A stretch of DNA of 64,000 nt from an uncultured Gammaproteobacteria bacterium (GTDB taxonomy: Bacteria; Pseudomonadota; Gammaproteobacteria; DRJJ01): assembly GCA_947258795.1 (NCBI GenBank), contig CAMYJU010000006.1:1-64000 (forward strand). Reading direction: 5' to 3'. Below are positions 1 to 64,000 of this stretch, piece by piece. A model generated the notes under the pieces. That model worked only from the letters and a program-made list of their open reading frames with translations. It searched no databases and was not told where the DNA came from. A program made the translations under genes and the position numbers. The first letter of the stretch is position 1; the number at the start of each line of letters is the position of its first letter.

Positions 1-45
1 GGTGACAATGGATTTTTTGAGTTACAACTGGAGACTTTGATATAA
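1..45 (+). CDS. Possible C-terminal tail of a gene entering from the left edge
   Basis: The first 15 codons form an open frame that ends in TAA at 43-45. The predicted tail is short, mixed acidic and hydrophobic, and resembles an ordinary protein C-terminus. No family can be recognised from 14 residues. After it comes an AT-rich stretch up to 258 in which I see no gene. Confidence 0.3.
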   Translation, partial: GDNGFFELQLETLI

Positions 46-258
46 CGACAGATTTAATGAAGTATTTATCATAAATCGATATTACCGGATTTTTTCTAAT
101 TACCGCGCATGATCTCGCCAAAAACCATAAATAGAATCGCTTTATTAACAGCCATTATAAAAATTTTCATTTAGCCAGAATATGAAATATCTGATAGATT
201 CTTACAATCCGGAAAGGATCAGGTATTTTGCTTAGCGGATAGCGCATAGGAGGCGACC

Positions 259-555
259 ATGAAAATGACCATCGATATGCCCTTCGTTGAAACCTGTACT
301 ATCAGCGATTGTGCCTATAACAAGGATGACAAATGTCATGCACGGGCTATAACCATCGGCGATGGCATACATCCCGGCTGTGACACTTCATTTCTCGGCT
401 CACCATCACATACACGTGCCAACAGTCTGGCCGGAGTCGGCGCCTGTAAGGTTAGCGGCTGTAGTTATAATAATGATCTGGAATGCAGTGCAGACAGCAT
501 AACGGTAAGTATGAAGAATGACAGCATCCAGTGTATGACGTATCAGGAAGCTTGA
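259..555 (+). CDS. DUF1540 domain protein with two cysteine modules
   Basis: A 98-residue protein with two copies of the DUF1540 pattern, at about residues 12-47 and 62-93. Each has the form C-x(4)-C-x-Y-N then C-x-A, followed by a later cysteine. The spaced cysteines suggest a small metal-binding (zinc-like) fold. This is inference, because no biochemical role is established for the family. The ATG at 259 follows an AGGAGG ribosome site with 6 bases of spacing, which fixes the start. The gene stands alone and is closed by a hairpin terminator just downstream. Confidence 0.8.
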   Translation: MKMTIDMPFVETCTISDCAYNKDDKCHARAITIGDGIHPGCDTSFLGSPSHTRANSLAGVGACKVSGCSYNNDLECSADSITVSMKNDSIQCMTYQEA

Positions 556-562
556 ACATACT

Positions 563-600
563 GGCCGGTGTTAACGCAATAAAACACCGGCCTTCTACTT
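563..600 (+). terminator. Intrinsic terminator of the DUF1540 gene
   Basis: Perfect 10-bp inverted repeat: GGCCGGTGTT at 563-572 and AACACCGGCC at 583-592, with a 10-base loop. A T-rich stretch follows. It lies 8 bases after the stop codon at 555. Confidence 0.8.
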
Positions 601-711
601 TAAACAGATAACAATCCAGGAGTACCTGGTGCGCGTAGTGCCAGTTCGAACTCGAAATTAACTAACAAACGGGTATCATAAGAGTACAGTAGCTATTCTG
701 CTAAACTCTAC

Positions 712-1695
712 TTATTTCGAATGTTTCTTGAAATGTTCCCGTAATTCGTCACATGCCCCTTTCCGTTCGACCGCAGGCGTAAACCAGACGATATCAAATG
801 GTAGTGACTCACTTCCCAGTTGTTTCGCATATGTGCCAATATCAGTCATTCCAGATTCAACCTCGATAAAACCAATCGCAAGTATAGTACCGGTTTGATT
901 GCGGGCTTCCAGATTGCTACGCAGATAGAGAGGCACAGCCCTGTCATTTCGTACATGCCCGTTGCCTGCTATCAGAACTTTTGTCTTTTTCTGACTCTTT
1001 AACAGACTATGCGCCATGATAGCATCTCGCATCCGTTGACCCAGTACCATCTTCTTGCTGGTTTTGTCATCCAGCATATTACAATGTGATTCGTTAATAA
1101 CACGTTGCAGGTCGTTCTGATGCTGTAACGACATAGGTGTTTTGTCCAGCATACGCTTGAACTCAGGTGGTAACTTATCTTCTCCATGCATCACGGTATG
1201 CATCAGGCGCTTGCTATTCAGGTTTGCAGAATCGATTCTGTATCCCGCTGCAATCGTCTCGATAAAGACAGGTTTATAGCGCTGTTTGTATCTCCAGCTG
1301 GTTTTCGACTTGTTTAATATGGCAATCAGTTCATCGGCTGTTTCAAATTGCTTAGTAGCTATACGTTGAGCCTGGTAGTTGTCGATCATCTCAAACGCAA
1401 CACTGGCGTCGTCCACGGACCTGGACAGTTGCTGAATAAGCCAGGCCTGATGTTGATGGTGGATAAGATTATCATGGCGCTCACCAAGCAGCAGAAAATC
1501 GCTTTCAAGGATATTGTTAACAACTGCCTTGTGGTCGATAAAAGCTTGTTGTTTGACATCCCATATCCTGCCAACCAGCGGGTGTTCCATCAATATCAGT
1601 TTAGGCTTGCTGGATGAAGGTGAGGATATACAACCTGGTAAAGCGGCTATACATAATAACAATATAATATAAATGGTATATATTTGGCGTTTCAT
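712..1695 (-). CDS. ChaN-family (haem-binding, Tiki-superfamily) lipoprotein
   Basis: Starting at the ATG at 1695 gives 327 residues with a lipoprotein signal: basic start, hydrophobic stretch, then the lipobox cysteine at LPGC. A longer upstream start at 1776 would put 27 charged residues before the signal, so it was not chosen. The motif GERHDNLIHH matches the conserved glutamate/histidine motif of ChaN-like proteins, known as haem-binding or putative metalloprotease-like lipoproteins linked to iron uptake. An outer-membrane lipid anchor is likely. No iron-uptake genes adjoin it, so an iron role comes from the family only. Confidence 0.75.
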   Translation of the reverse strand: MKRQIYTIYIILLLCIAALPGCISSPSSSKPKLILMEHPLVGRIWDVKQQAFIDHKAVVNNILESDFLLLGERHDNLIHHQHQAWLIQQLSRSVDDASVAFEMIDNYQAQRIATKQFETADELIAILNKSKTSWRYKQRYKPVFIETIAAGYRIDSANLNSKRLMHTVMHGEDKLPPEFKRMLDKTPMSLQHQNDLQRVINESHCNMLDDKTSKKMVLGQRMRDAIMAHSLLKSQKKTKVLIAGNGHVRNDRAVPLYLRSNLEARNQTGTILAIGFIEVESGMTDIGTYAKQLGSESLPFDIVWFTPAVERKGACDELREHFKKHSK

Positions 1696-1793
1696 AAACT
1701 CTGAATAGTTCGTCTTGGCGAGCCCTGGTGATTTATTATAGGGATTGATTATCTCTTTCCTGTACGGAACTGACAACTATCACAGTTAATATT

Positions 1794-1886
1794 TCAGGGA
1801 ATTCCGGCTTTGCTCAGGTAGATCCCGGTCATCAATCTTTCGAAGTTATCGATATCTTCCTGTTCAGGCCAGAGAAGATCAAACAT
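1794..1886 (-). other. Small ORF or gene fragment (30 aa) downstream of the tas-like gene
   Basis: A 30-codon frame from ATG at 1886 to TGA at 1794 lies 54 bases after the aldo-keto reductase stop, on the same strand. Its composition is protein-like (many acidic and aromatic residues), and the frame stays open a further 15 codons upstream without a start. No Shine-Dalgarno site is visible. It could be a real small gene or the end of a decayed gene. Confidence 0.3.
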
Positions 1887-1940
1887 TTTAGGTTGAATAG
1901 GTTGTAGTACAGCTTCAACTATATATTAATTTTATAACAC

Positions 1941-2984
1941 TCAGGGGCTAGGATTAGGATGCTCATCATGGATTTCATCGATTGATGATAACACCTCATC
2001 CAACAAGACCAGATTAATACTATCTATATTACTGCGTAATTGCTCCATTGTGGTTGCACCGATGATCGTACTGGTCAGGAAAGGTCGACTGTGCACGTAT
2101 GCCAGGGCCATTTGTGCTGGATCCAGTCCATGAGATTTTGCCAGGGCCACATATTTTTCCGTAGCGGTAACTGCAGACAAATTACAGTAACGGGTATAGT
2201 CCGGGAATAGCGATAAACGCGCACCCGCAGGTCTTGAGTCATCCAGATATTTACCCGACAGTACGCCAAAACCCAGCGGGGAATATGCCAGCAGACCTGC
2301 TTGTTCACGCCAGGAGACTTCCGCGAGACCAACTTCATAGCTGCGATTCAATAAACTGTAGGGATTCTGCACGCTGACAATACGGGGAAGGTCCGCTAGT
2401 TCGGCAAGATGAAGGAATTGCGATACCCCCCATGGTGTTTCATTGGACAGGCCGATATAACGGATTTTTCCGGCCTTTACCTGCGCACTTAGCGCCTCGA
2501 GAGTTTCAAGTATAGGCGTCATCACCTCCTCTTCAGGTGCTTCGAAGCCGAGATCACCAAAATAATTGGTTTTACGTTGTGGCCAGTGTAACTGGTACAG
2601 GTCTATATAATCAGTCTTGAGGCGATTCAGGCTGGCATCCAGTGCCTGAGGGATATCAGATTTGTCAAACCGGGTATGGCCACCACGGATATGGGGTATC
2701 CAGTCCTCACCCGGACCGGCAATCTTGCTGGCCAGTACGATCTGCTCACGTCTGCCCCGTGTCTGCAACCACTCGCCGATGATTTCTTCAGTACGACCAT
2801 AGGTCTCTGCTTTTGGCGGTATCGCATAAAGCTCGGCTGTATCGAAGAAATTCACACCCTGACTCAGTGCATAATCCATCTGTTCAATTGCTTGATCAGG
2901 AGTATTCTGTTCTCCCCAGGTCATGGTTCCCAGGCAGATAACGCTGACATCAATATCAGTGTGTCCTAGCTTGCGATATTGCAT
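1941..2984 (-). CDS. tas: NADP-dependent aldo-keto reductase, Tas-like
   Basis: A 347-residue protein, the length of E. coli Tas (about 346). It begins MQYRKLGHTDIDVS and has the aldo-keto reductase signatures: FFDTAELY with the catalytic tyrosine, the lysine in VLASKIAG, and IDLYQLHWP with the conserved histidine. The C-terminal NADPH-binding motif region (STIIGATTMEQL) is intact. It should be a cytosolic TIM-barrel enzyme reducing aldehydes or ketones; the true substrate is unknown. It ends before a 30-residue fragment and starts 27 bp from the end of the pyruvate kinase gene, so the two may be co-transcribed. Confidence 0.85.
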   Translation of the reverse strand: MQYRKLGHTDIDVSVICLGTMTWGEQNTPDQAIEQMDYALSQGVNFFDTAELYAIPPKAETYGRTEEIIGEWLQTRGRREQIVLASKIAGPGEDWIPHIRGGHTRFDKSDIPQALDASLNRLKTDYIDLYQLHWPQRKTNYFGDLGFEAPEEEVMTPILETLEALSAQVKAGKIRYIGLSNETPWGVSQFLHLAELADLPRIVSVQNPYSLLNRSYEVGLAEVSWREQAGLLAYSPLGFGVLSGKYLDDSRPAGARLSLFPDYTRYCNLSAVTATEKYVALAKSHGLDPAQMALAYVHSRPFLTSTIIGATTMEQLRSNIDSINLVLLDEVLSSIDEIHDEHPNPSP

Positions 2985-3011
2985 CGCTATATTGCTCCAA
3001 GTTAATAATAT

Positions 3012-4430
3012 CTAGATGGTCACGACACGAATCAGATTTGTCCCACCCGCCCTGGCGCTATGTCCATGTGTCACGATGACATTGTCACCATTCTGTACAT
3101 AGCCAAGCTCCTTGAGTTTGTGGATGGAAAAATCGATCTTGGCCTCGTCATTTGGCTCACCCTGATACAACACTGAAATGACCCCCCAGTTCATGGCCAG
3201 CTTGTGCATAACTCTTTTCGATGATGTAATCGCTACAATCGGGCATTCAGGCCGGTATCTGGAAATCATTCGGGACGTGAAGCCGGTTTCGGTCAGGGTA
3301 ACAATAACAGGCACATTGAGATGACGAGCCATGGTATTGGCGGCCTGACTGACGGCTTCGGTTACCACATTGGATGCCAATGGTTTGATTGTCTGCAGAT
3401 AACCATATTCACGCAGTGATGCCTCGGTATGCAACGCCAGCGAAGCCATGGTCCTGACCGCCTGTACCGGATATTTCCCGACAGCTGTTTCACCCGATAA
3501 CATGACAGCAGACGTACCATCCAGGATTGCATTCGCGACATCACTGGTTTCGGCACGTGTAGGTCTGAGATTCCTTTCCATAGAATCCAGCATTTGGGTG
3601 GCAGTAATGACCGGTTTTCCACTAGTCACCGTACTGCGGATAATTTTTTTCTGTACCAACGGAACTGAATCGGCCGAAATTTCCACGCCCAAGTCTCCAC
3701 GAGCCACCATAGTACCATTAGACACCTCAATGATCTCATCAAGATTATCAACCCCTTCCCTGTTCTCGATTTTGGCAATGATCGGTATATCAACACTATA
3801 CTCATTCAGCACGGCACGCATGTCATTCACATCCTTGGCATTTCGTACAAAGGATGCTGCGACGTATTCAACGTCATTTTCGGCAGAAAATGATAATTCC
3901 TGACGGGTTGATTCATTGATTGCTTCTAATGGTAACTGTGTCAGTGGAAGGTTAACTCCTTTACCATTGTACAGAGTACCGCCTCTTATCACCTTGCATA
4001 TTATATCGGTGCCTTTTACTGACTTTACAGATAGTTCAATAACACCATCGTCCAGCAGGATCGGCACACCCTCGGAAACCTGGTGACACAGGTCATGATA
4101 GGATATGGCTACGCCATTCTGGTCTCCAATCCGGTCATCGGCATATAGATGGAAGTCAGAGCCTGGTTCAAGCACGGCTGAGCCGTCATGCAATTTCCTG
4201 GTTCGAATCTCGATACCCTTGGTATCAACCATAATTGCAATATTGTAGCCATTATCACTGGCAACCTTCCTCACCAGGTCGATGCGTTGTGTATGATCCC
4301 TGGTATCACCATGAGACAGGTTCAGTCTTGCAACGTTCATCCCGGCATCCATCATTTCTTTCAGGATTTCAGCTGAGTCACAGGCCGGGCCTATGGTCGC
4401 TATAATCTTGGTCTTGGGTTGTCTGGTCAT
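3012..4430 (-). CDS. pyk: Pyruvate kinase
   Basis: A 472-residue protein of standard bacterial size. It catalyses phosphoenolpyruvate plus ADP to pyruvate plus ATP, the last step of glycolysis. The N-terminal PKTKIIATIGPA motif, the substrate/K+ site NLSHGD, the metal-binding region MVARGDLGVEI, and the active-site loop ITATQMLDSM are all intact. The A/B barrel is followed by a C-terminal allosteric domain of normal length. It lies between the tas-like gene and an M28 peptidase on the same strand. A 6-phosphofructokinase occurs elsewhere in the window (21142-22263), so glycolytic genes are present but not clustered. Confidence 0.95.
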   Translation of the reverse strand: MTRQPKTKIIATIGPACDSAEILKEMMDAGMNVARLNLSHGDTRDHTQRIDLVRKVASDNGYNIAIMVDTKGIEIRTRKLHDGSAVLEPGSDFHLYADDRIGDQNGVAISYHDLCHQVSEGVPILLDDGVIELSVKSVKGTDIICKVIRGGTLYNGKGVNLPLTQLPLEAINESTRQELSFSAENDVEYVAASFVRNAKDVNDMRAVLNEYSVDIPIIAKIENREGVDNLDEIIEVSNGTMVARGDLGVEISADSVPLVQKKIIRSTVTSGKPVITATQMLDSMERNLRPTRAETSDVANAILDGTSAVMLSGETAVGKYPVQAVRTMASLALHTEASLREYGYLQTIKPLASNVVTEAVSQAANTMARHLNVPVIVTLTETGFTSRMISRYRPECPIVAITSSKRVMHKLAMNWGVISVLYQGEPNDEAKIDFSIHKLKELGYVQNGDNVIVTHGHSARAGGTNLIRVVTI

Positions 4431-4467
4431 TTCAACACTTTTAGTAAGAATGCATTTTCTTAATATA

Positions 4468-5490
4468 CTACATTTTGGAATTCACACCCATTGCAAGCCC
4501 GTTAATTACGTCAAATAGCCCCCTGGTCACCCGGGCCAGACTTTCATAGTCCAGTTTGTCCGGTGTATCGGTCACTGCGTGGTAGTGTTGATAACGAAAT
4601 AATGCTGTGTCGGTAATCATGATGGCCTGGTAATCATTCTGCCAGAATGACCAATGATCAGACCAGTGTACACCCATCATCCAGCCCGGGGCCGCCAGGC
4701 CTTCCGATGGAAATGCCGTCGTCGACCGGAATTCGGCAATAGCCTGTCTAACCAGACGCTGTGAAGACAGGTTTCCAACAAAACCTATGAAGTTACCTGT
4801 ATTCGGGTAGAAAAAACTGAATGGAAACGGGTATTGCTGGCTGCCAGGGGTATTGGTGTAGTAGCCGATAGTCTCCAGAGCAAGCATGGCCACGATTTGC
4901 TCTCCTTGTCGCTTCGAGCGATCTGCATACTGTTTGCTTCCCATCTCGTCACTATAAAAAAACGGTGGCTCTTCATTCACAAAAGCCACCAGCCTGATTG
5001 TTCGTGGGTAGGTGTTTCCGGCCATCAGCCTGGCTAGCTCAAGCAAAGCTGCAACCCCCGAGGCATTGTCGTTAGCACCTGGGGTACCGGTAATTGAATC
5101 ATAATGGGCGCCAACAATGATGATCTCATTTGGGGACTTGTTTCCGCCTATCTCGATTTCCAGGTTTTGAACCATTTGGCCATGACTTTCTAAAGATTGA
5201 GTCCGTACCGTATAACCAAGATCCTCAAAAGTTTTATGAATAAATGATCTGGCAGCCTCCAGCTCTTTAGGGTGCCAGACATTGCGCTCTCCGATCGAAC
5301 CAGCCAGTGTTTTGACGTGGTGAACTAGACGATCCTGGATCAATCGTTCCTGATCAGACAGTGGAGGTACAGGCTCAGACCAGGGTTTACCTGGCATTGT
5401 AATCATGTACCACCCTCCTGTAACAGTAACCATCAGAAAAACAGTCCATTTGAACGCTGATGATAAGAATCTTTGCTTCATATCTGGCAA
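4468..5490 (-). CDS. M28-family zinc aminopeptidase-like protein, membrane-anchored or secreted
   Basis: A 340-residue protein with an N-terminal hydrophobic segment (about residues 12-28) acting as signal or anchor. M28 metal ligands are visible in order: GAHYDS, GANDNASG, NEEPPF and, near the end, YHAVTDTPD with the last histidine. It should hydrolyse peptides outside the cytoplasm with two zinc ions; the substrate is unknown. It is close to the pyruvate kinase gene but shares no pathway with it. A second M28 domain occurs in the large fusion peptidase at 47989-51405. Confidence 0.85.
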   Translation of the reverse strand: MPDMKQRFLSSAFKWTVFLMVTVTGGWYMITMPGKPWSEPVPPLSDQERLIQDRLVHHVKTLAGSIGERNVWHPKELEAARSFIHKTFEDLGYTVRTQSLESHGQMVQNLEIEIGGNKSPNEIIIVGAHYDSITGTPGANDNASGVAALLELARLMAGNTYPRTIRLVAFVNEEPPFFYSDEMGSKQYADRSKRQGEQIVAMLALETIGYYTNTPGSQQYPFPFSFFYPNTGNFIGFVGNLSSQRLVRQAIAEFRSTTAFPSEGLAAPGWMMGVHWSDHWSFWQNDYQAIMITDTALFRYQHYHAVTDTPDKLDYESLARVTRGLFDVINGLAMGVNSKM

Positions 5491-5625
5491 AAAGGGTAAT
5501 TAAGATTGTTATTTTGTACCTGTGTACAACAGGCAACCGGTGTTAGAATGTAGCGGGCTCCAGGTCTCGGGGTTGCTGCATCAACGCACTTCAATCAGGT
5601 GTATCATCATGAGACATGATGAATA

Positions 5626-7800
5626 CTATTGTCTGCAAGCTGCCGGTAAGTATTTTGACTCCATTTCACCACTACATGACCAAATCACATTATTATCGAC
5701 CACCTCTGGAGACCATGAGACTGAATTCTGTTCACCGAATTGATCTATGGCCAGACTGATCGAAATAGAACCAGTTTTTTCTTCATAGCTCCAGTCATAT
5801 ATTATATCTGAAGTCGGTTTCCCTAAAATGGCTTTTCCTTCTGCAGTTGTAGGTAGCCGATTATTCGAGCTAATGAACTCAGATATCTGCAAGCGTTTCT
5901 GTGATGTAGCTGAAAATCCTTCTGAAACCTTAGCCCTGATGGTATAGTCGTTGTAGGCAGGTATCGCAATAGCAGCCAATATACCCGTTGCGGCTACAGC
6001 TGCCATACCACCGCCGCCGAACAGAATTTCGCCCGGATTGCTGTCATAACTGAACTCCATTTCCAGACGGGTTTCACTGGAATCGATTTTGAAACTGATA
6101 CCGCCATACTCCGGCAGACCGGCCTCACGCGCAGTTGGAAAAGCAAACAGGTCAACGGGACGATCTACCAGGTCACCCAACATCAAAAGTACAGAAAGAT
6201 TCAACTCATATACAAGCGCTGGTAAACCCTTGTTACGACCTGAGACCAGTAACATCGAGTTTCCCGGTTCAAGTTTTTGCTGGCGTTTTAACCAGGTGCC
6301 GACAGTCATACCATGCTTAATATAGTAACGGTCGATCAGCGGCTGGGGAGTTCCTGATATCAACAGGTAATCGGATTCCCGGGTCCAGTAAAAATGGCTC
6401 GGAAGCTGCATTACGCGCATCAGAATACGGAAAAGACCGCGTTGGGGTTCTTCTATTTCGGTATCATCAGCGGCTGGTAATGAAGGAAATACCATATGCC
6501 TGTATAATCTTCCTCCGATCATTTCTTCATCCGGTTTCTGTTTTAAGTATGTCTGCATACTGGTAATCATTTGTTCAAAGACGGCCTCATCCCTTAAACG
6601 TATTGCCAGATAACTTCCTGCGTCATCAAACAGTACGATCATCTCGGGGCCCAGTGCTGCAAACATATCTTTCACATCAAATCCAAGCTCCCTCTTCATC
6701 GATTCCATTGCATTACGATAATTCTGCATACTCTCTGGTGGGCTCATCATGGTGAGCTGCGCTTCCAGGCGCTTGATATCCTCTTTCTGGGGAAGTCCAA
6801 GCATAATCACACCGCGCAACTCTCCTGCTGCTGTCACACTGGCATCTGTGTTTACTACCGGTATTAAACTGCGCATTCCCTTGGCAGGCATTTCCAGTAG
6901 CATCGTAGCGCGTTGCTTGCCACCGGCACTGCCCATACCAAATGCAATCGCCTGTATATCCTGGGCGCCCATAACGGCAACTGCGCCTAATGCAGCCGGA
7001 TCAGCCATTTTGACTGTCATCATACTTTTGGGGTCCATCCACGCAAACAGACCCTGCCCTCCGCTATCAAGCTCGGATTCCAGCCTGTACATACGGTGAT
7101 CATCAACCTTTTGCATTAAAGTCAGCTGCTTTTCGATTTCTTCAGCAGGATTCATCGAACCTGCCAGCAGCATCAGACGTCTGTTTTTCAGGTCATATTT
7201 TGTGAAAGCTGGTAATCCAGCCAGAGTCAATACACCACGACCATCAGGACCTATCGGATTTGGTACAGACAATAACGGGTCCGCCTCGGCAGCCTTTTGC
7301 AGAAACTGGTTCAGTTTGTCAATTGAATCAAATTCCAGTATTACCGTTAACAGAATCTCTGGCATTGGGGCACCAGGATTGTCAGATTTCAGGATTGCCA
7401 CTTCCACAGGTGATTGAGCGTGAGCCAACATCAGTTGCCAAACCGGTTCTATTTCTTCTCCCAGTTCAGGCAATATGGTCTGTGTTACACCCATACGAAT
7501 GGATTTCAACGCATCTGCATAGGCCTGTGAACCCACCGCACGATCAAATACAGTACCGCTGGGCACCCCGATCATACCCCACAGGCTGGGTATACGAACA
7601 TAGGCAAAAGCGCTTTCGGGTAATACTGTTCGCAGCCATGGCGCTTCAGAGATAGCCGATCCTGTTGCGGGTTCAACTGGTCTCATTTCAGGAATGGCTT
7701 GCGTCTGTGCAGTCGAAGTCTCAGATTCGGGTTTGTCCGCACATCCGGAATAAATAATGACTGAAATACCGATTAATACGGCAAAAAGTGATCTTCGCAT
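5626..7800 (-). CDS. Large lipoprotein with a C-terminal type IV pilin-like domain
   Basis: A 724-residue protein with a lipoprotein signal (lipobox ending at IYSGC). Residues about 40-590 form a soluble region resembling DUF3352-type extracellular proteins; this assignment is tentative. From about residue 598 to the end it matches the body of a type IVa pilin: GILAAIAIPAYNDYT with the following helix, then a C-terminal WSC...AAC pair like the pilin disulfide loop. The N-terminal prepilin cleavage motif (G-F-T-L-I-E) is absent and replaced by a glycine run. So the pilin part cannot be processed as a normal prepilin. No pilus assembly genes adjoin it. Confidence 0.7.
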   Translation of the reverse strand: MRRSLFAVLIGISVIIYSGCADKPESETSTAQTQAIPEMRPVEPATGSAISEAPWLRTVLPESAFAYVRIPSLWGMIGVPSGTVFDRAVGSQAYADALKSIRMGVTQTILPELGEEIEPVWQLMLAHAQSPVEVAILKSDNPGAPMPEILLTVILEFDSIDKLNQFLQKAAEADPLLSVPNPIGPDGRGVLTLAGLPAFTKYDLKNRRLMLLAGSMNPAEEIEKQLTLMQKVDDHRMYRLESELDSGGQGLFAWMDPKSMMTVKMADPAALGAVAVMGAQDIQAIAFGMGSAGGKQRATMLLEMPAKGMRSLIPVVNTDASVTAAGELRGVIMLGLPQKEDIKRLEAQLTMMSPPESMQNYRNAMESMKRELGFDVKDMFAALGPEMIVLFDDAGSYLAIRLRDEAVFEQMITSMQTYLKQKPDEEMIGGRLYRHMVFPSLPAADDTEIEEPQRGLFRILMRVMQLPSHFYWTRESDYLLISGTPQPLIDRYYIKHGMTVGTWLKRQQKLEPGNSMLLVSGRNKGLPALVYELNLSVLLMLGDLVDRPVDLFAFPTAREAGLPEYGGISFKIDSSETRLEMEFSYDSNPGEILFGGGGMAAVAATGILAAIAIPAYNDYTIRAKVSEGFSATSQKRLQISEFISSNNRLPTTAEGKAILGKPTSDIIYDWSYEEKTGSISISLAIDQFGEQNSVSWSPEVVDNNVIWSCSGEMESKYLPAACRQ

Positions 7801-7930
7801 ATAAGCACCCTGAAATAAAAGTCATTCTGCCTTTCGGGCCATCTGAGTCAGGATAGACTCACTGGTATTCAATGCTGCAAGTCTAATACAAACAGCAAGC
7901 AGTATCTGTCACTGAAAGGAATATCCATTC

Positions 7931-8437
7931 TTACTCTACGGCAAATTCTATCCGCTCACTTAATTTATTTAATGCCTTTTTTGCACAAGCGGCATCCTTT
8001 TCACCACCTGGAGCGCCACTGACACCGACAGCACCAAGGTTATAACCGCCCGATACAATCTTGATACCACCCTCCATCACGATCAGACCATCGATGTGAT
8101 TTAGTTCCTGCTGAATATCTGAGCGGGCTTGCCTGAACTGGCCACTATCTGACCAGGCCAGGACAGTTAAACCGGCTTTACGTTCAGCAATTTCCAGGGT
8201 GTAGCGCGATGCAAGGTCATCTCGCAATGCCGCCCTGACCAGTCCATGTCTGTCCACCACCACTGCGCTGACATTAAATCCGTCTTTGCGACAGGCCTGT
8301 ATTGATTCATTGGCGATGTCTCTCGCCAGTTCCATACCAATACTCTTGGCACTGACGACATCGCCAGCATGGCTCACCATCCCGGTACTGGTTAGTAGCA
8401 GTGCAGCAATAAATCTAAAGATCAGTGTGTTGTTCAT
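7931..8437 (-). CDS. GlcG/HbpS-family (DUF336-type) secreted protein
   Basis: The protein is 168 residues from the ATG at 8437, preceded by GAGG at 6-base spacing. The ATG 12 bases upstream lacks this site. A signal peptide runs to about SHA-G. The body carries the family pattern: VVVDRHGLVRAALRDD, the RKAGLTV segment, and the terminal GAVGVSGAPGGEKD. Relatives include haem-binding HbpS and the GlcG protein of glycolate operons; enzymatic activity is not established. A periplasmic ligand-binding role is inferred. It is monocistronic by spacing. Confidence 0.8.
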   Translation of the reverse strand: MNNTLIFRFIAALLLTSTGMVSHAGDVVSAKSIGMELARDIANESIQACRKDGFNVSAVVVDRHGLVRAALRDDLASRYTLEIAERKAGLTVLAWSDSGQFRQARSDIQQELNHIDGLIVMEGGIKIVSGGYNLGAVGVSGAPGGEKDAACAKKALNKLSERIEFAVE

Positions 8438-8582
8438 GAGGGTCCTCATAATATCAGTTCCTGAAACGGGGTCTGCTACAAAGGCTGATAACAGTGTGTC
8501 ATGATGCTAGCTGGTCGGGTTATTAATTAACAAGGCCTGATTATAATCCTGAGTAATAATGGTGAATATGATCAATATTTGA

Positions 8583-9302
8583 TCAGCTTGTATTTTTATT
8601 ATTTAGGTCAGGTGCAGGCCTGGTTCCCCGCTTATTCAGGTAGTATCCGGCCAGAACCAGCATTATGATAATTCCTATGATGAGCGCCGGTGCCCAGGAG
8701 CCAAACTCCGCAGCACGTGCCTGCACACCAAACAGGACATAGGCCCAGCCACCCATCGCAATGTAAGTACCAGCAAGTACGACTGACAATGTCAGCCAGT
8801 GGCTGAATCCCAGCAGGTAACCTATCGCACTCCCTACCACAGGGCCGGTCATCCAGAATGGGAACCAGACAAACGTAAACAGCCCGATGATACCGTAACG
8901 ATGTACCTTGTCCTGATGGTGTTCTGCGGCAGCACGGGTGCGATCAAGAAAATGCTTCAGTTTCGGAAAGACAACCAGCTTTTGCATACTGAACACAAAG
9001 ATCGGGTAGAACAGCAGTACCAGTACGGTCTCCACCCAGGCATTGACCCCGATTACCAGGGTGTGTCCGTAGCCACCTGCGAACCCGATAGATAAGGATA
9101 CTGCGCGTCCAAAAATAATATTACTGAAACTCATCGCGCTGATCATGCGTGAGGTCTGGGGCGACCAGAAAGCATACAGCCCCATCACTACCAGTCCAAG
9201 TAATGCTGTAAGGATACCAATCAGTAATATCCTTCCTTCAGTTGTCCTGAAAAGCTGACTCCAGGCCAGTCTGGTAGATTGATTGGAATCTTTATCTTTC
9301 AC
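8583..9302 (-). CDS. Small multidrug-export-like integral membrane protein
   Basis: A 239-residue protein with about six hydrophobic segments. Its topology and motifs (for example FPFWMTGPVVGSAIGYLLG) recall the small multidrug export family (PF06695-like). The N-terminus is cytoplasmic-looking and the C-terminal tail is basic. It lies 131 bp after the RsbW-like kinase gene on the same strand, so it may be the last gene of that operon, but no motif links it to signalling. Substrate unknown; the family assignment is by recall only. Confidence 0.55.
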   Translation of the reverse strand: MKDKDSNQSTRLAWSQLFRTTEGRILLIGILTALLGLVVMGLYAFWSPQTSRMISAMSFSNIIFGRAVSLSIGFAGGYGHTLVIGVNAWVETVLVLLFYPIFVFSMQKLVVFPKLKHFLDRTRAAAEHHQDKVHRYGIIGLFTFVWFPFWMTGPVVGSAIGYLLGFSHWLTLSVVLAGTYIAMGGWAYVLFGVQARAAEFGSWAPALIIGIIIMLVLAGYYLNKRGTRPAPDLNNKNTS

Positions 9303-9433
9303 AACGATAGTATAAAGAAGCGGAACACAGGTAACCAGTATGCCTCATTTTTACCTGACAAAACAGGGTATATGATAACAGCTTATACAGACCACTTAAG
9401 CATTCTGAAATTACCAGCCAAATCCACATAAAA

Positions 9434-9844
9434 TCACGCCAGCGCATTATGTTTAATCAGCAGAAGCTCATTCCCTCCCTTGTCCGATATACTGTGTTTC
9501 ACCTCATCAACCATGCTTTTGATCAACCGTATGCCATATCCACCTGGATTATTATTACTAAGCGGGGGCGTATTATTCCCAAGCTGATAGGAGGCCGTAT
9601 CGAATACCGGTGCCTGATCCCGTATTGAGATTATCAGGTCAGAGTGACTGGCAGATACATCGATCTCGATTTCGCCCGACCTGCCCTGGTAGCCATACAG
9701 AATGATATTACTTACCGCCTCATCAACGGCAAGTTTCAGATCGCCTATCAGTGAGCTTTCAACCCCGATCGAGGTGGCTGAACTTGAGATATAATCCCTT
9801 ATATCTTCCAGGTCAGACAGCCCTGCACTGATTTTAAGCAACAT
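9434..9844 (-). CDS. RsbW-like anti-sigma-type serine kinase (GHKL ATPase)
   Basis: A 136-residue single-domain GHKL kinase of the RsbW/SpoIIAB type. It has the N box DEAVSNIILYGY, a G1-like motif IRDQAPVFD, and the G2 glycine motif PGGYGIRLI. Such kinases phosphorylate a STAS antagonist on serine, or bind a partner instead: the partner switch. It is third in an operon behind the STAS gene (32 bp gap) and the cNMP-SpoIIE phosphatase gene, which gives all three classical partner-switch components. No sigma factor lies nearby, so the output is unknown. Confidence 0.85.
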   Translation of the reverse strand: MLLKISAGLSDLEDIRDYISSSATSIGVESSLIGDLKLAVDEAVSNIILYGYQGRSGEIEIDVSASHSDLIISIRDQAPVFDTASYQLGNNTPPLSNNNPGGYGIRLIKSMVDEVKHSISDKGGNELLLIKHNALA

Positions 9845-9876
9845 TAAGACCCGTTTATCTAACTATTGCTGGCACG

Positions 9877-10251
9877 CTAGAAGGAATCTATCGCACTGTC
9901 CAGATCGTCAAAGATATCTATGTATGCATCAAATCCAAGTGTCTTGAAAATCTTTCTAACTTCTTCTGATGGGTTCGCGATTCTCAGGTTGTCAGATTTA
10001 ATAGCGTTTTCATTATCGGACTTGTTCAATTTGTTGGTAATGGCGTGGATGGCACGAAGACCGGCGCTACTCATATAGGAAACATTACCCATCTCCAGAA
10101 TGATATTTTCAGCGCCGTTACCAATTGCATCACTCGCTGCTGACTCGAGATTACCCTGGGTATTGGCATCCAGCGGGCCGGTCAATTGCAAGACTGTGGC
10201 ATTGGCCGAACCTTCGTTTGTTGATACTGCGACATGTAATACATTACTCAT
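9877..10251 (-). CDS. STAS-domain anti-sigma factor antagonist
   Basis: A 124-residue STAS protein of the SpoIIAA/RsbV type. The motif MGNVSYMSSAGLRAI contains the phosphorylatable serine at the expected place before GLR. It should be phosphorylated by the adjacent RsbW-like kinase and dephosphorylated by the adjacent SpoIIE-type phosphatase. The N-terminal region is slightly extended compared with minimal STAS proteins. It sits between those two genes with gaps of 40 and 32 bp, so the three are very likely co-transcribed. Confidence 0.88.
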   Translation of the reverse strand: MSNVLHVAVSTNEGSANATVLQLTGPLDANTQGNLESAASDAIGNGAENIILEMGNVSYMSSAGLRAIHAITNKLNKSDNENAIKSDNLRIANPSEEVRKIFKTLGFDAYIDIFDDLDSAIDSF

Positions 10252-10291
10252 CTTTTCATCCTCTTATTATGAACTTCCAGCCAGTATTTAT

Positions 10292-11542
10292 TTAAGGGCT
10301 GCGATTGATCGCCAGAAAGGTGGTGTCATCAAACTGGCTTACACCATTAGTAAAATTATTCAACGAATCCAGTATTTCAGGCAACAACTTATCCGATGAA
10401 CCATTAAAGTTTCCGAGTAAGTCAAGTAGCCGTGTCTCCGTATACTGCTTCCCTTCTGCTGATTGCGCTTCTGTTACACCATCTGTAAATATCAGCATAC
10501 TATCACCGTGATCCAGTTTTGTTGTAGCGGTTTTATAACTGGCATCGGGAAAAACCCCAACGACAGGTCCCGTCGTATCCAGTCTTTCCTTGATATGTTT
10601 ATATGAGAATATGACCGGTGCCTCATGCCCGGCATTGATATAATTCAATACTCCTGTATCAGGGTCAAGCAAGGCGAAAAATACCGAAGCAAACATACTG
10701 GTGTCGCCGTGGGTCCTGGCAATATAATTATTGGTGAGTTGAATACTGTTTAGCAGGCACCTCTCCACATTGTCGTCCAACTCTACACTATCAGGTGTTT
10801 TATCAATTTCAGTTCCGGAACCGGCAGACCAGTTCCCAAAATCCCCTGACAAGGCCGTCGCCCTCAGCAGGCTTCTGAACAAGGTCATAAATAAGGCTGC
10901 ACCCACCCCTTTGTCACAGACATCACCTATAACCAGGCCTATACGGCTGATAGATTTGACCGTGAACACATCATAAAAATCACCTGCAACCTCATATGCC
11001 GCCTTGAAGTAAGCCGAAACATTCCAGCCCGGCGTATCGGGTAGTGCCTGAGGCAGGAAATGCGATTGAATCTCTCTCCCGATCTCAAGCTCTCTTTCCA
11101 GTGTGCGCACACGCATTGATCTGTCGGTGACCTTGTGTGCCATACTCTTCTCGCGTGCACACAACATTGACACAATGGATTTAGTAAAACCCTCCTCGTC
11201 TGAGAGCGTGTCAAACAGTTTCTTGCAATTGATTTCCAGTAGTGTTGTGTCATCTTCTGCTGTTATGGAAGCAGTTCTTTCAAGGGAGCCCAATGAGGCG
11301 ATTTCGCCAATGACGTGCCCGGCAGACAGTGTGTTCAGGAGCAAATCGCCATCATGAACACGAATATGCCCATCAAGGATAATGTACATTGATTCACCGG
11401 ACTCACCTTTCTGAAAAAGAGTCTCTCCGGTGTGTATAGAGACCTCATTGCCTATTTCTGCGGCCTGACGAAGCAGCTTTTCAGGGGCATTCTCCATGAA
11501 TCTGCTTTTCTTGAGGAATTCATAGTATCTTTCTGAATCCAT
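10292..11542 (-). CDS. cNMP-binding domain fused to SpoIIE/RsbU-type PP2C phosphatase
   Basis: The protein is 416 residues from the ATG at 11542; a TTG at 11593 would add 17 residues that look non-native. Residues about 15-125 form a cyclic-nucleotide-binding beta roll. Its phosphate-binding cassette has both key residues (IGEIASLGSLERTAS: glutamate and arginine). A linker helix is followed by the PP2C phosphatase with GDFYD, GDVCDKGVGAALFM, NAGHEAP and FTDGVTEA metal motifs. Predicted role: dephosphorylate the adjacent STAS antagonist under cyclic-nucleotide control. It heads the three-gene partner-switch operon. Confidence 0.88.
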   Translation of the reverse strand: MDSERYYEFLKKSRFMENAPEKLLRQAAEIGNEVSIHTGETLFQKGESGESMYIILDGHIRVHDGDLLLNTLSAGHVIGEIASLGSLERTASITAEDDTTLLEINCKKLFDTLSDEEGFTKSIVSMLCAREKSMAHKVTDRSMRVRTLERELEIGREIQSHFLPQALPDTPGWNVSAYFKAAYEVAGDFYDVFTVKSISRIGLVIGDVCDKGVGAALFMTLFRSLLRATALSGDFGNWSAGSGTEIDKTPDSVELDDNVERCLLNSIQLTNNYIARTHGDTSMFASVFFALLDPDTGVLNYINAGHEAPVIFSYKHIKERLDTTGPVVGVFPDASYKTATTKLDHGDSMLIFTDGVTEAQSAEGKQYTETRLLDLLGNFNGSSDKLLPEILDSLNNFTNGVSQFDDTTFLAINRSP

Positions 11543-12178
11543 ATTATAATCTCGGCCTGGATTCCTCTTGGTTATTATTAGGCCAGTCTTCAACTGGAAT
11601 ACACACTGTATTTTAGTACTGGCAACCTGTAAAAACAGGTTGTCAGGATAGAAAAGACTAGCAAAAAGAATAAAAGCCCTTTTAGCAAAAGTCCAGCATG
11701 GTACACAATCTCTTGTTGATATTCGGGTCCAACGAATATGCTTATGGGTAGAAACACCGGCATAAAATCAGATTGGCCTTATTTATACATTGCACGGTCC
11801 TGGTGCCCGGAACAGGCAGGCCGACAGACTTACCAGTTCCAGTAATTGTTTGTGTTTACGCACATAGTAATAAACCAGGGTAGTTCATACACAGATGTCT
11901 GTTAACCAGGCATTTAATATTCAAATGAATACAGTAACTTGAATAATCTGAGGGCATTATCATAAATTTAAAGAAATCAGAGTTGACTATACACCCATTA
12001 ATCATCAGGATATTATTATTCGACAATATGGTTTTTTTGTCTGGCCAGGGAATCACCAATCCCGATTCTGTCACATAAACAAAGCTGAACCAGGATTCTG
12101 GTGGCCATTATGTTCCGGGTAATGTATATCAGTTAATATCATTGCATGCCTGATACAACACTCTGAATAAAAAAAATA
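11543..12178. other. AT-rich intergenic region between divergent signalling operons
   Basis: About 640 bp separate the cNMP-phosphatase operon from the nucleotide-carrier-like operon, so promoters for both should lie here. No gene is convincing. A minus-strand open frame near 11800-11900 lacks a start codon, and a 72-codon minus-strand ORF (11856-12074) has non-protein-like composition. A segment at 11661-11695 resembles one at 18238-18272 (see findings). Confidence 0.5.
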
Positions 12179-14854
12179 TTGATAGACAAGTTTTTCAAAG
12201 TATTACTGGTTAAAGAAAATGAAAAAGGCTTTATGCTTTATTTCATTCTTTTTTTTCTAGTCATTGGTAGCGGCATGGCCATTGGCAGAGGGACGACTGA
12301 CGCCCTGTTTTTCAAGCGTTATGGCATCGAGTATCTGCCTGTTATGTATATCATACTTGGTTGCCTGTTATTCCTGACAAGCACATTCTATGCTGCCTTT
12401 TCTGATCGACTGCCACCTGAAAAATTCTTCAGAATCCTGAATAGCATCTTGATCTCATTACTGGTCATGGCATGGGTATCGATGTCATTTTTTAACTTCA
12501 AACACATCTATCCGGTATATTTCCTGATTTATGAAATAGCCTCTGAAGTTCTGCTTATCCATGCCGCCCTGTATCTGGCAAAAAACCTAGATGTAGTTCA
12601 GGCAAAAAGGCTGACGCCAATCGTACTGGCTGGCTCCCAGATAGGTACTATCATTGGCGGATTGTTTCTTGCTCTTAGCGCCCCTCATCTGGGTGTGCAG
12701 AATCTTCTGTTGGTATGGTGTATGCTGCTTTTTCTCGGCATCATAATGATTACATGGCATCATAAGCGTACAGGTCACTCACTCTATTTCAGGCATCCCA
12801 GAAAACATTCAAATAAGATGAAGCAATCGATGATCGATATATCGGTTGGCATGAAGTATATGAAAAAGTCTGACCTGGTCAGGTATTCATCATTTGCGTT
12901 GTTTTGTATGGTAATTGTATTCTATATACTTAGTTATACAGCAAACAGAATATATAACGATACCTTTAAGACTGAAGAAAGTCTGACTGCATTTTTTGGT
13001 TTAGTGGCCGTTATCACCAACTCTCTGGCCCTGGTATTCCAGTTATTTATTACCAACAGGGTTATCCAGCGTTTTGGAATCAAGACCGTTAATTTGTTTT
13101 TCCCGTTTTCGACCATGATCAGCTATCTGTTTTTGATCTTCAGTTTTGCATTACCATCAGCCATCGTTACCAGTATCAATAAAGACTCAATAATGCCTGC
13201 CTTTCGGAATCCGGTCAGGAGTCTTTTTTATAATGCCTTACCAAATTATATACAGGGACGCGCCAGGGCCATGTCCGTCGTAGTCGTTATTCCACTTGCA
13301 CTACTGGTTTGCGGTGGTGTACTTTGGACGGTACAACAAATGAATAACCCGCTCTATTTTCTGTCTATCGGTCTCATCCTGACCTGTTTTTATGCCTATT
13401 TTAACCTTCGTATGAACAAGGCCTATGTTCTGGAAATAGTTTCGAACCTAAGGAACAAGCTTTATATACCGGGAAAACATGAACAGACAGCTATCAAATC
13501 CGGTGGTATTGGAATCTTTGAAGAGTTACGGGAAGGAGTGGAACACAATGATGACCAGATCTGTATTGCATATGCTAAAACACTGGCAAACACCTTCCCC
13601 GAAAAAGCGGTACCGATATTGATAGAACGTCTGCAAGGAGCTATCAGTTCGACGAGAAATGAACTGTTTCAGATATTGGTACCACTCAACCCTGAAAAGT
13701 TACATGGATATTTATGGCAGGAGTTCGGGACTGCAGATATTCATTTGCAGACTACTATTTTGAAACAATTATTCAAACTCGGAGATGACCGGGCCATTTC
13801 AGGAATTGAGCAGAAACTGATCGACCCCAATCCACGTCTCAGGGCAGCCGCCATATATGGTTCTATTCTGCACAGACCTGATGATATACGTGCCTATGAG
13901 CTGCTAAATGCTCTATTAAAATCTGATGACCCTGGTGAAGTGCTTTCCGGACTGGAGACCTTGTATGAGCTGGGTGAAATCGACAGTAAAATAACCAGCC
14001 ATATTGAAAAATCCCATTTCATAAAACTCCTTTCGAACAGTAACAGCCGTATCTGGAACGCCTCTCTCAGGGTGATCTCATTATGGCCTTCAAGCAGCCT
14101 GCCGGAGCTTGTTCAATACCTGAAAAATGCATTCAATACCACCAATGAACCGGATGTGCGCTCCCAGGCAATCAGATGCGCCCATGTCCTGGGTAGTGAT
14201 GATGAGCATGACTTTATTGTAGCCGCACTGGATGACTCCCACCCACTGGTCCGTGAAGACGCAATCAATCTACTTAAGGACGAGAATCAAAAAGAGACTT
14301 TTACCAGCTGGATTATTGACACAAATCTTGGGTCACCCAGGACTCAGTCAACCATTTTGTCAAAACTCCAGGAAGCGGGAACACCTGTCCATATAATGGA
14401 AAATATTGCCCTGGCAAAGGCTCTGGATGCCGAGATGATTGAGCAGGTTATTATTACACTTAAGAATCATCATGAAATTCTCGACCTGGCCCCTGTCGAA
14501 CTACTGGTATATGCATTACAGGAACGACTCGAGCAGGTTATTGACCTTACCTTGCAGGCATTAAAATCCATAGAAGACACAACAACAATCAATCTTATTC
14601 AGGCAGGAATCAAATGCAGTGACAAGCGTATTGCCTCACAATCCATGGAAGCTTTAAGAAATATAGAAAACCAGAAACTTGCCATCATTCTGGCCAATAT
14701 TATGGAAGGTTATTTAGCCAGTGGCCCTGCAAAAGCTCAGTCTATACAGACATTCAGATCCGCTGAACACGCACTCGACTGGTGTAGTAATCGCCATGAT
14801 CCGTGGCTGAAGGCGTGTGCTAACGATGCATCACGGGTAATTACCCAGGAATAA
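12179..14854 (+). CDS. ATP/ADP-carrier-like MFS protein with C-terminal HEAT repeats
   Basis: An 891-residue protein. Residues about 18-425 are a polytopic membrane domain of the nucleotide-transporter (NTT/Npt, ATP:ADP antiporter) type. It opens with the FFKVL...KGF...TTDALFFKRYG pattern typical of that family. From about 455 to 870 it has HEAT-like alpha-helical repeats (for example PRLRAAAIYG and HPLVREDAINLL). The start is uncertain: TTG at 12179 is the first possible codon after an in-frame stop and has no clear ribosome site. The next ATG, at 12233, would clip conserved residues. Neighbours with cNMP-binding domains suggest regulated transport or a signalling scaffold. Substrate unknown. 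Confidence 0.75.
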   Translation: MIDKFFKVLLVKENEKGFMLYFILFFLVIGSGMAIGRGTTDALFFKRYGIEYLPVMYIILGCLLFLTSTFYAAFSDRLPPEKFFRILNSILISLLVMAWVSMSFFNFKHIYPVYFLIYEIASEVLLIHAALYLAKNLDVVQAKRLTPIVLAGSQIGTIIGGLFLALSAPHLGVQNLLLVWCMLLFLGIIMITWHHKRTGHSLYFRHPRKHSNKMKQSMIDISVGMKYMKKSDLVRYSSFALFCMVIVFYILSYTANRIYNDTFKTEESLTAFFGLVAVITNSLALVFQLFITNRVIQRFGIKTVNLFFPFSTMISYLFLIFSFALPSAIVTSINKDSIMPAFRNPVRSLFYNALPNYIQGRARAMSVVVVIPLALLVCGGVLWTVQQMNNPLYFLSIGLILTCFYAYFNLRMNKAYVLEIVSNLRNKLYIPGKHEQTAIKSGGIGIFEELREGVEHNDDQICIAYAKTLANTFPEKAVPILIERLQGAISSTRNELFQILVPLNPEKLHGYLWQEFGTADIHLQTTILKQLFKLGDDRAISGIEQKLIDPNPRLRAAAIYGSILHRPDDIRAYELLNALLKSDDPGEVLSGLETLYELGEIDSKITSHIEKSHFIKLLSNSNSRIWNASLRVISLWPSSSLPELVQYLKNAFNTTNEPDVRSQAIRCAHVLGSDDEHDFIVAALDDSHPLVREDAINLLKDENQKETFTSWIIDTNLGSPRTQSTILSKLQEAGTPVHIMENIALAKALDAEMIEQVIITLKNHHEILDLAPVELLVYALQERLEQVIDLTLQALKSIEDTTTINLIQAGIKCSDKRIASQSMEALRNIENQKLAIILANIMEGYLASGPAKAQSIQTFRSAEHALDWCSNRHDPWLKACANDASRVITQE

Positions 14855-14856
14855 CC

Positions 14857-15303
14857 ATGTCTGACATATTTGAAAGAATATTATTGTTAAAAAAATCACC
14901 CATATTTTCAGAGGTAACCACTGAGGATTTGCGTACTGTGGCAATGGAACTGGATGACGAACAGTATTTCAAAGGTGACAGGGTTTTCGAAATCAATAAC
15001 TATGGCGACCATATGTACATATTACAGAATGGTAAAGTTGGTATTTCACTTGAATCTGACCCCAAATGTGATAAATATGTAACCATCCTTAATCAGGGTG
15101 ACTGTTTTGGGGAAATGAACCTGCTTGATGACCAGCCCAGGTCGGCGACTGCAGTTGTACTTGAAGATGCTAATCTTCTATCACTGGAAAAATCACGGCT
15201 TCATGGACTGATAATGCACTACCCCGAACTCAGCCTGGGAATACTTAAAAGCCTGAGTATGCGTTTAAGAAATGCAAATCTGCTTGCTAAAGAAAGTAAA
15301 TGA
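14857..15303 (+). CDS. Stand-alone cyclic nucleotide-binding protein with intact phosphate cassette
   Basis: A 148-residue protein made of one cNMP-binding beta roll. The phosphate-binding cassette is complete: FGEMNLLDDQPRSATA, with glutamate for ribose and arginine for the cyclic phosphate. No DNA-binding domain follows. It starts 2 bp after the stop of the HEAT-repeat carrier, so translation is probably coupled. In related bacteria the carrier, HEAT and cNMP domains may occur in one chain. This supports a physical complex here, as inference. Confidence 0.85.
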   Translation: MSDIFERILLLKKSPIFSEVTTEDLRTVAMELDDEQYFKGDRVFEINNYGDHMYILQNGKVGISLESDPKCDKYVTILNQGDCFGEMNLLDDQPRSATAVVLEDANLLSLEKSRLHGLIMHYPELSLGILKSLSMRLRNANLLAKESK

Positions 15304-15335
15304 CAACTGGATCGATCATTAATGAGACCGGAAAT

Positions 15336-15539
15336 ATGCAAATAGCCAGAAAATTCATACTGGGTCTATGCACTTCTATAGGCCCAATATTAACACATGC
15401 CGGTACCATCATACCCGCGCCTGAGGCAGATCCACATTACACTACAGCCGGTTTCTTCGACATACATGTATGTAACTGGCCAACCGGTAGAAATAAAATA
15501 TATGCAGAACAGGAATATCATGCTCGTAAGTATGGTTAA
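15336..15539 (+). pseudogene. Truncated secreted-protein fragment (67 aa)
   Basis: ATG at 15336 follows a GAGACCGG ribosome-like site. The product has a clear signal peptide (MQIARKFILG... to THA-G) followed by about 30 residues of plausible mature sequence with the segment DIHVCNWP. After that the frame continues into unrelated residues and stops. It looks like the start of a longer exported protein whose remainder was lost. A real short secreted peptide cannot be excluded. It lies between two cNMP-protein genes. Confidence 0.35.
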
Positions 15540-15704
15540 TTGCCCAGCTTGCAATTATTATGAAAATATTCCGGATTTGTTATTAATTTTCCTGTAACAG
15601 TATATATAATACTTATATAACTGTTGCTCAGTAATTTTCACTATGCTAGTCAAGTTACTGTAATAAAGAATAATTTTAAAATAATAATCGGTCATGGGAT
15701 AACA

Positions 15705-16256
15705 ATGGATATTTCACCAAAAGACTTTTGCAGCAAGTTTGCACCCATATGTCAAAAAGAAAAAGAAGCTGACATACTGCTCAATGCCATGCAGCAAAGG
15801 AATTGCAGCAAAGGCGATATACTCCTGGAGCCCGGCCAGACTAATGACACGCTATATCTCGTGTGGTCAGGCAGCCTCACTGTATCACTGCACCAGGAAA
15901 ACGTGACAATCGAACTCGGCAGCATATTACCTGGAGGCTGGACTGGCGAGCTGGGCTTTATAGAGCCAGGCCCGGTCACCGCGACGGTCATGGCCGAGGA
16001 GGATACAAGCCTGCTATGTTTAGACCAGGATGGCCTGCAGGAATTACTGGACAAGGATCCGGATATCGTCATCCAGTTATTACACACATTTTCTCTTAGC
16101 CTGGCAGAAAGGCTTAGAGCTACAAAACAACATGTATTCAAACAGATTGCCGAAGATAACTTCCGATTGTCAAAAGGAGCGCCATCTGATAAACCTGGTA
16201 GATGGTACAAGTATCTCGGACGTAAATTAATGGGGATTTCCGGAGAAAGATCATGA
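15705..16256 (+). CDS. cNMP-binding-like protein with degenerate phosphate cassette
   Basis: The protein is 183 residues from the ATG at 15705, which follows GGGATAAC; upstream in-frame TTG starts are less likely. One cNMP-binding beta roll is present, but its cassette reads TGELGFIEPGPVTATV: the glutamate remains while the arginine that contacts the cyclic phosphate is replaced by valine. A different ligand, or a purely structural role, is therefore likely. The C-terminal helix is basic. It overlaps the next cNMP-domain gene by 4 bp (ATGA), so the two are translationally coupled. Confidence 0.8.
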   Translation: MDISPKDFCSKFAPICQKEKEADILLNAMQQRNCSKGDILLEPGQTNDTLYLVWSGSLTVSLHQENVTIELGSILPGGWTGELGFIEPGPVTATVMAEEDTSLLCLDQDGLQELLDKDPDIVIQLLHTFSLSLAERLRATKQHVFKQIAEDNFRLSKGAPSDKPGRWYKYLGRKLMGISGERS

Positions 16257-16831
16257 ATCTGACCAAATGCCTGAATCAGATCCCCGCCTTTTCCGATTTT
16301 ACAGCAGACGAAATTGATATGCTGGCGCAGGCAATGGCAACCAGGGAATACCCTGAAGGACATGTTTTTATTAAGGAAAAAAAGTCCTGTGATGGTATGT
16401 ACCTGATCCTTGAGGGTGAAGTGGTCGTTACCAGGGAAAGAGAAAACGGGGGCGTCGATATACTTGATCGACTGGGCAATGGAGAACTGTTTGGACTCAT
16501 ATCACTGATCGACCATGGTGTCAGAAGCGCAACCTGTACCGCAACCAACCAGGTTACCGCTGCCTACTTGCCAAGATCAGCTTTTCAGCTGCTTTATCAG
16601 GCGCATACGCATTTTGGTTATCATTTCCAACACATGATTGCACGTCAGTTGGCACATGATACCATGATTTATAATGATGCCCTGATGCACGGGATTGCGA
16701 ATAAAAACAAATATCATGCCTATCACGCCATTAAATTTACCCGTACCTACAAGGGGCCGGAAAGAAGGGAAATATCAAGACGCGATAAGGATCGGCGAAA
16801 TAATATTAGTCCGAAGATTGTACAGGATTGA
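16253..16831 (+). CDS. cNMP-binding-like protein with basic C-terminal tail
   Basis: A 192-residue protein, with start ATG at 16253 overlapping the upstream stop. Residues about 5-120 form a cNMP-type beta roll. The cassette reads FGLISLIDHGVRSAT, so the arginine is kept but the glutamate is replaced by leucine. This is the opposite defect to its upstream neighbour. A helical region follows, then a strongly basic tail with the motif GPERREISRRDKDRR, a kind seen near PilZ and other second-messenger proteins. No helix-turn-helix is visible. The complementary cassette losses suggest the two proteins could act as a pair. Confidence 0.8.
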   Translation: MNLTKCLNQIPAFSDFTADEIDMLAQAMATREYPEGHVFIKEKKSCDGMYLILEGEVVVTRERENGGVDILDRLGNGELFGLISLIDHGVRSATCTATNQVTAAYLPRSAFQLLYQAHTHFGYHFQHMIARQLAHDTMIYNDALMHGIANKNKYHAYHAIKFTRTYKGPERREISRRDKDRRNNISPKIVQD

Positions 16832-16912
16832 TGATTTCAGCATTCGATAAGATATTTACAAGATTAACTATGATCAGCGTTTGTAGCCTCTGATTCTATT
16901 TCTTATACGCAC

Positions 16913-18187
16913 GTGCAAAAACTCAGCCCTGACAGCGACAAGTCTTACGAACAGTTGAAGCTGCTAATTGCTGTACTCCAGGAATTTTCCACTACCCTGG
17001 ATATTGATACCACGCTGCTACATGTTACCCACTTGGTAAAACAGTATCTTGATGCCGAAGGCGTTTCACTATTCCTGCTTGAAAATGATGGGCGCGAACT
17101 GGTATGCCGGGTATGTGCAACAACATCAGCCGATATCACCGGCATCAGACTGGGTTCAGATGAAGGCATAATAGGTCGGGCACTACGTGAAAACACGACA
17201 CAGATGGTGCGTGATGTCAGCAAGGACCCGGATTTTTACAAAGAAGTCGATGTTAGCAGTGGCATTACCACGCGATCGATTTTATGCGCGCCACTGGTTC
17301 TGAAGAATAACCGCTTTGGTGCACTGGAGGCCATTAACAAGAATTCTGAAAGCGGCCTGTTTGATAAACAGGACCGCAATCTACTGACCATTCTGGCTAA
17401 TACCTCGGCTATGGCGATACATAACTCTCGTATGGCGGAAGAACTGGTATTTCAGGAGCGCACCAAGCGCGAACTGGAACTGGCGCGTGAGATCCAGGCG
17501 GCCCTGTTACCAGGGGACAACCCGGACTATCCGGTCTATGGTTACAATATTCCGGCACGTATGGTGTCGGGTGACTTTTACGACCACTTTCAGCTCGGTG
17601 ATGGTCGTATCTGTTTTAGTCTTGGAGATGTATCTGGCAAAGGCATTAACGCATCCCTGTTAATGGCCAAGACCACCTCGATATTCAGATGCCTCGGCAA
17701 GCGTATTGCATCTCCATCCGAGCTGATGTCAGTACTGAATAACGAATTATACGCAAATGCGACACATGGCATGTTTGTGACCATGGTAGCCGGAATTTAT
17801 GATCCACAGAAAAAAAAGCTGGTCATGGTCAACGCAGGTCACCAGCCACCCCTGTTAAGGAAGCGTGGTGGTCAGATAACCGCACAGGAATATGCAATGC
17901 CTCCATTGGGAGTTTTACCTAATATCGACTACGATGAATACGAGCTACAACTTGATGACGGTGACCTGTATATATTTACCGACGGCCTGACAGAGTGCTG
18001 GTTCCATCGCGAGAAACAGCTGGGTGATGAAGGTGTGATTGATATGATCAACCGCTTTTCGGACATCAATGCAGCAGACCGCTTACATGCAATCGTACAA
18101 AACGTCACACGCTGGAAGCGCGAACATAGCGGTTACCTGTTTGATGATGTCACCATGTTGCTAATTTCAGGGGCCTGGAAAGGTTAG
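16913..18187 (+). CDS. GAF-domain SpoIIE/RsbU-type PP2C phosphatase
   Basis: A 424-residue protein with a GTG start at 16913. Residues about 10-170 are a GAF sensor domain (IDTTLLHVTHLV, IIGRALREN and CAPLVLKN segments). Residues about 190-424 are a PP2C/SpoIIE phosphatase with SGDFYD, GDVSGKGINASLLM, NAGHQPP and FTDGLTE motifs, so the metal site looks intact. Its likely substrate is a phosphorylated STAS protein; the nearest is at 9877-10251. It ends the cNMP-protein operon, with an 81-bp gap after the basic-tail protein. Confidence 0.88.
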   Translation: MQKLSPDSDKSYEQLKLLIAVLQEFSTTLDIDTTLLHVTHLVKQYLDAEGVSLFLLENDGRELVCRVCATTSADITGIRLGSDEGIIGRALRENTTQMVRDVSKDPDFYKEVDVSSGITTRSILCAPLVLKNNRFGALEAINKNSESGLFDKQDRNLLTILANTSAMAIHNSRMAEELVFQERTKRELELAREIQAALLPGDNPDYPVYGYNIPARMVSGDFYDHFQLGDGRICFSLGDVSGKGINASLLMAKTTSIFRCLGKRIASPSELMSVLNNELYANATHGMFVTMVAGIYDPQKKKLVMVNAGHQPPLLRKRGGQITAQEYAMPPLGVLPNIDYDEYELQLDDGDLYIFTDGLTECWFHREKQLGDEGVIDMINRFSDINAADRLHAIVQNVTRWKREHSGYLFDDVTMLLISGAWKG

Positions 18188-18311
18188 TCTGGTCTGTTAT
18201 CATGCTGCCATCAGCTTTTTGTCCGTGAGCTATTAATCAAAAAGGACATAAAAGCCCTTAATAAAAATCCAGAGTGTCTGGTTCCATTGCTGAAGACCGC
18301 CGCCCTACTAC

Positions 18312-18752
18312 TTAGACCGTAAACTCACCTATCCATCGGTTACTCATATAATCTATCTTGAGTCGACGAGGCCGCATTTTCAATGCCTGTTCGCTATCAA
18401 GGACGCGTTTGGCAGGGTGATTTTCCGCAAATTCAACAGGATCACAGCTATCCGATTCTACCGTACTAAAAATCACTGAAAGCCTATCATTTACCGGAAC
18501 CGTCTCCAGGTCCAGATTGTCATGGAACAATACTCTTTTTAACACAACACAGGAAAAATAGAGTTGCATCTCAACGTACAAAGGATTGGAACGAGACTTC
18601 AGGACCCGGTCGGCACGGCCAGTATAGCTAACGTTCAGTTCGCTACCTTTGTATGCCATAGTGGTATGACGGTTATATGGGTTTAATAGCCTGTCCAGCC
18701 TTGCAGGGATATTAAATAGATTGCCAAATGTAAAATAACTACTGTTCTTCAA
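18312..18752 (-). CDS. Conserved-looking protein of unknown function
   Basis: A 146-residue frame from a TTG at 18752, or 115 residues from the ATG at 18659; neither has a good ribosome site. The protein is basic, mixed alpha/beta in composition, without signal peptide or membrane segment. The C-terminus (RRLKIDYMSNRWIGEFTV) looks folded. A PilZ domain was considered, but its RxxxR and NxSxxG signatures are missing. It lies tail to tail with the GAF-phosphatase gene and is followed upstream by the cyclase-FHA gene on the same strand. No function is assigned. Confidence 0.55.
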   Translation of the reverse strand: MKNSSYFTFGNLFNIPARLDRLLNPYNRHTTMAYKGSELNVSYTGRADRVLKSRSNPLYVEMQLYFSCVVLKRVLFHDNLDLETVPVNDRLSVIFSTVESDSCDPVEFAENHPAKRVLDSEQALKMRPRRLKIDYMSNRWIGEFTV

Positions 18753-18836
18753 AATAAATATACTTTCGTAATTTCAGTATTTAGTGGACAATCAAATATG
18801 CGTATATGTTCCCGGGGCCGATACGCTTTGGATAAA

Positions 18837-19730
18837 TTATAGACAAACATACCGAATGACATGCTTACTATTGATATCTGCTGATTCGCCCAGGCCTATC
18901 ATGCCTATACCGACCAGTGGCACCTCTTCACGGCGTAAATAGATATCCTGTTTCTTGCCCATATTTACATAGGTACCATTGGTGCTTTCATCCACCAGCA
19001 CAAACTTGCCACGACGATATTCTATATGCGCGTGCACACGTGAGGAATAACCGGAGTTTACTGATAGATCGCAATTCTCATCGCGTCCAATACGGAAACC
19101 CGGCTCATTTGCCTTGATATTGTATTCGTTACCATTGTAATACATGGTGAGTAACAGGGCCGCTCCATCCTTGTTATCATGGATAGCGGTGTGCATTCGG
19201 GTCGCATTTTCAGGCTGCCATAAAACTTCATATATGGTGAGCTCCTCTTCCTTACCCTTGATTGGAGTCTTGTCAAATTCACGTATCATGAGTATATGCT
19301 TGGGCGACAGGTTCAGCACGGTATCATGCGTGGTGATAATCTGTTTGCCCTTGGCAATGGCCGTGACCCTGGCAGCTACATTGACAGCGTCTCCAAACAC
19401 ATCACCTTCCTTCTCGATCGCCATGCCATGGTGAAGTCCAATACGTACAGATGGCAACGTTTCAGCGCCGGTACACTGTTCGAGTAACTCCTGAATATTG
19501 CAGGCCGCCTCAACAGCCGCATCCTCGTCATCAAACCGACACATCACCTCATCACCGATATACTTGATGATAGTGCCGCCAGCCTCCTTGATAGTCTCTG
19601 ATGCGATATTAAGACAGCGTTCGATAATCTGTTGCGCTTTCTGATCGCCATTCTTCTCATAGAGCTTGGTACTACCCTCTACATCGACAAACATAATGGC
19701 CGTTTTTTCGTAATCTTCACTTATTCCCAC
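18837..19730 (-). CDS. Class III adenylate/guanylate cyclase with C-terminal FHA domain
   Basis: A 297-residue protein. Residues about 8-180 are a class III cyclase. The two metal aspartates appear in MFVDVEGST and KYIGDEVMCRF, the base-selecting lysine precedes IGDE, and the DVFGDAVNVAARV region supplies the transition-state asparagine and arginine, so catalysis looks possible. Residues about 215-290 are an FHA phosphothreonine-binding domain (FRIGRDENCDL, SRVHAHIEY, DESTNGTYVN). It would make cAMP or cGMP near four proteins with cNMP-binding domains, and the FHA domain could couple it to a kinase. No Ser/Thr protein kinase of the eukaryotic type is seen in the window. Confidence 0.9.
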   Translation of the reverse strand: MGISEDYEKTAIMFVDVEGSTKLYEKNGDQKAQQIIERCLNIASETIKEAGGTIIKYIGDEVMCRFDDEDAAVEAACNIQELLEQCTGAETLPSVRIGLHHGMAIEKEGDVFGDAVNVAARVTAIAKGKQIITTHDTVLNLSPKHILMIREFDKTPIKGKEEELTIYEVLWQPENATRMHTAIHDNKDGAALLLTMYYNGNEYNIKANEPGFRIGRDENCDLSVNSGYSSRVHAHIEYRRGKFVLVDESTNGTYVNMGKKQDIYLRREEVPLVGIGMIGLGESADINSKHVIRYVCL

Positions 19731-20195
19731 TTAATCCAGTCCCCGAGATTTATAGCTTATTGTTTCAGAATAGAGTAATAATGTGGGTAATTTATATCAC
19801 TCAATTACCCGAAGTATTGTAAATATTCACCGAATAGCCAAAAATACTCCAATATGAAGGGTTAAGCTCGAATTTTTCAGTATACACTTACATAAATATA
19901 CCAGTTTCCCATGCCTGCAACCTCCCTGGAAACCCGAGCAGATGCCGAGATCATTGCTTTGCAAAAGGCAGGGTATGCATACATAAAATAAATCCGTCAT
20001 CGATAGGATGCGCTGCATACTGAATACTGAATCGATACATTGTATATAGTGATACCAGTAAATATCCCTGTCCCAGCGCAGTCAAGTTGCCATTCTTGTA
20101 TAATAATCTAATTGTTTTGATACTGTTTTTTAATTATTGATCTATCACTAACAATGCTATATTTGGTCTAATCGTTCACGGGTGGTACATTCCAG
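19731..20195. other. AT-rich intergenic region
   Basis: About 465 bp between the divergently oriented cyclase and amidohydrolase genes. Promoters for both are expected here. A 63-codon minus-strand frame (19827-20018) does not look like a protein. No repeat, RNA gene or clear operator was recognised. Confidence 0.5.
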
Positions 20196-21047
20196 ATGCT
20201 CAATTCTGGCAGATTTCTCCTTCATTGTATCCAGATACTCGCTATTCCTGGCGCGATAGCAGCCCCACCGTTATTCGACAGCCATATTCATTACAACGCA
20301 GATGATGCAGCCTTGTTGAATCCAACACAGGTTATTGAACACCTGAAACGGAACGGAATCAGGCGCGCACTTGTTACCAGCACACCATTTGAAGTCGTTT
20401 TAAAACTTTATGATCAGGCCCCTGACCGTATTATCCCGATACTTGGCATTTATCGAGACGATCAGGACAAACGCAGCTGGTATCAGGATAAATCCTTACC
20501 GGCCCGTATCGAAGCCAGACTCAACAAGGGTGTGTGGCGAGGTATCGGGGAACTGCATCTGTTTGCAAAGCACCGTCATAGCCCTGTTTTTTTGCAAATA
20601 GTCAGACTTGCATTACAACGCAGGCTACCTTTACTCATCCACGGGGATCCAGCCGTTATCGATAGTGTCTATGATATCGACCCCGGGCAAACTGTCATCT
20701 GGAGCCATGCAGGAACCTATCCCTACCCCGACCTGATCGCAGATTATCTGCAGCGTTATCCAGCATTGTACGTAGATCTGTCAGTGCGAGATCATCGTAT
20801 TGCACCGAATGGCAAGCTTGAAGATAACTGGTTTGAACTATTTCTGCGCTTTCCGGATCGCTTTATGACTGGCGTGGATACGTATAGTCCGGAGCGTTGG
20901 CGCAAGTTTGATATGGTCGTCGCCTCGATAAGAAACTGGCTGAACCAACTACCAGATGATGTCGCAATGCAGATTCGCTATAACAACGCAGCCCGGCTAT
21001 TCTCTATAAAGACTCGTTCAGCAGGTACCAGACCTATCTCAAAATAA
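20196..21047 (+). CDS. Exported amidohydrolase-family metal-dependent hydrolase
   Basis: A 283-residue protein with an N-terminal signal peptide ending near AIAA-P. The mature protein begins LFDSHIHYN, which holds the HxH metal-binding motif of the amidohydrolase TIM barrel. Further ligands are plausible in LLIHGDP (histidine), VIWSHAG (histidine) and MTGVDTYSP (aspartate). This matches the amidohydrolase-2 (TIM-barrel hydrolase) group. The substrate is unknown. It stands 94 bp before the phosphofructokinase gene on the same strand but has no evident functional link to it. Confidence 0.75.
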   Translation: MLNSGRFLLHCIQILAIPGAIAAPPLFDSHIHYNADDAALLNPTQVIEHLKRNGIRRALVTSTPFEVVLKLYDQAPDRIIPILGIYRDDQDKRSWYQDKSLPARIEARLNKGVWRGIGELHLFAKHRHSPVFLQIVRLALQRRLPLLIHGDPAVIDSVYDIDPGQTVIWSHAGTYPYPDLIADYLQRYPALYVDLSVRDHRIAPNGKLEDNWFELFLRFPDRFMTGVDTYSPERWRKFDMVVASIRNWLNQLPDDVAMQIRYNNAARLFSIKTRSAGTRPISK

Positions 21048-21141
21048 TATCAGGTCATCTTTTATTGATATAGCTCAATGAGATAGACTAAGCCAGTATT
21101 ATGGTTATAAAATAACCCAATAATTTAAGGTATTACCCGCC

Positions 21142-22263
21142 ATGACTAAACATATCGGTATCCTGACCGCAGGTGGTGACAGTCCCGGGCTCAATGCGGC
21201 CATCCGCAGTGTCGGCAAAAGCGCTGCAAGCTATGACATGCAAATTCTCGGTTTTCGGGACGGCTTCCGCGGAATTGCCGAAAACCGTGTACAACGCCTG
21301 GATGGTGAAACCCTGTCAGGTATCCTGACCACAGGCGGCACCATACTCGGTACCAGTCGTGATAAACCTCACAAGATGATGATAGGCGGGAAATTGCATG
21401 ATATGACCGATGCGATCGTCGAGAACTATCACGCCAACCACCTTGATGTACTGGTCTGTCTGGGTGGTGGCGGCACCCAGAAAAACGCCCTGCGCCTGAT
21501 GGAAAAAGGATTAAACATCATTACCCTGCCCAAGACGATCGATAATGATGTCGCAATGACCGATGTCACCTTCGGCTTCGATACCGCACTGGGTATCGCG
21601 ACCGATGCAATCGACCGCCTACACAGCACCGCACACAGCCATCATCGCATTATTATCGTCGAAATCATGGGCCACCGTGCCGGCTGGCTGGCACTGGGTT
21701 CAGGCATAGCAGGTGGTGCAGACGTCATCCTGCTACCGGAAATTCCGTATGATATTGATTTAGTTGCTGAAGCCATACGCAAGCGTGCTCAGAAGGGAAA
21801 AAACTTCAGTATTGTAGCTATCGCTGAAGGTTCCGTGACTAAGGATCATCATGATGCATATGAAAAGGCCCTGTCAGCCAAGGAATATGCCACCAGCAAA
21901 GAAGACAAAAAGGCCGCCAAGGACAAACTGGACGAACTGGCAAAACAGCAACGCAACCATACTATGCACCTCGGTACACAGCTCGAAGCCCTGACTGGCC
22001 TGGAAACCCGTGTCACCATACTGGGTTATCTACAACGCGGCGGTACGCCTTCTGCCGCTGACCGTCTGTTAGCAACACAACTGGGAAGCGCCTGTGTAAA
22101 CCTGATCATCAAGGAACAATATGGAGTCATGGTCGCCGCCCGTAACAACGAGGCCATACCGGTACCGCTGCAAGAAGTTGCTGGCAGGAAAAAACTCGTA
22201 CCACCAGACCATCCCTGGGTAGAGACAGCACGGCATGTTGGTACCAGTCTTGGGGACCTATAG
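21142..22263 (+). CDS. pfkA: 6-phosphofructokinase, mixed-type family with altered GGDGS motif
   Basis: A 373-residue protein that phosphorylates fructose 6-phosphate. It has [12 protein letters not shown] at the N-terminus, PKTIDND at residues 130-136, and [10 protein letters not shown]. The lysine in PKTIDND is typical of PPi-dependent and mixed enzymes. The position equivalent to the E. coli GGDGS aspartate is glycine (GGGGT, residues 108-112), and the next residue, which selects ATP or PPi, is glycine as in ATP enzymes. So the phosphoryl donor cannot be settled from sequence. A lysine-rich insertion lies at about residues 245-280. It is separated from rhlE by a 267-bp leader region. Confidence 0.88.
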
Positions 22264-22379
22264 GCCGATATTTGTGATATTAATATATCGCCACTAAAGC
22301 TTGCATCCACAAATGCCTGGCCCTGACGCCACATTGCAGCTTTTTTTAAAAATTTGTGGTATCATAGCTTTGCTTACAC

Positions 22380-22401
22380 AGGTGCACTTCGGTCTGCACC
22401 T
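22380..22401 (+). promoter_or_regulatory. UUCG-capped hairpin in the leader of the RhlE gene
   Basis: AGGTGCA at 22380-22386 pairs with TGCACCT at 22395-22401 around a C-UUCG-G type loop. A TATCAT -10-like box lies just upstream near 22370. It stands about 130 bases before the rhlE start codon. Long leaders with RNA structure are common for cold-induced DEAD-box genes; a regulatory role here is inferred. Confidence 0.4.
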
Positions 22402-22530
22402 CATTTAACCGCGGTAATCCTTCCCGATTCACCACGAAATACATAGTTAAGTTTCCGCCTAGACCGTACCGATCCATTTGTCCATGACATGTGTATTCAG
22501 AGTAGGCCGATCCCTGGAGAACATCCACGC

Positions 22531-23823
22531 ATGTCATTTGAATCACTCGGCCTGATGGCCGAATTAGTCCATGCTGTATCCGAAAAAGGCTATAGCGTCC
22601 CCTCACCAATCCAGCAGCAGGCAATTCCTCTGGTCCTCGAGGGCCGGGACATCATGGCTGGTGCCCAGACAGGCACCGGCAAAACCGCCGGTTTCACCTT
22701 GCCGCTGTTACAGCGATTAATGGTATCTTCCAAGCCGGGAAAAGGCCGTCGCCCTGTCCGTGCCCTGGTGCTGACCCCTACCCGTGAGCTGGCTGCACAG
22801 GTACACGACAGCGTACAGACATATGGCAAACACCTGCCATTAAGGTCCACCGTGGTGTTTGGTGGTGTCAGCATCAATCCACAAAAACAGAAACTCATCA
22901 AGGGTGTCGACATCCTGGTCGCTACCCCGGGCCGATTACTTGACCACATCAGCCAGCGCTCGGTCGACCTGTCCAGCGTCGATATCCTGGTACTTGACGA
23001 AGCCGACCGCATGCTCGATATGGGCTTTATCCGCGATATCCGCAAGGTGCTGTCCCTGCTACCCAGGGAAAAGCAGACATTATTATTCTCTGCCACCTTC
23101 TCGAAAGAGATCAAGCAACTGGCCAACGGCCTGTTAAGGTCGCCTGCCCTGATTGAAGTTGCACGGCAAAACACCGCTGCAGAGAGTGTCACCCAGGTAG
23201 TCCACCCTGTAGACAAAAAACGCAAACGCGAACTGCTTTCAGCCCTGATTGGCGGCAACAACTGGAAGCAGGTACTGGTCTTCACCCGTACCAAGCATGG
23301 AGCCAACCGCCTGGCTGAACAGCTGAATACCGATGGCATCAGTTCAGCCGCGATCCATGGCAACAAGAGCCAGGGCGCACGGACCCGGGCATTGGCCGAT
23401 TTCAAAGCCGGGCAGGTGCGAGTACTGGTTGCCACCGATATCGCCGCGCGCGGGATCGACATTAACCAGCTGCCGCATGTTGTCAACTACGAGTTACCGA
23501 ACGTTGCCGAAGATTATGTTCACCGCATAGGCCGCACCGGGCGTGCCGGCAATGAAGGGGAAGCCATGTCTCTGGTGTGTGTCGATGAGTTAACATTATT
23601 AAAAGATATCGAGCGCCTGATAAAACGCAAGATCCCACAGGTAATGTTCGAAGGCTATGAACCTGATCCTTCCATCAAGGCGGAGCCTATTAACAAGGGA
23701 CGTGGCAATAAACAACGCAACACCAAGAAGCGCGTGCACAAGCCGGCATCTTCGAAACGCCGGGACGGACAATTGCCAGCGCGTAATACGCAAAAGAGAG
23801 ACAGAAAACGCAATGCAGGATAA
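22531..23823 (+). CDS. rhlE: DEAD-box ATP-dependent RNA helicase RhlE
   Basis: The protein is 430 residues from the ATG at 22531 (MSFESLGL), the usual RhlE start; the frame extends 14 codons upstream but those look non-coding. All helicase motifs are present: Q motif with [56 protein letters not shown] and [11 protein letters not shown] basic C-terminal tail from about residue 385 is typical of RhlE and binds RNA. It unwinds short RNA duplexes in ribosome assembly or RNA decay. A small conserved-looking gene follows 24 bp later. Confidence 0.95.
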
Positions 23824-23847
23824 GTTCAGCTACCAGGATGTTAACTC

Positions 23848-24093
23848 ATGAAAGAACAGGCAAATATCAGGCCCATATATCGCGTAATCTCGGTTGAGAA
23901 GATATCCACCCCGGAAGGCATGACCGGTGATAACTGGCATCATTACGTGGTAGGACATGACAACGCACAAATAGAAGGTAAAAGAACCGGCACTCTAAAG
24001 TCGGTTAGCGCACATGCCGAAACCTTTGCCGAAGACCTTAACTCACGCAGAGGTTTAGGTGGATCGACCTACGCTCCACGCAAGAAGAAATAA
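23848..24093 (+). CDS. Small basic protein downstream of rhlE
   Basis: An 81-residue protein from ATG at 23848, in the same orientation as rhlE and 24 bp behind it, so probably co-transcribed. It has no signal or membrane segment. The segment NWHHYVVGHDNAQIEGKRTG is followed by a basic end. The context suggests an RNA-related or cold-adaptation role, but this is inference and no named family was recognised. Confidence 0.65.
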   Translation: MKEQANIRPIYRVISVEKISTPEGMTGDNWHHYVVGHDNAQIEGKRTGTLKSVSAHAETFAEDLNSRRGLGGSTYAPRKKK

Positions 24094-24153
24094 ACTTTTC
24101 TGTATTATTTATGAATACAGTTTAGGTTCATATAATTAATGAGGGCCGATTAC

Positions 24154-25050
24154 TTATATCTGATAGTAGCGCAGCGTACGTTTTAGTTTCTTTTGTGCAG
24201 GCATGGCCTGGGTATAGATATCTTCAAAGCGGTGGAAATCCAACACCCGGATATTATTGAGATCCGGGTGGATATAGACATGCGGTGGACGATTCTTTAT
24301 CTTCTCGCGCATTATACTGGCCTGCATGATTTGCATAGTGTTAAAGGTATTCTCGATATAACTCGGGCCGTCATCAGAAACCGGGGTGCGATTACCCAAT
24401 ACATCGATAGCGATTACCACCTCACATTCATCAAATAGCAGATCATAGGGTACCGGGTTAACAAGGCCACCATCGACCAGCACCTTGCCGTTGTGATGTA
24501 TCGGACTGAACAGACCTGGTATGGCAATACTGGCCTGTATCGCCGGAAACAAATCACCGCTTTCAAAAACAACCTGTTTGCGCGCCCAAAAATCCGTCGA
24601 CACCACCTTCAGTGGTATCTTCAGTTCTCTAAACCGGGACACGGTAATAATCTCCTTAAGAAAACTGACCAGCCCTTTGGTATCCATCAAGCCGCCACGT
24701 CCCAGCTGAATCTCGATGATATCCCACCATTTGCTTACATCCTGCTCAAACAAGGCACTAAACCAGGATTCATCCTTTGAAACAGTAAGTCGATCGATAA
24801 GCTGTTCTATCTGCTGTCCAGACATGCCTGACGCGTACAGGACACCCATGATCGCACCGATGCTGGTACCAGCGATTCGATGAGGGCGTAAATTCAACTC
24901 ATCCATTACCTGTAGCATCAGGATATGCGCCAGTCCTCTGGCACCGCCTCCACCAAGGGCCAGTCCAATCCTACCCTTCGCTTTCCAGCGATCGCAGGCC
25001 GCCAACAGACTAGAGGCAATACTGAGCTTGAGAAAATCGCGTCGTTTCAT
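24154..25050 (-). CDS. Patatin-like phospholipase with lipoprotein/Tat-type signal
   Basis: A 298-residue protein that starts MKRRDFLKLSIASSLLAAC, combining a twin-arginine pattern with a lipobox cysteine, so an envelope location is likely. The patatin core is intact: oxyanion loop GLALGGGGARG, nucleophile elbow GTSIGA with the serine, and catalytic aspartate in LVDGGLVNPVP. It should hydrolyse acyl esters of lipids by a Ser-Asp dyad, similar to RssA-type proteins. It is convergent with the rhlE unit, and no partner gene is evident. Confidence 0.88.
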   Translation of the reverse strand: MKRRDFLKLSIASSLLAACDRWKAKGRIGLALGGGGARGLAHILMLQVMDELNLRPHRIAGTSIGAIMGVLYASGMSGQQIEQLIDRLTVSKDESWFSALFEQDVSKWWDIIEIQLGRGGLMDTKGLVSFLKEIITVSRFRELKIPLKVVSTDFWARKQVVFESGDLFPAIQASIAIPGLFSPIHHNGKVLVDGGLVNPVPYDLLFDECEVVIAIDVLGNRTPVSDDGPSYIENTFNTMQIMQASIMREKIKNRPPHVYIHPDLNNIRVLDFHRFEDIYTQAMPAQKKLKRTLRYYQI

Positions 25051-25190
25051 CTATTCACTAACTACTCTGTGCATACGAGTATACTTAAATAGTGACTGTG
25101 CTTGAATATAATAATTATAAATCAACATATATTAAAAATTCGAGGAAGCGTGTACATACCGAAAAATTGCTATATCACGGGACCATTAGA

Positions 25191-25790
25191 TTAATCCAAT
25201 AATATATTGATAGCCGTATTAATTGCTTGCAAGCGTTCCTTATCACCTCCCCGGTCCGGGTGATGCTCCATTGCCAGACGTCGGTAGGCTTGCTTGATCG
25301 TTATATCATCAATCGGATCTTTAAGACCCAGCGTCTGGAGTGCATCATCGCGTTTATCACATTTGCTAAGCTTGTTCCAGAAAGACGCAATCAGTTCGCA
25401 GACATCATCCTCGGTAGTATTATCGATATGATTCAAGTCAAGGTAGTATGCGCGCAGTTTATCACCTGTCGTCAATGCCTCTTTGCCTTCCAGATAAGGA
25501 TGAAGTTGTATTTTTAATGGGCTGATTTCCAGCCAGGACTGCTTTTCCTGTAGTAAACGATCACGCAATAGATATAACGCATGGAACAACATGAAATGAA
25601 TATGGAAGAGATCATGTGGAGGCATAGGCGATTTTGCAGACGATTCAAAATACCCGTGGCCTTGCAATGCCTGTATCAGGTCATACTCCTTTATCCCACC
25701 AGGTTGCTGGCTTAGCTCGGTCTCAATGGCTGAAAATAATGCACCTGGAAGCCGGGGTTTCGAGTTGCTGGATTTAACCATAATTGCCAT
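25191..25790 (-). CDS. DNA-J related protein with C-terminal J domain
   Basis: A 199-residue protein. The N-terminal about 130 residues match the DNAJ_related domain of gammaproteobacteria (LPGALFSAIETELSQQPGGIKEYDLIQAL, quoted only in part in the sequence). The C-terminal about 55 residues form a J domain with YRRLAMEHHPDRGGDKERLQ, including the HPD tripeptide that stimulates DnaK ATPase. It should be a cytosolic DnaK co-chaperone with unknown clients. It is monocistronic by spacing. Confidence 0.85.
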   Translation of the reverse strand: MAIMVKSSNSKPRLPGALFSAIETELSQQPGGIKEYDLIQALQGHGYFESSAKSPMPPHDLFHIHFMLFHALYLLRDRLLQEKQSWLEISPLKIQLHPYLEGKEALTTGDKLRAYYLDLNHIDNTTEDDVCELIASFWNKLSKCDKRDDALQTLGLKDPIDDITIKQAYRRLAMEHHPDRGGDKERLQAINTAINILLD

Positions 25791-26029
25791 TATAGCTGTA
25801 AATCAGGCCTAAAATATTGATGTCTGAACACAGCCTTCCTAAGTTAAGCGCTAAAGATGCTCTTTTTTACCAGAATAAATGACTACTACACCTATAGCTG
25901 TAAGGCTTCATCAGCCTCTATATTATACCATACAACCTGCGGCATCTTTATCTCCGGCAAGTATACACATATATAGCTGTTATCATATTAACTATTGGAT
26001 CAGGAATACGATCTATTGATAGCAGGTAA
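25791..26029. other. AT-rich intergenic region with a recurring short motif
   Basis: No gene is seen. The 8-mer ATAGCTGT occurs three times (near 25792, 25894 and 25974), twice followed by A. This could be a regulator-binding motif or chance in AT-rich DNA. Confidence 0.3.
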
Positions 26030-26058
26030 TTGACATATAGACTATTAATTAATATATC
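26030..26058 (+). promoter_or_regulatory. Sigma70-type promoter of the DUF6394/K+ channel unit
   Basis: A perfect -35 box TTGACA (26030-26035) is followed after exactly 17 bases by TATATC (26053-26058). Transcription would start near 26065, leaving a leader of about 43 bases before the ATG at 26108, which has an AGGGGAAG ribosome site. Confidence 0.6.
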
Positions 26059-26107
26059 TTTACTCTATATATTATAAATAGATGAATAATAATCACAGGG
26101 GAAGCAT

Positions 26108-26491
26108 ATGAACCTCGAGAAAGTAATATTTGCCTTTTTTATCGTCCTGGCACTGACACTCAACTTTGGATTTTTTATTGGCGATATCGCCGATCCCGTT
26201 CATCATAATGTATACGAGCTTTTTGCAGCCATCGTAGTCAGCCTGATTGCAACCATCCTGAAGTTCGGTGACCGCACACATATCGGCGCAGTTTTGCTTG
26301 CGACCAGCCTGGTGGCTGACTTGCAACTGATTGTTGCAGCCATTGTCTGGGGCATTGTTGAGCACGTCAGCCAGGGCGGCATGACCCCGCATGCAATGGC
26401 TGGGATAGTATCGCTGTCAGGCGGTGCAGTGCTGGCAAATGTCACCTCGGTCATACTGCTGGTGACCGAAACCGTCATGGTTCGTCGCTAG
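26108..26491 (+). CDS. DUF6394-like integral membrane protein
   Basis: A 127-residue protein with four hydrophobic segments (about residues 5-25, 38-55, 62-85 and 95-122), so a small polytopic inner-membrane protein. The family name DUF6394 is from recall. It starts behind a good ribosome site and a strong promoter, and ends 10 bp before the K+ channel gene. The tight pairing suggests an accessory subunit or co-regulated partner of that channel. Function unknown. Confidence 0.65.
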   Translation: MNLEKVIFAFFIVLALTLNFGFFIGDIADPVHHNVYELFAAIVVSLIATILKFGDRTHIGAVLLATSLVADLQLIVAAIVWGIVEHVSQGGMTPHAMAGIVSLSGGAVLANVTSVILLVTETVMVRR

Positions 26492-26501
26492 GCCTGGCTG
26501 C

Positions 26502-28232
26502 ATGGGTTCACACAACATCGTTTTTGTATTATTAAGGCGATTACATTCGCCTTTGATTGCACTCATTTGCGTTTACGCGGTTTCCATACTTGGTTTTGTC
26601 CTGATTCCCGGTGTCGACGACAAGGGACAGGCTTGGCATATGGATTTTTTCCATGCTTTTTATTTCGTCAGCTTTATGGGTACCACGATCGGTTTTGGAG
26701 AAATCCCCTACCCCTTTACCGATGCACAGCGTATGTGGGCAACATTATCCATTTATGCAACCGTTATAGTCTGGTTATACGGGATCGGCTTCCTGTTGAC
26801 CATATTACAGGAACCAGGCTTCAAACAACTGCTCGGTCAGAACTCGTTTCGGCGTAATATCAAACGACTTCGCGACCCCTTCTTTCTGATATGTGGATAT
26901 GGTGATACCGGTAGTAAACTGGTCAAAGCCCTGACCGAGTCTGATATCACTGCTGTAGTTGTAGAAATCGATGCTGACCGAATTAACATACTGGAGCTGG
27001 AAGATCATCGTATCTATGTGCCCGGACTATGTGCAGATGCCTCTATTCCTGAAAGCCTGATCACGGCGGGACTGAAGCAGCGTAACTGTGCCGGTGTTGT
27101 TGCGCTGACCAATGATGATGCCGTCAATCTCAGGGTGGCCATTACCAGTGCACTGCTCAGCCCGGGTGTTCGCGTTATTGCCCGTGCCGAGACCAGGGAT
27201 GCCGAAAAAAACATTGCTTCATTCGGAACCTCGGAGGTTATCAATCCGTTCGAAACCTTTGCCGGTCGCCTGGCCATGGCCCTGCATTCACCAGGAACCT
27301 TCCTGTTGCATGAGTGGTTAACCAGCGTGCCGCATGAAAAGCTGACCGAACCCATTTTCCCACCTCATGGCAAATGGATATTGTGCGGCTTTGGTCGATT
27401 TGGCAAGGCCGTACACAAACGCATGGTCGCCGAGGGTCTCGACGTTACCATCATTGAAGCCACCCCTGAAATGACCGATGCACCAGAGGATGTCATTACC
27501 GGGCGCGGAACCGAGGCTGAAACCCTGGAGAAAGCCGGTATTGAAGATGCGGTGGGTATTGTTGCTGGTACTGATGATGATGCCAACAACCTGTCCATAC
27601 TGATAACCGCTGGTGAACTGAACCCGGACCTGTTCATGGTTGCCAGGCAGAACCTGCGCAGTAACGATGCACTGGTCGCGGCCGCCGACCTCGATCTGAT
27701 AATGCGACGCGGAAGTATTATCGCACATAAGATTTTTGCTTTACTACGCACCCCCTTGCTTGCCACATTTCTCGACCTTGCCAGAGAGAAAGACGAAACA
27801 TGGACCAACCTGCTTATTAGTCGTATTGGCGGGATTATCACCGATAGTCCACCACTAACCTGGGAAGTGGATATCAATGAAGATGACGCACCCGCTATTC
27901 ATGGGCACCTGATAGAGGGTGAACAGATAACCGTCAGGAATCTTTACCAGGATCCTCAGGACCGTAGCCTTGATCTGCCCTGCATTCCGATCCTGATCCG
28001 ACGCTGGAATAATCAGTATATCCTGTTACCCGATGAACAGACCTCGCTGGAGTCCAGGGATCAGGTCCTGTTCTGTGGCATACGCAAGGCACAGGAAATG
28101 ATCAAATGGTTGACCAATGATCCACAGGTACTGAACTATGTACTTACTGGCGAAGAGCATCCCAGTGGCTACCTATGGCTCCTGATAACACACCGGAGTC
28201 AGAAGAAACAGGCTCATCTGGAGAGCGAGTAA
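26502..28232 (+). CDS. Potassium channel with two RCK/TrkA-N domains
   Basis: A 576-residue protein with two transmembrane segments at about residues 18-36 and 80-102. Between them a pore loop carries a filter read TTIGFGE (61-67), where most K+ channels have TVGYGD. Two NAD-binding Rossmann domains follow, with GYGDTG (about 128) and GFGRFG (about 294), and then a C-terminal region that may be RCK-C-like. It should conduct K+ under ligand control of the cytosolic gating ring. Its last about 90 bases overlap the decayed thioredoxin gene on the other strand. Confidence 0.88.
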   Translation: MGSHNIVFVLLRRLHSPLIALICVYAVSILGFVLIPGVDDKGQAWHMDFFHAFYFVSFMGTTIGFGEIPYPFTDAQRMWATLSIYATVIVWLYGIGFLLTILQEPGFKQLLGQNSFRRNIKRLRDPFFLICGYGDTGSKLVKALTESDITAVVVEIDADRINILELEDHRIYVPGLCADASIPESLITAGLKQRNCAGVVALTNDDAVNLRVAITSALLSPGVRVIARAETRDAEKNIASFGTSEVINPFETFAGRLAMALHSPGTFLLHEWLTSVPHEKLTEPIFPPHGKWILCGFGRFGKAVHKRMVAEGLDVTIIEATPEMTDAPEDVITGRGTEAETLEKAGIEDAVGIVAGTDDDANNLSILITAGELNPDLFMVARQNLRSNDALVAAADLDLIMRRGSIIAHKIFALLRTPLLATFLDLAREKDETWTNLLISRIGGIITDSPPLTWEVDINEDDAPAIHGHLIEGEQITVRNLYQDPQDRSLDLPCIPILIRRWNNQYILLPDEQTSLESRDQVLFCGIRKAQEMIKWLTNDPQVLNYVLTGEEHPSGYLWLLITHRSQKKQAHLESE

Positions 28233-28516
28233 TACGGTTTTTTATCTGATCCCGGATTTCAAATACGAGTTTGGAGGGATCTTTCTGAATTTCCTGGGTT
28301 AACAGCATGTTTGCTTCCCGTGTATAACCTGCCATGTGTTTGTTACGCGCCTGCTCACGTAACTCATCTGATTCACGAAATACACCCAGGCCTTTCAGTA
28401 GAACCCGCAATTCATTTTCCTGCATCTGTCCTTGTTGGGTGAACTCTACATTTCCGTCCTTGAAAACCAGCAAGCTCGGAATCCCTTACCTCAATTACCA
28501 GTGCTTCTTTAATCAT
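28144..28516 (-). pseudogene. Remnant of a CnoX/YbbN-like thioredoxin with internal deletion
   Basis: From ATG at 28516 about ten codons read as a typical N-terminus (MIKEALVIEV). At 28486-28489 the frame shifts straight into the cis-proline region of a thioredoxin fold (GIPSLLVFKDG), followed by the helical EQARNKHMAG... TPR-like part of CnoX. The N-terminal thioredoxin core, with its active site, about 60 codons, is missing. The end also diverges after about 28270. It follows the SnoaL-like gene by 1-2 bases. Family knowledge: CnoX is a chaperedoxin that works with GroEL and DnaK. Confidence 0.7.
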
Positions 28517-28517
28517 A

Positions 28518-28928
28518 CTATTGCAAAGTCTCGTTTGTCTGTGCTGTTTGTACCAGTGACCCTTGATGCTCGACCATCAGCCATCCATTTGCAAATTTCC
28601 TGTAAACATTGGTTGCTATGACCACGGCCATGACCATACCATTACCCATTATTTCTTCAGAGACGACATGTACCGCACAATCGTCTGATTCGATCTTGTT
28701 GGCAACAGTATAACGAATCTCACCCGGATGGCTGTCAGCCAGTATATGATCCCAGCTCCTTACTACCGCATCCCGGCCGATAATGGCGCCGGATCCCGGG
28801 TGGATACAGATCACATCACCTTCTGCCCATAACGCCGCCATTACCTCCCTGTCCCCACGCATAAAAGCTTCATAGAAGACGGTTTCGGCTTCATCGGGAG
28901 ATTTGATATGGAGAGATGATTTGGGCAT
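28518..28928 (-). CDS. SnoaL/NTF2-like (DUF4440-type) protein
   Basis: A 136-residue cytosolic protein with the NTF2-like fold pattern: helix with AETVFYEAFMRGD, then ALWAEGDVICIHPGSGAIIGRDAV and beta strands to VYRKFANGWLMVEHQGS. Relatives are dimeric binding proteins or small enzymes without a common reaction. It is upstream of, and nearly touching, the decayed cnoX-like gene, so the two once formed an operon. The gene itself looks intact. Confidence 0.8.
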   Translation of the reverse strand: MPKSSLHIKSPDEAETVFYEAFMRGDREVMAALWAEGDVICIHPGSGAIIGRDAVVRSWDHILADSHPGEIRYTVANKIESDDCAVHVVSEEIMGNGMVMAVVIATNVYRKFANGWLMVEHQGSLVQTAQTNETLQ

Positions 28929-29240
28929 TTGTTATAAATATATGTGTGTAATATATAAATACAAGTGTCATTTTGTATAGCATAGAAATAACAAGAATTT
29001 GTCAAAATCCCGGCCGATACACGGATATATTACCTACAGTTACCCGGTCGAACAGCCGATAGAACTTGTTGTATTCAGGGTATCCATGATCATATTCTAA
29101 ATTTATATTTTATAACATATTGTTTTATTTAGTTTTTATATTATTTGCACTAACAATCATCGTGGCAAATATCTATTCAGTTTGTGTTCAGCCAAGTTCT
29201 GTTTTAATTACTCTGCAACATTCTGAAAGAGGGTAACGCT
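28929..29240. other. AT-rich intergenic region
   Basis: About 310 bp between divergent genes. It contains long A/T runs and no recognised gene, operator or RNA structure. The AGAGGG ribosome site of the next gene lies at its right end. Confidence 0.4.
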
Positions 29241-30065
29241 ATGCACAGTCGTATTCATAAACGGTTCCAATTATCACAACACAGCATCATTAGATTAGGT
29301 CTGATATCGCTTGTCATAATCAGTATAGGCGGCTGTGTCACCAATACGCGGCATGGCGATGACTACGGATATTACAGCGGATATTCTCCTGCCCCTGTTA
29401 CCAGGTATTATGAGTACTACTACTATCCGGAACAGAATATCTATTACGATATCCATCATCATGTATACCATTACTATCACTATGACAGGGGATGGATAAT
29501 CGTAAAACAGCTGCCAAGACACATTCACCTGTCCCACAGGTACAATAAGAAACTGAAGTACCGTCACAGCCGGCCATGGACTGAGTCACATGGACATAAA
29601 CAGCACCATATGCACCATGATAAACCTCATGCTCACCGCCCGCACGGTGATCGTCCCCATGCCGATCGTCCACACAACCGGCCGCACGGTGATCGTCCCC
29701 ATGCCGATCGTCCACACAACCGGCCACACGGTGATCGTCCCCATGCCGATCGTCCGCACAACCGGCCGCAGGGTGATCGTCCCCATGCCGATCGTCCGCA
29801 CAACCGGCCACAGGGTGATCGTCCCCATGCCGATCGTCCACACAACCGGCCGCACGGCGAGCGTCCCCATGCCGATCGTCCGCCTAATCGCCCAAATGGC
29901 GAAGAAACCATAAACTACCGTGTCAAAAAAGAAGCCAGGCAAGACAAATCAGGCAAACAGAAAGGGAAGAATCGTAAAGAGCATCGGAATTCACACCGGA
30001 ATGCCGATAAAAAGGAATACAATTTGAACGAAAAAGAGCGAAAAGAGCGAAAAGAAGAAGACTAG
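29241..30065 (+). CDS. Histidine/proline-rich repeat lipoprotein
   Basis: A 274-residue protein with a lipoprotein signal (IISIGGC). A Tyr-rich stretch (residues about 40-90) is followed by a His-rich region and six copies of a 14-residue unit HGDRPHADRPHNRP (codons 135-218). The tail is Lys/Glu/Arg-rich. The spaced histidines suggest metal binding (nickel, zinc or copper), as in other His-rich proteins; this is inferred from composition. The lipid anchor points to an envelope location. Antisense open frames across the repeats are shadows of the periodic sequence. Confidence 0.75.
   Translation: MHSRIHKRFQLSQHSIIRLGLISLVIISIGGCVTNTRHGDDYGYYSGYSPAPVTRYYEYYYYPEQNIYYDIHHHVYHYYHYDRGWIIVKQLPRHIHLSHRYNKKLKYRHSRPWTESHGHKQHHMHHDKPHAHRPHGDRPHADRPHNRPHGDRPHADRPHNRPHGDRPHADRPHNRPQGDRPHADRPHNRPQGDRPHADRPHNRPHGERPHADRPPNRPNGEETINYRVKKEARQDKSGKQKGKNRKEHRNSHRNADKKEYNLNEKERKERKEED
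29643..29894 (+). repeat. Six tandem 42-bp repeats inside the His-rich lipoprotein gene
   Basis: The period is 42 bp (14 codons), so copy-number changes keep the frame. The first copies are nearly identical at the DNA level and differ mostly at single bases (CAC/CAG, CCA/CCG). The last copy is more diverged. Confidence 0.9.
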
Positions 30066-30074
30066 CTCCGTAGT

Positions 30075-30116
30075 ACAGGGTCAGGGAACTTTCCTAGGAT
30101 GAGTTCTCTGACCTGT
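30075..30116. terminator. Convergent hairpin between the His-rich gene and the DUF1499 gene
   Basis: A long imperfect inverted repeat: arms at 30075-30090 and 30102-30116, with the outer part ACAGG/CCTGT. It covers the last codons of the minus-strand gene. No strong T run follows on the plus side, so it is a weaker or bidirectional terminator candidate. Confidence 0.45.
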
Positions 30117-30558
30117 AACTTGATCGTATACGCTCCACACGCTGCCGGTTAGCCCCCAGGTCCGACTTACCTACCCGGGATGCTGATCGAATATGGATAA
30201 GACTGCTTTCACTGTCCAGTCGTAACTCAACATCATCAACAAAGCGCATCAATGGTGTCACATATTGAGCGTGCAGATAACCTTCATTCTCTGCCGTAAT
30301 TTTGCCGCCTGTTTCGATAATAATCAGCTTTAGGCGATGCCAGGCATCCTCTGCTGTTGTGCTATACGCTAGCGGCTCAATAAAAGCCTTTTCATCAGGT
30401 CGTTCACTGCATACACAATTCGTAGATTGCGGACATGCACGCAACTGTTGTTCGATCAGCCCAAGCACAGGCTGTTTACGGGAAGCAACAGACAGCATGA
30501 TCAATGCAACAATAATAATCAGAGCAAGACTGATAATGATATAAAACAGTATTTTCAT
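30094..30558 (-). CDS. DUF1499-family membrane-anchored protein
   Basis: The protein is 154 residues from the ATG at 30558, which places the hydrophobic segment at the very start (MKILFYIIISLALI). The longer ORF start at 30639 adds basic residues with no ribosome site. The DUF1499 pattern is clear: LRACPQSTNCVCSERPDE, then YVTPLMRFVDDVELRLD, and RSASRVGKSDLGANRQRVERI. The function of the family is not established. It is anchored by one membrane segment with the domain probably outside the cytoplasm. Confidence 0.85.
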   Translation of the reverse strand: MKILFYIIISLALIIIVALIMLSVASRKQPVLGLIEQQLRACPQSTNCVCSERPDEKAFIEPLAYSTTAEDAWHRLKLIIIETGGKITAENEGYLHAQYVTPLMRFVDDVELRLDSESSLIHIRSASRVGKSDLGANRQRVERIRSSYRSENSS

Positions 30559-30747
30559 ACCAATATTTTCAATAATTTCCCAGGCAGTTGCCAGTATATC
30601 AACACAATTATTCTTACATTTTTTAAGCCTCACCATCACATCACATACACCATGCCCGGTGTATGGTTATTATCTGATCATCACGCTTGATCGTAGTATC
30701 TATTAATTCTAGACTGTCATTAACAACAAAAAGCAGAGGGATAAGCA

Positions 30748-31716
30748 ATGAGCATACAGCGTGCAGCATTCACCAGTATTGTTTCTCTACTCCTGACCAC
30801 TCTGGCAATGCCGGTCAGTGTACAGGCCAAGGAACGTGTAGTATTCAGCGGTGGCCCGGCGGGTGGCACCTTCCAGGTGGTCGCCAATGCGATCCAGGTC
30901 TATAAGCCCATTAAGAAGTCGAAGGATTTCAGGGTCAAGGCCCAGTCTTCAGCCGGTTCGGTGGAAAACCTGCGCAAGGTTAACTCCAGCAAGGCACAAA
31001 TGGGCGTGGTTTACTCCGGTCATGTTTACCTGGGTCGAAACGGCAAGATGAAAAATGACACGCGCAAGTATGAAAATGTCATGGCCGTCGCCTGGCTGTA
31101 TGGCGCGCCAGCACAGTTAATCGTACGCAAGGGGTCGGGTATCAAGTCCGTCAAGGACCTGGTTGGTAAAAAGGTTGGTGTCGGCAATGCCGGCTCCGGT
31201 GCCTTTGCAAACTGTGAATTGTTTTTCACCCACCTCGGCATCTGGGACAAGATCGAGCGTAATGCAATGGGCTACAACGATGCCGCGCAGGCCTTCGGTA
31301 ACAATCAGCTGGATGCATTCTGGCTGTTCACCGCGTTTCCCAGTGGTGCTGTGATCATGGCGGCCCAGACCAACGATATTGATATGATCAACCTCGGCAA
31401 GGACGCGACCGATTCCGGCTTTTTCGACCAGTATCCATACTTCTCTAAAATCACGGTACCAGCTGAAACCTATCGTGGTGTCGGCTATGAAAGCCCGTCA
31501 TTCCAGGATTCCGCCCTGTGGGTGGCCAACTCAAAAGTCTCCGCCGATACCGTCTATAAGATGCTGTCTGCCATCTACACGGATGAAGGCCTGGCTCATA
31601 TGAGAGCACAGAAAAAGACGTTCAAGAACATGAGCCTGAAGACCGGCACTCAGGGCGTCGTCACGCCCTGGCATCCTGGTGCAATCAAATTCTGGAAAGA
31701 AAAAGGCATGATGTAA
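30748..31716 (+). CDS. TAXI-family TRAP transporter solute-binding protein
   Basis: A 322-residue periplasmic protein. AGAGGG lies before the ATG at 30748, and a signal peptide ends near VQA-K. The opening FSGGPAGGTFQVVANAI is the TAXI signature, and the binding lobes follow (KKVGVGNAGSGAFANCE, DAFWLFTAFPSGAVI). It should capture a small organic acid or amino acid and deliver it to the fused permease encoded next. A hairpin terminator lies between the two genes, which would give more binding protein than permease. Ligand unknown. Confidence 0.92.
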   Translation: MSIQRAAFTSIVSLLLTTLAMPVSVQAKERVVFSGGPAGGTFQVVANAIQVYKPIKKSKDFRVKAQSSAGSVENLRKVNSSKAQMGVVYSGHVYLGRNGKMKNDTRKYENVMAVAWLYGAPAQLIVRKGSGIKSVKDLVGKKVGVGNAGSGAFANCELFFTHLGIWDKIERNAMGYNDAAQAFGNNQLDAFWLFTAFPSGAVIMAAQTNDIDMINLGKDATDSGFFDQYPYFSKITVPAETYRGVGYESPSFQDSALWVANSKVSADTVYKMLSAIYTDEGLAHMRAQKKTFKNMSLKTGTQGVVTPWHPGAIKFWKEKGMM

Positions 31717-31729
31717 GCATTAGCAGGCG

Positions 31730-31756
31730 GGCCCGGATGATAAAACCGGGCCTTTT
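31730..31756 (+). terminator. Attenuating terminator between TAXI binding protein and permease
   Basis: GGCCCGG (31730-31736) pairs with CCGGGCC (31746-31752) around a 9-base loop and is followed by TTTT. It lies within a co-directional gene pair, so partial read-through is expected. Confidence 0.75.
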
Positions 31757-31805
31757 GGTTGAACTGGCCTGACAGGTTCTGAAAACAACAACCCAGAGGA
31801 ATCAC

Positions 31806-33527
31806 GTGCGCGCAGAGCAATTGAATAAAATCGAACTGCTGCTGTTCGATCTGCTAGCTCTGGCACTGGTATTATTCTATTCCTATTCGGCGGTCATTGC
31901 TCCGGCCGCCACCCAGTGGCATCGCGGCATTTACGTCGTCATTACCTACGTACTGGTATTCCTGCTGTATCGCTCACCGGGCCAGCTTGGCCGTGTCTGG
32001 GATTATTGTCTAATGGTGGTATCAGTTATCACACTAGGCTACTGGATACTGAACTTTGAGGCGATCAACTATCGCGTCGGTGCAGAAACCCCAGTCGACC
32101 AGTGGATTGCTATGGCTGGTGTACTGGTTGGCATTGAGGTCGCACGCCGGGTAGTCGGTAATGTCTTCGTGATTATTGGCACGATCATGCTGCTGTATGG
32201 TGTATTCGGTGAGTATGCCCCTGAACTGATCTCCCATGCCGGCGACACCTTTCCATATCTATGCACCAGTATCTTCTATAAAAGTGACGGCGTGTTCGGC
32301 ATCATGGCCAATGTACTGGCTACCTATATTATCCTGTTTGTGATTTTTGGTGCCTTTCTTGAAAAAAGTGGCGCCCAGCGCTTTTTCATCGACTTTCCGC
32401 TGGCCGCCGTCGGACATAAGATCGGCGGACCGGCCAAGGTCTCGGTTATTGCCAGCGGGCTGTTCGGGTCCATTTCCGGTAGTGCCATTGCCAACACTGT
32501 CTCAACCGGTGCGTTTACCATCCCAATGATGAAAAAGGCCGGCTTCAAGCCGCATGTCGCCGGCGGGATCGAACCTGCCTCTTCCATAGGCGGGATGTTC
32601 ATGCCCCCGATCATGGGTGCTGGTGGTTTCATTATGGCTGAGATGACCGGTCTGCCCTACTCACACATCATGCTGGTCGCGATATTCCCGGCGCTGATGT
32701 ATTTCTTCAGCGTATTCATGATGGTGCATTACCATGCGAAAAAGCACCAGATAGTCGGTGAAAGAAGCGGCGAAAATGCCATGGATATCCTGCGCACGGA
32801 ATGGTTCTATGTCTTGCCATTGGTGGTTATTACCATCCTGATGTTGATGGGCTACTCTCCGGGTTATTCCGCGATCCTCGGTATCGTAACCTGTATTGTT
32901 GTCAGCTGGTTCAAAAAAGACACACGTATCGGCCTGAAAGAATTTGTAATGGCCTCACGTGCAGGTGCCGAGTCCAGTCTGAAAATCGGTGCAACCGTCG
33001 GTGTAATCGGGATTATTATCGGTGTGCTGACCTACAGCGGGCTGGTGCTGACCTTCGCCGACATCGTCATAGAACTGGCCGATGGCGAACTGTACCTGAC
33101 CATAATCCTGATTGCACTGGCCTCCTTGATCCTGGGCATGGGCGTTCCGGTAACCGCCGCCTATTTGATTACTGCCGTGGTCGCCGTACCGGCCCTGACC
33201 CACCTGGGTGTCAACGAAATCGCCGCTCACATGATCGTATACTGGCTGTCGCAGGACTCCAATATCACCCCACCGGTGTGTATCGCTGCCTTCGCCGGCG
33301 CAACAATCGCCAAGGCCAATATGTGGGCCACCGCCTGGGTGGCATTCAAGTTTGCCAAATTCCTGTACCTGGCACCGTTTATTTTCGGTTATGTCCCGGC
33401 ATTTTCACTCAATGGCAGCGCCACCGATATTCTCACCACCTTCGTATTGGTGTTCTTCGGCACCTGGGCCTATAGCTATCTGTTAAGTGGTATCTGGTTG
33501 AAGTGGTTCAGAAAAGCAACAGCATGA
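31806..33527 (+). CDS. TRAP transporter fused permease (4TM plus 12TM)
   Basis: A 573-residue polytopic protein with a GTG start at 31806 behind AGAGGA. It is typical of the fused DctQM permeases that pair with TAXI binding proteins. Signatures include SGSAIANTVSTGAFTIP, PASSIGGMFMPPIMGAGGFIMAE and GMGVPVTAAYLI. It should use a sodium or proton gradient to import the ligand delivered by the upstream protein. The thioredoxin-like gene overlaps its stop by 4 bp. Confidence 0.92.
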   Translation: MRAEQLNKIELLLFDLLALALVLFYSYSAVIAPAATQWHRGIYVVITYVLVFLLYRSPGQLGRVWDYCLMVVSVITLGYWILNFEAINYRVGAETPVDQWIAMAGVLVGIEVARRVVGNVFVIIGTIMLLYGVFGEYAPELISHAGDTFPYLCTSIFYKSDGVFGIMANVLATYIILFVIFGAFLEKSGAQRFFIDFPLAAVGHKIGGPAKVSVIASGLFGSISGSAIANTVSTGAFTIPMMKKAGFKPHVAGGIEPASSIGGMFMPPIMGAGGFIMAEMTGLPYSHIMLVAIFPALMYFFSVFMMVHYHAKKHQIVGERSGENAMDILRTEWFYVLPLVVITILMLMGYSPGYSAILGIVTCIVVSWFKKDTRIGLKEFVMASRAGAESSLKIGATVGVIGIIIGVLTYSGLVLTFADIVIELADGELYLTIILIALASLILGMGVPVTAAYLITAVVAVPALTHLGVNEIAAHMIVYWLSQDSNITPPVCIAAFAGATIAKANMWATAWVAFKFAKFLYLAPFIFGYVPAFSLNGSATDILTTFVLVFFGTWAYSYLLSGIWLKWFRKATA

Positions 33528-33979
33528 TGAAAACCCGGTTCAATATAAAACCGTATATATTACCGACGCTGATTATCATATTACTGGCGATATTCTCGAG
33601 ACAATATTCACCATACAACATCCCAGAGGAAATACTAACACTAAAGGAAGACAGCATTCTCAATGAGATAAAGAATTCCAATGGCTACCTGCTGGTTCAT
33701 TTCAGTTCTTACGACCCAAACTGCGGCTACTGTGCGCGCTCCAATCCATACATAGACAAACTGGCCAAGCAGTATGTTTCCAGACTCAAGGTTGCGCGCC
33801 TGACCTGGGAACCGTGGACTGACTACGTTAAATCTGTCGAAATCGAAACACAGTTCAGAATACGCGGCATCCCGTTGTACATACTCTATCAAGATGGTCA
33901 GGAACTCTGGCATGGCCACGGTTTTACCGAGGCAACACTAGAAAAACTGGAGTCGCTGTTGGTGCAATGTTGCAGCTAG
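33524..33979 (+). CDS. Membrane-anchored thioredoxin-like protein with CGYC active site
   Basis: The protein is about 151 residues from the overlapping ATG at 33524. A membrane segment at about residues 10-26 is followed by a thioredoxin fold with NCGYCARSNPY as the redox pair and RGIPLYILYQDG as the cis-proline loop. The domain should face the periplasm and exchange thiols or disulfides. The 4-bp overlap with the TRAP permease means coupled translation, which is unusual for this transporter type. A role in maintaining the transporter or its binding protein is only inferred. Confidence 0.8.
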   Translation: MMKTRFNIKPYILPTLIIILLAIFSRQYSPYNIPEEILTLKEDSILNEIKNSNGYLLVHFSSYDPNCGYCARSNPYIDKLAKQYVSRLKVARLTWEPWTDYVKSVEIETQFRIRGIPLYILYQDGQELWHGHGFTEATLEKLESLLVQCCS

Positions 33980-34080
33980 CTATACACCTGAAGAACTGAA
34001 CACAATAGTGACACCCTGGTCACACATGACGCAATCATTATCGTAGCAAGCAGTGTCCTGTTTATTCGCAGCCAGATCAA

Positions 34081-35046
34081 TCAGTAGCGACAAGGCTGAC
34101 ACAGGCTTTGATGGCCTGGTAAAGATCGTACTGGCGGTTGCCAGCTGACTGTCGATCTGTAAACACCCACTTTTCTACGTTTTACTGTTCTTCGCTTTGA
34201 TACACGTTCAGATTCCTGATCCAGCTCGTTACTGGCAAGGCCGGCGACCTTGCGATTCGGCCAGTAGTCGCCATGGTCGGCATTTTCCAGCAAGATGTTG
34301 CGCAGCCTGAGCCGATTTGGGTCCTGATAGCCCGTGCCTTTCAGGCCGATTGCGCGATGCTCCGACCAGCTCAACCAATAGCGCGGATTTCTGGCCCTCT
34401 CGAATAATTGCCCGGGGCGGAAAAACAGGCGTAAGGTTTTATCCTGGTCGGAGAACAGAAAATATAGCTTCCTGGGTATCCGGGCCCCGACTTCCAGCTC
34501 CTCACCAGGGCGAATCATATATCTGGGTACAGCCGCGGCCATGAGCATGACCAGTGAAATCCTGGGGCGCCTGGCTGGATCCTGGTTTGCAAGTACCGTT
34601 AAGGCTTCCAGTGTCAGTCGACAACCCAGTGAATGGGCGATGATACTAATATCCGGCTTCAATCCCGGGCGTGCTGATAACATTGATAAAAATTCGGCTA
34701 ACCGGTATGCACTGTTACGCGCAGAGTTGATTTGAGCTGGATACGACAGGGCTGAGAATCCTGACTCTATCGGTGAGCGCTTTGTCCGTACACGCTGACT
34801 GAACAGGCGGTAAGTACCATCTCCGGGCCAGAAGAACCGCCCTGTCTGAGGAACACCCAGGCTTATATGTGTTGTGAACTTCAGATAGCTTTCGCATGCC
34901 GCACACAGCGCCACATTAAAACCATGGATCAGGATCAGTAGACGTGGAAAATAACGCGTCCAGTATCTGGGAACCTCTTGTACCGTCCGGGTTACAGGGC
35001 CACCCACATATCGCTCACGTACCGACAGGTCACCGGACGATTTCAT
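34081..35046 (-). CDS. Alpha/beta hydrolase of DUF900/esterase type
   Basis: A 321-residue protein without a signal peptide. It has the hydrolase opening strand with LLILIHGFNV (oxyanion region) and the nucleophile elbow IIAHSLGCRL. A histidine in NADHGDYWP near the end fits the third catalytic residue. The C-terminal about 50 residues are basic and look disordered. It starts 3 bp after the stop of the membrane protein gene at 35050-35946, so they are coupled. Substrate unknown. Confidence 0.75.
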   Translation of the reverse strand: MKSSGDLSVRERYVGGPVTRTVQEVPRYWTRYFPRLLILIHGFNVALCAACESYLKFTTHISLGVPQTGRFFWPGDGTYRLFSQRVRTKRSPIESGFSALSYPAQINSARNSAYRLAEFLSMLSARPGLKPDISIIAHSLGCRLTLEALTVLANQDPARRPRISLVMLMAAAVPRYMIRPGEELEVGARIPRKLYFLFSDQDKTLRLFFRPGQLFERARNPRYWLSWSEHRAIGLKGTGYQDPNRLRLRNILLENADHGDYWPNRKVAGLASNELDQESERVSKRRTVKRRKVGVYRSTVSWQPPVRSLPGHQSLCQPCRY

Positions 35047-35049
35047 CTA

Positions 35050-35946
35050 TCAATCCCTGGAACGTAGTGACTGCATCGCGACAAACAGGTCACGTAACAC
35101 GGTTGCAACATAACCACCCAGCACACCAATCACAATCAATACCAATAACTCACCCGGTTCGTCAGTTAGCTTGGGAACCTGCTGACGACCAATCAGTGTC
35201 ACGATCACTATCCCGGATATGACAGCCATAAACCGCTGGATATAGGCCCATGCACCGCTTAATCGATAATGAATCTCGTCGATATTCTCTTCTATTCGGG
35301 ATGCCACCGCTTCTCTTGCACTAATGGTATTAGCAATTAGCTGTTCCAGAGTGTCTTTATGAATTTCACCACCTCTGGCAGCTTCTGATTCGATGACACT
35401 TCCGATCACCGCGTACATCTGATCCTGTGGTCTGGCACCTGCGGACAGGGTCAGAAAAAGTTCCAGTTTCTCGAGGGGGTTCTCCAACACACCCTGGACT
35501 GCGGCACCGAGCTGACCGGTAAAACGCTCAGCAGGAAGGTTCAGATAGCTGGCGCGGCCCTTGCTGAGCGTTGCACGAGACAGCCTGCTGACGATTTCCC
35601 TGTTTTTTATTGCTTGAGATCCATATTTCAGGTCTTTAAGCTGCTTCTCGGTGCTAAACAAAACTGATTCAACCTCACTGGGTTGTTTCTGAGCATACTG
35701 TGACCAGTGTAGTTCTGTCTGCTTGAAAAAAAGCGTCATGGAATCTGTGTAGTGAGCCCACACCCAAAACCACATACGGATATACTGGTACAGACGGCGA
35801 AGTGGAAGTAATTCCTTGAGTACCTGGATAATGATCATCACTACCAACGCCACCAGAACCAGGCCGCCGAACATTAGCCACATGATGTCGACCAACTCAT
35901 CCAGCCGGCCAGCCAGATGCACCAATGCGCTCATTTCGCTCGCCAC
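35050..35946 (-). CDS. Membrane protein of unknown function with cytosolic helical domain
   Basis: About 298 residues. The GTG at 35946 stands 6 bases behind an AGGGAGG site and is preferred over the GTG at 35952, which directly abuts it. A membrane segment lies at about residues 24-44, then a long helical, charged region, then two further membrane segments at about 235-255 and 265-290. No named domain is recognised. The next gene, 3 bp downstream, encodes an alpha/beta hydrolase, so the two probably act together at the inner membrane. Confidence 0.65.
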   Translation of the reverse strand: MASEMSALVHLAGRLDELVDIMWLMFGGLVLVALVVMIIIQVLKELLPLRRLYQYIRMWFWVWAHYTDSMTLFFKQTELHWSQYAQKQPSEVESVLFSTEKQLKDLKYGSQAIKNREIVSRLSRATLSKGRASYLNLPAERFTGQLGAAVQGVLENPLEKLELFLTLSAGARPQDQMYAVIGSVIESEAARGGEIHKDTLEQLIANTISAREAVASRIEENIDEIHYRLSGAWAYIQRFMAVISGIVIVTLIGRQQVPKLTDEPGELLVLIVIGVLGGYVATVLRDLFVAMQSLRSRD

Positions 35947-36053
35947 AGCCACCCTCCCTTATGAAATACTGGTTAAGTCTAGCGCGTAACCCAATGATTC
36001 GGAATCCAGGTGCGGCGCGCAGAGAATGGCTGGATCCCTCACTGGTCCGAATT

Positions 36054-38198
36054 TCAAGCAGAACGCAAGTCTACCCCCTTTAACGGGAACGAGCGGATGC
36101 GTTTACCGGTAGCCGCAAAGATCGCATTTAATACGGCCGGTGCGGCTACGGCGATGGTTGGCTCGCCTATGCCTCCCCAGAATCCGCCTGACGGCATGAC
36201 AATGACCTCGACCTTGGGCATTTCCTTGATCAGCATCGATGGGTAATCATGGTAGTTACTCTGTACAAAGGATCCTTCCACCTGGGCCTCGATCTGTTGC
36301 GGGTTGACCGCATAACCGGGATCGGTTGCCGCGACGATACGGTGGATTGTTAACTGCCCCTTACCATCGACCGATACTTCCGCACAAGCGGCGACATGCG
36401 ACGCAAAGGCCTTGCACACGGCCAGACCACGATGTACACCCTTCGGTGCCGGCTTGCCCCAGCCGGCCTTTTTCGCCACGGCATTCAGAACCGCAAGACT
36501 TTTTGGGTGCTTGGCCATCAGCTTGCGCCGGAACGCCAGCGGATCCTTGCCCGCCGCATGGGCCAGCTCATCCAGAAACGACTCCATATAGATCGCATTC
36601 TGGTTAATGTTCACGCCACGCCAGAAGCCCGGAGGTACCGGTGGATTGCGCATTGCGTGCTCAACCAGCAGATTCGGTACCGTATAGCTGACCGCATGAT
36701 CACCCTCAGGTAGCAAGCCCTGGAAGGTGAACGGGTCCATTCCATTCTGCAACCAGGCAGTGTTCACTGCGGCCAGTATGGATTGTCCCGATATCCGAAT
36801 ATGCAGACCGGTCAGGTCACCGCTCTTGTCCAGGCCACCGACCAGTTTACACTTGGTGACCGGGTGATAATGACCCTGCTGCATATCCTCTTCCCTTGAC
36901 CATAACAACTTGACCGGTGTGCCCGGTAGTTGTTTCGCAATCAGCACTGCCTGGGTGACATAATCCTGAAATGCACCACGCCGGCCAAAGCCACCGCCGA
37001 GGTGAATTTTATAAACGTCGCATTTTGACGCGGGGAGCCCGGCCGCCTCAATCGCGGCCTCCAGTGAAGCCTCACCATTCTGGGTTGGACACCAGACCTC
37101 ACAGCGGTCTTTGCTCCAGCGTGCGGTCGCGTTCATCGGCTCCATCGTCGCATGGTTCTGGAACGGATAGCTGTAAATGGCTTCGACGGTTTTCACTGCT
37201 CCCTTGATGGCCTGTTTTGCATCGCCATTCTGATTGCCGACAAACACATCTTTCGCAGTCAGACCTTCATCCAGCATTTTGGCAATCGAATCACTGCTTA
37301 GCTTCGCATTTGGACCCTTGTCCCAGGTGATCGGTAACGCATCCAGCGCTGTTTTCGCCTGCCACCAGGTTTGGGCGACCACCGCGACCGCGTTGTCCCC
37401 AACCCGCACGACCTTGCGTACACCAGGCATCTTGAGGACATTACCTTCATCGAATGATTTAAGCGTACCACCAAACACCGGGCAGGCCTTGATCGCGGCG
37501 TTCAACATTCCGGGTAATTGCAGGTCCGCCCCAAACACCTGCTTGCCATTGAGCTTGTCATCAGTATCCAGGCGCTTGACCGGCTGTCCGATAAGTTTCC
37601 AGTCCTTCGGGTCCTTCAGCACCACCTGTTCGGGAGGGAACATCTCGGCTGCTGCTGCGGCAACCTTGCCAAAGCTTGTGGTTCGTCCGCTGGGTTTATG
37701 CGTGATAACACTGTTGGCGACCTTGCATTCCGCGACCGGTACGCCCCATTGTTCAGCCGCGGCCTCGATCAGCATATGCCGTGCAACCGCACCGCCTTTA
37801 CGAACATACTGGTGACTCCCCCTTATACCCTGGCTGCCACCGGTCGCAAAACTGCGCCACACCCGGCCACGGGCAAGATTCTGACCCGGAGTCGGGTACT
37901 CGGTTGTAACCCTGTCCCAGTCGCACTCGAGTTCCTCGGCTACCATTTGCGCCAGGCCGGTCAGCGTGCCCTGGCCCATTTCGGAACGTGCAATACGTAC
38001 GATCACGGTATCGTCAGGTTTGATCACCACCCAGGCATTGATCTCGGCAACCCCGGCGGTACCCGATTCGGCCGCGATAGCTTCATTCCTGCTGACCGGC
38101 AGGTACAAGCCCAGTGAAAAACCGGCGCCCAGACCGACACCGACAGTGGTGCTGCGTATCAGGAAATCACGACGCGAGACATTGATGGACTCTGTCAT
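36054..38198 (-). CDS. iorB: Molybdopterin-binding subunit of an isoquinoline 1-oxidoreductase-like enzyme
   Basis: A 714-residue protein with a twin-arginine signal (SRRDFLIRSTTVGVG), so exported folded. Molybdenum-hydroxylase motifs are present: RSEMGQGTLTGLAQ, GGGFGRRGAFQDY, and the C-terminal GGIGEPTIAVAAPAV with the catalytic glutamate. It should hydroxylate an aldehyde or N-heteroaromatic compound with Mo-MCD and iron-sulfur clusters. The partner 2Fe-2S subunit gene overlaps its start by 4 bp. No dedicated maturation or cytochrome gene is adjacent. Substrate unknown; the iorB name is by family resemblance. Confidence 0.88.
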   Translation of the reverse strand: MTESINVSRRDFLIRSTTVGVGLGAGFSLGLYLPVSRNEAIAAESGTAGVAEINAWVVIKPDDTVIVRIARSEMGQGTLTGLAQMVAEELECDWDRVTTEYPTPGQNLARGRVWRSFATGGSQGIRGSHQYVRKGGAVARHMLIEAAAEQWGVPVAECKVANSVITHKPSGRTTSFGKVAAAAAEMFPPEQVVLKDPKDWKLIGQPVKRLDTDDKLNGKQVFGADLQLPGMLNAAIKACPVFGGTLKSFDEGNVLKMPGVRKVVRVGDNAVAVVAQTWWQAKTALDALPITWDKGPNAKLSSDSIAKMLDEGLTAKDVFVGNQNGDAKQAIKGAVKTVEAIYSYPFQNHATMEPMNATARWSKDRCEVWCPTQNGEASLEAAIEAAGLPASKCDVYKIHLGGGFGRRGAFQDYVTQAVLIAKQLPGTPVKLLWSREEDMQQGHYHPVTKCKLVGGLDKSGDLTGLHIRISGQSILAAVNTAWLQNGMDPFTFQGLLPEGDHAVSYTVPNLLVEHAMRNPPVPPGFWRGVNINQNAIYMESFLDELAHAAGKDPLAFRRKLMAKHPKSLAVLNAVAKKAGWGKPAPKGVHRGLAVCKAFASHVAACAEVSVDGKGQLTIHRIVAATDPGYAVNPQQIEAQVEGSFVQSNYHDYPSMLIKEMPKVEVIVMPSGGFWGGIGEPTIAVAAPAVLNAIFAATGKRIRSFPLKGVDLRSA

Positions 38199-38668
38199 GA
38201 GCTTGCCCCCTTGCGCCTGCCAATCTCAACCGCCAGATGGATACCGCTACGTACCCGGTTAAACGTCCCGCAACGGCAGATATTGGTGACCTGCGTATCA
38301 ATATCGGCGTCACTGGGTTCGGGGTTTTTGCGCAGTAGCGCCGCAGCGCTCATGATGATGCCAGGCTGGCAGTATCCGCATTGCGGCACGTCCAGTTGTT
38401 TCCAAGCCAGTTGTAACGGATGACGGTTATCGGTAGACAGCCCTTCGATAGTGACGATATCCTGAGATGCATCGAGAGACGACAAGAGTACAGTACATGA
38501 ACGTATCGCTTCACCATTGATATGTACCGTACAGGAACCGCATGTTCCGATACCACAGCTATACTTGGTACCGGTCAGCCCCAACTGCTCACGCAGCACC
38601 CATAACAAGGGTGTTGAGCCATCGGCGTCGATGTCGACAAGTTTCCCGTTGATCCTGAGTTTTGCCAT
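38195..38668 (-). CDS. iorA: 2Fe-2S subunit of an isoquinoline 1-oxidoreductase-like enzyme
   Basis: A 157-residue small subunit with two cluster motifs. The plant-ferredoxin type is CGIGTCGSC followed by a cysteine in AIRSC. The alpha-helical type is CGYCQPG with CRCGTF. It has no signal peptide and would be exported together with the Tat-bearing large subunit. Its stop overlaps the large-subunit start, so translation is coupled. It passes electrons from the molybdenum site to an unidentified acceptor. Confidence 0.9.
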   Translation of the reverse strand: MAKLRINGKLVDIDADGSTPLLWVLREQLGLTGTKYSCGIGTCGSCTVHINGEAIRSCTVLLSSLDASQDIVTIEGLSTDNRHPLQLAWKQLDVPQCGYCQPGIIMSAAALLRKNPEPSDADIDTQVTNICRCGTFNRVRSGIHLAVEIGRRKGASS

Positions 38669-38763
38669 AAGAGCTCCTCCGAAAAACCTGATAGCAGTCT
38701 AACGCTGCTGAAGGTTTTACTCAACGCACATAAATCCATACTTTTTGTGCATTAGTGTGCGTA

Positions 38764-40107
38764 CTAACTGGTTATCTGTATCACAATCAACGTCTGGTCA
38801 TCATTGGCTGGTGTCATGGCCTGGTGGCTCTTGACCGCGCTGTGTATCGATTGCATGCAGGCATCAGCTTCAGCTGGTGATTCGGCAATACATTTCTTTA
38901 GACGTTCAATGCCAAATTCTTCACCGACTGGAGACTTGGCCTCGGTCATGCCATCAGTGTATAAAACCAGCAAATCGCCTTTATCCATCGGTTCACTGGA
39001 ACTATCCCAACTCGCAGACTGGTCTACACCCAGGGGGATCCCGGTCTGGCATTCCAGCATGACCAGATCCGTACTGCCAGCACGCCTGATAACAGGCGAT
39101 AGATGACCGGCATTTGCATAGCTCAAAGTACGTGTTTCCGGATCATAGCTACTGACAAATGCGGTGATAAAGCTGCCACGTAACATACGCGTGAAAAAAT
39201 ACCGGTTTGCATAGGTCAATACATCACCGGGACCGCTAGCCTGGCCAGGATCATAGGTGCGCAGAATCGCATCAAACATCGCAATCTCGACAGCAGCGGC
39301 TGCACCATGTCCGGATGCATCTGCAATCATAAAACCCCATATTTCCAGATCTGTCTCATGGTACTCCTGCTTCAGGAATGCAGACAGCGGGGTGATCTCA
39401 TAGTAGTCACCACCAACATAGGTATGAGGCTGAAACAGTCTGGCAACCTTGATACCTGGAGTATCTTCCAGGCTTTGCGGTAACAATAGCTGCTGAATAC
39501 GCGCAACAGACTTCAATTCTCCCTGAATCCAGGCATTGGCTTCAGCCAGACGCCGGGCATCTTCAATGCTGAACACATAGTTTATTGCCAGTGTTGCCAT
39601 CACCAGTCCACGCTCAATGTCCACCTGGTCAACCTTGCCTGACTCGGTAAATAGCAACAGTAACCATCGATATACCCCACCATGCTGAAACATAGGCAGA
39701 CTAATAACATCGATATAGTTTCCGAAGAGTTCACCGAACATGGGGTCAATACCATACTCTGTACCACGTCGTATAACCGGCTGTGATGGATTCAGCAGTG
39801 TGCGGCGATTTTCGCTTTGCAGTACGCTTGCCTGATCCGGACTGGCGGAAAAATCCAGGCTCTCAACAACAGACCTTCCGTGATCGTCTGAAAATGACAG
39901 AATACGAAATTCATTCTGAGCCAAGCCCTCCGTACAAACCAATGCCATCGCACAGGCGCCAAAACGCTCGCGTATATACCCGGAAAACATATTAAACAGC
40001 TGTGAAGCGTGCGTTTCTGAGTCGCGCAACTCAGAGATCAGCTTTAGTAATTTATCCATATCTGTGTCTGTACCAGGTTCGGGGTCTGAATACATCGAAA
40101 CCAGCAT
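38764..40107 (-). CDS. SpoIIE/RsbU-type PP2C phosphatase with GAF-like sensor
   Basis: A 447-residue protein. The N-terminal about 190 residues look like a GAF-type sensor (FGACAMALV, LPMFQHGGVYRWLLLLF). The PP2C domain follows with GGDYYEI, ADASGHGAAAAVEIAMF, NAGHLSPV and YTDGMTEAKSP, so the metal site is complete. It is the third SpoIIE-type phosphatase in the window and lies about 20 kb from the other two. It has no adjacent STAS or kinase gene, so it may act on the STAS protein at 9877-10251 or on one outside the window. The start could also be the ATG at 40059. Confidence 0.85.
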   Translation of the reverse strand: MLVSMYSDPEPGTDTDMDKLLKLISELRDSETHASQLFNMFSGYIRERFGACAMALVCTEGLAQNEFRILSFSDDHGRSVVESLDFSASPDQASVLQSENRRTLLNPSQPVIRRGTEYGIDPMFGELFGNYIDVISLPMFQHGGVYRWLLLLFTESGKVDQVDIERGLVMATLAINYVFSIEDARRLAEANAWIQGELKSVARIQQLLLPQSLEDTPGIKVARLFQPHTYVGGDYYEITPLSAFLKQEYHETDLEIWGFMIADASGHGAAAAVEIAMFDAILRTYDPGQASGPGDVLTYANRYFFTRMLRGSFITAFVSSYDPETRTLSYANAGHLSPVIRRAGSTDLVMLECQTGIPLGVDQSASWDSSSEPMDKGDLLVLYTDGMTEAKSPVGEEFGIERLKKCIAESPAEADACMQSIHSAVKSHQAMTPANDDQTLIVIQITS

Positions 40108-40189
40108 AGTGTGTTCTCAGTATTAATATCAGACCTGATTATTCCTGAATATGTCCGGTCATATTTGATTGTTATAATTAATTGTCATT

Positions 40190-41395
40190 TTACAGCCATC
40201 GTAGCAGAAAATAATTATCCTTTCGCGTTTCGATGCTGCTGTTAAATGCTTTGCCTTCCCTGTTCAATATATCCTGCATCCAGCGACTGTCTACTTTGGA
40301 CGCACGATGTAGCTGAAAACGCCTGATTTGCATCGGCACCATCTGCAGGTCTATCAGTCTGCCATTGGCTGGATCAATGTACACAAAATACATTAAACCC
40401 AGATCGCCCCTGTATTCTTTATGTCCGCCAATACCTTCGTAATCCGTGAGCAAATCACCACAGCCGTAAAGAACCAGCTTGTCGTGATAAACCTCAATGC
40501 CTTTAAAATGGTGAGATGAGTGCCCATGAATGATATCAACGCCCGCGGTGTCGATCAGCCGGCGGGCAAACCAGACCTGCTCTTCGGGAATCTCATAACC
40601 CCAGTTTCCACCCCAGTGTATCGAGACAACCACAATATCACCTGCACGTTTTTGGGTCAGAACCTGTTGCCTGATTTGTCGAATAGATCTTTCTGACAGA
40701 TCGGATAGGAAATTGATACCTGGTTTTTCCCTTGTTGCGGCCATTGCAGAGTATACGCCGCTGGACTCCATGCCAAACGCAAATACCAGCACCCTGCCCT
40801 TGTCCGCTATCGCCAGTTCCGCCGGTGCCAAGGCCATATCCAGATTATGTCCGGCGCCGGCGGTTTTGATATTGGCCTCAGTTAATGTTTGCAGCGTCTC
40901 CTCAAGACCGCTGACACCCCAGTCCAGCACATGATTGTTGGCCAGTACGCAACAATCTACACCTGCTTCCGTAAGGCACCGGATATTCCCGGGGTGCATG
41001 CGGTAGTGTATGCCCTTTCCCGGCCAGTCATCATCGCTGGTAGTTACACTGGTCTCCAGGTTAATGATACGTGCGTCTGGAGAAACATGCTGAAACACAT
41101 CCAGTGCATCGCCCCAGATGTAGGCAAAATCCACCGGTTTGTTAATCGGCCCATTGACCTCTTCTGCCAGCTGCACATAGCGTTTTGCATTGCGGACATA
41201 ATGCTCATATAAAACAGGATCATTTGAGAACGGCAAAACCTGATCGATACCCCGGCCTGTCATCACATCTCCACAGAGAAACAGGCAAATCGTTTCACTT
41301 CCCCTTGTCCGACCAGTTTTTGACATGATCACCTTCGGGACGGTCGACAAGGATAATGCACCAAGAACATGACGTAAAAATTGTCGTCGTTTCAT
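40190..41395 (-). CDS. CapA-family (poly-gamma-glutamate-type) metallophosphoesterase-like protein
   Basis: A 401-residue protein with a twin-arginine-like signal (MKRRQFLRHVLGALSL). CapA motifs are intact: FLCGDVMTGRG, NLETSVT, VLANNHVLDWG, SIHWGGNWGYE and HGHSSHHFKGIE, the metal ligands of the metallophosphoesterase fold. CapA relatives take part in capsule polymer synthesis or export, but no polyglutamate genes lie nearby and many homologues are of unknown role. It is likely periplasmic. Confidence 0.85.
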   Translation of the reverse strand: MKRRQFLRHVLGALSLSTVPKVIMSKTGRTRGSETICLFLCGDVMTGRGIDQVLPFSNDPVLYEHYVRNAKRYVQLAEEVNGPINKPVDFAYIWGDALDVFQHVSPDARIINLETSVTTSDDDWPGKGIHYRMHPGNIRCLTEAGVDCCVLANNHVLDWGVSGLEETLQTLTEANIKTAGAGHNLDMALAPAELAIADKGRVLVFAFGMESSGVYSAMAATREKPGINFLSDLSERSIRQIRQQVLTQKRAGDIVVVSIHWGGNWGYEIPEEQVWFARRLIDTAGVDIIHGHSSHHFKGIEVYHDKLVLYGCGDLLTDYEGIGGHKEYRGDLGLMYFVYIDPANGRLIDLQMVPMQIRRFQLHRASKVDSRWMQDILNREGKAFNSSIETRKDNYFLLRWL

Positions 41396-41502
41396 CGCCA
41401 GTACTATCCCATGAGCATAGGATCTTGAGACTGTATATTCTATGTTCTAGTCAGAAAAAACGAGTGTGTCAAACAGGATGACAACACTCAGGACCGGTAT
41501 AT

Positions 41503-42351
41503 TCATTCTGTATGGGCGTAATATTCCCGGCATTCATTCTCACGACCGCGAACCACACGATTACCGGTCAAAGAACCATGTGTTTCCGTCACAACGGTAT
41601 GCTGATTCTCGTGATGATGATCGTCGTAAAAATAGACAACCACCCAGTCATGGGTACGCTGCAGTTGATGGGCCCTCGCGGTATTCGAGAACAGCGTCGT
41701 GAAATGCCAACCACTCCTGCTTGCATGCATGACGGGTAGCCAGGCTTTACCATCAGGGTTAAAACGCTTTGGTGCAATGGTTGGCAATTCATCGGCATCC
41801 GCCTTCTGTCTGTAACGTCTGTCGATCTCGAGTATCAATGCCACTGAAGGCTCGATAAATTTCTCATCGCTACGCCTTCTCGGTCGATGTTGACCCAGTA
41901 CATAGGAAAGCCATAACTGAATCATTGCCACTTTTTTTGCACTAAAGCCCGGTATAGCCTCCAGGCGTTTGTTACAGGCAGCCACTTCCAGCGCTTCCAG
42001 TGTATCAATATGCAGATTTTCAATAATACGATGTGCCAACTTGGTACCGATTCCAGGTATGGATTCGAACAGTGCAACCGGATCATGGCCACCTTTCAGA
42101 CTTTCCAGGCGACTCATTCGACCAATCGCAACATATTCGTAGATAGAGCGTGCGATCCCTTCACCTATATCGGGCAAATCAACGAGCCCCTGGATACCTT
42201 CCCGTTCAACGATCTCGCTGACCGGACCGGGCAAACCTGATACTTCTGCAGCCGCATGACGATAGGCATTGACGCGAAAAGAATTCGCGCCTTGCTCTTC
42301 AAGCAAATCGGCTATTTCCTGCAATTTATCAGCTATTTCCTGATTGATCAC
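41503..42351 (-). CDS. Helix-hairpin-helix protein related to the N-terminal part of PolX
   Basis: A 282-residue protein. Residues about 1-145 match the HhH/8-kDa region of family X DNA polymerases (ANSFRVNAYRHAA, LPDIGEGIARSIYEY, IPGIGTKLAHRI). The polymerase palm and the PHP nuclease are absent. The C-terminal about 120 residues are of another kind, with VVVYFYDDHHHENQHTVV. It may bind DNA ends or gaps without polymerising; this is inference. The decayed HAD gene lies just upstream on the same strand. Confidence 0.75.
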   Translation of the reverse strand: MINQEIADKLQEIADLLEEQGANSFRVNAYRHAAAEVSGLPGPVSEIVEREGIQGLVDLPDIGEGIARSIYEYVAIGRMSRLESLKGGHDPVALFESIPGIGTKLAHRIIENLHIDTLEALEVAACNKRLEAIPGFSAKKVAMIQLWLSYVLGQHRPRRRSDEKFIEPSVALILEIDRRYRQKADADELPTIAPKRFNPDGKAWLPVMHASRSGWHFTTLFSNTARAHQLQRTHDWVVVYFYDDHHHENQHTVVTETHGSLTGNRVVRGRENECREYYAHTE

Positions 42352-42361
42352 TGGCCTTTCC

Positions 42362-42683
42362 TTATACCAATGGATTGATTTCTGAAAGATAACTTTCCTT
42401 GCTTACATAATGTATCGTCTGCCAGCCAGTAATGCATGCGTATTCAATATAGGACATACTGTCATCTATGAATAGAATCTCGGTCGGCGATAACCCGAGA
42501 TCCCGTGCAATATCGTCAAATAATCCCGTGTCTCGTTTGCCCTTGCCCAGGTAAAAACTTTTGAAGATATGATCGAAATCATTGCTCTTTTACCAAAGCC
42601 ACCAGGCCGTCACGAAACCCTTCATCCGCAATAACGCCGCCATAATCGAACAGGATTGCCTTGACTGGAAACTGGATCATCAT
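42362..42683 (-). pseudogene. HAD-family hydrolase gene with a large internal deletion
   Basis: From ATG at 42683 the frame reads a typical HAD start (AILFDYGGVIADEGF, with the aspartate nucleophile) for about 33 codons and then hits TGA. In another frame the end of a HAD protein follows: YLGKGKRDTGLFDDIARDLG and ILFIDDSMSYIEYA with the motif IV acidic pair, to the stop at 42362. The cap domain and middle, more than 100 codons, are missing. Both ends are still clear, so the deletion is recent. It lies in tandem with the PolX-like gene. Confidence 0.8.
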
Positions 42684-42731
42684 TAATACGGTCTGCCGGA
42701 TAAAGACAATGTACCATTACCCAGGTGTTGT

Positions 42732-43727
42732 TCAGGACAACATCTCATCACGAGGATAACGTACAATCGTCACCACACGTTTCAGGACATTAGCAATATC
42801 CAGTTCGACAATCTGGATGGTATTACATGCCTCTTTGCATTCTCCAGGTACCTTGATACCCATCCTTGTTAATTGCATTGTAATAATTTTCTGCTTCAAA
42901 AATGTTTCAGGGTGCTCAAGGATTCTTTTTACTTCATTCAGATAGGCAAGCGGCGCGTTGTGAGTGACGGGCATCTCCTTGAGCTGTTTTTCTGCATCGG
43001 CAAGCTGCGTTTCGACCTCGGCAAGGTCACTCTCCTCAACCTGGTTCCCATATGCAGTAGCTAATAACGCATTCATTCCGGATCCCTGTGACAATCGGTG
43101 TCTCAGCCTTGCATGAAGAATACGCCTTTGGTCCTCCAGTTCAGTCTTCTGGAGTTTCATGGATGAGATTCCTTGCAAAGCGTAGGTAATTAAACCGTCA
43201 AAGATACAATGTTTAAGCCCCTCACGGATATCGGCTTCACTTTTTGCGGGAGATATGATCTCGCGTTCAGAGAAATTGACAGCGGTTTTGATGACGTCAC
43301 GTCTGATCATGCTGTTATTTACATCCACCCCCAGGACCCGCTTTTCACTCATTTTCATACACAGCATGGCATAGGCTTCATCAATACGACTATCGCTCAA
43401 ACCATCAAAGAAGGCTCTCAGCTCTGAACTTCTGCTGAATATCTCATGGAGATCCTCGATTGAGGAGAAATAGGCATTCACCTGCGGGTTACTGATAAAT
43501 GTCTTGCGACTGACTTCTATGGGTTCCGGTATGGACTCAACCAGCTGGTCAATATAGGCCAGAGACCTACTCACAGCATCCTGTAACTTCTTCCGATACC
43601 CATAAACAAGACGTATTTTAGGCTCTGTTCCATCCACGACCTGATCTACCGCATCCAGGATTACCGCATTCGAGTTCCTGGCGGTCTTGTTTTTAAAATT
43701 ACTAAATAGACTGAGTATATTTTTCAA
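42732..43727 (-). CDS. Cytosolic protein of unknown function, possibly Fur-regulated
   Basis: A 331-residue protein from TTG at 43727 (the upstream in-frame codon is a stop nearby). It is mostly helical, with a coiled-coil-like stretch at about residues 200-260 (LEDQRRILHARLRHRL, VETQLADAEKQLKEM). No signal peptide or membrane segment. No family is recognised. About 120 bp upstream lies a good Fur-box match, and between them a TTGTCC-N17-TATTTT promoter (43830 downward), so iron control of this gene is plausible. Confidence 0.65.
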   Translation of the reverse strand: MKNILSLFSNFKNKTARNSNAVILDAVDQVVDGTEPKIRLVYGYRKKLQDAVSRSLAYIDQLVESIPEPIEVSRKTFISNPQVNAYFSSIEDLHEIFSRSSELRAFFDGLSDSRIDEAYAMLCMKMSEKRVLGVDVNNSMIRRDVIKTAVNFSEREIISPAKSEADIREGLKHCIFDGLITYALQGISSMKLQKTELEDQRRILHARLRHRLSQGSGMNALLATAYGNQVEESDLAEVETQLADAEKQLKEMPVTHNAPLAYLNEVKRILEHPETFLKQKIITMQLTRMGIKVPGECKEACNTIQIVELDIANVLKRVVTIVRYPRDEMLS

Positions 43728-43847
43728 AGGAGTGCCCAGATTAAAACGCCCACGTAAATATTAGCAATAAAGTGATCAGAACGGGATCAACAGCGTTGTC
43801 TTGTTGACTGAAAATAGCTGAAGTTTTGATATAGGACAAATAATATT

Positions 43848-43866
43848 GAGAATGATTATCATTTGC
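43848..43866 (-). promoter_or_regulatory. Candidate Fur box upstream of the unknown gene at 42732-43727
   Basis: GAGAATGATTATCATTTGC matches 16 of 19 positions of the Fur consensus GATAATGATTATCATTATC. It abuts the stop codon of the RND gene, and a TTGTCC-N17-TATTTT promoter reading leftward begins about 13 bp beyond it. Binding of Fur is inferred. Confidence 0.6.
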
Positions 43867-46190
43867 TAGCGACTATTATACCTGCCGATTTTTTCCTTGA
43901 ATTTATCAGCCGTAATCAGCAAAGGTGGTAGGAACAGAAAATCCGTGGCCAATGCAAACGTAATCGCCATGACTGTTAATACGCCCATCGAGAAGTTCAC
44001 ATAAAATCCGGAAAATGCCAGTGCCGCAAATCCGGCCGCGAGCGCTACTGATGTAATGACTATGGCCGGTCCAACGGTATTGAATGAATAGCGCACTGCC
44101 TGCTCAGAGCGCATATTGTTTTCTTTTTTAGCACGCAGGTACTTGGTCAAAAAGTGCACCGTGTCATCAACCACAATACCAAGCGAAATGGCGGCGACCA
44201 CAGCCACGGCCAGTCCGACCTGTGATTCGACATAACCCCACAAGCCAAACGCAAGAAATGCAGGAAAAAGATTGGGTAACAGGCTTAGCAAGCCATATTT
44301 GAAACTCTTTAACGCGATGATCAATACCAGGGATATCAGTACCAGAGCCGCAGCGATACCTTTTAGCATGCTGTTGATATTTCTTTTTGAGATATGTGCG
44401 AACACAACAGACAAACCACTACCATAGCTGTACATGCTTTCCGGAAGATGCTGTTTCATCCATGCCCTGGCACGTTCATCCAGGTCCCTGAGCGTATGTG
44501 CCGACGTGCGTTTCATGATCACGGTCAGCCTGGTTTTGGATTTATCAATATCAATACGATTATTCAGATCAAGACCATAAGGGAGTGACAATTCATACAA
44601 CAATAAATACTGGGCAGCCAGTTCGGCATTCTCGGGTGGTCGATAATAGGCCGGGTCATCATCATTCATTTTCTGATTCAGTCGCTTCATTACATCCGCA
44701 AACGTAGCCACTGTCAAAACCTCTGGTTGATCCTCAAACCATTTTCCAAGTTTATCGAGATTGGCCAGGTATTCCGGTGTTGAAATACCGCCGGATTGAC
44801 CTGAACTGATGGAATACTCAATCAGGTCCAGTCCGGTGACCGCCTCACCTGAAATCAATTCTGTATGCCAGCGGATAGGATAACTGATATCCAGGTATTC
44901 AATGAAATTGTCATTAAGCTCTATCCTGAACATACCCAGCATCAGTACCGCCATGGCAACACAAGTACCGACAAGTAATAATATCCTGTGACGTATCACA
45001 TAACCGGCCAGATGATCACTCAACATCAACTCACCGGGCGGCTTCGGCTTTACCTTGACAGGCAGTACGGCAACCATCGCGGGCAGTAATACCACCGAAA
45101 ACACAAATGCAGCCAAAACACCAATCGCAACAATATTACCCAGCTCCCTGAATGGCGGCACATCGCTGGTGTTCATGCTGATGAAGCCGATAGCAGTGGT
45201 TAGACTGGTTACGAAAACCGGCTTGAAGTTGATTTGCAATGCCCTGATGATGGCTGATGCCTTATCCAGCCCATGTCGCATTTCGTTGTACATGGACGAC
45301 ATAATATGTACGCTGTCCGCTATAGCCAGGGTCATGATAATGATTGGCGCAACGGCGGTTGCCGAGGTAATTCTCATACCAAGATAACCCATGATACCCA
45401 TAGCCACCACAGTTGATAGCCCAATAATCACCAGCGTAATCAGTGAGGCAGAGTAGGAACGTAATAACAGCCCTACCCCGAGAATAATGATTACATACAT
45501 CAATGGCACCAGTGTCGAACTGTCATCCTGACTGACCTGGCTAAAGGCCTGATCAAATGGTATGGCGCCGGTTAAATAAATTTCGTGCTGTGGATATTTT
45601 TCTCTGAACCGCTCCAGCATATCCTTGACATAAGTGACGACCGTTGGAACTTCCTGCAATGATTCTCCGGGCTTCAGTAAATTCACATTGATCCCGGTCA
45701 TCGTCCCGGCAGGATTGATCAGGTGATTTACCAGGGCGTGTTCATTCAGGGCAACATCCCGAATCGTCTGAATTTCTGTATTAGTCAGCTTTTCCGGATC
45801 AATAACCAGGTCAGCCACGCTCAACTCATCTCCATTGACTTTCATATGCTGAAAGTTGGAAATGGAGTCAACCCGGTTTGAGAACGGAATCTGCCAGCAT
45901 GCCTTCGTCAGCTCAGTTACCAGCGCAAGTGTTTTACGGTTGAAGATATCGCCCTGCTTGCTACGGACGGCAATGTAGACATTCTCATTCTTGGTATAGG
46001 TGTTTTCCAGTTCTTCCAGCGCAATCAGTTGCGGATTCTGTTTACTGAAAAACACCCGACTATCCGGATTAAAGGCAAGGTTCTGCATCCCTTTTGCCAT
46101 CACGACCGACAGCAGAATACTGAATAGTATGATTAGCCAGCGAAAGCGGATCAGAAAATAGACATGTCTGGTATTTTTTATTTCGTCCAT
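43866..46190 (-). CDS. RND/MMPL-family transporter
   Basis: A 774-residue protein with the two-fold RND plan: membrane segment at the start, a large periplasmic loop, five membrane segments, then the repeat. MMPL/SSD-type motifs include ALADSVHIMSSMYNE (about residue 290) and GIVVDDTVHFLTKYL (about residue 690), with charged residues inside the membrane. Members of this subgroup move lipids or hydrophobic compounds by proton flow. No membrane-fusion or outer-membrane partner is adjacent. The Fur-box lies at its 3-prime end and probably serves the next gene. Confidence 0.85.
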   Translation of the reverse strand: MDEIKNTRHVYFLIRFRWLIILFSILLSVVMAKGMQNLAFNPDSRVFFSKQNPQLIALEELENTYTKNENVYIAVRSKQGDIFNRKTLALVTELTKACWQIPFSNRVDSISNFQHMKVNGDELSVADLVIDPEKLTNTEIQTIRDVALNEHALVNHLINPAGTMTGINVNLLKPGESLQEVPTVVTYVKDMLERFREKYPQHEIYLTGAIPFDQAFSQVSQDDSSTLVPLMYVIIILGVGLLLRSYSASLITLVIIGLSTVVAMGIMGYLGMRITSATAVAPIIIMTLAIADSVHIMSSMYNEMRHGLDKASAIIRALQINFKPVFVTSLTTAIGFISMNTSDVPPFRELGNIVAIGVLAAFVFSVVLLPAMVAVLPVKVKPKPPGELMLSDHLAGYVIRHRILLLVGTCVAMAVLMLGMFRIELNDNFIEYLDISYPIRWHTELISGEAVTGLDLIEYSISSGQSGGISTPEYLANLDKLGKWFEDQPEVLTVATFADVMKRLNQKMNDDDPAYYRPPENAELAAQYLLLYELSLPYGLDLNNRIDIDKSKTRLTVIMKRTSAHTLRDLDERARAWMKQHLPESMYSYGSGLSVVFAHISKRNINSMLKGIAAALVLISLVLIIALKSFKYGLLSLLPNLFPAFLAFGLWGYVESQVGLAVAVVAAISLGIVVDDTVHFLTKYLRAKKENNMRSEQAVRYSFNTVGPAIVITSVALAAGFAALAFSGFYVNFSMGVLTVMAITFALATDFLFLPPLLITADKFKEKIGRYNSR

Positions 46191-46303
46191 GGTACGGGCA
46201 TCATCAATCTATGATTGCCCCTATATTACTTTAATTAACAAATGTTTCAATTATAGCCGTACCGGCCAGTACGGCAGCCGGTACAGCTATTACTATAGCT
46301 GAA

Positions 46304-46930
46304 TCATGCCACCTCTTTTGCAAACAGGTCTGCAATCTCTGCCAGGCTCTTCTCTCTGCTCAGTGCCAGCTGGTTTTCATCCATAGAGGTGCTTTCCACG
46401 GAAAAGATTTTCACCTGTTCAAATCCGATGAAACCAAACAGGGATTTAAGATAAGGCCGTAGAAAATCCATTGCCACAAGTGGCGTACCTGTAAATTGAG
46501 CACCAATCGCCGTGGTGATATAGGCTGTTTTACCCTTCACCAAACCCTGCAGGTCACCGTCTTCGTTAAACCCGAATGTCCTATTGATACGTACTACCTG
46601 ATCGATCCAGGCCTTCAGTACTGCCGGCACCGAAAAATTATACATTGGAGTGGAGATCAACAAGGCATCTGCGCCCAGGAGTTCATCGATCAACATGTCT
46701 GACTGCGCAGTGGCTTGCCGGAGCGGATCGGTCATATCCCCTTCCGGCGTGTAATAACCCACGATGGTGTCATTTTCGATAGGTCCGATGGGCTCCTTCG
46801 CCAGGTCCCGCAGTTGTACCTGGGCGCCTGGATGGGCATCCAACCACCTGGCCTGTAGTTCATCAGCCAGACTGCGGCTATGAGAATTGTCGGCTCGGGG
46901 GCTGGCATCAATCCGTAATAAGGTAGGCAT
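46304..46930 (-). CDS. azoR: FMN-dependent NADH-azoreductase
   Basis: The protein is 208 residues from the ATG at 46930, which lies 10 bases after AAGGAG; the ATG at 46939 is too close to that site. The flavodoxin-like fold of AzoR is clear: LLRIDASPRADNSHSRSLA (phosphate loop), the FMN region STPMYNFSVPAVLKAWIDQV, and TAIGAQF. It reduces azo or quinone compounds with NADH. A LysR regulator is encoded divergently, with a palindrome between them, the usual layout of regulator and target. Confidence 0.9.
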   Translation of the reverse strand: MPTLLRIDASPRADNSHSRSLADELQARWLDAHPGAQVQLRDLAKEPIGPIENDTIVGYYTPEGDMTDPLRQATAQSDMLIDELLGADALLISTPMYNFSVPAVLKAWIDQVVRINRTFGFNEDGDLQGLVKGKTAYITTAIGAQFTGTPLVAMDFLRPYLKSLFGFIGFEQVKIFSVESTSMDENQLALSREKSLAEIADLFAKEVA

Positions 46931-46971
46931 GGTTTTCATTCTCCTTGGTCAGATATAAGATGAAACAAGCC

Positions 46972-46985
46972 TAGTTCATGAACTA
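46972..46985. promoter_or_regulatory. Palindromic operator candidate between azoR and the LysR gene
   Basis: TAGTTCATGAACTA is a perfect 14-bp palindrome placed 42 bp from the azoR start and about 50 bp from the LysR start. It fits the T-N11-A type expected of LysR-family sites. Confidence 0.5.
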
Positions 46986-47035
46986 ATTTCATTAAATCAC
47001 TTATAATGAATAACATTATTGCGTATTATGCATCA

Positions 47036-47953
47036 ATGGATCTGGAGAATCTCGCCATATTTGTCGATGTCATGAACAAGGGCAGCTATGCGGCTGTGGC
47101 TCGGGATAGAAACCTGGCCCCTTCTACCATTTCCCGCGCGATATCCAGCCTGGAAGATGAATTAGGAATACGGCTGCTAAACCGCACTACCCGCCGCATT
47201 AAACCCACCGAGGCCGGACAGGTCTATTTTCAGCAGGTCGAGGCCATAGTGGATGAACTGGAGCGGGCCAAATCCGTCACGGTAGACCTGGGCAATAACC
47301 CCACCGGTGAATTACGCGTAAGCGCCTCCATGACTTTTGGCAACCTCAACATTGTGCCCCTGCTGCCTGAGTTTATGACCACCTATCCACGACTGGATGT
47401 TTATCTCGATCTGTCTGACTCTCTGGTCGACCTGGTGGACGACGGCATCGATATCGCTGTCAGGCTGGGTAAGCTCCCCGATACCGGCCTGGTTGCAACC
47501 CGGCTGACCAACCTGGACTTCGTCATCGTGGCCAGCCCTGAGTATTTACAACAACATGGCACGCCTGAAAAACCGGTCGATATAAAATCTCATCTATGCA
47601 TGATTTTTCCGATGCCCGGATTTAATACCGACTGGTTATTCCGCGATTCCACCGGCGCCATAACCGCCATTAAACCCGAAGGCCGCTTACAACTGACCAA
47701 TGCCCTCGCACACAAACAGTGCGCCCTGAATCATATGGGTATCACCATGTGCAGCAAATGGGGTGTCTGGGAAGAACTGAAAAACGGATCGTTGGTCCAG
47801 TTATTCAGGCAATACGATATCGCGATGGTCGATTTCGACAGTGCGGCATGGCTGGTTTATCCATCGCGTAAGTACCTGCCGCTAAAGGTACGCGTGTTCA
47901 TCGACTTTATGAAAAGCAAATTCCAATATGGGGCGCCGTGGGACCAGGTTTGA
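47036..47953 (+). CDS. LysR-family transcriptional regulator
   Basis: The protein is 305 residues from the ATG at 47036 (MDLENLAIFVDV), the canonical LysR start; ten extra codons upstream look non-native. The helix-turn-helix (SYAAVARDRNLAPSTISRAISSLEDELG) and the RLLNRTTRRI turn are intact, followed by a full effector-binding domain. It is divergent from azoR and probably regulates it in response to a quinone or electrophile, as for similar pairs. Confidence 0.9.
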   Translation: MDLENLAIFVDVMNKGSYAAVARDRNLAPSTISRAISSLEDELGIRLLNRTTRRIKPTEAGQVYFQQVEAIVDELERAKSVTVDLGNNPTGELRVSASMTFGNLNIVPLLPEFMTTYPRLDVYLDLSDSLVDLVDDGIDIAVRLGKLPDTGLVATRLTNLDFVIVASPEYLQQHGTPEKPVDIKSHLCMIFPMPGFNTDWLFRDSTGAITAIKPEGRLQLTNALAHKQCALNHMGITMCSKWGVWEELKNGSLVQLFRQYDIAMVDFDSAAWLVYPSRKYLPLKVRVFIDFMKSKFQYGAPWDQV

Positions 47954-47988
47954 TGTAAACTGGCTAGGTGTAACCTGAGAAGCTCAGC

Positions 47989-50900
47989 ATGGAAGTCCAA
48001 TACGTTCCAGATCAACCAGGCAGACCGATTTCATTATGGGTAATCAGTTTAATCTGTAGTCTGTGCCTGTTTCATTCAGCAGGCAACGCACAGCTTCATC
48101 ATGATCTCAATATTACCCTGGTCCCCGGGGATCATCGCCTGACGGTCACTGATACCATTACCCTGCCGAAAAACCATCCGCATGAATTCAGGTTTCAGTT
48201 ACACCAGGGTCTTGAACCGACTGTCATGGATGCCGGAATTTCACTGAAAAGGCTTTCAGACAAGCAATCCGGGCAACACACTGATATGGATCCGGCCTTA
48301 CGTGCCCATACCGTGCCGGTCGAGGAGTATCTGGTCAGACTGCCGGAGGGGTCACGTACAGTCACCCTGCAATACAGTGGAGCCATCCATCACCCGATTG
48401 AACAGCATAGCGAGGAATACGCACGTAGCTTCAGTATCTCACCGGGACTGATCTCACCTGATGGTGTATTTCTGGCGGCATCGAGTTACTGGTATCCCAC
48501 GATCGACAAGCAATTACTGAGCTTTACCATGAAAGTAATGGCACCCGACGGCTGGCGCGCGATCTCCCAGGGCAAGCGCCTGAATCATGCTAACCGGGCC
48601 AATCAGCATCAGGTCACCTGGTCCGAAGAACACCCACAGGAAGAAATCTACCTGGTCGCCGCCAGCTTCATTGAATATCAACAGGAGATTGGTGATAAAC
48701 AGGCCATGGTGTTTTTGCGTAATCCGGACCCGGCACTGGCACAAAAATACCTGGATACCACCCATCGCTATCTGGATATGTATCAGCGTTTACTGGGCGA
48801 GTATCCGTATCAGAAGTTTGCACTAGTCGAGAACTTCTGGGAGACCGGCTATGGTATGCCATCCTTTACCCTGCTCGGTCCGAAGGTCATCCGTTTTCCG
48901 TTTATCCTGCATTCCTCATATCCGCATGAGGTACTGCACAACTGGTGGGGTAACGGCGTCTATGTCGATTATGACACCGGTAATTGGGCCGAGGGCCTGA
49001 CCACCTACCTGGCCGACCACCTGATCAAGGAACAACGTCAACAGGCCAGCGCATACCGTCGTAGCACCCTGCTGGCTTATAGCAATTATGTCCGTGAGCA
49101 ATCCGATTTTCCGTTGACCGAATTCCGGGGTCGGCACAGCTCTGTGACCCAGGCAGTCGGGTACGGCAAGACCCTGTTCCTGTTTCATATGTTACGCCGT
49201 CACCTGGGAGACCAGGCCTTTATCGAGACCCTGCGTAAGTTCTACCAGGCATATCGCTACAGCAAGGCCAGTTTCGCAGATATCGAAAAAGCCTTTGGTC
49301 AATACAGCAAAGTCCCGTTGACGACCTTTTTCCAACAATGGATCAGGCGGGCTGGCGCCCCTGCCCTGCGCATCATGCAGGCCAGTACCAAAGCCACCGG
49401 TAATGGCTACCAGCTTGAATTCGACATCGAGCAAATCCAAACCGGTGAACCTTATCATCTGCGTGTCCCGGTCGCCGTGCACATGCAGGATGCCGGCCAG
49501 GCCTATCAGACCGAAGTCAGGCTGACCACTAAACAACAGTCATTTACCCTGCAATTGCCAGCACGACCAGTACAGCTTGATGTCGATCCTCAATTCGATG
49601 TATTTCGCCGATTGCATTACAAGGAGGTCCCGGCCACCCTGAGTCAGGCCTTCGGCGCCGAGCGCGCCCTGATCGTGATCCCGGCCGGTGCATCAAGCAC
49701 ACAACAGCAGGCCTATCGGGAAGTTGCAAAATCCTGGCAACAAGGCCGTGATAGTGAAATCGAGATTCGCCTGGACAACAGTCTGAAGAGCCTGCCGAGT
49801 GACCAGATGATCTGGTTGTTCGGGTGGAACAACCGTTTCCGCACGGTAGTGGACAAGGCACTTGGCGACTTTGATTATAAAAGCACGGGAAATAATATTA
49901 TCCTGGATGGCAAAACCTTACAGCGCAAACAACACAGCGTAGCCCTGATGGCCCGCAATCCCGCAAATGCACAACAGGCCATTGCCTGGCTGGCCACTGA
50001 AAACCCCAAGGCCCTGCCGGGACTGGCTCGCAAACTGCCGCATTATGGCAAATACAGCTACCTCGGTTTTCAGGGGGATGAGCCGACCAATGTCGCCAAA
50101 GGACAATGGCCGGTTATTGACTCGCCTATGTCTATTGTCGTGCAACAGGGTGATAAATCCAGGGTAAAGCCGACCAGAGCCAGATTAATGCCTCGAGTTC
50201 CCCTGATCCAGTCATCTGCTCAATTCTCCAGCGAACGACTGCTACAGGATATAGCAACGCTCGCTGATCCTGAAATGGGCGGTCGTGGCCTCGGCAGCCC
50301 CGACATAGACCGTTCGGCAGATTATATAGCCCGGCAGTTTCAGCGAGCCGGCCTGCAACCCGGTGGTGATACTGAAAACAGCTACTATCAGGCCTGGTCT
50401 ATGCAACTGCCGGATCGTCCACACAGGGACTACCTGAAAAACGTGATCGCTGTCTTGCCTGGCTCAAACCCGGATTTTTCCAGGCAGAGCGTCGTCATCA
50501 CCGCCCATTATGATCACCTCGGTCATGGTTGGCCGGATGTACATCAAGGCGATGAAGGCAAGATTCATCCGGGCGCGGACGATAATGCCAGCGGGGTCGC
50601 GGTATTACTGGAACTGGCCCGACATTTCGCCAGGCGCACGCCCCTGCAGCGCAGCATCGTATTTATCGCATTTACCGGCGAAGAGGCAGGCCGGCTCGGT
50701 TCAAAGCACTATGTCCGGCATGCCCTAAACTACCCGACAGACCAGATCACCGGTGTAATCAACCTGGATACCGTAGGCAGACTGCATGACCGCCACCTGC
50801 TGGTACTGGGCAGCGGCACTGCCTACGAATGGCCACATATTTTTCGTGGTGCTGGCTACGTGACCGGTGTACCGATCAAAGCCGTGGCCAATGATGTCGG

Positions 50901-51405
50901 TGGTAGTGACCAGGTCAGTTTTCAGGATGCCGGTGTACCGGCCGTGCAACTGTTTGCCGGTGCCCATGCCGATTATCATCGACCAGGTGACACCGTGGAC
51001 AAGATCGACAGCAAAGGACTGCTCAAGATCACCGCCGTGGTAAAAGAAGCCGCCGAATACCTGGCCGAACGACCAGAACCGATGCGCGTCACGCTGGGTA
51101 ATCGAAAAGGTCAGGCAGTCCCATCAGCCAGTGCTCAGGGTCGTCGTGTACGACTGGGTACTGTACCCGATTTCGCATTTGCCGGACCCGGTGTAAAGCT
51201 GACGGAAGTCAGTCCTGACACCCCTGCCGCACGTGCGGGCCTGCAAGCCGATGACGTGATTGTACAGATCAATAACACCCGTATCGGCAACCTGAAAGAC
51301 TATGGTAAAGTACTGCGTAAGCTTAACCCCGGAGATACCGTGTCGATTCATTTTCTACGCAACAATCAACAACAATCGGTAGACACAACAGCAGAAGCCC
51401 GTTAG
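47989..51405 (+). CDS. Exported M1-like/M28/PDZ fusion peptidase
   Basis: A 1138-residue protein with a hydrophobic export segment at about residues 15-36. Residues about 40-460 are an M1-type gluzincin with HEVLHNWWGN (about 312) and the distal glutamate in WAEGLTTY. A linker of about 300 residues follows. Residues about 740-1030 are an M28 domain with all ligands: TAHYDHLG, GADDNASG, TGEEAG, NLDTVG and DYHRPGDT. A PDZ domain (about 1060-1138, GVKLTEVSPDTPAARAGL) ends it. Two zinc peptidases in one chain imply stepwise peptide breakdown. A TolB-like lipoprotein gene follows 13 bp later. Confidence 0.85.
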   Translation: MEVQYVPDQPGRPISLWVISLICSLCLFHSAGNAQLHHDLNITLVPGDHRLTVTDTITLPKNHPHEFRFQLHQGLEPTVMDAGISLKRLSDKQSGQHTDMDPALRAHTVPVEEYLVRLPEGSRTVTLQYSGAIHHPIEQHSEEYARSFSISPGLISPDGVFLAASSYWYPTIDKQLLSFTMKVMAPDGWRAISQGKRLNHANRANQHQVTWSEEHPQEEIYLVAASFIEYQQEIGDKQAMVFLRNPDPALAQKYLDTTHRYLDMYQRLLGEYPYQKFALVENFWETGYGMPSFTLLGPKVIRFPFILHSSYPHEVLHNWWGNGVYVDYDTGNWAEGLTTYLADHLIKEQRQQASAYRRSTLLAYSNYVREQSDFPLTEFRGRHSSVTQAVGYGKTLFLFHMLRRHLGDQAFIETLRKFYQAYRYSKASFADIEKAFGQYSKVPLTTFFQQWIRRAGAPALRIMQASTKATGNGYQLEFDIEQIQTGEPYHLRVPVAVHMQDAGQAYQTEVRLTTKQQSFTLQLPARPVQLDVDPQFDVFRRLHYKEVPATLSQAFGAERALIVIPAGASSTQQQAYREVAKSWQQGRDSEIEIRLDNSLKSLPSDQMIWLFGWNNRFRTVVDKALGDFDYKSTGNNIILDGKTLQRKQHSVALMARNPANAQQAIAWLATENPKALPGLARKLPHYGKYSYLGFQGDEPTNVAKGQWPVIDSPMSIVVQQGDKSRVKPTRARLMPRVPLIQSSAQFSSERLLQDIATLADPEMGGRGLGSPDIDRSADYIARQFQRAGLQPGGDTENSYYQAWSMQLPDRPHRDYLKNVIAVLPGSNPDFSRQSVVITAHYDHLGHGWPDVHQGDEGKIHPGADDNASGVAVLLELARHFARRTPLQRSIVFIAFTGEEAGRLGSKHYVRHALNYPTDQITGVINLDTVGRLHDRHLLVLGSGTAYEWPHIFRGAGYVTGVPIKAVANDVGGSDQVSFQDAGVPAVQLFAGAHADYHRPGDTVDKIDSKGLLKITAVVKEAAEYLAERPEPMRVTLGNRKGQAVPSASAQGRRVRLGTVPDFAFAGPGVKLTEVSPDTPAARAGLQADDVIVQINNTRIGNLKDYGKVLRKLNPGDTVSIHFLRNNQQQSVDTTAEAR

Positions 51406-51418
51406 GGCAACACATACA

Positions 51419-52498
51419 ATGAACATCCATATGAAAATATCACTGTTAGCCATAATCTCACTTGCAACGTTAACTGCGTGCAGTGAACCCGTAGATGACA
51501 GACAAAAGGACGCAACACTTGCTGGGAAACCAGATTTAGTACTGCCTGCTGAAACACGTATCACCAACATAAAACAACTGAGCTTCGGCGGTCAGAATGC
51601 CGAGGCCTATTTTTCCTATGACGGCAGTGAACTGATTTTCCAGTCCACCCGCGACAAGCTGCAATGTGACGCCATCTTTCGCATGAAAGCAGATGGAACC
51701 AATGTGCGTCAGGTCTCATCGGGTGAAGGTGCCACCACCTGTGCGTTCATCGCCCCGGATAACCACTCGATTATCTACGCCTCTACCCATTTGGGCGGCA
51801 GAATCTGTCCACCGAAACCCGACCACTCTCGCGGCTATGTATGGCCGCTATATGACAGCTACGATATCTTCCGCGCCGATCCGGAGGGCGGTAATGTCGT
51901 AAATCTAACCAATACCCCTGGCTATGACGCCGAGGCAGTATACTCACCTAAAGGTGACAAAATCGTGTTCACCTCAGTGCGTAACGGTGACCTGGAGCTG
52001 TATTTAATGAACCCGGATGGAAGTGGTGTTGAACAATTAACCAATGACACCGGTTATGATGGCGGTGCATTTTTTTCACTGGATGGGGCATGGATAGTCT
52101 GGCGCGCATCACGCCCGACCGGCAAAGCCCTTTCTGATTACCAGGCACTCCTGGCAGACAAGCTGATACGACCCGGTAAACTCAACCTCTATATTATGAG
52201 CCTGAAGGACCGTAAGCCGATCCAGCTAACCGATAACCAGGCTGCCAACTTCGGCCCCTACTGGCACCCGGATGGCGAACATATTATCTTCTCGTCTAAC
52301 CTGGCCGACCCGAAGGGTCGCAATTTCGATCTGTACCTGATCAATATCAACACCCGTAAGATAGAACAAATCACCCACTATGAAGGCTTTGACGGATTCC
52401 CGATGTTCTCTCACGATGGCAAAAAACTAGTATTCGCCTCTAATCGTAATGGCAAAGTTAAAGGCGAAACCAATGTATTTATTGCGGACTGGAAGTAG
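51419..52498 (+). CDS. TolB-like WD40/PD40 beta-propeller lipoprotein
   Basis: A 359-residue lipoprotein (signal ending LTAC; start 51419 or the nearer ATG at 51431). The rest is a PD40/TolB beta propeller with repeated blades such as DGSELIFQSTRD, KGDKIVFTSVRNG and DGEHIIFSSNL. It is envelope-located and probably binds proteins or peptides. It starts 13 bp after the fusion peptidase stop, so the two are co-expressed; it may present substrates to that enzyme, as an inference. Confidence 0.85.
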   Translation: MNIHMKISLLAIISLATLTACSEPVDDRQKDATLAGKPDLVLPAETRITNIKQLSFGGQNAEAYFSYDGSELIFQSTRDKLQCDAIFRMKADGTNVRQVSSGEGATTCAFIAPDNHSIIYASTHLGGRICPPKPDHSRGYVWPLYDSYDIFRADPEGGNVVNLTNTPGYDAEAVYSPKGDKIVFTSVRNGDLELYLMNPDGSGVEQLTNDTGYDGGAFFSLDGAWIVWRASRPTGKALSDYQALLADKLIRPGKLNLYIMSLKDRKPIQLTDNQAANFGPYWHPDGEHIIFSSNLADPKGRNFDLYLININTRKIEQITHYEGFDGFPMFSHDGKKLVFASNRNGKVKGETNVFIADWK

Positions 52499-52594
52499 AA
52501 ACAGATCTGCAGAGTGAGATTGCCGCGCTCCGCTCGCCATGATTCGCATTCTTGTATTAATCAGAGGCTCCTTAATTGCTCCGCTTAACACAGG

Positions 52595-53161
52595 TTATTT
52601 AGGCGTATAACTGAACTTCTGTCCCCCGATGCTTGCTTCATACATTAAACCGCCTTTCGCTACGGTGAATGTTGCCATTCCTTTGTAATATTTACCAACG
52701 GTAGTAGCGTCATGCTTTCCACCGCTTGCACTGGCAGAACTGCCTGTAGTCGTGGCAGCGGCCGAGGCGCCAGCTGTAATTGCCACAGCAGATGCCTGAG
52801 CAGCAAATTCAAAATTACCGCTGGTAAATTCATTGAATGAGCGCTTGTCTTCAAAAAAGATTATCTGGCTAAACGCCTGACCACCCAACTGAAAACCAAC
52901 GGTTAGCTGGGTAACATTGGTGTCACCAACGTAATTGCCATTGGCATACACCCGGCCTTCACCATGCGCACCACCAATACCAATTCCACCCTTACCGATA
53001 GTGGGGAAGACCGCATAGCCATAACAATTCTTAAAGAACCCCCCACTCTCACCGGCGTCTTTGAAAACCTTGATCGTGTCCTGATATTCACCTGCCCAAC
53101 CACTGGAAAAGGGAAAAACCAGCAGCATAAAAAATAGACAAAAATATTTTCTGATCAGCAT
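52595..53161 (-). CDS. SYLF/Ysc84-domain secreted protein
   Basis: A 188-residue protein with a signal peptide (to about GWA-G). The SYLF domain is recognised by GYAVFPTIGKGGIGIGGAHGEG, followed by VGFQLGGQAFSQIIFFED. SYLF domains bind phosphoinositides or other lipids in eukaryotes; bacterial roles are poorly known. A Ser/Ala/Thr-rich segment is at about residues 135-160. It is convergent with the TolB-like gene and monocistronic. Confidence 0.85.
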   Translation of the reverse strand: MLIRKYFCLFFMLLVFPFSSGWAGEYQDTIKVFKDAGESGGFFKNCYGYAVFPTIGKGGIGIGGAHGEGRVYANGNYVGDTNVTQLTVGFQLGGQAFSQIIFFEDKRSFNEFTSGNFEFAAQASAVAITAGASAAATTTGSSASASGGKHDATTVGKYYKGMATFTVAKGGLMYEASIGGQKFSYTPK

Positions 53162-53764
53162 CGTAACCTCCTGTGCCTGGATTGTACTTTTAGTATAAGA
53201 GCAAACTACTAAACCCGCCTTATACTATTCAATAAACTCCATCACAAAAACTTACTGAATAGTAATCCTGAAATATACCAATCAGACTAAGGTAATTATT
53301 CAAACCTGCGTCATCCGTCTCGTTTTAGTTGTCGCCGAAAGATCAAACTGCACATATGAAGCTTGAATGGCTGATGACTTGTCAATGTTTTCCCAGAATA
53401 ACCATTCGTTTCATCTTTATATAAAAGAACCGGTATTTGTATCTGAGTCTTTTGGATAAAAATGATTGAACTTGATCCTCAGTACAATTCACTATTTGTT
53501 TAACACTCTTTTAGTAATTACGATTAAACGAGATTTGATAAAACTTGACCTGTATCATGAAACCGGCAATCTGCAGTTACAACGCTTGATGGCCAAATAA
53601 CCAGGTACTATATAAATAATAGCTAAGGAATATAAAGCTGGTTATTAGGAATTAAGCGCTCGCTAATAATATACGGAAGAAAAAGACCACTGTTCATATG
53701 TAAATACGACAGTAGGTACACATCAATAATTACTACAAAGAGCGCGTCAAAAGGACATGCAAAG
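53162..53764. other. Long AT-rich region upstream of the radical SAM operon
   Basis: About 600 bp with no convincing gene. A 22-codon frame at 53356 and a 44-codon frame ending near 53600 (tail LYHETGNLQLQRLMAK) are open on the plus strand without ribosome sites. The second looks somewhat protein-like and could be a fragment. Promoters for the radical SAM operon should lie here. Confidence 0.4.
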
Positions 53765-54898
53765 ATGAAATGCACTTTGCTACTAACGCGTCAATGCAAT
53801 CTCCAGTGCAAATATTGCTATGTGGGTAAAAATAACGCTTCCATGCCGATAGAGCATGCTCGTCAGATAGTTGACCTGGTCTATCAGCGTGCACCAGATG
53901 ATGAGCATATTGACTTTGCATTTTTTGGTGGTGAACCACTTATTGAGTTTGAAAAACTCAGGCTCATCACAGAGATCATCGAGCAACATCCGAAATATGA
54001 CCCTGACCAGGTACGATTGACGCTGGTTACCAATGGTACGATTTTTAATGATGCAATCGCTGAATTCGTCAGTGCGCACCAGATAGCCTTGGGTATCAGT
54101 TGTGACGGCCCGGAAGATGTACATGACATGTTCCGGCAGTACCCCGGTGGTAAAGGCTCATCAAAAAAGGTCGAGAACACTATACGAAATGCACTTGATT
54201 CACTTCCAAACGTAATGGTGAATGCTGTATACCGGCCTGAGACAATACATGCCCTGCCGAAGACTATCGATTATTTTTCAGAACTTGGTGTTAAGCAGAT
54301 TTATCTGAGTCCGGATTTTTCCGCACCTTGGACGGAACAGCACGCATCGAATCTCGAGGATATCTATAGCGAAATTGGTGATCGTTATGTGGAGTTTTAT
54401 AAGCACAATGACTCGCATTTTATTAGCCTGATTGACAGTAAAATCGCGGTTATCCTGCGTGGCGGTTACGCGCCACAGGAACGTTGCCGTATGGGAACCG
54501 GTGAACTCGCCTTTACGCCGGATGGCGCCATATACCCTTGCGAGCGATTGGTAGGCAATACCGATCAGGATACACGCCACTGTATTGGCCATATCGACGA
54601 CCATACCGCGATGATACCGGTTGAAAGTCTTGGTTTAAATGGTGACAGCCAGCCTGGTTGTGCAATCTGTAGTCTTAAGGACTATTGCATGAACTGGTGC
54701 GGGTGTACGAATTATTTTGGAACAGGGTCATACAAACGCGTTAGCCCGTTCCTGTGCGCCTCAGAACGCGCATCTATACATGTAGCTATGAACGTATTTC
54801 AGAAACTTGAAAATGAGATGGAGGGTATCTTCTACGATCATGCAAGTAGCTCACCACTAATCAACAGTGCATGTGCTATGGCCTGTCAATCGCAGTAG
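53765..54898 (+). CDS. Radical SAM/SPASM-domain enzyme
   Basis: A 377-residue protein. The cluster motif is CNLQCKYC (C11, C15, C18), which binds the 4Fe-4S cluster that cleaves S-adenosylmethionine. FFGGEPL follows as the usual second motif. The C-terminus is a SPASM domain with the spacing C-x2-C-x5-C-x3-C (CAIC...C...C) and flanking cysteines, for two auxiliary clusters. SPASM enzymes modify peptides or proteins, as anSME and PqqE do. No sulfatase or known peptide precursor is adjacent. It is first of three co-directional genes ending at a strong terminator. Confidence 0.88.
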   Translation: MKCTLLLTRQCNLQCKYCYVGKNNASMPIEHARQIVDLVYQRAPDDEHIDFAFFGGEPLIEFEKLRLITEIIEQHPKYDPDQVRLTLVTNGTIFNDAIAEFVSAHQIALGISCDGPEDVHDMFRQYPGGKGSSKKVENTIRNALDSLPNVMVNAVYRPETIHALPKTIDYFSELGVKQIYLSPDFSAPWTEQHASNLEDIYSEIGDRYVEFYKHNDSHFISLIDSKIAVILRGGYAPQERCRMGTGELAFTPDGAIYPCERLVGNTDQDTRHCIGHIDDHTAMIPVESLGLNGDSQPGCAICSLKDYCMNWCGCTNYFGTGSYKRVSPFLCASERASIHVAMNVFQKLENEMEGIFYDHASSSPLINSACAMACQSQ

Positions 54899-54985
54899 TA
54901 CCTTGGTTTGTCACCAGGGGTCAATTATGGAAAGCCCCATACTGGGTTCTGGTGATATGGAGTAAACATAAAAGGAGTAGCGATC

Positions 54986-55414
54986 ATGCCAAATTACACT
55001 TTACAGCAAATTGACCCTACAAAATTACGCGTCTGGATTGCGGGACGACCAGCTGAAATCTGGCTGGGATATCGTGACATCGTTGGAAATTTTGTAAAAA
55101 AAAACAAGCTTAAACCACCAAAGCCCGAGGAATATCCTTATTTACCTACGTCCGGGGAAATTGGTGAATTTGAAGGAATGGTAAGCAGATCCAAGACCAA
55201 ACTGGCAATTCGCTGGCCCTTTCCGTTTCCTGGCGGTATCCGCGCAGCGCATGTCCATTACGGCCCTGATGTCTACCTGCTGAATCAGAAGCAGTGGAAT
55301 AGCTTCACGAAGCAGGTTATGAAGGATGTCCAGAACAGGATCAGCAAGACCGAACAGGTCAGCTTTGAAGAGGCATTGCAGATTACAGAGGCTGTCGTAC
55401 CACTCAACCGCTGA
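54986..55414 (+). CDS. Protein of unknown function, second gene of the radical SAM operon
   Basis: A 142-residue protein from ATG at 54986, with AAAGGAG as ribosome site. It has no signal or membrane segment. It is rich in Trp, Pro, Lys and aromatic residues (ALRWPFPFPGG-like stretch; RVWIAGRPAEIWLGY near the start). No cysteine is visible, so it is not a typical cysteine-based peptide precursor. No family was recognised. The 87-bp gap to the radical SAM gene suggests a substrate, chaperone or partner role, which remains a guess. Confidence 0.7.
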   Translation: MPNYTLQQIDPTKLRVWIAGRPAEIWLGYRDIVGNFVKKNKLKPPKPEEYPYLPTSGEIGEFEGMVSRSKTKLAIRWPFPFPGGIRAAHVHYGPDVYLLNQKQWNSFTKQVMKDVQNRISKTEQVSFEEALQITEAVVPLNR

Positions 55415-55487
55415 ATGTGCCGACATACTGCGATTATCTGTAAGGATATGCTGTTTTAAATGGTGCCACGTTATGGAGGATATGATC

Positions 55488-56411
55488 ATGAGCAAGATAC
55501 TATATATTTTCACACTGATCCTGGCACTACTGATGCTGACAGGATGTGCTGACCTGGTTGTAAAGGAAGTTACCGTAAACTGGGATTCTGCAAACAAACA
55601 GGCCACAGCAACAATTGCCAATGAGGGATTGCGTGATGCAGGGAACTTTATGGTCTATTTTAACGCAGATGAGAGCCCGGTATCGCATAACCATCGACCC
55701 CAGGTAAGGCATAATGTACCCGGCCTGGATCGTGGCGACTCAATCGTACTGTCCGCCGATTTCGCGCCTCTGGCACATCCGGATAATAGCCACTTGGGAA
55801 ATGTCTACCAGGTCACAGTACTGGCTGATCCCAAAAGCATGGTGCGGGAATCTAATGAAAACAACAATAACAAAACAGTCCCGCTCGGAGCGGGAGGCGG
55901 TTATGCCTGTGTTGATTTCGGTCCACCTCCGGCTGCGGGCTCTCAGTACGGCAACCCCGCCGGACATACATCCGGAACCGTTGTACTGCTTGCAGCAAAC
56001 GGTACTGAAATGTCTGTCCACAATTTCAGATGGGCTGGCGGAGGTGGCACCTTCAGTTCCGGACGGATAGAAATGCCGCCAGTGCCATTTGGTTCAGGGC
56101 AAACACTTCGTTCAAACAACCTGAATTTCGAATTCAATTTTACCAATATCGGGTTCACGGTATCAAAGGTTACGTTCGACTACCTGGATATGGGTGGCTT
56201 TGAAAACCTGAGCGTTAATGGTCAGCCGGTACCAGTCTATGCCGGTGAATTAACCAGTACACCCACACCGATCGGCGGTGCGACGGTTGCAGTAACATCG
56301 AGCCCCGTACCCGGAGGAAAACTCGGAACAGTTACGCTGACAGGCTCCATACAAAAGATCCGTGTAGGCGGGCAGGAACTGTGGCTCGACAATGTGTGCG
56401 CCAGACATTGA
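55488..56411 (+). CDS. CARDB-domain lipoprotein
   Basis: The protein is 307 residues from the ATG at 55488, 7 bases after GGAGGA; earlier in-frame starts would add an unlikely N-terminus. The lipobox is MLTGC. Residues about 25-125 are a CARDB-type beta-sandwich (VTVNWDSANKQATATIANEGL, ending RESNENNNNKT). The second half is a beta-rich domain of unknown family with single cysteines near its ends. It is envelope-located and probably binds proteins or sugars. It is the last gene of the operon. Confidence 0.8.
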   Translation: MSKILYIFTLILALLMLTGCADLVVKEVTVNWDSANKQATATIANEGLRDAGNFMVYFNADESPVSHNHRPQVRHNVPGLDRGDSIVLSADFAPLAHPDNSHLGNVYQVTVLADPKSMVRESNENNNNKTVPLGAGGGYACVDFGPPPAAGSQYGNPAGHTSGTVVLLAANGTEMSVHNFRWAGGGGTFSSGRIEMPPVPFGSGQTLRSNNLNFEFNFTNIGFTVSKVTFDYLDMGGFENLSVNGQPVPVYAGELTSTPTPIGGATVAVTSSPVPGGKLGTVTLTGSIQKIRVGGQELWLDNVCARH

Positions 56412-56425
56412 AGTTCATAATTAAC

Positions 56426-56464
56426 GGGGTCATAGAATGTACCATCTATGACCCCGGTGTTTTT
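56426..56464 (+). terminator. Strong intrinsic terminator of the radical SAM operon
   Basis: Perfect 11-bp stem: GGGGTCATAGA (56426-56436) with TCTATGACCCC (56445-56455), 8-base loop, then GGTGTTTTT. It closes the three-gene unit 53765-56411. Confidence 0.9.
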
Positions 56465-56531
56465 ACTAGCAATGACTATTCAGATTACAAATCTGTTATT
56501 GCGCCACAGTTATAGACAGAAATAGTGATTT

Positions 56532-57598
56532 TTAATTTTCAGTATAATCAATACTAAGCCTGTCGCCGGCAATTGGCCTGAACAATTTATCCGCAAACGC
56601 AACATGATCCGGGTGGTCGCGATAACTATCGATCACACTTTCATGCACAAACTCTATCAACCAGGTGAATTTGTATTTTTCATTCTCCTGTACCGCGTTA
56701 CCGGTGACCACACGGCGAACCCCCGGGATCCTGCTTAATATCTTTTGCCCTTCACTCAGGACATGCGCTACCTGTGCGTCATCAGCATCAGTGTTAAAGA
56801 TAATCACGTGATGGACCGGTTGCCAGGCTTCCGATACAGCCAGCACCTCATCCGCCTGCCCTGCCGAACCCCAGTTCACCATGCAGCGCTCGACCTCGGC
56901 ACGGATCGCGTCCTGTATGCCACTTACAATCCCGGTATATCCGCAGCGATCATCTGCGTCGACATTCGCACGCATCTTTGAACCGGCCGCGTCTGCCAGT
57001 GCAGTATAGTAATTAATCTTGGAAACACCATTAGCGATCAGTTTACTGAACTGTTCGTCTGATAGCCCGGTACCACCATGAATCACCAGCGGGATATTCA
57101 GGGCTTCATTGATTTGTTGCAGACGATCAAAATCCAGCACCGGCTTACCCTTCATGCGCCCGTGTACCGTACCAACCGATACCGCCAGGAAATCAACCCG
57201 TGTCTGATCGACATAGGCCTTTGCCTCATCCACCGAGGTATAGATCACCTCACCGGGATGCTTTTCTGCATCTTCACCTTCCACGCCGGCGACATAACCC
57301 AGCTCCCCCTCAACCGGCACACCGCAGGCATGGGCCATGTCAACGATCTTTCGGGTTATAGCCACATTGCCATCAAACGCCTCATGCGAGGCATCCACCA
57401 TTACACCGTTACAACCAACGTTAATCGCTTCTACGGCTGATTCAAATGAGGGAGTGACAGAATCAGCGGGGACCTTTTCGCCTCTGCAGCGGACATGATG
57501 GCCTCCAGAAAATCCAGGCTGACCAGGTCAAAACCACCCACCGCATAACCATTACGGTAAGCGTGTTTCAGCATATCTCGCAAATTGACTAAAGGCAC
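56532..57598 (-). pseudogene. Class II aldolase-Dabb fusion gene with internal deletion
   Basis: The GTG at 57598, 7 bases after AGGAGG, starts a normal class II aldolase N-terminus (PLVNLRDMLKHAYRNGYAVGG). At about 57430 the frame shifts directly into FESAVEAINVGCNGVMVDASHE. The middle, about 40-50 codons including the HLDHG zinc/catalytic motif, is lost, so the enzyme cannot work. The rest of the barrel (IHGGTGLSD, VSKINYYTAL) is intact. The last about 95 codons encode a Dabb (stress-responsive A/B barrel) domain (HHVIIFNTDADD), an unusual fusion. Confidence 0.85.
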
Positions 57599-57949
57599 AC
57601 GCAATCCTCCTGAGGACCCAAATTCTGAATACAAACCGCCATAAGAATAGGTGAATTGCTATCTATAAGTAAATTGATATTTAATTATTGTTGCCATAAG
57701 GAGTTACATATCTATTCACTTTCTAGATTATGCTTGAGGTATATGACATATCTTGCTGTTATTATTAATTTTTAAAATATTATCTCAAATATTATGTGTT
57801 TACGAACTATAGCATCCGTAGTGGTCATTAATTGACCAGCCTCGCTTTATTCGCCGTAGACCTGTACGTTTACTTTTCGCTGCCGCGGACCATCCAGTTC
57901 TTACAACATCACTGACTGATACTGCCCGAGCAATGAGTATACCTAACCT
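57599..57949. other. AT-rich intergenic region
   Basis: About 350 bp with long A/T runs and no recognisable gene. A minus-strand frame of about 45 codons at the right side is open but not protein-like, and is probably chance. Confidence 0.4.
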
Positions 57950-58534
57950 CTATTGAACAAATGTTCGCTTGAGCAAAGCCTTCATATACTGAACGTATTG
58001 CCTGGTAGACCATCCGCATTCGATCGTTAATTGCTCCCAGTTAGGTATGGATATCATCGTCCAGAGCATGTCCGTGGCTTCATCCTGAGTCCACTCAGTG
58101 TTCAGTCTACCTTCCCGATCCAGCATTTCGATTGTTGTCCGGCAGACATCCCGCAGACAGCCCATACTGTTGTTCCAGGCCGCAGCCATGGCCTCATCCG
58201 TGTCTTTGGCCAGCATGATTGCCCTGGCCAGACCGTCTATTTCAGGGATGTAATTTCCCCAGACCTCGACACAGGCCTCCAGATGCTCGGCACCAGAGCG
58301 CACAGACTGCAGTCGTTCCAGGCGTTCGTCTAGTCCTTTAACTTGATCCACATAACTCAATGTGGCGATCATCAATTCGGTTCTGGAGGCAAAATGCAAA
58401 TACACCGCCTGCCTGGAAATACCCACCTCACTGGCGATATCGCTCATGCTCACGCCCTGCCCCTGTTGCGCTTCCAGCAGACGCCAGGTCGCTTCCAGAA
58501 TTCGGGATTTTGTATCGATTTCGTTTCTTGACAT
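57950..58534 (-). CDS. TetR-family transcriptional repressor
   Basis: A 194-residue protein. The N-terminal helix-turn-helix is typical: SDIASEVGISRQAVYLHFASRTELM. The C-terminal ligand-binding half is helical and of normal size. The gene is divergent from an SDR-type gene. Three perfect palindromes lie between them, the first across its own start codon, so it should repress both itself and the SDR gene. Inducer unknown. Confidence 0.9.
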   Translation of the reverse strand: MSRNEIDTKSRILEATWRLLEAQQGQGVSMSDIASEVGISRQAVYLHFASRTELMIATLSYVDQVKGLDERLERLQSVRSGAEHLEACVEVWGNYIPEIDGLARAIMLAKDTDEAMAAAWNNSMGCLRDVCRTTIEMLDREGRLNTEWTQDEATDMLWTMISIPNWEQLTIECGWSTRQYVQYMKALLKRTFVQ

Positions 58535-58585
58535 ACTGTCAAGTCTATCCTACGCTTGACATAGTGTCAATTGACACGCTGTCAA
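58528..58585. promoter_or_regulatory. Three perfect TetR-type operators
   Basis: Three copies of TTGACA-N3-TGTCAA at 58528-58542, 58556-58570 and 58571-58585; the last two abut directly. The spacers are TAC, TAG and CGC. The first covers the TetR start codon. TTGACA is also a perfect -35 box, so binding should block RNA polymerase. Confidence 0.85.
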
Positions 58586-58615
58586 GTTAATAGCTTTTAG
58601 ATAAGGAGGCTTATG

Positions 58616-59239
58616 ATGAACATACTGGTATTTGGAGCAACAGGCAGTATCGGACGTGAGGTCGTCAGGCAGGCGCTGGGGCAGGATCATGGCGTTAGCG
58701 CATTCGTAAGAGATGTTGCAAAACTGGGTATACAGCATGAAAACCTGCGTTTAGTCAGCGGTGACGTGATGGATCCCGGTTCTGTGGAAAATGCACTCCC
58801 GGGCCATGATGCCGTGCTTGTGTCTATTGGTGCCGGACGTAATGGCACGGTACGTTCGGCAGGTACCCAGAATATCATCAAGGCAATGGAAAAACTGGGG
58901 ATACGGCGCCTGATCTGTCAATCCAGCCTTGGTGTCGGCGACAGCAGGGACAATCTGAATGCGTTCTGGAAATACTTTATGTTCGGCCTGCTGTTGCGTC
59001 CGGCTTACGCAGACCACGAATTGCAGGAAGACCATGTCAGGCAAAGTGATCTGGACTGGACCATTGTGCGCCCTGGCGCGTTTACTGATGGAGAGCGTAC
59101 CGGTCATTACCGGCATGGCTTTGCAGGTACAGACAAGACCACACAACTGAAAATCTCACGCGCAGATGTGGCAGATTTCATGTTGAAGCAGTTGTCTGAT
59201 CAATCCTATTTGCATATGTCGCCGGGTTTGTCTTACTGA
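58616..59239 (+). CDS. NAD(P)-binding atypical SDR-family protein
   Basis: The protein is 207 residues from the ATG at 58616, 6 bases after AAGGAGG (a second ATG at 58613 is possible). It starts MNILVFGATGSIGREVV, the Rossmann dinucleotide-binding motif of NAD(P)H-binding atypical SDRs. The later WTIVRPGAFTDGE is also typical. The active-site tyrosine-lysine pair of classical SDRs is not evident. It probably senses or reduces quinone-like compounds. It is controlled by the divergent TetR protein through three operators and ends at a hairpin terminator. Confidence 0.85.
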   Translation: MNILVFGATGSIGREVVRQALGQDHGVSAFVRDVAKLGIQHENLRLVSGDVMDPGSVENALPGHDAVLVSIGAGRNGTVRSAGTQNIIKAMEKLGIRRLICQSSLGVGDSRDNLNAFWKYFMFGLLLRPAYADHELQEDHVRQSDLDWTIVRPGAFTDGERTGHYRHGFAGTDKTTQLKISRADVADFMLKQLSDQSYLHMSPGLSY

Positions 59240-59248
59240 ATGATGGAT

Positions 59249-59282
59249 CAGGGGACAGGGTACAATACCTGGCCCCTGTTTT
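59249..59282 (+). terminator. Intrinsic terminator of the SDR gene
   Basis: CAGGGG-A-CAGG (59249-59259) pairs with CCTG-G-CCCCTG (59268-59278), with one internal mismatch, followed by TTTT. It lies 9 bases after the stop codon. Confidence 0.8.
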
Positions 59283-59306
59283 CCTGTTATAAAATGTAAA
59301 CAGAAC

Positions 59307-59540
59307 TCACGCTACTCTGGCATTGCGTCTGACTGCCCCCGGCTCTGTACCGATAATCTTTTTAAATGCCTTCGCAACCGTATCACAGATATTTCTGAAC
59401 CTTGAACTTATTGGAGGGTTCGATGATCTGGTGGCAGCAATACGAAGCGTCACATTAAAATAATCTGGTCTTATTGGAGAATCAACCGCAAGCCAAGTGC
59501 GAGATCTTCCTCTTGCTAATCGGCTAATGCGCGACAGATT
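59307..59540 (-). pseudogene. Remnant of an AraC-family DNA-binding domain
   Basis: A minus-strand frame of about 77 codons is open to TGA at 59307 but has no start codon. Its end reads AKAFKKIIGTEPGAVRRNARVA, the second helix-turn-helix of AraC proteins. Its beginning (LSRISRLARGRSRTWL) resembles the first helix-turn-helix. The part between is degraded. The whole N-terminal sensor domain is missing. It lies tail to tail with the SDR gene. Confidence 0.6.
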
Positions 59541-59620
59541 ATTTCTGAATGATATCGGTTATTTCACCAATATTGTCCAGCAAAACATTGACCAGTGCGG
59601 AATCAAAATGCTTATTCTTA
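59539..59620 (-). pseudogene. C-terminal tail of an HD-GYP-type protein
   Basis: About 27 codons read NKHFDSALVNVLLDN and continue to TAA at 59539. This is the characteristic end of HD-GYP cyclic-di-GMP phosphodiesterases (the HFDP-like turn followed by an amphipathic helix). The rest of the gene is missing; the alcohol dehydrogenase gene ends only 44 bp away. It overlaps the AraC remnant by a few bases in another frame. Confidence 0.45.
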
Positions 59621-59663
59621 TTATGACGGTTACAGGACCTAGTAAATATGTATCAAATAACCA

Positions 59664-60677
59664 TCAAAACCCTTCCAGCACTATCTTACCGATCGATTGG
59701 CCACTTTCAATCATCGCATGAGCCCTTTTCAGATTTTCCGCATTGATAGTGCCATAGTGCTGATGAAAGGTTGTTTTAATCAGGCCTGCGTCAACCAGCT
59801 CAGAAACCTCATCAAGCAAATGATGTTGTTCAATCATATCCGGCGTCTGATACAGTGAACGCGTGTACATCAGTTCCCAGTGAAGAGAAATACTCTTGGT
59901 TTTCATTTTGGTGAAATCCAGCTGACCAGGATCATCGATTATCGCGATTTTGCCAAATGGTGCAATCAGTTCGATTACATTATAAAAATGTAAATCAGAA
60001 CGGGTAATACAGGCCACATGCGTGACCTGATCGATACCGGCTCTTTTCAGTCCATCAATCAGCGATTGCTTGTGGTCGATAACATAGTCAGCACCAAGTT
60101 CAGTCACCCATTCACGTGTTTCAGATCGTGATGACGTACCCACTACAGTCAGACCGGTAAGGCGACTGGCCAGCTGGGTCAGCATTGACCCTACTCCCCC
60201 TGCGGCACCAATGATCAACAGCGTCTCCCCGCTATGTCGCTTACCCGGGTTCACCTGTAGTCGCTCGAACAACAGCTCCCATGCGGTGATCGTGGTCAGT
60301 GGCATCGCTGCTGCCCTGGCAAAATCAAGACTGGCCGGTTTTTTACCCACGATACGTTCATCCACCAGGTGCAACTCGGCATTACAACCCGGCCGGTCAA
60401 TCGCTCCGGCATACCAGATTTCATCGCCAGGCCTGAATAACTGACACTCTTCTCCGACTGCCTCAACCACACCTGATGCATCCCAGCCCAGTACTTTATA
60501 CCCCCCTGATTCCGGCTCGGCGCGTTTACGAATCTTGGTGTCGACCGGGTTAACCGCAATCGCCCTGACTCGTACCAACAGATCACACCCGCGTGGTTCA
60601 GGTGCCGGCAGTTCGATATCCTGCAGTGCATCCTGATCATTTATATCCAGTGACTTCTGATAACCGACTGCCTTCAT
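59664..60677 (-). CDS. Zinc-type alcohol dehydrogenase/quinone oxidoreductase-like protein
   Basis: A 337-residue MDR-superfamily protein. The N-terminal catalytic domain has VNPVDTKIR and GWDASGVVEAVG; the Rossmann fold follows with LLIIGAAGGVGSMLTQLA. The zinc-ligand cysteines of classical alcohol dehydrogenases are not in place, as in the quinone-reductase-like branch of this family. It should reduce a quinone or enone with NADPH. It is complete, with its start at 60677. Decayed genes lie on both sides. Confidence 0.88.
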   Translation of the reverse strand: MKAVGYQKSLDINDQDALQDIELPAPEPRGCDLLVRVRAIAVNPVDTKIRKRAEPESGGYKVLGWDASGVVEAVGEECQLFRPGDEIWYAGAIDRPGCNAELHLVDERIVGKKPASLDFARAAAMPLTTITAWELLFERLQVNPGKRHSGETLLIIGAAGGVGSMLTQLASRLTGLTVVGTSSRSETREWVTELGADYVIDHKQSLIDGLKRAGIDQVTHVACITRSDLHFYNVIELIAPFGKIAIIDDPGQLDFTKMKTKSISLHWELMYTRSLYQTPDMIEQHHLLDEVSELVDAGLIKTTFHQHYGTINAENLKRAHAMIESGQSIGKIVLEGF

Positions 60678-60767
60678 GTCACACTCCTTGTATAACTAAA
60701 ATTCGATAGTATGCACTGTGCTGGTTTAATAATTAGCTGGCTGATTCGATATATTTCGGACTAGCTT

Positions 60768-61236
60768 TCAGGCAGGTGCCAGACTGCGTACAGTAATCGG
60801 CTGCTCAAAACCCTTGATTTCAATGATTTGCTCAGGGGAATAGTGAAAGCGTGGGTTGCCTTTCGTTTCTGAGTAAACGAACTCTGGCACAATAATAGAC
60901 ATCGGACCTGCAAACCCGCATAAACGCGCGGCCAGGTTCACGGCTTCCCCGACTATCGAGTAGTCCAGGTGCTCGGGAGAACCGATATTACCAATCACGG
61001 CCGGACCCTGACTGATCCAGCAATACACCGTCAAAGTGAGCTTCCCGAGAAAGCCTGATGGCCTGCTCACCACTCTCTGCCTCAACGACCCGATATCCAT
61101 CTTTCTCCAGGTATCGCCGGAGTAACACGCACATGATTGACTGGTCATCAACAACCAGAATGGTTTTGTGTTGCTGTTTTATCACTTTATCAATGGGACT
61201 TGTACGCCATTTCCTCAATAATATTAAATAATTCAA
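60768..61236 (-). pseudogene. Response regulator-class III cyclase fusion with internal deletion
   Basis: Minus-strand codons from 61236 encode about half of a receiver domain (TILVVDDQSIMCVLLRR to the phospho-aspartate region HFDGVLLDQ). At about 61020 the frame shifts into the end of a class III cyclase (GPAVIGNIGS, then VGEAVNLAARLCG) that runs to 60768. The rest of the receiver and most of the cyclase with both metal aspartates are lost. The gene is inactive. Together with the HD-GYP tail it shows loss of second-messenger genes here. Confidence 0.8.
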
Positions 61237-61242
61237 TCGAAA

Positions 61243-61491
61243 TTAATTCATTTTATTCTTGTTTGCCTTTATACAAAAAATAATAAAAAACGAATTCCAG
61301 TTATCATAGTTTTCAACATCGTCTATATTACTTAGCCCAGTTTCATTCTTTAAGTAATCAAGTGTCTTTGCTATTTGCTCTTCATTAATACCATTTAACT
61401 TTATCAGGTTGATTGTCGCCTCCGAGGGACTCCAATCGCTTAATAATTTACACATAGCTATTAAATCTCTTGTGTTAACGGGGCTATACAT
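61243..61491 (-). CDS. Small protein, possibly DnaT-like domain
   Basis: An 82-residue minus-strand frame just upstream of the decayed regulator-cyclase gene. The segment LLSDWSPSEATINLIKLNGI and a later NYDNWNSFF resemble the DW-x-P, GI and W-x-x-F pattern of DnaT single-strand DNA-binding domains. The match is weak and made by eye. The coding composition is more AT-rich than its neighbours. It could be a real small gene or a fragment. Confidence 0.4.
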   Translation of the reverse strand: MYSPVNTRDLIAMCKLLSDWSPSEATINLIKLNGINEEQIAKTLDYLKNETGLSNIDDVENYDNWNSFFIIFCIKANKNKMN

Positions 61492-61727
61492 ACAAAGCCC
61501 GGATTAAACCTGGTCTATTTATCGCGCTCCGAACAAGCACTCCAGGAACGTACCTCGCAGGATAATCATATTAGCAAAAACCACCTCTCTGTTGCACTAT
61601 TTGATGCCTGTATTTACACCTGATTTCAACCACTTATCTTCATAGTTTCGGATTGTACGTCCGTTCAGATTAGGTTCAGCCGGCTCATCATAAGATGGCT
61701 ACATGTTCGGCAACATGAGCGTGCAAA
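61492..61727. other. Intergenic region with an open, start-less frame
   Basis: On the minus strand, 61597-61698 is an open frame of 33 codons without a start. Its protein-like tail includes GRTIRNYEDKWLKSG. It may be the end of a lost gene. Nothing else is recognised. Confidence 0.35.
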
Positions 61728-62093
61728 ATGATGACTAAAAACTGCCCAAAAATTACTGGATTTCATCTCAGTCATGACAAACTGTCACGGGAAAACATGT
61801 GTTACTCAGGCACTGGCGGTGTCAGTAATGAAAACCGTTCACTCGGTTTTATACCCGCTTTTTGTGATACCGATAGCGGAAAGATTTATCTGTCCTGTCA
61901 CAAAGATGGCACGCAGGCGGCTATCCATATGCTGGATGGATTACCTGACAAACTGGTTACCGCAAGAGATGCACAACACAGGATCATCGCGATCAAACCA
62001 TCGGTCATACCAGGTTTTGTCAAAGAAGGCCATTTCTACACTAGGGAACAAGCCGCTGAAAAAGTGATTAGTAAATCAGAAGACACCAATTGA
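61728..62093 (+). CDS. Small conserved-looking protein of unknown function
   Basis: A 121-residue protein from ATG at 61728 (a second ATG follows directly). It has no signal or membrane segment. The segments NENRSLGFIPAFCDTDSG and LLDGLPDKL-like (MLDGLPDKLVTAR) followed by GFVKEGHFYTREQAAE look like a conserved folded family found in related bacteria. No function is known to me. It is not in an evident operon. Confidence 0.65.
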   Translation: MMTKNCPKITGFHLSHDKLSRENMCYSGTGGVSNENRSLGFIPAFCDTDSGKIYLSCHKDGTQAAIHMLDGLPDKLVTARDAQHRIIAIKPSVIPGFVKEGHFYTREQAAEKVISKSEDTN

Positions 62094-62263
62094 TTCTATC
62101 TGATCGGGTATTAGTATTTTAAGCCAACTTGTCTGTCAGTCGTTTAGCTAATCTGCTTCCATAGCCCCATTTCGGAACGTCTATTCGCTCCTGTATTCTA
62201 TATACGATTCTGTTGCTATAATATAAAGATATTCATTCTGACCCGTTTTTGAGGAAAAACGTC
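62094..62263. other. Intergenic region with a possible gene fragment
   Basis: A minus-strand frame of about 37 codons, without start, ends near 62123 with DVPKWGYGSRLAKRL. It may be a decayed gene end. The ribosome site GAGG of the next gene lies at its right end. Confidence 0.3.
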
Positions 62264-63055
62264 ATGAAAATTTTATCGCTGCTAAAGGCGAGCTCAATGC
62301 TTGTAACAATATTGACGACGTGCAATCTGCACGCTTCAGATGTAGACAAGGAGAAACGCTGGGCAGACCAGATCATCGATACCCTCATGGTCGGTGATGC
62401 AGAATGGTTAACTGCTGAAAAACATAAATTCCTGGGTATCTATACTGAAAGCGAAAATGACAAACCTGCTGGTGCAGTTATCGTCTTGCATGGTATTGGC
62501 GTTCACCCAAACTGGGAGGATGTGGTTCAACCACTACGCAGTGAATTACCCGAATCTGGCTGGCATACCATTGCTGTGCAAATGCCGGTGTTGCGCAATG
62601 AGGCCAAAACAGAAGACTATATTCCCCTGTTCCCGGAAGTGGCTCCGCGTTTAGATGCCACTATCGCTTTTTTGAAAGGTAAAGGGGTCCGGAATATTAT
62701 CATTGCAGCTCATAGCCTTGGAGCCAGCATGGCAGCGTATTTTATGGCCGGCAAACCCGACCCGGCAGTCAAGGCCATGATAGTCGTCGGGGTTTCTGGC
62801 AGATTAGCTCCAGGTGCCAATGTGAATTTTCTGCAATCCTTACAAACCATTCAGATACCTGTTCTGGATATTTATGGTAGCGAAGATCTGAAAGCTGTAT
62901 TGGACACGGCCAGCAAACGGGCAAGTACTGCGGAAAAAGCAGGTAACAAACATTACCAGCAAACCATGGTTCCTGATGCCGATCATTTCTTTAAAGGCAA
63001 GTCAGACATACTTGTCAAGCAGGTTGTAAACTGGATCAAGCAGTATCGTCAATAA
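62264..63055 (+). CDS. DUF3530-family exported alpha/beta hydrolase-like protein
   Basis: The protein is 263 residues from the ATG at 62264, 9 bases after GAGG; the upstream start at 62249 has no such site. A signal peptide runs to about LHA-S. The alpha/beta fold is seen in AVIVLHGIGVHPNW, the elbow IIAAHSLGASMAA with the serine, and DADHFFKG with the catalytic histidine. This matches DUF3530. Location periplasmic; substrate unknown. A hairpin terminator follows. Confidence 0.85.
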   Translation: MKILSLLKASSMLVTILTTCNLHASDVDKEKRWADQIIDTLMVGDAEWLTAEKHKFLGIYTESENDKPAGAVIVLHGIGVHPNWEDVVQPLRSELPESGWHTIAVQMPVLRNEAKTEDYIPLFPEVAPRLDATIAFLKGKGVRNIIIAAHSLGASMAAYFMAGKPDPAVKAMIVVGVSGRLAPGANVNFLQSLQTIQIPVLDIYGSEDLKAVLDTASKRASTAEKAGNKHYQQTMVPDADHFFKGKSDILVKQVVNWIKQYRQ

Positions 63056-63088
63056 CCAGCCCGGCTAACTGCCTGGCAACCAGGGATA

Positions 63089-63141
63089 ACGGGGTCAGAA
63101 ATGTATAATTAGTGAATGCCTTCGCTCTGACCTCCGTTTTA
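63089..63141. terminator. Convergent terminator after the DUF3530 gene
   Basis: ACGG-GGTCAGA at 63089 pairs with TCTGACCTCCGT ending 63137, with one bulged base, and TTTT follows. The loop is about 25 bases. It also touches the stop codon of the small minus-strand ORF at 63139. Confidence 0.65.
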
Positions 63142-63264
63142 TTTCACAACATGAATATCGTTACCTAGTTCCGCAATCAGCTTCTGCTTATCCTGATGAC
63201 CCTGGCTTTTTTTGACATCCAGGTTTGACTCTACCATTTGGCAGCCGCTCTCCACGATAATCAT
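63139..63264 (-). other. Small ORF (41 aa) before the shared terminator
   Basis: A minus-strand frame from ATG at 63264 to TAA at 63139; a second ATG at 63237 has GGAGAG about 10 bases before it. The tail (KKSQGHQDKQKLIAELGNDI in part) looks protein-like. It ends exactly at the convergent terminator, which supports transcription. It could be a small gene or the end of a lost one. No family recognised. Confidence 0.35.
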
Positions 63265-63370
63265 TATTATTTGACCAATAGTATAGCCACTGGCATAAAC
63301 TTTTATACAGAACTACCGGTTGATCCATCCATTTACTGTATAAATATAAAGGTATTCAGCTTTTTTGTAT

Positions 63371-63946
63371 CTAGTCTGTGCTCGCTTGCTTGTTCGTTTC
63401 CAATAACTTTGCCGCCTGCCGGTAACTCAAACCCTGTATACCACTTTTTATCATTGAGGTTCTTAAAGAGGCCGCAAGACCTGATGCCAGGGCACGTTGA
63501 TAGAAAGGCAATGACGCAACATAAAACGGCAATGCCTCGTCTATCAACTGCCTTGATTCCAGAAGTTGTTCCATTACTTTTTTCTGTTGTCTAATCAGAC
63601 CCATCAATATTGGGTCACGGGCCGCTGCCTCATCGATATTCAGCGTCCAGGTAACATCCTTCTGCAACATACATTGACCCACATATTGACCAAATGAATC
63701 GCCTCCCCATTCATCGGGAGATATGAGCGATAGCCTGAACAATGATGCTTGTTTGTACAAATAATAGTGCTTGCCAATTACCGGCCTGAAGCCAAAACTG
63801 CTGTGCAGAACAAACAGGGAGGTAAACAACTCATTACTGATTTGCTGTATATCCTTGGCTGGTACAGGTACCATCGCCCGACTATCCGTCAGGCTATCCA
63901 ATACAGGTGTTAATCCCTTGCCTTGTGGGTTAGGATTTATGCTCAT
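63371..63946 (-). CDS. DUF2452-family protein
   Basis: A 191-residue protein from ATG at 63946, beginning MSINPNPQGKGLTPVLD. The family pattern is evident in SSFGFRPVIGKHYYLYK, the LQKDVTWTL segment and ALPFYVASLPFYQRA. No signal or membrane segment; no function is established for DUF2452. It starts 6 bp after the stop of a gene that enters from the right edge, so the two are in one operon. Confidence 0.85.
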   Translation of the reverse strand: MSINPNPQGKGLTPVLDSLTDSRAMVPVPAKDIQQISNELFTSLFVLHSSFGFRPVIGKHYYLYKQASLFRLSLISPDEWGGDSFGQYVGQCMLQKDVTWTLNIDEAAARDPILMGLIRQQKKVMEQLLESRQLIDEALPFYVASLPFYQRALASGLAASLRTSMIKSGIQGLSYRQAAKLLETNKQASTD

Positions 63947-63952
63947 ACTTGC

Positions 63953-64000
63953 TTATTTCAGATCTTCCAGACTTTCCTTTGCAGTCTGTCTTACCTGTGC
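63953..64000 (-). CDS. C-terminal end of a gene cut by the right edge
   Basis: Sixteen codons on the minus strand end in TAA at 63953. The tail (AQVRQTAKESLEDLK) is a charged amphipathic helix. Only 6 bp separate it from the DUF2452 start, so it is probably the upstream gene of that operon. The family cannot be told. Confidence 0.6.
   Translation of the reverse strand, partial: AQVRQTAKESLEDLK

Follow-up and report, generated by a model that had tools for sequence, protein, structure and literature searches.

Carriers in which an NTT domain is fused to HEAT repeats, with or without a further fused cNMP-binding domain (NTT-HEAT and NTT-HEAT-cNBD), were described as a family by Major, Embley, and Williams in 2017 (PMC5381601). 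The passages of that paper considered here already pair the carrier with a cNMP-binding protein and propose that cAMP tunes transport. For NTT proteins, exchange of ATP and ADP needs four charged residues, which in AtNTT1 are K155, E245, E385, and K527 (PMC10654386). Partner switches of Gram-negative bacteria can have targets other than sigma factors, as in the case of SypA/SypE (PMC8256260). In the Mla lipid transport system, the structural study of MlaFB left open the mode of regulation of active MlaB, including the question whether phosphorylation is involved (PMC7367683).

Organization of the locus

We analyzed a locus at positions 9434 to 19730 of the window, by which we mean the whole 64,000-nucleotide stretch of DNA from an uncultured gammaproteobacterium. 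A preliminary description had listed ten open reading frames (ORFs) here and read them as one cyclic-nucleotide-controlled island built around an ATP/ADP-carrier-like protein. All ten ORFs were found as described, and Pfam confirmed every domain that had been named. The divergent layout was likewise recovered, with minus-strand genes at 9434-11593 and plus-strand genes at 12179-18187 pointing away from each other on either side of an intergenic region. The features are as follows.

9434-9844, minus strand: W, RsbW/SpoIIAB-like serine kinase, 136 aa (HATPase_c_2, E = 9.7e-22)
9877-10251, minus strand: 124-aa STAS protein with Ser62 (in YMSSAG) as its predicted phosphoacceptor (STAS, E = 9.5e-17)
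10292-11593, minus strand: cNMP-SpoIIE, a cNMP-binding domain fused to a SpoIIE (PP2C-type) phosphatase (Pfam cNMP_binding and SpoIIE)
11594-12178, no strand: divergent intergenic region, empty in the scan for CRP-like sites
12179-14854, plus strand: NTT-HEAT carrier, an NTT (ATP/ADP-translocase-fold) domain spanning roughly residues 1-430 and, in the same protein, a HEAT-repeat domain (Pfam HEAT_2, profile, AlphaFold2 model)
14857-15303, plus strand: cN1, single-domain cNMP-binding protein, partner of the carrier (Pfam cNMP_binding)
15300-15539, plus strand: remnant of the third gene of the cassette, 79 codons, with signal peptide and GFFDIHVCNWP; the first ~50 of ~245 aa are left
15624-16256, plus strand: cN2, cNMP-binding fold with the ligand Arg replaced, GELGFIEPGPVTATV (Pfam cNMP_binding, alignment)
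16253-16831, plus strand: cN3, cNMP-binding fold with the ligand Glu replaced, GLISLIDHGVRSATC (Pfam cNMP_binding, alignment)
16913-18187, plus strand: GAF-SpoIIE, Mla-linked phosphatase family (Pfam GAF and SpoIIE, tree)
18312-18752, minus strand: 146-aa ORF, placed in neither module
18837-19730, minus strand: cyclase-FHA, a fusion of FHA with a class III nucleotide cyclase of predicted adenylate type (Pfam Guanylate_cyc and FHA)

The third-gene remnant and the 146-aa ORF, which had no match in Pfam, NCBIfam, or PHROGs, are additions to the preliminary description, as is the loss of key ligand residues from two of the four cNMP domains. Scans for promoters and terminators gave chance-level results. 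No CRP-like site (TGTGA-N6-TCACA with up to two mismatches) was found in the divergent intergenic region, and the total for the whole window was below the shuffled mean.

We consider it probable that the region comprises two separable modules and one common cyclase gene.

The carrier cassette

Searched as a single sequence, the carrier domain gave no Pfam match even at E ≤ 10. A profile made from 13 sequences matched its N-terminal half to an ADP,ATP carrier of solved structure (9j3n, E = 1.1e-8), which places the carrier, at the level of sequence profiles, among the kin of characterized NTTs. Its AlphaFold2 model (mean pLDDT, 86) is predicted to have an NTT-type MFS fold: the best Foldseek matches were NTT1 structures from Arabidopsis and Chlamydia, and VIA-align Z scores were 37.9 for 9j3l, 37.5 for 9j3m, and 34.0 for 9j3n, whereas the highest score of any MFS protein outside this set was 31.0. 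The profile match and the model together bear out the earlier call of an ATP/ADP-carrier-like protein. In whole-genome searches across the class, the carrier had matches in 19 of 369 genomes (E ≤ 1e-20). A plasmid origin was considered and rejected; the plasmid search returned one weak match for the carrier. A scan of the genome contigs with the carrier alone, for which few patterns were usable, returned nothing.

The cN1 gene starts 2 bp after the carrier gene, and at 14 of 14 NTT-HEAT loci of the window type cN1 either adjoins the carrier or is fused to it. The locus thus has an NTT-HEAT plus cNBD cassette, with HEAT C-terminal to NTT and the cNBD gene adjacent. By its sequence, cN1 is a canonical cNMP-binding protein, with the Glu and Arg of the phosphate-binding cassette (G-E ... 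R-[ST]-A) in place, and the contact residues (GE...RSA) are kept in all 18 homologues. Because NTT-HEAT loci elsewhere often hold additional cNMP-protein or cyclase genes nearby, the link between carrier and cyclic nucleotide looks real.

After cN1 comes a third gene, encoding an exported two-domain beta-sandwich protein, which is intact at 11 of 13 testable related loci (L035-L041, L043, L045, L047, and L048). The window genome has the truncated copy and no further one elsewhere, and cN2, cN3, and GAF-SpoIIE start just past it. A conserved 70-bp stretch of apparently intergenic DNA (~15410-15482) was considered as an RNA element and rejected, being coding sequence of this remnant; an Rfam scan gave no credible match.

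Contact residues are kept in only two of the four cNMP domains, those of the phosphatase at 10292 and of cN1. cN2 lacks the Arg and cN3 the Glu; both are degenerate cNMP folds and probably serve as protein-interaction or altered-ligand subunits. One related genome, G044, has a decayed cN3 homologue (14307-14635 of contig C35; 46 to 62% to the window cN3) beside a second intact third gene. Because this copy is the closer cN3 homologue, G044:C35:37788 and 38360 were dropped as cN3/cN2 orthologs, and cN2-cN3 is not claimed as a conserved part of the switch.

The partner switch

The components of a partner switch are present: a HATPase_c_2 kinase, W, with intact N-box (DEAVSN) and G-box (PGGYG); a STAS protein whose predicted phosphorylatable residue, Ser62, is invariant across four aligned STAS proteins; and two SpoIIE/PP2C phosphatases (10292 and 16913). 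cNMP-SpoIIE has the Glu and Arg of G-E ... R-[ST]-A expected of a canonical cNMP-binding domain, and its ligand motif GEIASLGSLERTAS is conserved as GEIASLGSLKRTAS in a 70% ortholog. The true start of this gene may be a downstream ATG near 11542. In G044, contig C35 carries cNMP-SpoIIE, STAS, and W in the same order, with GAF-SpoIIE 1.6 kb farther on. Orthologs of GAF-SpoIIE in genomes of family f44 are at 69 to 78%. The orthologs of W and STAS at locus L058 are at 54% and 70%, respectively. Orthologous gene order and intact catalytic and phosphosite motifs in a second family argue for a partner switch with a putative cNMP-sensing phosphatase, the synteny comprising two genomes (a single ortholog, from another family). 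Of the genomes searched, just two, G044 and that of the window, had W of the switch type. Plasmid-search matches to cNMP-SpoIIE were all below 60%; among them were a phosphatase of Deinococcus with STAS genes beside it and, from Nostoc, a STAS-kinase-phosphatase operon.

The cyclase

The cyclase has the residues expected of a class III adenylate cyclase (D16, K56, D60, D110, N117, and R121). We take D16 and D60 to be the metal-binding Asp pair, K56 and D110 to specify adenine, and N117 and R121 to act on the transition state. Cyclase-FHA is a common stand-alone gene, present in 50 of 229 genomes of the class and unlinked elsewhere.

Linkage and rival explanations

The preliminary description proposed that one cyclic-nucleotide signal drives phosphatase and carrier together and that the carrier may be the output of the switch; on this model the cyclase would supply the signal. 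All genes do lie within 10.3 kb, two cNMP sensors are intact, and cNMP and cyclase genes gather at NTT-HEAT loci elsewhere. Some proximity of cassette and switch predates the window genome, because in G044 the switch contig also carries, ~13 kb away, the second intact third gene and the decayed cN3. Against a functional island, W, STAS, and both phosphatases were absent from all 20 other NTT-HEAT neighbourhoods (with contigs of only 4 to 6 kb in several relatives); the intact NTT cassette of G044 is on C14 and its switch on C35; genomes G184 and G290 keep the cassette and GAF-SpoIIE with only an Mla-linked kinase; the cyclase is unlinked elsewhere; and the divergent promoter region has no CRP-like site. 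The carrier-switch link is therefore local, and because each part occurs without the other in related bacteria, the two are probably not one machine. We think the single-island reading unlikely as a whole and supported only in part: its cNMP link to the carrier, which homologous clusters retain through cN1, and its cNMP-sensing phosphatase switch are supported, but the carrier-switch unit and the linkage to the cyclase, which homologous clusters lack, are not. A Pycsar-like anti-phage system is most improbable. PADLOC profiles for PycC and PycTIR match the cyclase and the CNBDs, but these matches are limited to generic domains, Pfam finds no TIR domain, and the cyclase stands alone across the class; we rejected this identity for want of a cyclase paired with a TIR or TM effector.

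What the switch acts on can be weighed in the same way. W could hold one of the genome's sigma factors until the cNMP phosphatase frees it, a classical anti-sigma arrangement that we hold possible but rather unlikely. W and STAS give hits to the models for RsbW/SpoIIAB and anti-sigma antagonists, those of W falling below cut-offs, and Sigma70_r2 occurs at 11 places in the genome; however, no sigma gene was found by Pfam in this locus, as had been noted before, or in that of G044, and nonsigma targets are available to such switches. GAF-SpoIIE might dephosphorylate the STAS of the Mla operon on contig C3 of the window genome rather than the local STAS, its position here being incidental, which is plausible though somewhat short of probable. 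Its relatives lie in SpoIIE-W-STAS-MlaEFD operons at 17 of 19 loci, the window protein nests among them in the tree, and G001 (81% complete), G184, and G290 combine GAF-SpoIIE with W of the Mla-linked kind only. Yet in G044 the gene is found downstream of the switch and in the same orientation, which means that two families share this proximity, and in the window genome an HDOD-SpoIIE is already part of the Mla operon. It is quite doubtful that the window switch is a split-off copy of such operons, with both phosphatases controlling the phosphorylation state of a STAS protein whose target is an Mla ABC transporter; if so, cAMP would control outer-membrane lipid traffic.

Proposed working

Returning to the two-module reading, gene content, domain integrity, and synteny, or its absence, come directly from the genomes, and from these we infer ligand binding, a phosphorylation cycle, a direction of control, and transport. 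In module A (12179-15539: carrier, cN1, and truncated third gene), cN1 would bind a cyclic nucleotide and, most likely through the HEAT scaffold, gate the inner-membrane NTT-fold transporter. In module B, W would phosphorylate STAS at Ser62, and cNMP-SpoIIE, under cyclic-nucleotide control, would remove the phosphate. Unphosphorylated STAS may then bind W, releasing W's other partner, or act on a target encoded outside the locus. GAF-SpoIIE could add a second sensory input, to the local STAS or to the STAS of an Mla-type operon on another contig, and the cyclase may feed cAMP to both modules through the cell's pool. The carrier and its cNMP partner form a testable signaling unit, and the cNMP-fused SpoIIE is a likely second-messenger input to a partner switch.

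Comparison with known systems

The carrier model shares the fold of NTT1 from Chlamydia pneumoniae and Arabidopsis (9j3n and 9j3l; Z, 34 to 38), but identity is only 14%. Relative to Chlamydia Npt1, the Lys of RDTKD is Thr in the carrier's RGTTD, and in this alignment, made to Npt1 alone with the remaining positions insecurely mapped to AtNTT1 numbering, the charged positions are not all retained, so nucleotide exchange by the carrier is not assured. With the published family (PMC5381601) the cassette shares NTT fused to HEAT repeats and a separate cNMP-binding gene immediately after, as far as the passages considered here describe it. In the window lineage a third conserved exported protein comes next, truncated in the window, and partner-switch neighbours are not part of that description. 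What we add to the pairing is this third component, full conservation of ligand residues in cN1, and recurrent cNMP and cyclase neighbours.

With SpoIIAA/SpoIIAB/SpoIIE and RsbV/RsbW/RsbU the switch shares STAS, a HATPase_c_2 kinase, and a SpoIIE phosphatase in a single operon with intact motifs. It differs in having a CNBD as sensor, SSAG rather than DSSG as the STAS motif, and no cognate sigma gene.

Compared with the SpoIIE-W-STAS-MlaEFD operons found here in Gammaproteobacteria, the window locus has no Mla genes, and its W and STAS are only remotely similar to their Mla-linked counterparts (16% identity for STAS), but GAF-SpoIIE is of the same phosphatase family and the same three switch components are present. 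A search of one library of open-access papers found none with both MlaE and SpoIIE. Because the GAF-SpoIIE family normally sits in such operons, phosphoregulation of an Mla-type STAS is directly testable. The wider result is that sister phosphatases lie in operons that encode a full kinase-phosphatase-STAS switch together with MlaEFD, which bears on the question of how MlaB is regulated (PMC7367683).

The NTT-HEAT cassette

All ten open reading frames named or implied in the preliminary description are present, with domains confirmed by Pfam and NCBIfam, and the gene content is real.

Features of the window
5626-7800, 724-aa predicted protein of unusual architecture, ending in a C-terminal type IV pilin domain (residues 622-723)
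9434-9844, RsbW/SpoIIAB-like kinase (W)
9877-10251, STAS protein
10292-11593, cNMP-SpoIIE phosphatase
12179-14854, NTT-HEAT carrier
14857-15303, cN1, single-domain cNMP protein
15300-15539, third-gene stub of 79 codons, matching the first ~50 residues only
15624-16256 and 16253-16831, cN2 and cN3
16913-18187, GAF-SpoIIE phosphatase
18837-19730, cyclase-FHA protein
60768-61154, 128-aa ORF, probably a fragment; its match to a class III cyclase domain covers the C-terminal half alone

The carrier domain gave no Pfam match from the single sequence; a profile of the carrier built from 13 relatives matched the Chlamydia ADP,ATP carrier structure (E=1.1e-8), and Foldseek placed Arabidopsis and Chlamydia NTT1 nearest to the AlphaFold2 model (VIA-align Z of 37.9, 37.5, and 34.0 against NTT1 structures, with LacY next at 31.0). 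The profile and model thus uphold the carrier-like call, with “carrier” holding as a statement of predicted fold and family and not as a claim of transport. The window genome encodes two more NTT-like proteins of ~430 aa, without HEAT repeats (L002 and L003, contig C2).

Carrier matches at E<=1e-20 occurred in 19 of 369 genomes evenly sampled from the class. We compared 20 fetched NTT-HEAT neighborhoods, 14 of the window’s type, and in all 14 cN1 either directly followed the carrier gene (11 loci) or was fused to it (3 loci); its ligand motif, G-E ... R-S/T-A, was present in 18/18 homologues. Major et al. 2017 (PMC5381601) already report this pairing of NTT-HEAT with a cNBD and propose cAMP control of uptake. 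Going beyond that paper, we find a conserved third cassette gene, which comes after cN1 at 11 of the 13 loci that could be tested (intact, for example, at L035:7382-8122 and L038:6904-7680) and encodes an exported protein of ~245 aa bearing the motif GFFDIHVCNWP. The product matched no Pfam family; it is modeled (mean pLDDT, 88) as a tandem pair of Ig/fibronectin-like beta sandwiches. No copy other than the stub was found in the window genome, where cN2, cN3, and GAF-SpoIIE start just past it.

Relationship between the cassette and the partner switch

The preliminary description had proposed a single cNMP-controlled partner-switching island at 9434-19730, centered on the carrier. Cassette and switch are, however, mostly not one unit. 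The closest NTT-HEAT protein (68%) lies in an intact cassette in genome G184, which has no switch kinase. Genome G044 has both modules, but on separate contigs: C14 carries the intact cassette and C35 the switch. Against this, another intact copy of the third gene, with a decayed cN3 after it, lies on C35 as well, ~13 kb from the switch.

Second third-gene copy in G044
L071:6308-7405 (G044 C35:14307-15407), third gene with a short internal N run, then a frame-broken cN3 remnant (46-62% identical to window cN3); without NTT-HEAT or cN1

The proximity of some cassette pieces to the switch therefore predates the window genome, and we read the two modules as long-time neighbors that are kept or lost independently. 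In G184, IS3-like transposase genes lie directly beside GAF-SpoIIE (L068:1-1160), a possible cause of reshuffling.

Twelve extra cNMP proteins (CRP-type regulators, cNMP-GGDEF, MMPL-cNMP, patatin-cNMP, and others) were found in 9 of the 20 NTT-HEAT neighborhoods, and class III cyclases in three (L036, L037, and L054), whereas the same screen of 20 phosphatase neighborhoods, a rough control from unmatched genomes, found no such cNMP proteins. The chance of all twelve falling on one side is ~0.002 (317 kb versus 219 kb; hand calculation), and the carrier-cNMP part of the proposed island therefore looks real. Its carrier-switch part does not generalize beyond the window, since kinase, STAS, and either phosphatase were absent from all 20 NTT-HEAT neighborhoods.

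Components of the switch

The switch is known from two members, in partial genome samples with several short contigs: a 274-genome class sample yielded one cNMP-SpoIIE ortholog (70%, G044), and a scan of genome contigs returned the same one (CAMYJO010000035.1, uncultured gammaproteobacterium). G044 retains the order cNMP-SpoIIE, STAS, W, with GAF-SpoIIE 1.6 kb beyond on the same strand; a 616-aa glutaminase-STAS-cNMP-binding fusion protein is encoded nearby (L058:17188-19038). A whole-genome search of seven genomes recovered switch-type W from just two of them, the window genome and G044. In G001 (assembly 81% complete), G184, and G290 the sole W is the Mla-linked one, although all three have GAF-SpoIIE.

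W has intact N- and G-boxes, STAS retains Ser62 (by motif, the position of SpoIIAA Ser58), and the cNMP-SpoIIE CNBD retains Glu97 and Arg106. In alignments the ligand Arg is missing from cN2 and the ligand Glu from cN3; similar G044 proteins are likewise degenerate. A cAMP-receptor role should not be presumed for either one.

The catalytic residues of cyclase-FHA are preserved, and cAMP is its predicted product. Across the class, 50 of 229 genomes carry cyclase-FHA as a gene standing on its own. It was not found beside switch genes in the loci read, and G044 was not among the matches listed; a CNBD protein adjoins it in one relative (L143). The window genome has two further cyclase-domain places. 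Cyclase-FHA may feed both modules; nothing ties it specifically to either.

Apparent partner switches in Mla operons

GAF-SpoIIE profile matches (E<=1e-60) occurred in 41 of 303 genomes class-wide, and the window’s clade nests in the tree among Mla-linked phosphatases. Of 19 neighborhoods outside that clade, 17 combine SpoIIE and STAS with W, as a separate or a fused protein; MlaE and MlaF are encoded there too, and usually MlaD (Pfam).

Mla-linked operons
L077:5140-11269, window genome, contig C3: HDOD-SpoIIE, W, STAS, MlaF, MlaE, MlaD, MlaA-like, MlaC-like (the last two named from our own reading of the sequences)
L077, L114-L122, L124-L128, L130-L132: SpoIIE (GAF- or HDOD-type), RsbW-like kinase, STAS, MlaE/MlaF

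In the window’s switch, W would most likely phosphorylate STAS, and cNMP-SpoIIE would most likely reverse this under cyclic-nucleotide control; GAF-SpoIIE would add another input, either to this STAS or to that of the Mla operon. Free STAS could then sequester W or act on a target encoded elsewhere, and cN1 would gate the NTT-HEAT transporter independently of the switch. Ligands, phosphorylation, and transport are what we infer here.

The canonical phosphosite YIDSSG is present in each of the 19 Mla-type STAS proteins examined, and these operons apparently encode every part of a partner switch acting on an Mla-type lipid transporter. We found no paper on a SpoIIE-MlaE link in the open-access literature, a scope that takes in few subscription papers and leaves novelty unproven. 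The MlaFB paper (PMC7367683) raises phosphorylation as a possible, still open means of regulating MlaB, and there a phosphomimetic at the equivalent position weakened MlaF binding.
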